A stretch of DNA of 21,812 bases. Source: a virus. The notes under the pieces are model-generated. The model was not told the DNA's origin. It searched no databases and saw only the letters and a program-made list of their open reading frames with translations. A program made the translations under genes and the position numbers. Below, piece by piece: positions 1 to 21,812 of this stretch. Every line of letters begins with the position of its first letter. Positions within the stretch are counted from its first letter, which is position 1. The DNA is taken from IMG/VR virus record IMGVR_UViG_3300045918_000035, positions 1-21,812 of that record. One strand, given 5' to 3'.

Positions 1-482
1 GTACCAGGAGTTAATGTCGTATATGTTGGAGTAGTTCCAGCAGCATTAACAGATAAAAGTTGATATGCTGAACCTACTGTTAATTCATTTAAGACATTAG
101 TTGTTGATCCATATAAAATCTTGCCATTACCAGCTATACCTGCTGATGATAAGACTGTTGGACGATAATTTAATAAACCAGTTAAAGATGATCCAATATC
201 TAAGTAACCTAATGTCGTAGTTGAAGTAGCTGCCGCTGCAACTTTACCAGAAGAATCTGATATAAGAACTTTATTAGCTGCAAGATTAGCATGAGATATT
301 GTCGTTGCTGCTCCTGTCAGAGTAGGCTCTTTAATCGTATTAAGATCATTACACGCGTGAACCAAGTCAGTATTAGAGGTATTATAAAGAATAGCTAAGT
401 CGCCAACACTGTTAGATACAGTATTGGTAATTTGTCGCCAATCTTCAAAGCTATTAGTTATCAGGACTTGTGGTATGGACAT
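1..482 (-). CDS. Tail fibre-like structural protein, N-terminal part (runs off left edge)
   Basis: The reading frame opens at an ATG at 482 and stays open to the window edge, giving about 160 residues. The protein starts MSIPQVLITNSFEDWRQITN, an opening I associate with long fibre or structural proteins of T4-like aquatic phages, where a short helix precedes a low-complexity shaft. After about residue 60 it becomes rich in Ala, Thr, Ser and Gly (segments such as KVLISDSSGKVAAAATSTTT and KILYGSTTNVLNELTVGSAY), as in trimeric fibre stems. Its ATG shares one base with the stop of the preceding small gene (TAATG), so the two are probably translationally coupled. The C-terminus, where receptor specificity would lie, is outside the window. 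The fibre or structural role is inferred from composition, N-terminal style and position. Confidence 0.7.
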   Translation of the reverse strand, partial: MSIPQVLITNSFEDWRQITNTVSNSVGDLAILYNTSNTDLVHACNDLNTIKEPTLTGAATTISHANLAANKVLISDSSGKVAAAATSTTTLGYLDIGSSLTGLLNYRPTVLSSAGIAGNGKILYGSTTNVLNELTVGSAYQLLSVNAAGTTPTYTTLTPG

Positions 483-676
483 TATGAGACTTTCTGGAGT
501 ATTTTAGCGAGGACATCTTTGATATCAAGAATATCATTTTCTAGTCTATTTATTCTTTCTTTGTCTCTTGTGATATCCATCATCTTATTTTTTTCTTTTT
601 CATAAGATGATGGATTTATATTAATTAATACTCCTTTACTTTGCATCATAATTCCATCGACATCTGTTTTAATCAT
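482..676 (-). CDS. Small coiled-coil protein between virion genes
   Basis: This is a 64-residue protein starting MIKTDVDGIMMQSKGVLINI from the ATG at 676. A TTG five codons upstream (691) could also start it, but neither start has a clear Shine-Dalgarno sequence. The first half carries a GVLININPSSYE segment. The second half is charged and heptad-like (INRLENDILDIKDVLAKILQ), predicting a short C-terminal coiled coil. The gene lies one base after the stop of the 892-aa structural gene, and its TAA overlaps the ATG of the next fibre gene. Small proteins with this plan (a KGVL..N segment, then a coiled coil) recur between structural genes in T4-like aquatic phages, but I know of no assigned function. 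A minor structural or assembly role is a guess from position. Confidence 0.7.
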   Translation of the reverse strand: MIKTDVDGIMMQSKGVLININPSSYEKEKNKMMDITRDKERINRLENDILDIKDVLAKILQKVS

Positions 677-677
677 T

Positions 678-3356
678 TTAGCTATGAGCAATAATTCGCA
701 TCGTTTTTAGTTTAGGAGTAACGGCATTAGTTGTACTCAAGAATACAAACTTAAACTGGAATTGATCGAAGTGAGGAATGTTTAAGATGCTATACTCATA
801 CTCAGTAAAGTCAAATTCATTAGCTGACTTGATATATGATATGGGATAATTAACCCAACCAGATTTAGATAAAGGAGATGATGAAGAACTTAATCCTGTC
901 CTATAGTACATCGCAATATCAGCACTCGTATGAATATTCATCTGAGTAATTATTCTGAATCCAGTTGATGCTTTAAGAAGATTAACTTGTTTTGTGATAT
1001 GTTTAGACTCTGCTGTTCCTGCGTTAAATAATTCTGTCACATATGAGCTATATTGATTAATAGATGCTGATCCTAACAACTCATAGACAAATACATCGGC
1101 AGTCGTATTAGGAACTATTGTAATCGTATGACCAGCGACATCATACGCTGAAATATATCCAGTTTTATTGATATTATTGCCTGACATTATCTTGGATTGT
1201 GCGCCTATTACGATACGAGAAAAGTCGGTGGTGGATGGAACAGTAATCACATTACTTCCAGAAACAAAGGTTACATTAGATGATCCAGTTACGATAGGAT
1301 CAAAGTCAATCGTATAATCAATATCTGTTAATGCTGGAGTATTAATCTTATTGCTAATTAACTGAACTGATAACTTATCCAAATTAATTACAGGACTCAT
1401 AGCATCATCGACTGAGCTTAATTCACCCTTTAATGTGAATGAACTTGCTCCAGCTAATCTTTGAATCCTATTTAATGAAGAGTGAACCCACTTATTAGAC
1501 GTGTAATCATTGATGAGATAATTTGTATTTAGAATAACATCAGCACTATCAATAGCTGTATCTGTTGCTAATCTTGCAGATAATCTTAGTCCAACATTTG
1601 GTCCTGTTATCGTACCAAACACTCTTAGGGTATCATATTTAACATTTTGCTCAACTTTTACTACGTTACCACCTGTGAAATTAGATACTGTTGGACTACT
1701 AGCTGCTGGTAGTGCTATGATATAAGAGTCTGAATTTACTACTTTATTAACAGTAAAAACGCTATTAAAAGGAGTATCAGTGCTATCATTATATTGAACT
1801 AGCATACCAACACTCAGTCCATGATTAGGATGAGATACTTTTACATTTAGTTGACCATTAGTTACTTTAAATGGATTAGGAGGTAATATTTCAAATGAAG
1901 CGTTTGGTGCTTCAACTAAGGTAGGATGACCAAGTACTCTGGTATTAAACTTAGCACGATTTAATCTAAATGTTAGGTCTTGTAGTTGTTCTGCTGTCCA
2001 AGTTGAATTATTTTGTGATTTAAATAATGATCCTAGGATTGGTTGAGTCGATACTAATAGTCCAGGATTATTAACTGCTTTATCACCTAGATAAGAAGTC
2101 CAAACTTTATATGTGACAGAATTTGATAGAACCTTGATAGCATATTCTGTTCCTGCTGTTAACCATATGAGATTAGAGAAGGTAAATTTAGTGGATGTAT
2201 TTCCTTTATTATCTGCCACGATATTAGCTGGCATCAAATAAGTTTGAGCATTAGGCACAACAGTCTTAGTTGGATACCCATTTAATGTTTCAACTATTTG
2301 TACGATTATAGGTTGAGTCTCTGCTGGATCTTTATATGCAACAAATAATTCAACCGATGTGATAGCACATCCTTCTTGCATTGAATCTGGTAATGTGAAT
2401 GTTTGAGCTAATGGGTCAACAGAAGGCCAAACATATGTAAATGACGATGTACTAGTACTAGTAATATCAGTTGAATTCTGAATAAGAACACTTTCAACTG
2501 TAAAGACAAGCGTTCCTGTTGAGTCATAAGATGACTCTGATATGGTTGTTCCAGCTAAATTATTAGGGTCAGTTGAATCTGATATCAAAATATTATGGTT
2601 GCCAGCAGTAAATGTGAATGGTGGAATAGTTAACGTACCATAAACATTACCATTAGAATTTACTTCACATGCTCCACTATTTTTAATTGTAGTTGTCGTA
2701 ATCGTAGCAGTAGATGAGGATAGTTTGCCAATAATTTGACCAGATAATGATCCTATCACATTAGTCACATATACGATACGTTTTGTTTGTTTCGTTACTC
2801 TATCATAAATCATTTCATCTGCAACTACTACTGCTGATCCAGTTGAACAAGTGATAACTTCACCTCTGTTTATAATATCGTATGCACAATTTCTTGAGGC
2901 GTGTGACGTACCTAATGCGATATGAGCATTAGTAAAATATGTCCAATATGGAAGTGTACTTAATCCTTGACCTAATGTTAGATATGGTTTTTGATTAATA
3001 TTTTGAGTTGTTCTTAATGAAATATTATCGGTTTGAATATTAGATTCTTGTCCAATAAACTTTGATCCAACTGGAAGTTCTAACATCACACAAGGAGTGA
3101 AAACTGTATCTAAGTTAACTTCATCTAAGAATAAGTTAACACTAGCAAATGGTTTCATTGCATTAGCTGATATTACAATAGTTCTTGCTCTCAGTGATGA
3201 TGGAACGACAGATGATGAAGTAATTATGTCTGATACTAGAGCAGATGTTTTTTTAGTAGTTGTAGTTGTAGTTGTATCTGTTCTATAATCTCCATTCCAC
3301 GCAGTAGGATCACTAAGAGTTGTAGACATGCTGGTTGAAGATAATATTGTTGACAT
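678..3356 (-). CDS. Large virion structural protein, baseplate or fibre-attachment type
   Basis: This 892-residue protein follows the DUF4815 gene by 11 bases. Residues about 10-40 form a low-complexity Thr-rich tract (seven consecutive Thr, then KK), likely a flexible linker. Around residues 310-475 there is a segment of the type DPLAQTF..P.......ITSVELF, followed by NGYPT, an LTAGTEYAIKVLSNS strand and GSLFKSQNNSTWTAEQLQDL. I recognise this pattern from large structural proteins encoded beside DUF4815 proteins in T4-like aquatic phages. The rest is beta-rich and Ser/Thr/Asn-rich. No signal peptide or membrane segment is visible. By gene order it occupies the gp9-gp12 region of T4, so it may decorate the baseplate or join it to fibres. 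The family-level call is fair; the exact T4 equivalent is unknown. Confidence 0.75.
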   Translation of the reverse strand: MSTILSSTSMSTTLSDPTAWNGDYRTDTTTTTTTKKTSALVSDIITSSSVVPSSLRARTIVISANAMKPFASVNLFLDEVNLDTVFTPCVMLELPVGSKFIGQESNIQTDNISLRTTQNINQKPYLTLGQGLSTLPYWTYFTNAHIALGTSHASRNCAYDIINRGEVITCSTGSAVVVADEMIYDRVTKQTKRIVYVTNVIGSLSGQIIGKLSSSTATITTTTIKNSGACEVNSNGNVYGTLTIPPFTFTAGNHNILISDSTDPNNLAGTTISESSYDSTGTLVFTVESVLIQNSTDITSTSTSSFTYVWPSVDPLAQTFTLPDSMQEGCAITSVELFVAYKDPAETQPIIVQIVETLNGYPTKTVVPNAQTYLMPANIVADNKGNTSTKFTFSNLIWLTAGTEYAIKVLSNSVTYKVWTSYLGDKAVNNPGLLVSTQPILGSLFKSQNNSTWTAEQLQDLTFRLNRAKFNTRVLGHPTLVEAPNASFEILPPNPFKVTNGQLNVKVSHPNHGLSVGMLVQYNDSTDTPFNSVFTVNKVVNSDSYIIALPAASSPTVSNFTGGNVVKVEQNVKYDTLRVFGTITGPNVGLRLSARLATDTAIDSADVILNTNYLINDYTSNKWVHSSLNRIQRLAGASSFTLKGELSSVDDAMSPVINLDKLSVQLISNKINTPALTDIDYTIDFDPIVTGSSNVTFVSGSNVITVPSTTDFSRIVIGAQSKIMSGNNINKTGYISAYDVAGHTITIVPNTTADVFVYELLGSASINQYSSYVTELFNAGTAESKHITKQVNLLKASTGFRIITQMNIHTSADIAMYYRTGLSSSSSPLSKSGWVNYPISYIKSANEFDFTEYEYSILNIPHFDQFQFKFVFLSTTNAVTPKLKTMRIIAHS

Positions 3357-3367
3357 TTAATTTAATC

Positions 3368-6300
3368 CTAGTAATAAAGTACAGGCGATGACCCATTACT
3401 TATAGATGAAGTAGAGGTAGTGGATGTAGACGATCCTGTTAATCTACCATTTAATAAAGTATCAGTCTTAACTATCTTGTCATAAAAGTTATCAGCATAA
3501 TTATCAGTTGCTGGAGTTAACTTTAAGAATCCATTAAACGAGATATTAAGATATGGTTGAATATTTTCTGCTCTCGTAGGAATCAACTGAGATATCAAAG
3601 CAACTTCGATATAAGGTAATGTGATCGAACTATTAGTTAACTGATATCCATTAGCTAATCTCGTACTGTCTGTAGTATTAACTGGTTCCATCATAATAAC
3701 ACCGTTGATGGATTGTAATGCCTGACAATTATTATTAACTATGTCGATGGATGCTTTATAGTCTCCATTAGTCGTATCAGATATATCATGATTAGTAAAG
3801 TCATCTACGACATAACCATTCTTATCAACTTGAAGTCCATTCTGATCTGTGATGGATGTATTAAGAGTAGATTTCTCTAAGTTTGATGTGACCACATAAT
3901 ATTCGACATTGGACAATCTATTATCAATATCTTTGATATCTGTCATCTTATATGAAGTGACTTGGACATCTTGGAATATGCAATCGAATTGAGGATTAGA
4001 TGTAAAAGGTTTAACTCCAAGTGTACACAATGTCATACCATTACTTAATGACATTGAATTTTCGTGATAACTTATAGCACCTGATGTATCAATTGCAATA
4101 CTATCAAATCTAGGCAGATAATATGAATAACTAGTCGATATTGTTTGATTAGATGTGAGTGGATCACAAATTGAAGCACCGCCGGCTGTATCAAAGTTTA
4201 ATCCAGATGATGATATTCTTGATCTAAAATCTAGACAATCTGATATTAGGTAATTTGTTCCATTAATTGACACAAGTGGTATGAGTGATTTAGGAACAGA
4301 CGTATAAGAATCTACGCTAAAATAATCTCCTGCTGAGTGTTCAAAATAATCGAATGTAATTCTGAGTGGACGAGTATTTGATCTAGTAGATGTGATAATA
4401 CCTAATCCATAATATTCTGCTGTTTGACCACCGTTGAAAGTGAAATATTTAGTTACATCAGTTTCTCCTGATGCTACATAAGTTGTTTTTTCTGTTGGAC
4501 TACCAGACTCAACAACTTTAATTAGTCTGATACAATCTGCTTTAGGGAGCATAATTGTTTTGCTATTAAATGTTTGAGTTCCAGTGTCATTAACTGTTAG
4601 GGTATAAGTGGTAAGAGATTTAGTTTTCTCTCTAGCATATGCACCAGTTCTCTTTTGTAATGCTAATAATGGATAATGTAATGTTGGAGTTAAGTTAGAT
4701 ATCGTTATAGTGTCACCTGTTGGTGAAATATCTATTGTAACACCAGATGGATATGCAGCATTTGTTCCTCTAATAATATGACCGGATGGTAGAAAAGTTT
4801 CACCATTAGATAATGTATAGGACCAAGTGGTAACACCAGAAGTTGTTACAACATCATATGATTTTGATATCTGATAAAGCATATCAATTGAACCTATTGA
4901 TGTTCTCAGTGTATTGATAGCAGAGAATGGCATATTAGTTATGTAATCACCTATTTTAGTAAGGGGTGACGTACAAGCATAAATGGTAGACCCAGCTGCT
5001 GCTGTTATTGCAGTAGTTGAAACTAATACTACAGGAGATGTAATACTTGATACAGAAGTAAATGATGATCCAACTTTAATTCTTGATCCTACTCCCAAGT
5101 CATAATTAAAATATGTTCCTAGTCCAGTAACGGTCGTAGATGATCCAGATGTTGAAGCTGAACCTGATATAGCAGTTAATGTAGGAACTATTTGAGCAGA
5201 AAATACACCAGACGATGCGAATGATTGAGCATCACGAACGAAACTCTTATTAGCATTCATTGAAATGCCAAATAAGAATAAATTATATTGTGCTGCTGTA
5301 GATGTCATCACGCCTGATGAATATTCTAATGCTCTAGCCCATGCGATTCCAATTGTTGCGTTTGTAAAATCTAATATTGATAATTGAGTAAGATTAGATG
5401 ATACGTTAATCATACCTTGAAGATTATCAACTGTCACATATGAACCAGTAGGAGCATAAAGTTGAGATTGAGAAATTTGTTTTAATGTTCTAGCTTTATT
5501 AGCTATTACTGTAGTAGGAGCAGATAACTCATTTTCAAATCCATTAACATAAGCTTTACCTGTTGATACTCTAATTGACATTTGAGAGTCAGCTACTTTA
5601 TGATCTTGGATATTAGACGACGATATTAGAGTAGTTCCACCATTAGTGAAACCTGTTTTAGATTGAATCTGATTCCAATAAATTGAACCGTCTGATTGTT
5701 GTCCATAAAGATGAACTGGATTAGTTACACCGGAGTATCCTGAGTTGATAGCGACATAAAACAAACCAGCATTAGATACTATATCACCTGCAAGATATGG
5801 AGTATTAGTTACCCAGATACCACGATCAGAATTACGATAATTTGATGCTGAGAAAGAGAATGGTTTGGTAACATAATCACCAGACTCATCATATGTTCTT
5901 CTGGCTAATAACTTCTCAACTTCTGAATATTGGGTCTTATCATTAAGATATTCTATTGAACCATCTTTTATTTTCAGAACGTCGATAAAATTAATTTCAG
6001 TTGCAGACTGAGCAACATAATCGTAAGGACGAGTACCGACAGTGAGCGATATTTGTAAACGATGTGCGCCAGGAGCAGTATAATTAGAGAATCCGTAAGC
6101 ATTATCAAATAGGCTATCATCGTCATGTTCTGTTATGATACTTTCAACGTATTCTAGTCCCATTATGATTGAGGTGGTATTAGAATATTTAGAAACTGTT
6201 GCTGTTTGTTTTAATACCTCAACGAAGTATCCGTTAACATAAAATATACCATCATTTATTGTGCATATAGAAGCTTGGCCGGTGTAATCTGTTATTGATT

Positions 6301-6766
6301 GGATCTTAAATGGTATAGTTCCAGTTTTATTAAATGTTAATGTTTCACCTGAAAGGAAACTACTAGCTGATCCTGCTGCTGTGATATATTTAATATAAAG
6401 GGTAGTTGGATCGGTAGCAGTAGCAATATCATAATGAAGAACGATAGCCGATATGCCATTAGTATCACCAATGATAGTTTGGCCTACAATTTGATCGAGA
6501 TAGGATTCGATATTGGTATTATTATAAATTGTATCTAATTTAAGATGGGTAACTGAATTATCGTAGAAGATATGTCCAGGAACTACGATAGTACCATTTT
6601 TAAAGATATGATCTCCATGCATCTTAACCTGATTTTGCAAGATAGATTGAATTTGGGTTAATTCTCTAGCTTGAACTGGTTTAGCAGGATGAAATAATAT
6701 CTTATGAAACCCTTTATTATGGTCATAGTCATCAAAGTATGGAGATGCTGCTAATGATATTGTCAT
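3368..6766 (-). CDS. DUF4815-family baseplate/virion structural protein
   Basis: This is a 1132-residue protein. Its N-terminus (SPYFDDYDHNKGFHKILFHP, then KPVQARELTQIQSILQNQVK and HGDHIFKNGTIVVPG) is the hallmark of the DUF4815 family, large structural proteins of T4-like phages that usually lie beside gp8. The middle is beta-rich and includes a VSSNLTQLS-type region and a stretch rich in SGS/STT around residues 530-560, probably a linker. The C-terminus holds LDFRSRI near residue 830 and a helical segment with DIKDIDNRLSNVEYYV near 945, then a serine/threonine-rich tail. Known members are virion proteins; I infer placement at the baseplate periphery from the gene order after gp8. A late-promoter-like octamer lies 25 bases upstream of the ATG. 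Confidence 0.85.
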   Translation of the reverse strand: MTISLAASPYFDDYDHNKGFHKILFHPAKPVQARELTQIQSILQNQVKMHGDHIFKNGTIVVPGHIFYDNSVTHLKLDTIYNNTNIESYLDQIVGQTIIGDTNGISAIVLHYDIATATDPTTLYIKYITAAGSASSFLSGETLTFNKTGTIPFKIQSITDYTGQASICTINDGIFYVNGYFVEVLKQTATVSKYSNTTSIIMGLEYVESIITEHDDDSLFDNAYGFSNYTAPGAHRLQISLTVGTRPYDYVAQSATEINFIDVLKIKDGSIEYLNDKTQYSEVEKLLARRTYDESGDYVTKPFSFSASNYRNSDRGIWVTNTPYLAGDIVSNAGLFYVAINSGYSGVTNPVHLYGQQSDGSIYWNQIQSKTGFTNGGTTLISSSNIQDHKVADSQMSIRVSTGKAYVNGFENELSAPTTVIANKARTLKQISQSQLYAPTGSYVTVDNLQGMINVSSNLTQLSILDFTNATIGIAWARALEYSSGVMTSTAAQYNLFLFGISMNANKSFVRDAQSFASSGVFSAQIVPTLTAISGSASTSGSSTTVTGLGTYFNYDLGVGSRIKVGSSFTSVSSITSPVVLVSTTAITAAAGSTIYACTSPLTKIGDYITNMPFSAINTLRTSIGSIDMLYQISKSYDVVTTSGVTTWSYTLSNGETFLPSGHIIRGTNAAYPSGVTIDISPTGDTITISNLTPTLHYPLLALQKRTGAYAREKTKSLTTYTLTVNDTGTQTFNSKTIMLPKADCIRLIKVVESGSPTEKTTYVASGETDVTKYFTFNGGQTAEYYGLGIITSTRSNTRPLRITFDYFEHSAGDYFSVDSYTSVPKSLIPLVSINGTNYLISDCLDFRSRISSSGLNFDTAGGASICDPLTSNQTISTSYSYYLPRFDSIAIDTSGAISYHENSMSLSNGMTLCTLGVKPFTSNPQFDCIFQDVQVTSYKMTDIKDIDNRLSNVEYYVVTSNLEKSTLNTSITDQNGLQVDKNGYVVDDFTNHDISDTTNGDYKASIDIVNNNCQALQSINGVIMMEPVNTTDSTRLANGYQLTNSSITLPYIEVALISQLIPTRAENIQPYLNISFNGFLKLTPATDNYADNFYDKIVKTDTLLNGRLTGSSTSTTSTSSISNGSSPVLYY

Positions 6767-6791
6767 AAGATGTCTTTTTGTATGTTTGGTG

Positions 6792-6799
6792 TATTTATC
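6792..6799 (-). promoter_or_regulatory. T4-type late promoter-like octamer (GATAAATA) before the DUF4815 gene
   Basis: On the minus strand the 33-base gap after the gp8 stop begins with GATAAATA, one base away from the T4 late promoter consensus TATAAATA. There are 25 bases between the octamer and the ATG at 6766. A similar octamer sits at nearly the same distance before gp8. The AT-rich background makes chance matches common, so the support is the intergenic position and the shared spacing. Confidence 0.4.
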
Positions 6800-8311
6800 T
6801 TAAAATTTCACTGTAATGGTAAGTGACTCATTACCACCAGTTCTAGTTATTAGTCCACGATATTCTGAATAAATGATATCACCAGAATATTGGACTACTT
6901 CTGGAGAAGCTAATGACATAATGGCAGTATTACCAGATCCAGGAGAACTTGTTAATGTGTCTAATGTTGAGAAGTCATTATTAGAACCTTGGATATTTTG
7001 ATTCTCGGTTGATGTTCTAATACATCTTACTAAGCCAGTAGTAGCATTAAAGTCAACTACTCTTGCCTTAGCACCTGTAGTTGATCCAGTAACGATAGCA
7101 TCAGATGGATATGCACCAGATACTTGTGGTGTTCCAACATTTAGGTGAATGGTAGAGTCTAATGTGGTAGAGGTTGCTACCGTTGTTGATCCAATATTAA
7201 ATGGATTCATTACCAAAGTTATTTTTCGATAATCATTTGCTATAGTAAAGTCTCCACCTTCTGCTCCTGCTAAAGTGGTATTAAGAATAACATATCTGCA
7301 AGCACAATCTCTTACAGGATCACAACCTAATCCATACATAGGAGTAAAGATAATATCGAACGCTGCTCCTGATCCACCAATGGCGGTGATAGTTGCATAA
7401 GAGTATCCTCTTCCTGGATTAGTTATATCAACTGAAGATATGATTCCACCTGATCCATACGCTACTGTAAATTGTAAACCTGATCCATTGCCTAAAATTT
7501 TAAATTGAGTATCAGTTTTAGCATTGGTAACAGCATGAGAACCAGCAAGAGATCCGTTGTAACCTGATCCACCATTTAAGACATTGATGATGTAGATACC
7601 GCCTTTATATGCAGCAGATGCTTGTTGGGCTAACCATTGTTCATAATATGGATGAACTGTGGAAGCAGGAGCAGATAAAACAGTTTCTACAGGATGATAA
7701 TATGTTGATGAAAATTTAATTACGTCCTCAGATGATGTAGTCGAAATATATTTCCAAACATAATTATCAGCGGTCTTTATCATCTGAGTAGTACCGACAG
7801 ATACTCCAGTATCAGGAGAATAAATTGATGGTTGAACTACACCATTAACTATTCCTTGTTTAAGACATGCATATGTATTATAGGATGATGTTATGACGAA
7901 GCATTTAACGTCAGCAAGTGATGCTGGAAGAGCAGTTGCATTAATACCAGAATAAACTGCTGGACGAGTACCATTCCAATCATGTCGATAACAATCATAA
8001 ACGGTATTAGCTTGCCATAATTCTTTAAACATTCCAGCTATTGCATCGGCAGATGTCAATCTTTTAAGTGACATCATATCTTCCCAATCACTTTCTACAG
8101 ATGAAAAGGTATTATCTGGAAGTAGTCGTGACTTATGAGTTTGAATATTTGTGATTGGATCTGTTACGATATAATCAGTCGTATCTGTGCCTGATGTAGT
8201 ATCCCAATATTGAGGTCTACCAATACCAAGATAAAGAGAATTAGATGATAATGAATTTATAAATTGCTGAATAGCATTTGTTTTAAATGTGTCGCGGATA
8301 ATAGCAGCCAT
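6800..8311 (-). CDS. gp8: Baseplate wedge protein gp8-like
   Basis: This 503-residue protein resembles gp8 of T4-like aquatic phages. The N-terminus (MAAIIRDTFKTNAIQQFINS, then SNSLYLGIGRPQYWD) is followed by a segment ending VESDWEDMMSLKRLTSADAI and then by YDCYRHDWNG, the run of aromatic and basic residues typical of this family. A VWKYISTTSSEDVIKF segment follows near residue 190. Two GGSGY/GRGYSY-type beta turns lie around residues 245-310, and FTIANDYRKITLVMNPFNIG is near residue 355. In T4, gp8 joins gp6, gp7, gp10, gp25 and gp53 in the baseplate wedge. The Shine-Dalgarno sequence is AAGG, about 10 bases before the ATG. It follows the second half of the gp7-position gene, which keeps the T4-like order 25-6-7-8. 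Confidence 0.85.
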   Translation of the reverse strand: MAAIIRDTFKTNAIQQFINSLSSNSLYLGIGRPQYWDTTSGTDTTDYIVTDPITNIQTHKSRLLPDNTFSSVESDWEDMMSLKRLTSADAIAGMFKELWQANTVYDCYRHDWNGTRPAVYSGINATALPASLADVKCFVITSSYNTYACLKQGIVNGVVQPSIYSPDTGVSVGTTQMIKTADNYVWKYISTTSSEDVIKFSSTYYHPVETVLSAPASTVHPYYEQWLAQQASAAYKGGIYIINVLNGGSGYNGSLAGSHAVTNAKTDTQFKILGNGSGLQFTVAYGSGGIISSVDITNPGRGYSYATITAIGGSGAAFDIIFTPMYGLGCDPVRDCACRYVILNTTLAGAEGGDFTIANDYRKITLVMNPFNIGSTTVATSTTLDSTIHLNVGTPQVSGAYPSDAIVTGSTTGAKARVVDFNATTGLVRCIRTSTENQNIQGSNNDFSTLDTLTSSPGSGNTAIMSLASPEVVQYSGDIIYSEYRGLITRTGGNESLTITVKF

Positions 8312-8338
8312 TATTTGAAACCCTTAAAGATATGTTAC

Positions 8339-8346
8339 TATTTATG
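8339..8346 (-). promoter_or_regulatory. T4-type late promoter-like octamer (CATAAATA) before gp8
   Basis: CATAAATA on the minus strand differs by one base from the T4 late consensus TATAAATA. It overlaps the stop codon of the upstream 561-aa gene and leaves 27 bases before the gp8 ATG, close to the 25 bases seen before the DUF4815 gene. This could give gp8 and downstream genes a promoter independent of the inserted block. It rests on motif and spacing only. Confidence 0.4.
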
Positions 8347-10027
8347 CTACATACGTTTCGGTGTCACATACATAAATCTTAGTTGAGATATAATTTGGAT
8401 TAAATGTGTTGATGATATTTCTTGTAGGTGATAAAGACGCGATATCTTTAATCTTAATATTAGCAACTTCAACAGATCCAGTCGATCCAATATTAGGAGA
8501 ACCAAACACATTAGTATTTCCGTATGAAGGATATATCTTAGCAGTAGTTGTTGTAGCGGTTGTTATAAACTTTATTCTGACAAACCAAAACTGTCCTACA
8601 TATGATACATCAAGAACTGTGTTGGCAGATGAGGTATATGTTCCAGTGTCTGGATTAAAATTTATATAATTTGTGCCTAGAGTAAATTGAACAAATGTTG
8701 AAGGATTAGATTGTCTATTAACTAATAACTCTAATGTTATCGTATGTCCAACAACAGTTGTGAAATCTAATGACACTCCAGATATTGCATCATTAACCGT
8801 ATCAGATAATTTACTTAATGAAGGGAAAGCATCTGGACCGATTCCATAATATCTTGTCACCTGACAATTGTTAATAATGCTCCATTTAGACATATCAGAT
8901 GGAGCTATAGGTGGACTGATATAATCGTCATATGATGTGAATACGAATTGAGAGGAGGCTGATATGTTCCTATCAAGTACCATTGATATTGGCATACTTT
9001 TAAATCTAAACTTATTCATATCACCAAACAAATCTGATATCTCAGACCATTCTGGACCAGACTGATAAACATCACAGAAACTTAAAATGTATAGGATAGT
9101 GAATACGCTTGATGTAAACGGATCAATCTCAATTAGATTAGCATCGACAAATACGTTATTAACAACATCACCAAATAATGCGAATCCAGCAGGATGAACT
9201 GTATCTCGAACAATCTGCTCATATGATGAGAGAGGAATGCCAGACTTAATGGTATAAGAATAATCTTGATATCTTTGGTTATCGGCTATGACAGAATTAG
9301 CATTGTTAAGTAAACCAACATTATTTTTAAGGCTGAATGCTGAATATCCATTACCACCAATAACAGTAGTACCATTTGCTCTGTTAAGAGATTGAATAGT
9401 AGCTTTACATCCTGATTGAAGTCCTATAACTTGATCTCCTACAGCAAATGATCCAGATAATTGATGTAGAATATCAAATCCATCTTCTGTCTCAAATGTG
9501 TTGCCTAATTCATCTGTCAAATAAAACTCATCGGTTAGAGCATCTAGTTTAAGAATATTACGATCATAATCAAATCCAAGAACAGTGGCAGATACTCCTA
9601 CTTCTGCTGTCTTTGAGTCCTGAATTAATGTGTTACCATCTTCAGTTAATACGATACCCAATGAATATGATGTGGGAGATGTCGTAGTACTAACATAATC
9701 TTTAGGAGTAGTTCCGGAATCTAATTGCGCTCCCCATGCATAAAATGAAGATGATACTGTAGTAGCGGATTCAATAGTTGGAAGTACATCAGTGTGAAGT
9801 GCTATGAAGGTAAATGTTAATCTGACCCAAGATGAAGATGGTATAAAAGATTGTGGTGGATATCCAGCAATGTAAATATACATGAGTTGCTGAGTAGTTC
9901 CATCAGATTTAACATAAATTGAAAAGGTATAAGTTCCACCAATAGCCAATGTGGGAACAACCTGAGTTATATCGTTCGCATTTAATATGTAATCTGTTGG
10001 GACATAAAGCGGTGCGATATAACCCAT
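8342..10027 (-). CDS. C-terminal part of a split gp7-position baseplate protein
   Basis: This 561-residue protein begins abruptly inside a lectin-like beta-sandwich. Residues about 12-115 carry DYILNANDITQVVPTLAIGG, TYTFSIYVKSDG, SSSWVRLTFTF and YAWGAQLDSG..PKDYVST, which are the later strands of a fold whose opening strands are at the end of the 1443-aa gene upstream. Residues about 235-285 hold RYQDYSYTIKSG followed by VHPAGFALFGDVV, the end-region signature of the long baseplate protein that in related phages is one polypeptide. A second complete lectin-like domain spans about 370-545 (MSKWSIINNCQV ... GQFWFVRIKFITT). The ATG has a good ribosome site (AGAGGA, 6-base spacer) inside the end of the 107-aa gene, so this half is probably translated separately. 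Gene order between gp6 and gp8 gives the gp7 inference; I cannot test sequence homology to T4 gp7. Confidence 0.75.
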   Translation of the reverse strand: MGYIAPLYVPTDYILNANDITQVVPTLAIGGTYTFSIYVKSDGTTQQLMYIYIAGYPPQSFIPSSSWVRLTFTFIALHTDVLPTIESATTVSSSFYAWGAQLDSGTTPKDYVSTTTSPTSYSLGIVLTEDGNTLIQDSKTAEVGVSATVLGFDYDRNILKLDALTDEFYLTDELGNTFETEDGFDILHQLSGSFAVGDQVIGLQSGCKATIQSLNRANGTTVIGGNGYSAFSLKNNVGLLNNANSVIADNQRYQDYSYTIKSGIPLSSYEQIVRDTVHPAGFALFGDVVNNVFVDANLIEIDPFTSSVFTILYILSFCDVYQSGPEWSEISDLFGDMNKFRFKSMPISMVLDRNISASSQFVFTSYDDYISPPIAPSDMSKWSIINNCQVTRYYGIGPDAFPSLSKLSDTVNDAISGVSLDFTTVVGHTITLELLVNRQSNPSTFVQFTLGTNYINFNPDTGTYTSSANTVLDVSYVGQFWFVRIKFITTATTTTAKIYPSYGNTNVFGSPNIGSTGSVEVANIKIKDIASLSPTRNIINTFNPNYISTKIYVCDTETYVA

Positions 10028-10030
10028 ATA

Positions 10031-10354
10031 TTATCCTCTTGCTGCTTTAATAATTTTGTAGTTATTTAGTGTGATATATGCATAAAATAACGTTAACATA
10101 CCAAACACAGATAAACCAAATTGAGTATCAGCATATCCCATAAACGTTACATACGATATGGCTATTGATACACCCATCTTAAATACAAATAGTCCTGGAA
10201 TAAATCCTATAAGATCCATAAGTTTTTTAACAATAGGATTAGCTTCTGTGCCATATCCAGATGTGATACCTGTCTTAGTTGTCCAGAAGTCAAACAGTTG
10301 AAGTGAGACTATGATGATACATTCTATAAATGCTAATGTGTGCATAATTACCAT
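10031..10354 (-). CDS. Small multi-pass membrane protein, DUF5658-like
   Basis: This protein of up to 107 residues has about four hydrophobic segments: roughly residues 5-22 (LAFIECIIIVSLQLF), 47-58 (LIGFIPGLFVF), 59-73 (KMGVSIAISYVTFMG) and 78-97 (FGLSVFGMLTLFYAYITL). Between the first two is FDFWTTKTGITSGYGTEANP, which resembles the D..TT..G....EANP motif of DUF5658-type small membrane proteins. The ATG at 10354 overlaps the TGGTAA end of the 72-aa gene. A second ATG at 10345 has AGGA at a better distance and may be the true start. It sits in the block that interrupts the baseplate gene and has the low G+C of the flanking genes. No lysis or exclusion function can be read from it; an inner-membrane location is inferred from hydrophobicity. 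Confidence 0.65.
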   Translation of the reverse strand: MVIMHTLAFIECIIIVSLQLFDFWTTKTGITSGYGTEANPIVKKLMDLIGFIPGLFVFKMGVSIAISYVTFMGYADTQFGLSVFGMLTLFYAYITLNNYKIIKAARG

Positions 10355-10566
10355 CCTGTTAATGTTAGGTACTGGTCAGATTTTGATGAGTCGTTTATGT
10401 CAGCAATAAACTGATCTTTCGTTTCAAGTGTGTACGTTCCACGATGAGGAATTGAAGATGTGACCTCTCCGTCTCTGAGAATTTCGTTATGCCATTTAAC
10501 CTCAAGCGTATTTGTTGCTTGTATATGGTTAATCGAGTGCAGTGTTTTTTGTTCGGTGAGTGACAT
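10348..10566 (-). CDS. Small phage protein of tail-region type, function unknown
   Basis: This 72-residue protein opens MSLTEQKTLHSINHIQATNT and has the layout of a common class of small phage proteins encoded beside tail fibres: a beta-strand of the form LEVKWHNEILRDGEVTSSIP, a basic RGTYTLETKDQF segment and a C-terminal LTLTGW. It has a good ribosome site (AAGGA, five-base spacer) and directly follows the relic fibre tip. Its end overlaps the start of the membrane-protein gene. In many tailed phages such proteins lie just after the fibre gene, which fits its position behind the old tip. It may therefore be the original neighbour of that lost fibre. I know of no established activity. Confidence 0.65.
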   Translation of the reverse strand: MSLTEQKTLHSINHIQATNTLEVKWHNEILRDGEVTSSIPHRGTYTLETKDQFIADINDSSKSDQYLTLTGW

Positions 10567-10574
10567 GATCTTCC

Positions 10575-10815
10575 TTATACAGTGTATGTTATTGAGAAGT
10601 AAATATTCGTTGATGCTGCAAGTGCATTATTTGCGGTAACCCCAACCGTAAATGGTAAATTAGATGAAATAACACCCCTGCCGAAACTGCTGTAGACGTT
10701 GAACCAGTAACTGTCCACGTTACCGTCACCTTCTACCGATCTTCGTATATGTCCCACTTGATGAGAACGTACCAACAACAGTCAATCCAGAACCCTGATT
10801 AGGAGTCCATGTGCC
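10575..10815 (-). pseudogene. Relic of a phage fibre C-terminal tip domain, two frameshifts
   Basis: Reading from 10815, one frame gives GTWTPNQGSGLTVVGTFSSS then GTYTKIGR, a classic opening of a phage fibre tip domain, before a stop. A second frame then continues it as KVTVTWTVTGSTSTAVSAG (10732 to about 10677), and a third frame completes it as GVISSNLPFTVGVTANNALA to the TAA at 10575. The joined text reads as one domain, with shifts near 10731 and 10677 that each look like loss of one base (AGAAAGG to AGAAGG, and one G of a G-run). No start codon suits the first part; a 67-codon open frame from a TTG at 10778 is an accident of the shifts. The relic begins directly after the propeller cassette, as if it had been the former C-terminus of that fibre. 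Sequencing error in short runs is the main alternative. Confidence 0.75.
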
Positions 10816-11782
10816 CTCCTTAAGTTAAAACCGACACCGATGCGCTTCCATTGTTCGCAACGTAAATTCTGTCATTGGTCGGACAGTAAGCTATTCCATA
10901 AGGATTAGCCCCAACGGTAATTGTTGCTGTAACCACTCCCGTACTTGGAATGATTACCGATACCGATGCGCTTCCATAGTTAGAAACATAAATTCTGTCA
11001 TTGGTCGGACAGTAAGCTATTCCAGCAGGAGTAGCCCCAACGGTAATTGTTGCTATAACTACTCCCGTACTTGCGTTGATTACCGATACCGTTGTGCCTC
11101 CAGTGTTCGCAACGTAAATTCTGTCATTGGTCGGACAGTAAGCTATTCCATAAGGAGTAGCCCCAACAGTAATTGTTGCTGTAACTACTCCTGTACTTGG
11201 AATGATTACCGATACCGATGTGCCTACAGTGTTCGTAACGTAAATTCTGTCATTGGTCGGACAGTAAGCTATTCCAACAGGACTAGTCCCAACGGTAATT
11301 GTTGCTGTAACTACTCCTGTACTTGGAATGATTACCGATACCGTTGTGCCTCCATAGTTCGCAACGTAAATTCTGTCGTTGGTCGGACAGTAAGCTATTC
11401 CATAAGGACTAGTCCCAACCGTGATTGTTGCTGTAACTACTCCTGTACTTGGAATGATTACCGATACCGTTGTGCCTCCAGTGTTCGCAACGTAAATTCT
11501 GTCATTGGTCGGACAGTAAGCTATTCCATAAGGACTAGTCCCAACCGTGATTGTTGCTGTAACTACTCCTGTACTTGGAATGATTACCGATACCGTTGTG
11601 CTTCCAGTGTTAGAAACGTAAATTCTGTCATTGGTAGGACAGTAGGCTATTCCTTGAGGACTAGTCCCAACGGTGATTGTTGCTGTGTTAGCTACCACTC
11701 CGCAATAATCTAGGAGTCCGAAGTACCCTTTAATTGTTCTAACTGGTGCTGAACCTGCGAAGATTGAATTTGATGATGTAAT
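10816..11782 (-). repeat. Propeller tip cassette, copy 1 (967 bp, seven 126-bp blades)
   Basis: This is a direct repeat of 18904-19870 with exactly the same length. It comprises a linker (11687-11782, a single mismatch to copy 2: GCA versus TCA within FAGSAPVRT), seven tandem 126-bp blade units (about 10823-11686), the stop codon and the following AAGGAG. Upstream of 11782 the two copies diverge abruptly into unrelated stems. Downstream of AAGGAG they also diverge, here into the relic fibre tip. Blade units in phase carry the fixed core IAYCPTNDRIYV. Confidence 0.9.
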
Positions 11783-12148
11783 AGCACCACCTACTGTCAA
11801 CGAACTCGCACTCGTAGCGCCAAGCGTGGCTGCAACACCGCCAGTTATTGCACCGCTGAATACGGTTGCTCCTAGATTAGAAGTAGTTGCTGATATGTTA
11901 CCAGTAACACCGATACCAGTAGACATGATATCAAGTATTTTAGTACCACTAACTGCAAACGCATTGTGATCTGCTGCTATCTGATATAAACCAGTTGTTG
12001 TATCTGCTCCTAATATAATAGAAGGCAGACTAACACTACCGGCAGCAAATCCGATGGAATTAGCTGCTGATATTTTAAGTTTATCGACTCCATTAAACTG
12101 TAATGATCCGAAAGTATCGCTTGCATCTGTTTTTAATGATATAGGCAT
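10820..12148 (-). CDS. Tail fibre with seven-bladed YVTN-type propeller tip (copy in baseplate gene)
   Basis: This is a 442-residue protein. Residues 1-125 are a phage fibre stem: PSIILGADTTTGLYQIAADH and FAVSGTKILDI are a familiar N-terminal motif of virion fibres, followed by ATLGATSASSLTVGG-type beta repeats. A linker at about 123-152 (ITSSNSIFAGSAPVRTIKGY ... GLLDYCGVV) leads to seven 42-residue repeats of the form TITVGTSPYGIAYCPTNDRI, YVANTGGTTVSVIIPSTGVV. They match the YVTN beta-propeller repeat, and seven units would close a propeller. Each blade has a Cys in IAYCPTND. The chain stops four residues after the last SVSV core begins (SVSVLT). The start has only a weak ribosome site and lies 13 bases after the 1443-aa gene. 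Binding a surface receptor is inferred from architecture; no ligand can be named. Confidence 0.85.
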   Translation of the reverse strand: MPISLKTDASDTFGSLQFNGVDKLKISAANSIGFAAGSVSLPSIILGADTTTGLYQIAADHNAFAVSGTKILDIMSTGIGVTGNISATTSNLGATVFSGAITGGVAATLGATSASSLTVGGAITSSNSIFAGSAPVRTIKGYFGLLDYCGVVANTATITVGTSPQGIAYCPTNDRIYVSNTGSTTVSVIIPSTGVVTATITVGTSPYGIAYCPTNDRIYVANTGGTTVSVIIPSTGVVTATITVGTSPYGIAYCPTNDRIYVANYGGTTVSVIIPSTGVVTATITVGTSPVGIAYCPTNDRIYVTNTVGTSVSVIIPSTGVVTATITVGATPYGIAYCPTNDRIYVANTGGTTVSVINASTGVVIATITVGATPAGIAYCPTNDRIYVSNYGSASVSVIIPSTGVVTATITVGANPYGIAYCPTNDRIYVANNGSASVSVLT

Positions 12149-12161
12149 ATGCTATCCAAAA

Positions 12162-15100
12162 TTAAAATGTTAATTTATTAGCTGTAGTAGTTCCATCAGG
12201 AGCTAATGCAACATTAGTTAGGACTGTTACTCCGTTCTTAGTCCACTGGCTAAAATCTTGTGAGTATAAAATTATATTAGAATTCTCATGAAGAACATAA
12301 TTAGTAGATAATGCTCCATCTGCCGATCTTAGAACTCTAACTTCTTCACCAACTTTAAATGCTGCATTATCAGATAATGTTGCGATAAGAGGGAAGATTG
12401 GAATTGGATGTTCATCGTACATTGCGCCATTATTATTAAATGACACTTTTTTAACAGCACCTATCTTACTTCCATAGCAAGAGAATTTAGTACCTGTTGC
12501 TGATAATGTTCCACTGGTATATTTATCAGCTAATGATAGGATAGGAGAAGTTTTATATCCAGCACCTTGATCTAATATTCTTATTGCTGAAACTGCACCA
12601 TATCCACTCGTATCTGATATTTTAACGGTAGGAGTTGATGTTATACCAGAACCAACATTTGATATAGCACACGAGTCGATTGATCCTAATTTTTCTAATA
12701 TTGACATAAAGACTGCATTTGATCCATCACCTAGAATAACGATATCTGCATAGGTATAGCCTGATCCTTTATTTGTTATGTTAAGACTAGATATGAATCT
12801 TTCTGGAACTGCTATCAAATTAGCACCTGATCCAACCGTTGCAGTTAGAGTAGGATTGGTATAACCTGATCCACCATTAACTATAGTGAGAGATATTATT
12901 TTATCTCCATCTAATATTGGAGCAATGATTGCACCTGTACCTGTTGGATCTGATATGAATATTTTAGTCGCATTGTTATATCCGGACCCACCAGCTAATA
13001 CTTGAGCAGATGTAATGCCTGTTTCAACTATAGGAGTAACAGTTGCGTTTAATCCATCACCAACGATGATAGCAGATGTTCCATACTTATAATTTGCTCC
13101 ACCTGATATGATAGTGACATCAACTATCTTACCCAGATAAACGATAGGAATTAAATTAGCACCCGATCCTGTGCCGGACACGCTAATGGTAGATAACATC
13201 GTATAACCAGATCCACCATCAACTATCGTAATCTTTTGAATTTCACCTAATGAATTTAATGTTGGAATAAATGTTGCACCTGATCCTATCGTAGCTGATA
13301 TGACTAATGGACTAGCTTCAGATTGAGCAAGATATCCATATCCCCAACTTGTTCTTGAATATCCTAGTAGTCCACCATTACCTGATATTGTCAATGAAAG
13401 TGTAGGAGTAGTTCCTGTATTAATTGTGATATTAGCTAAGTCTGATTGAATATAACCTGATCCACCATCAGATGAAACTGATTTGATAACACCATTAACG
13501 ATAGTTGGAATTAGATTAGCAGCAACCGCTCCACCTTGAGTAGTAGGAGCGGATATGGTAGTTGATGAAACATAATTTGATCCACCATTGACAACCGAAA
13601 CTGATTTAATAACACCATTAGCAACAGATGGAATATTATATGAAGCACCTGTACCGTTACCTACTATGGTGACATTGTTAATTGTTTGATATCCAAATCC
13701 ACCATCATAAATTACGATCTGATCGACTGCACCAGATACGATTGATGCTATGCCGACAAATCCTGTACCACCACCAATGGTAGCATATGCGTATGTGTAT
13801 CCTGATCCTCCTGATCCCTTATGTAATGTTGTGATTACACCATCAAATAAGTTTGGATATAAGATTGCACCTGAACCGAATCCATTCACTACTGGAACAG
13901 TATGGTCGGTATCGTGATAAGATACTCCTGGATCATCAATATTAGACGACAACAATCTAAAATCTAAATTAGCTAATGCTCCTCTTCCATTTGATACGTT
14001 ATTAATTAATGGAGTATTAAAGCATGGTGGAATAGTTTTATAATTTCCACGATTAGAGTATGAGAATGCTGTAATTGATCCAGATAAATTACTTGCATTT
14101 CTGATTAGAGGAACAGCATTAAATCCTGAACCTAATCTTTCTTTAATCTCAACTGATGCTGTCGTATAACCTGACCCAGTATTATTAATCGTATAACCTG
14201 TTATGGCACCAGATGTCATAATTAATGAGACATTAGCACCTGTACCGTTACCTGTTATAACTGCTATAGGATCGAGATAATTTACGCCTCCGGTATTTAT
14301 CGTATATGAGGTGATTGCATTACTTACGATATTAGGAGTAATAGTTGCACCATATCCATTTGCAATAATCTTTATCTTGCCATTGGCTGGAGTTGGATAT
14401 GAGGTAACATCAATTGATGTTATTGCTCCTTTGTCAATTATTGGAATTGCATTAAATCCAGATAAGATAGCTAATGATGAATCAATCACAGCTAATTTTG
14501 TATAGGGTGGATAATCTGTGCCTGATCCATTATATGGAATATGGTTACCTACATTAGGTATGACAGTTGTACCTGAAACAGTATTACCGTTATCATACGT
14601 GAAGTATGAAGTGCTGGACGTATATTCAGATGGCATTTGATTCCAAGAGTTGGAAACGTTTTCGCATTGAGGATGCCAGATATAAAATCCTATTGAAGTT
14701 GATCCTACATATGATTCGGCATTACCTGTTGTTACTAGGTCGAGATAAAAAGATTTTAATGAACCGATGGCAGTAGCAGGTAAGACGATTCTAGTCCATG
14801 TGTTACTAGTAGGAGTGAACATAAGGCCAGAGGTTGATACATTTGTGTTAATTGATAAACCGATATTCCTTGATTGAGGATAATCTATTGGTTTAACATA
14901 AACGGTCATAACAGCAGTAGAAGTTGTTGCTGGAATATTAACTAAACATTTGATATTATGAAGTCCAGTGGCAGATGTTTCCATAAATCTAAATGCGGTA
15001 TTGGTTCCATCTGGTGCAGCATATCCAGATGTAATTGTTCCATTTGTTGCGGTCCATGAAGCATCTAATAAATTTTCTGGAACAGGAATTATATTTTGAA

Positions 15101-16493
15101 CTTTTCTAGGAGTTGATTCAATACTTAATCCAACCATAGCATTTGTCGAATTAACTGATGTCACTGTAATATTAGCAGGAGGAGAACCAGTTACTGTTGC
15201 TCCAGTTGATATCATGCTTATATGTTTTCTCGGTGGAATCTCATAGATATCTAATATATCACCCACGACATAATCTACTCCACCATTTGACAGAGATAGG
15301 ATATTTAATTCTGATGTAAGGGTGATGTTACCGTTGATGCCATCAATATTAGAAACCTCGGCTGAGAAGTTTATACCATCACCAGTAGGGAATAATTTAT
15401 CACCTACAGAATATCCGTAACCTTTTTTTAGTACATTAACTGTTTCGATTGATCCTGCTGATGTATCTGAAACATATCCATCTACAAGTTCACCTGAGCC
15501 GCCGATGAAAGTTACTTTATCACCTGCCGTATAAAGTGATCCACCAGATGTAATATCTACGTCTACTATAGCTGCTGATACTTGACCAGTAACGAAATCT
15601 GATTTGGTATAAAGGATTGGTTCTAATGCTGGAGCGAACACATATAATTCTGCTCCTTGAATAAAAGATCCAGTATGTGAACTGAGAACTAAGTTAATCT
15701 TAGTAGAATTTGATTCTTGCACTCGTGAAACTAATCCAGATATTACGCCTCTAAAATTTGATCCAATTTGTTTTATTATCAAATTATCGTATGGACGACC
15801 TTCTTCTGTTATTACGCTGAAGGAGATATCATTATTAGTAAAAACGGAGTTAGTTAAATAATTTGTTATTCTATAAAAACTTCGATCAATATTATTTTTT
15901 AGGACTTCAACATTTTCACCATGAATGAATTTGCCTGTTATTGACTTCTCATCTAATTTAAGCCAATTTACTTCTGTTCCGCCATATGGAATCGTTACAC
16001 ATGAAATGATCGTAGCTGATGAATTATTACTTGGTTGAGTTATGGTTGAACCTTCAACATTAGTCCAAGGAACATTTGATTCGATTGCAAGTGAAGCTTC
16101 TCTTGAATACTCATTAGCTGATGGTCTGAATAATTTATCAGAGTTCCACACAATTTCAGAATCTTCTCCATAAATCGCATTCATAATGAATTTGATTGAT
16201 TGAGGATTGCCTTTAGATTTCAAAAATGCCGCAATATGTTTTGTTACTAATGTTCTATCAGCCTTAGAATACGATGGTATTGAATCTAAAAGAGATTTTG
16301 TTAGATGATATCTAAATTCTGGATTAGTTAGGTCGATATCACGATATTTAAGTATATTTTGAATAAATTCTGCTGGTTGGCCATTGGCAGAGAGCCAGTT
16401 GTAATAATGAACTAGGAGAGATTTAAATCTGTCATTATCTCGGACGGATTCTGGTAATTGATTTGCTACGATATCTGAATATACTGGGAGCAT
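12162..16493 (-). CDS. N-terminal part of a split gp7-position baseplate protein, GGSGY-repeat rich
   Basis: This is a 1443-residue protein. Residues 1-140 are helical (LPESVRDNDRFKSLLVHYYN, ILKYRDIDL, FLKSKGNPQSIKFIMNAIYG) and match the opening of the long baseplate protein encoded between gp6 and gp8 in T4-like aquatic phages. Residues about 300-1330 contain many GGSGYT/GGxxY turns, each followed by G.GA and a short beta strand, suggesting a long repetitive beta structure. A complete lectin-like beta-sandwich interrupts this at about 465-640 (LLDASWTATNGT, APDGTNTAFRF, WTRIVLP, FYIWHPQCE). The final 40 residues (NIILYSQDFSQWTKNGV ... APDGTTTANKLTF) are only the first strands of another such domain; the remainder starts the 561-aa gene. 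Its ATG overlaps the gp6 stop (TAATG). The baseplate role is inferred from synteny and family. Confidence 0.8.
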   Translation of the reverse strand: MLPVYSDIVANQLPESVRDNDRFKSLLVHYYNWLSANGQPAEFIQNILKYRDIDLTNPEFRYHLTKSLLDSIPSYSKADRTLVTKHIAAFLKSKGNPQSIKFIMNAIYGEDSEIVWNSDKLFRPSANEYSREASLAIESNVPWTNVEGSTITQPSNNSSATIISCVTIPYGGTEVNWLKLDEKSITGKFIHGENVEVLKNNIDRSFYRITNYLTNSVFTNNDISFSVITEEGRPYDNLIIKQIGSNFRGVISGLVSRVQESNSTKINLVLSSHTGSFIQGAELYVFAPALEPILYTKSDFVTGQVSAAIVDVDITSGGSLYTAGDKVTFIGGSGELVDGYVSDTSAGSIETVNVLKKGYGYSVGDKLFPTGDGINFSAEVSNIDGINGNITLTSELNILSLSNGGVDYVVGDILDIYEIPPRKHISMISTGATVTGSPPANITVTSVNSTNAMVGLSIESTPRKVQNIIPVPENLLDASWTATNGTITSGYAAPDGTNTAFRFMETSATGLHNIKCLVNIPATTSTAVMTVYVKPIDYPQSRNIGLSINTNVSTSGLMFTPTSNTWTRIVLPATAIGSLKSFYLDLVTTGNAESYVGSTSIGFYIWHPQCENVSNSWNQMPSEYTSSTSYFTYDNGNTVSGTTVIPNVGNHIPYNGSGTDYPPYTKLAVIDSSLAILSGFNAIPIIDKGAITSIDVTSYPTPANGKIKIIANGYGATITPNIVSNAITSYTINTGGVNYLDPIAVITGNGTGANVSLIMTSGAITGYTINNTGSGYTTASVEIKERLGSGFNAVPLIRNASNLSGSITAFSYSNRGNYKTIPPCFNTPLINNVSNGRGALANLDFRLLSSNIDDPGVSYHDTDHTVPVVNGFGSGAILYPNLFDGVITTLHKGSGGSGYTYAYATIGGGTGFVGIASIVSGAVDQIVIYDGGFGYQTINNVTIVGNGTGASYNIPSVANGVIKSVSVVNGGSNYVSSTTISAPTTQGGAVAANLIPTIVNGVIKSVSSDGGSGYIQSDLANITINTGTTPTLSLTISGNGGLLGYSRTSWGYGYLAQSEASPLVISATIGSGATFIPTLNSLGEIQKITIVDGGSGYTMLSTISVSGTGSGANLIPIVYLGKIVDVTIISGGANYKYGTSAIIVGDGLNATVTPIVETGITSAQVLAGGSGYNNATKIFISDPTGTGAIIAPILDGDKIISLTIVNGGSGYTNPTLTATVGSGANLIAVPERFISSLNITNKGSGYTYADIVILGDGSNAVFMSILEKLGSIDSCAISNVGSGITSTPTVKISDTSGYGAVSAIRILDQGAGYKTSPILSLADKYTSGTLSATGTKFSCYGSKIGAVKKVSFNNNGAMYDEHPIPIFPLIATLSDNAAFKVGEEVRVLRSADGALSTNYVLHENSNIILYSQDFSQWTKNGVTVLTNVALAPDGTTTANKLTF

Positions 16494-18250
16494 TATTTAG
16501 TTTCCTTAACAACATCAATATTAATGTTCTCCTGTAAAGTAGTTAAGAGAACATTGTTACTTGAGTATATATCTAGCGTAGAAGGAGTAGCAAATATTTT
16601 AAATGATGCAGAATCAAGTGATGACATTGTAACTCCACTAATCACGATATCACCTGTATCATAATTAACTGTTCCTACATTTGATATATAAATGTTTTCT
16701 TGTCCACCAATATTGTAGTAGATATTAACTATTCCACCAGAATCTTTAAGATAAAGTTTATTAGGTGAAACGCTATCATAAAAGAAATTACTAATTAGTG
16801 ATCCTGAAATCAAAGCATTGATAAAAGAAAATACGAAATTATTATTAGCATATGACTTAACAGGAAGATATTTACTAACCTTCAAATAAGTTTCATTACC
16901 AATTATAGAAACATCAGATGAATCAATTTGATTAACCAAAGATGAGTATCGTAGTACGCCCTTAAACTTTTTACCAATCGTATCGAAGTATGCTGTAATA
17001 GCGGCACGAACATTTGCCTCAAGTACATAAACAGACGATGTTAATGCGGAAGGATCGTATTTAACATCAGCATACAATTCAACATTTATGTAAGACGGAT
17101 CAGCAAATTCTACTGTAATATTGCCAACACTTTTAGTAGCCAGATATGATGATATCAAAACCTTATCTGATGGTTTAAGTACATCTCCTATCATAGGAAT
17201 AGCACATAACATGATCTTACCAAATCTAGGAGGAATATTAGATGCACCGTCCCATGATAATATATCTTTAACCGATGAAAAATTCTCTTTAGCTAATGCT
17301 GCATAATCGTATGCTGTTACTGCTCTATTTTGTGAACCAAAAACGTTTGTTGCATTCATCTTAATTGATTCTGGAGTTTCGATATCTAATCCACCATATG
17401 AAACAGAAGCAGCTTTAACTGAAAATGTTGTATTGGCATCGGTATCAGGAACTGTTGATACTATACTAAATGTTAATGCTCCATTTGCTATAGCACCTGA
17501 CGTGACAACATAGGTTAATCTTATTTGAGTTTGATCTGTTGGAGTCTTACCTAATACATTATCACCAAAATATATTTCGTAACCAGAGAATCCTTCTTGC
17601 AACATAAAGACATTTGATATTGAAGATACTGCAAGAAAATCTTTTGGATTATAATATTGAACCCAAGTTGCTGCTCCTTCTCTAACTTCAACCGTTAATG
17701 TGGTTGTGTCGATATCAACATTTGGTATTTTAACTGTTCCCACTGTCCGATCATATATAACAATATTTTGAACTAGGATGCCTTCATATGCTGTAATGAT
17801 TCCTTTATAAAGTGATCCTCCCTTTAATTTATCTGCATTGATTGTTGTGAATGTATAAGTTTGATCTGATATTGAAGTAGTAAATCTTGTACCACGTGGA
17901 ATATTAATCTCAGATGGTGCCGTTCCATTAACAGGAACAGGAACATTACCAACAATCATATTAAGATAGACCTTAGATGATCTTCTACTTCTTGGAGTAT
18001 ATCCTAATTCTTTTGCCCTAGATACGATAGATGATCTTTTAGTAGCAGTATCTAAGAACATTTCATTCCCTAAATAATTTGCAGCTAGTGCATCGTAATG
18101 TGAATTATATGCTAAGATATTCAGCAGTTGAGTTATACCAGCACCTTCAAAATTATAATCTGTAAATTCTGACTGATCTTTTAGAAAGTTTTTAAGTGAA
18201 TCTTTTACATCTTGAAAATCTAATGAACCAATGCGGATCTGATTATTCAT
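16493..18250 (-). CDS. gp6: Baseplate wedge protein gp6, baseplate J-like
   Basis: This 585-residue protein has a clear gp6 opening: RIGSLDFQDVKDSLKNFLKD, then YNFEGAGITQLLNILAYNSH, YDALAANYLGNEMFLDTATK and RSSIVSRAKELGYTPRSRRS. A beta-rich middle includes a short PRGTRFTTS strand and EGFSGYEIYFGDNVLGKTP near 220-240. NRAVTAYDYAALAKENFSSV near 305 and the LRYSSLVNQIDSSDVSI segment near 440 match the baseplate J-like region. In T4, gp6 dimers join neighbouring wedges into the baseplate ring, together with gp25, gp53 and gp7. The start overlaps the gp25 stop as ATGA, and the stop overlaps the next start as TAATG, so translation is probably coupled through all three genes. Length is close to that of T4 gp6. 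Confidence 0.93.
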   Translation of the reverse strand: MNNQIRIGSLDFQDVKDSLKNFLKDQSEFTDYNFEGAGITQLLNILAYNSHYDALAANYLGNEMFLDTATKRSSIVSRAKELGYTPRSRRSSKVYLNMIVGNVPVPVNGTAPSEINIPRGTRFTTSISDQTYTFTTINADKLKGGSLYKGIITAYEGILVQNIVIYDRTVGTVKIPNVDIDTTTLTVEVREGAATWVQYYNPKDFLAVSSISNVFMLQEGFSGYEIYFGDNVLGKTPTDQTQIRLTYVVTSGAIANGALTFSIVSTVPDTDANTTFSVKAASVSYGGLDIETPESIKMNATNVFGSQNRAVTAYDYAALAKENFSSVKDILSWDGASNIPPRFGKIMLCAIPMIGDVLKPSDKVLISSYLATKSVGNITVEFADPSYINVELYADVKYDPSALTSSVYVLEANVRAAITAYFDTIGKKFKGVLRYSSLVNQIDSSDVSIIGNETYLKVSKYLPVKSYANNNFVFSFINALISGSLISNFFYDSVSPNKLYLKDSGGIVNIYYNIGGQENIYISNVGTVNYDTGDIVISGVTMSSLDSASFKIFATPSTLDIYSSNNVLLTTLQENINIDVVKETK

Positions 18251-18627
18251 CTTACTCTTTCCATTGAAAAGTTTAATGTCTGTTTATCTGGATTACCAAT
18301 GACATGAAAAAGTATTCCTATATCAATTCCATTTCCTGTTACATCTTCTCCTACATATAAATCTTCTATGACAACCCTTGGCTCATACTCAAATAAAGCA
18401 TACATAATCTTCTTCTTTATAACAGCTATAGTAGATTGAGTTATTAGCTCAAATAACATGTGTTTAAAGTTGCCACCAAAGTTGGGATCAAATGGAGAAT
18501 CAAATGGAGATGCCATTAAAATATATTTCATCGATGCCTTAACAGCATCAACATCTAACTTCTTTGCTATATCAAAGGTAGCAGGATGTGACTGAAGATT
18601 TAATGATATATCTGAATATGTTACCAT
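18247..18627 (-). CDS. gp25: Baseplate wedge/sheath initiator gp25
   Basis: This 126-residue member of the GPW/gp25 family carries DVDAVKASMKYILMASPFDS, then PNFGGNFKHMLFE. The conserved EPR core is at residues 82-84 (YEPRVVIEDLYV), and the protein ends with NFSMERVR. In T4-like phages and related contractile systems gp25 sits in the inner baseplate and starts sheath assembly, and the EPR motif is part of its core contact. The ATG at 18627 has no Shine-Dalgarno sequence of its own; it overlaps the stop of a 7-codon leader that does have one (ATGGTAA). A start at the later Met at residue 33 would lose conserved sequence, so the assigned start is preferred. It is followed by gp6 with an ATGA overlap. 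Confidence 0.93.
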   Translation of the reverse strand: MVTYSDISLNLQSHPATFDIAKKLDVDAVKASMKYILMASPFDSPFDPNFGGNFKHMLFELITQSTIAVIKKKIMYALFEYEPRVVIEDLYVGEDVTGNGIDIGILFHVIGNPDKQTLNFSMERVR

Positions 18628-18644
18628 GAAGTGTCTAATCTCAT
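18621..18644 (-). promoter_or_regulatory. Seven-codon leader ORF overlapping the gp25 start
   Basis: An ATG at 18644 is preceded by GGAAGGA with a seven-base spacer and encodes MRLDTSW. Its TAA overlaps the gp25 start as ATGGTAA. The strong ribosome site belongs to this leader and not to gp25, so gp25 may depend on termination and re-initiation. Alternatively, loss of one base may have uncoupled an earlier in-frame gp25 start. Confidence 0.45.
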
Positions 18645-18645
18645 A

Positions 18646-18696
18646 TTATTTTCCTTCCAATAATGTGTCCAGATGTTCTAGTATGTAGAGTTTCAT
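18646..18696 (-). CDS. Possible 16-residue mini-gene between companion gene and gp25
   Basis: An ATG overlapping the TGA of the 66-aa gene (ATGA) opens MKLYILEHLDTLLEGK, which stops at 18646-18648 just before the gp25 leader ATG (TAATATG). The peptide could form a short amphipathic helix. Its ribosome site is weak, and such a short frame can easily be chance. The continuous chain of overlaps from the companion gene to gp25 is the main reason to list it. Confidence 0.3.
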   Translation of the reverse strand: MKLYILEHLDTLLEGK

Positions 18697-18893
18697 GCTA
18701 ATCCGTTAATGTTAGAGACATTGACAGGAGACACCCATCCATCCACCGGAACTATCGCACCATCCACAAATAAATACTTCCCCTGACTAAATGTGTTCAT
18801 AAAATCTTCAGGAATATCGCCATCATATTCAACCCCATATATCTGCCTTCCAGCAGCTAATATATTGCCTACCTCATCTGCGTTAATTATCAT
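18693..18893 (-). CDS. Companion protein of propeller fibre, copy A (66 aa)
   Basis: This small acidic protein (MIINADEVGNILAAGRQIYG, then YDGDIPEDFMNTF, GKYLFVDGAIVPV and GWVSPVNV) is unlike anything I can name. It follows the 578-aa propeller fibre by 14 bases and uses the AAGGAG carried at the end of the propeller cassette, with a spacer of about nine bases. A second copy (21469-21678) follows the propeller gene at the right edge, differing at residues 21, 49, 51, 55 and 62 and after 64. The fixed pairing suggests it serves the propeller fibre, perhaps as assembly factor, cap or small partner, but that is inference from linkage. No membrane segment or known catalytic motif is visible. Confidence 0.75.
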   Translation of the reverse strand: MIINADEVGNILAAGRQIYGVEYDGDIPEDFMNTFSQGKYLFVDGAIVPVDGWVSPVNVSNINGLA

Positions 18894-18903
18894 CTTTAAA
18901 GTT

Positions 18904-19870
18904 CTCCTTAAGTTAAAACCGATACCGATGTGCTTCCATTGTTAGAAACGTAAATTCTGTCATTGGTAGGACAGTAAGCTATTCCATAAGGACTAGTTCC
19001 AACGGTGATTGTTGCTGTAACTACTCCCGTACTTGGGATGATTACCGACACCGATGTGCTTCCAGTGTTCGTAACGTAAATTCTGTCATTGGTCGGACAG
19101 TAAGCTATTCCAATAGGACCAGTTCCAGCCGTGATTGTTGCTGTAACTACTCCTGTACTTGGGATGATTACCGACACCGATGAGCTTCCATAGTTCGCAA
19201 CGTAAATTCTGTCATTGGTCGGACAGTAGGCTATTCCATAAGGACTAGTTCCAACGGTGATTGTTGCTGTAACTACTCCTGTACTTGGAATGATTACCGA
19301 CACCGATGTGCTTCCATTGTTCGCAACGTAAATTCTGTCATTGGTCGGACAGTAGGCTATTCCAATAGGACTAGTTCCAACGGTGATTGTTGCTGTAACT
19401 ACTCCCGTACTTGGGATGATTACCGACACCGATGAGCTTCCATAGTTCGCAACGTAAATTCTGTCATTGGTAGGACAGTAAGCTATTTCAACAGGACTAG
19501 TTCCAACGGTGATTGTTGCTGTAACTACTCCTGTACTTGGAATGATTACCGACACCGATGCGCTTCCATTGTTCGCAACGTAAATTCTGTCATTGGTCGG
19601 ACAGTAGGCTATTCCAATAGGACCAGTTCCAACGGTGATTGTTGCTGTAACTACTCCCGTACTTGGGATGATTACCGACACCGATGTGCTTCCATAGTTC
19701 GCAACGTAAATTCTGTCATTGGTAGGACAGTAAGCTATTCCTTGAGGATTAGTCCCAACGGTGATTGTTGCTGTGTTAGCTACCACTCCGCAATAATCTA
19801 GGAGTCCGAAGTACCCTTTAATTGTTCTAACTGGTGCTGATCCTGCGAAGATTGAATTTGATGATGTAAT
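18904..19870 (-). repeat. Propeller tip cassette, copy 2 (967 bp, seven 126-bp blades)
   Basis: This segment is the same length as copy 1 at 10816-11782 and in the same orientation, 8,088 bp away. The linker at 19775-19870 matches copy 1 except for one base. The blade array spans about 18911-19774. Here the cassette is joined to a different stem, and its terminal AAGGAG serves the 66-aa companion gene. Blades differ from copy 1 mainly in the two loop segments, with a scatter of silent changes. Confidence 0.9.
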
Positions 19871-20644
19871 CGAACCTGTTACTGCGAGACCACTACTATA
19901 CACCGACATGACAGGAGTTGTGAATACGTTACCGCCTGCTACTGTAGACGGCGTAAATCCTAGCCCATTTGATAAGTAACCTGAGTCTATCTGCCAATTT
20001 TTAAACGAGGAATTCCAAGCATTCAGGAATAGCTTAACTCCGTAATTTGCATTTCCAGTGGCATTCCCTAGAGTTGTGGTAACACCGTTTAATGTAGCGT
20101 TACCAGTAGCCACAATAGTCCCAAAGCTCGCATTCTGGTTGCCAGTGATGGGCACTGAGAGGTTTAGAGCTGTGGAGGATAGGGTTGCTGCCCCATTGAC
20201 AAGATTGACTGTACCACCAGTTTTCATTACATACGCTGTACTCCATCCCGAACCAATGTTCGCCACCTCAAACCCTGAACGCCATCCACTAACGCCAGCA
20301 TAGTAAGCGATACCAGCGGTTAGCCCACTTGTACCCACATTAACATCGGACGCTAACCACGTATTATCGGTTGGATACCTACCAGAAAACAAAGCACCTG
20401 TAGTTCTCTCATTTGTCGTAACACTCTTGGTAATAAGTGCTGCCGATGTACCCGAATCGGATAGTGTCGCACTCCCAGTCGCTCCAATAGTAGTAAACGC
20501 CCCTGTACTTGGCGTGGTGTTACCGATCGGGGTGGAGTTGATGGATGTGGCTGATAGAGTGGTAAACTTACCAGTAGAAGGAGTAACTGATCCGACTGGT
20601 ATAGAATCTAATAATCCAATGGAACCATCAAGTGTTATTGTCAT
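18908..20644 (-). CDS. Tail fibre with seven-bladed YVTN-type propeller tip (copy before gp25)
   Basis: This is a 578-residue protein. Residues 1-60 carry two stem repeats (SINSTPIGNTTPSTGAFTTI type). Residues about 65-250 are a beta-rich shaft with WLASDVNVGTSGLTAGIAYY, GWRSGFEVANIGSGWSTAYV and NYGVKLFLNAWNSSFKNWQI, whose fold I do not recognise. Residues 259-288 are the shared linker, and about 289-578 are seven 42-residue propeller blades ending SVSVLT. Blade 3 has PVEIAYCPT where all others have a Gly before IAYC. The shaft has 47% G+C in one hand-counted line, above the core baseplate genes, hinting at acquisition. A ribosome site (AAGGA) precedes the ATG. The stem differs completely from the 442-aa fibre while the tip is nearly the same, which suggests module exchange. 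A receptor-binding role is inferred. Confidence 0.85.
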   Translation of the reverse strand: MTITLDGSIGLLDSIPVGSVTPSTGKFTTLSATSINSTPIGNTTPSTGAFTTIGATGSATLSDSGTSAALITKSVTTNERTTGALFSGRYPTDNTWLASDVNVGTSGLTAGIAYYAGVSGWRSGFEVANIGSGWSTAYVMKTGGTVNLVNGAATLSSTALNLSVPITGNQNASFGTIVATGNATLNGVTTTLGNATGNANYGVKLFLNAWNSSFKNWQIDSGYLSNGLGFTPSTVAGGNVFTTPVMSVYSSGLAVTGSITSSNSIFAGSAPVRTIKGYFGLLDYCGVVANTATITVGTNPQGIAYCPTNDRIYVANYGSTSVSVIIPSTGVVTATITVGTGPIGIAYCPTNDRIYVANNGSASVSVIIPSTGVVTATITVGTSPVEIAYCPTNDRIYVANYGSSSVSVIIPSTGVVTATITVGTSPIGIAYCPTNDRIYVANNGSTSVSVIIPSTGVVTATITVGTSPYGIAYCPTNDRIYVANYGSSSVSVIIPSTGVVTATITAGTGPIGIAYCPTNDRIYVTNTGSTSVSVIIPSTGVVTATITVGTSPYGIAYCPTNDRIYVSNNGSTSVSVLT

Positions 20645-20655
20645 TTAAAAATTCC

Positions 20656-21450
20656 TTAAATTATTTTCCAAGCTGATCCAGCTGGAACAGTAACTACTAT
20701 ACCAGTTGATATCATGACTGGACCAGCACTAAAAGCATTATTGCCACTAGCAATCGTATAATTGCTATTTATGATTGAATTACTTTCCATCACACCAGAT
20801 GTAATATTTAAAGTAGTAAATCTACCTGTACTAGCTGTAGTTGCGCCTATTGGAGTAGAATTTATATTACTAGCATTTAAGTTAGTAAATGATCCATTAG
20901 CAGGAGTAGTTGCACCTATAATCGTATTATTAATATTTGATGCCGTTAAAGAAGTAAATGCTCCTGTACTAGGATTAGTTACACCTATTGGAGTATTAGT
21001 AATACCTGTTGCTGTAAGATTACCATTAATTGTTCCTGATGTTGCTACTAAAGAAGTAAATGCTCCCGATGCTGTAGTAGTAGCACCGATGGGAGTATTA
21101 TTTAATGAGGTAGCTGATGTTGCTCCTAGTGTCGTTGTACTAGAAGATGATAATGTAGTAAATGCTCCCGATGCTGTAGTAGTAGCACCGATAGGAGTAT
21201 TATTTAATGAGGTAGCTGAAAGATTACCTCCTATCGTTACACCTAATGTGGTTGATATGGTAGTAAATGATCCAGAGCTACCTGATATAGGAGTATTAGT
21301 GATAGCAGTAGCAGATATTGATCCACCTATCGTACCACCACCTGATGTATTTAATCCTGATAATACACCACCGAAAAGAGAAGTGAGATTAGCATCCATC
21401 TCAGCCCATGTAAGTTCGGCTCCCTTAGCTGTTCTAGTTGTTATTGCCAT
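20656..21450 (-). CDS. Fibre stem protein with T-P-I-G repeats, no propeller
   Basis: This 264-residue protein starts MAITTRTAKGAELTWAEMDA (NLTSLF), a common virion-fibre N-terminus. It then has about seven irregular repeats of the form ITNTPIG.T..STGAFTSL, spaced roughly 20-35 residues, as in trimeric fibre shafts. It ends with IASGNNAFSAGPVMISTGIV and VTVPAGSAWKII, a small C-terminal domain I recognise from other phage structural proteins, so it appears complete and not truncated. The ribosome site AAAGGA lies five bases before the ATG. It lies between the two propeller-fibre units and shares the TPIG stem repeat with the start of the 578-aa fibre, 11 bases downstream. It may be a fibre connector or a minor fibre of its own. 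Confidence 0.8.
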   Translation of the reverse strand: MAITTRTAKGAELTWAEMDANLTSLFGGVLSGLNTSGGGTIGGSISATAITNTPISGSSGSFTTISTTLGVTIGGNLSATSLNNTPIGATTTASGAFTTLSSSSTTTLGATSATSLNNTPIGATTTASGAFTSLVATSGTINGNLTATGITNTPIGVTNPSTGAFTSLTASNINNTIIGATTPANGSFTNLNASNINSTPIGATTASTGRFTTLNITSGVMESNSIINSNYTIASGNNAFSAGPVMISTGIVVTVPAGSAWKII

Positions 21451-21468
21451 GCTAATCCTTTAATATGT

Positions 21469-21678
21469 TTATTTAATTAAATTAAATCCGTTAACATTAG
21501 AGACATTGACAGGCGCCACCCATCCAGCTACCAGAACTATCGCACCATCCACAAATAAATACTTCCCTTGACTAAATGTGTTCATAAAATCTTCAGGAAT
21601 ATCGCCATCATATTCAGCCCCATATATCTGCCTTCCAGCAGCTAATATATTGCCTACCTCATCTGCGTTAATTATCAT
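21469..21678 (-). CDS. Companion protein of propeller fibre, copy B (69 aa)
   Basis: This protein is nearly identical to the 66-aa protein at 18693-18893, with V21A, P49L, D51A, S55A and I62V and a different tail (NGFNLIK in place of NGLA). It follows the right-edge propeller gene by 14 bases and uses the cassette-borne GGAGG as ribosome site. Here the next gene is the 264-aa stem instead of gp25, so the duplicated unit is propeller end plus companion, not the whole locus. The function is unknown; it is linked to the propeller fibre only by position. Confidence 0.75.
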   Translation of the reverse strand: MIINADEVGNILAAGRQIYGAEYDGDIPEDFMNTFSQGKYLFVDGAIVLVAGWVAPVNVSNVNGFNLIK

Positions 21679-21688
21679 CTTTAAATTC

Positions 21689-21812
21689 CTCCTTAAGTTA
21701 AAACCGACACCGATGTGCTTCCATTGTTAGAAACGTAAATTCTGTCATTGGTAGGACAGTAGGCTATTCCATAAGGATTAGCCCCAACGGTGATTGTTGC
21801 TGTAACTACTCC
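21689..21812 (-). repeat. Propeller tip cassette, copy 3 (3' end only)
   Basis: The last 124 bases match the 3' end of cassette copies 1 and 2, including the final blade, stop codon and following AAGGAG. The rest lies beyond the right edge. It is in the same orientation as the others. Confidence 0.85.
21693..21812 (-). CDS. C-terminal end of a third YVTN-type propeller fibre
   Basis: Thirty-nine residues are visible before the TAA at 21693-21695: the end of one blade (GVVTATITVGANPYG) and the last blade (IAYCPTNDRIYV then SNNGSTSVSVLT). The sequence is one blade of the same repeat found in the 442-aa and 578-aa fibres. The ANPYG loop matches blade 7 of the 442-aa protein, while the SNNGSTS loop matches blade 7 of the 578-aa protein, so this blade combines loop types of both. 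The stem and most of the propeller lie outside the window. The companion gene follows directly. Confidence 0.85.
   Translation of the reverse strand, partial: GVVTATITVGANPYGIAYCPTNDRIYVSNNGSTSVSVLT

Follow-up and report, generated by a model that had tools for sequence, protein, structure and literature searches.

Known propellers and fibre modules

Beta-propellers occur in several phage receptor-binding proteins, including phi11 Gp45 with five blades, PhiKZ gp131C with seven blades and PRD1 P2 (reviewed in PMC4901313). They resemble the fibre tip described here in that a propeller is part of a (here putative) host-recognition protein. PMC4901313 describes no near-identical YVTN blades, no sharing from fibre to fibre and no DUF2977-like gene for these proteins. 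Neither modular fibre tips nor propellers in receptor-binding proteins are new in themselves (PMC4901313); the blade signature and the distribution of the module set the present case apart. The tip shares its blade sequence, 42-residue period and fold with the YVTN family (TIGR02276; PDB 1l0q). It differs from that family in its C-terminal position on phage fibres, in blades that are 83–89% identical to each other and in variability on a single face.

Host-recognition modules with a small downstream assembly gene, the arrangement proposed here, have been described in Alteromonas phages (PMC10579305) and as gp24/gp25 of Pam3 (PMC9608196). Distantly related Alteromonas phages share fibre-plus-chaperone modules, and this exchange between unrelated phages also has its counterpart here (PMC10579305). 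Unlike the present module, the Alteromonas and Pam3 modules contain no propeller. The Pam3 chaperone has a trimerising helical domain (PMC9608196), whereas the gene family found here encodes proteins of 64–91 aa without detectable homology to solved chaperones.

In the HNWD NOD-like receptors of Podospora (het-d/het-e), near-identical blades undergo concerted evolution while a few positions on one face are hypervariable and diversifying (PMC12222747). These receptors share near-identical blades and variable interaction-face positions with the phage tip, a common working principle for which no homology is claimed; they are fungal immune proteins built from WD40 blades, in contrast to a phage tip built from YVTN blades. 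Propellers on collagen shafts, as in the related fibres of L087 and L103 (see below), are also present in the eBAP3 tail fibres of extracellular contractile injection systems (eCIS). Those are injection systems, and the available part of PMC12923769 describes neither module sharing nor blade homogenisation of the kind seen here.

The locus

The window analysed is the complete IMG/VR record IMGVR_UViG_3300045918_000035, 21,812 bp in length and classed as a linear fragment. All its long genes lie on the minus strand and form a T4-like baseplate and fibre cluster, as judged from the ORF list, Pfam and PHROGs. Besides a gp53-like protein, the cluster encodes wedge proteins of the gp25-like and gp6-like types and further wedge or structural proteins (Table 1). 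Identity of the gp6-like protein reaches no more than 35% with proteins of deposited phages and 52% with those of the IMG/VR contigs L006–L012, some of which, by their sample numbers, we take to be from groundwater. The phage is a large, tailed, T4-like phage known only from metagenomes, and the propeller caps no fewer than three of its fibres, on different stems.

Table 1. Features of the window, in order of position
Feature	Position	Strand	Remarks
gp53-like baseplate protein, rear part, 561 aa	8342..10027	-	38% identical to the rear of the single 1670-aa L008 protein
Insert of ~2.1 kb: fibre 1, possible old tip, 72-aa ORF, DUF5658 ORF	10028..12161	-	inside one gp53-like domain
Possible remnant of a different fibre tip, frameshifted (GTWTPNQGSGLTVVGTFSSSGTYTKIGR // VEGDGNVDSYWF...NLPFTVG...)	10575..10810	-	sequence reading only; directly behind copy 1
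Shared segment, copy 1: linker SNSIFAGSAPVRTIKGYFGLLDYCGVVA, then seven YVTN blades of 42 aa and the stop codon	10816..11782	-	C-terminus of 442-aa fibre (10820-12148)
Stem of fibre 1, 122 aa	11783..12148	-	not similar to stem 2
gp53-like baseplate protein, front part, 1443 aa	12162..16493	-	48% identical to the same L008 protein
gp6-like baseplate wedge protein	16493..18250	-	phrog_219, E 3e-130; context of a T4-like myophage
gp25-like baseplate wedge protein	18247..18627	-	PF04965, phrog_261
66-aa gene, DUF2977-like, candidate tip assembly/accessory protein	18693..18893	-	lies just behind copy 2
Shared segment, copy 2	18904..19870	-	C-terminus of 578-aa fibre (18908-20644)
Stem of fibre 2, 258 aa	19871..20644	-	93–97% nt identity to the L004 stem in blocks; stem 1 shares none
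264-aa fibre without propeller, NTPIGATTTASGAFTTL-type stem repeats, own C-terminus	20656..21450	-	
69-aa gene	21469..21678	-	lies just behind copy 3; product 91% identical to that of the 66-aa gene
Shared segment, copy 3: last blade, truncated by the contig end	21689..21812	-	94% identity to copy 1 (blastn within the record)

Fold of the tip

The tip is predicted to be a seven-bladed YVTN beta-propeller. TIGR02276 scores 203.8 bits for copy 1 and 215.6 bits for copy 2, against a cut-off of 27.85. An AlphaFold2 model of the tip in copy 2, computed from an alignment of window and locus proteins, has a pLDDT of 92.3 and shows a closed seven-bladed ring of 7 x 4 = 28 strands. The ring is sealed by the N-terminal strand. 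Its best PDB match is 1l0q, the YVTN propeller of an archaeal surface-layer protein. The Pfam Lactonase and YNCE models also match the propeller; the YncE equivalog NF052280, with 68.6 and 66.9 bits, falls far short of the required score of at least 400. The propeller forms the C-terminal end of the protein on a fibre stem within the tail gene cluster, an arrangement that is repeated in L087, L090 and L103–L107.

A segment shared by unrelated stems

Blastn within the record recovers the segment borders given in the preliminary description, together with a third match at 21689-21812. Copies 1 and 2, reported there as segments of equal length, are indeed both exactly 967 bp and align over 880/967 identical positions (91%) with zero indels, each encoding the linker SNSIFAGSAPVRTIKGYFGLLDYCGVVA, seven 42-residue YVTN blades and a stop codon. 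The nucleotide alignment suggested at that stage likewise bears out the third copy, whose end is 94% identical to copy 1. An assembly duplication is unlikely as the source of the copies because 9% of their sites differ and their flanks are not the same.

Borders that had been described as sharp at both ends are so in copy 1; at the 3′ end of copies 2 and 3 they are not. There, identity of ~95% continues through the downstream 66/69-aa gene, and the 3′ border is abrupt in copy 1 only, where just ~5 nt past the stop codon are common to the copies. The natural module in copies 2 and 3 is the propeller plus the small downstream gene. Because the homology of these copies runs through that gene, the trailing Shine-Dalgarno sequence is the ribosome site of the 66/69-aa gene itself, and the earlier proposal that the tip moved with its own downstream ribosome site is to be replaced by this larger unit.

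The stems of copies 1 and 2 show no similarity at the DNA or protein level. The same linker and propeller stand on a third, collagen-like type of stem in unrelated Magnetococcales prophages, in agreement with the idea of a modular tip common to unrelated stems. A probable front part of copy 3 comes from the IMG/VR contig L004/L086 (15.8 kb, handle G001), which ends inside the propeller of a fibre of 541+ aa. Its genes run in the same order as those upstream of gp25 in L008, and the window edge holds a propeller end; the contig and the window are for these reasons very probably adjacent fragments of a single phage type, each interrupted at the repeat. The stem on L004/L086, probably that of copy 3, shares blocks of 93–97% nucleotide identity with stem 2, so the stems are mosaic too. 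On the same contig (L086 1834-5202), three ORFs of 183–261 aa between a gp5-like gene and the fibre resemble phage ADP-ribosyltransferases by eye.

The small downstream gene

Relatives of the 66/69-aa gene directly follow a propeller in six other records (L090, L087, L094, L103, L104 and L106), one of them a Magnetococcales prophage. L094 was found by searching with the small gene itself. This 208-kb phage contig ends (positions 1-2014) in a fibre with ~11 repeats of another YVTN-like type, some blades being identical; the front of this fibre lies beyond the contig end, and a gene of the small family comes next after it. Copy 1 and the tips of L088, L089, L095–L097, L105 and L107–L109 lack the gene, which is for that reason not essential to the module. 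An HMM of the family hits one of 48 Magnetococcia genomes and one of 398 genomes sampled from the phylum, the same genome both times. A single-sequence scan with the 66-aa protein gave zero matches; relatives came only from alignment-based scans.

The window proteins score 18.6 and 18.0 bits with DUF2977 (PF11192), against a gathering threshold of 21. This profile matches four of five members of the small family at E<=5, the best at E 2e-5. Weak matches also extend to the tail-fibre and tail-fibre-assembly families phrog_300 and phrog_136 (the latter with E 0.093), and Lactobacillus phage proteins match only marginally. The family may possibly be part of a wider, generally fibre-associated one. 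The 66-aa protein is modelled with a pLDDT of 88 and one short helix, and has neither a fold match nor a sequence match in the PDB. It was considered as a Tfa or gp38-like chaperone and rejected as such: there is no Pfam tail-fibre-assembly match, no PDB match by fold or profile and no helical trimerisation domain. Its gene position and the known fibre-plus-chaperone modules (PMC10579305, PMC9608196) point to an assembly or tip-accessory role, in which it would probably help the tip to fold or assemble.

Distribution of the tip

A search of phages and metagenomes for the linker plus blades, also suggested earlier, yields relatives in metagenomes and prophages and none among 50,697 phage records (INPHARED), by DNA search or by tblastn. 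Eight of the same records match a YVTN consensus. MT836048.1 (L098) is rejected as a phage relative since its gene content is that of bacterial DNA: filed as a phage, it carries by eye genes for thymidine phosphorylase, cytochrome b561 and a multicopper oxidase, and is probably mislabelled. Proteins of a Roseobacter phage and of a Manatee Spring phage are also excluded, their propellers being of different kinds.

Among 84,980 bacterial and archaeal genomes there are three matches, all in metagenome-assembled genomes of Magnetococcales. They carry the whole tip, KGYFGLLDxxGV plus seven blades, at 53–61% identity; this linker is kept across the relatives with the whole tip. The tips cap collagen-like fibres that adjoin a major tail protein (phrog_807), in prophages of a different phage type. 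Three further Magnetococcales prophage tips are those of L095–L097, and the distribution hints at a link of the tip to Magnetococcales hosts. In IMG/VR, the linker and propeller of L090 stand on a fibre with a collagen-plus-beta stem. A wider alignment adds looser seven-bladed tips on collagen fibres (L103, L104 and L106) and on tandem short fibres (L105 and L107–L109). The tandem runs comprise two to three or more short fibre genes per contig, at least two of each run with a seven-bladed YVTN propeller (L105 3409-7507, L107 4521-8637, L108 163-2906, and L109). In L111 (2080-2874), propeller blades are fused to an apparently truncated ORF resembling a major tail protein.

The propeller had been thought uncommon as a phage fibre tip. 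It is rare in deposited phages, but recurs in uncultured ones (IMG/VR, BFVD). The BFVD fold library includes related propellers of uncultured phages, so this is not the only phage protein with the fold. A literature search found no description of recurring YVTN-propeller fibre tips in environmental phages.

Variation and recombination among blades

Blades within copies 1 and 2 are on average 83% and 89% identical, compared with 34–54% in the other tips compared, where the values come from an HMM-based count because anchor-based counting is unreliable for relatives. Variation was analysed over 18 blades, with two full copies and one record. Of the minority residues, 63 of 67 fall in 13 of the 42 blade positions, in the D-A loop (G-T/A-S/N/G/T-P-x-G) and the B-C loop (x-N-x-G-S/G-x-x). 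None of 100,000 permutations was as extreme. By propeller geometry the two loops share one face, and amino-acid variation is confined almost wholly to the loops of this face. Extra synonymous codon states are distributed differently, one at loop positions and 12 elsewhere.

Recombination between blades has also left its trace. All four gametes are present in 46 of 78 informative site pairs, and in 16 of 21 pairs at third positions. This is a sign of exchange between blades, although recurrent mutation may account for part of it. At two silent sites copies 1 and 2 are each nearly fixed for a different base, and identity within copies (90.8% and 93.5%) slightly exceeds that between copies (89.4%), pointing to partial concerted evolution. 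The preliminary description had missed this homogenisation of the blades, as well as the small partner gene and the split of the baseplate gene described below.

Origin and role of the module

We consider it reasonably probable that the tip is a receptor-binding module of T4-like tail fibres that passes from fibre to fibre and whose binding face is renewed by the shuffling of blades. A predicted seven-bladed YVTN propeller is joined by the conserved linker to presumably trimeric stems, often accompanied by the product of the small gene, a probable aid to folding or assembly. Recombination puts the module on different stems within one phage, as borders and copies show, and carries it between unrelated phages, as the Magnetococcales prophage tips show. 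The four-gamete test shows that near-identical blades also recombine with each other and between copies, and as the variation lies in the loops of one face, this reshuffling alters that face and keeps the scaffold. The variable face may bind a host surface structure, and selection may favour its diversity. One-faced variability is new evidence for receptor binding by the propeller, a role suggested by sequence; that YVTN propellers can also be enzymes or structural platforms counts against it. A propeller serving as a structural platform or as a carbohydrate-active or lactonase-like enzyme domain, instead of as a receptor-binding face, is nevertheless unlikely. The phi11 receptor-binding protein does have a platform formed by a propeller of five blades, with a tower after it (PMC4901313), and Lactonase and YNCE are the matching Pfam models, but here the propeller ends the protein with no domain after it, the YncE equivalog cut-off is missed by a wide margin, and the variable positions lie on one face of an invariant scaffold, unlike a conserved active site.

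The similarity of the tips might also reflect plain descent, fibre genes having been duplicated whole, their stems diverging or being replaced later and their tips undergoing neutral concerted evolution. Such a family expansion would fit the near-identical blocks in stem 2 and the L004 stem of probable copy 3, the close similarity of the small genes behind copies 2 and 3, and the tandem propeller fibre genes of L105 and L107–L109. It is unlikely, however: copy 1 has an unrelated stem, lacks the small gene, lies ~7 kb away inside another gene and begins and ends its identity abruptly. The linker and propeller on unrelated stems in other phages also speak against it, and neutral homogenisation leaves the gathering of amino-acid changes on one face unexplained. 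That the variable positions were made by the targeted mutagenesis of a diversity-generating retroelement is very unlikely. Several variable codons fit an AAT-type template (ACT/TAT/AAT; AGT/ACT/AAT/GGT), yet other adenine-rich codons of these blades show little or no change (AAC at position 20, AGA at 15, ATA at 7); many of the silent changes are C/T or T/G, the variation is not adenine-specific, and the 37.6 kb known of this incomplete genome contain no reverse transcriptase (RVT_1). There is equally little chance that an assembler mis-joined the repeats. The window record and G001/L086 both break inside the propeller and the split gp53 gene is unusual, but the full copies, with seven blades each and distinct flanks, differ at 87 of 967 sites, and gene order across L086 and the window follows L008.

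If the tip is an exchanged receptor-binding module, blade shuffling might further act as a diversification system, in which near-identical blades present in many copies over several fibre genes are recombined into new face combinations and new host specificities. This extension is tentative and we regard it as doubtful; if true, it would be a recombination-based counterpart to diversity-generating retroelements and a parallel to the fungal HNWD immune receptors. The results define a class of YVTN-propeller fibre tips that recurs in environmental phages together with a small partner gene, and offer a testable model of a phage renewing its binding surface through recombination among repeats. The combination of the linker KGYFGLLD, the blades and a gene of 64–91 aa provides a search handle for host-recognition modules in uncultured phages.

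A fibre gene inside a baseplate gene

The gp53-like protein is a single 1670-aa ORF in L008 and two ORFs in the window, separated by the insert that carries copy 1. Joined across the gap, the two parts align as one domain with L013 (E 8.5e-8), so the insert sits inside a domain. An RNA family or intron as the cause of the split is rejected for want of an Rfam match, and no target-site duplication of at least 9 nt is present at the insert borders. The stretch directly behind copy 1 (10575..10810) has no match in PHROGs, phage records or related loci; from its reading frames it may be conjectured to be an old fibre tip. The domain that the insert splits in this gene (the gene spanning window 8342-16493) resembles a carbohydrate-binding module, and a second domain of the same kind, which L008 lacks, occupies residues 461–657 of the 1443-aa ORF. 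The insert also contains a membrane-type ORF of the DUF5658 family at window positions 10031-10354 (PF18902, E 5.6e-9).
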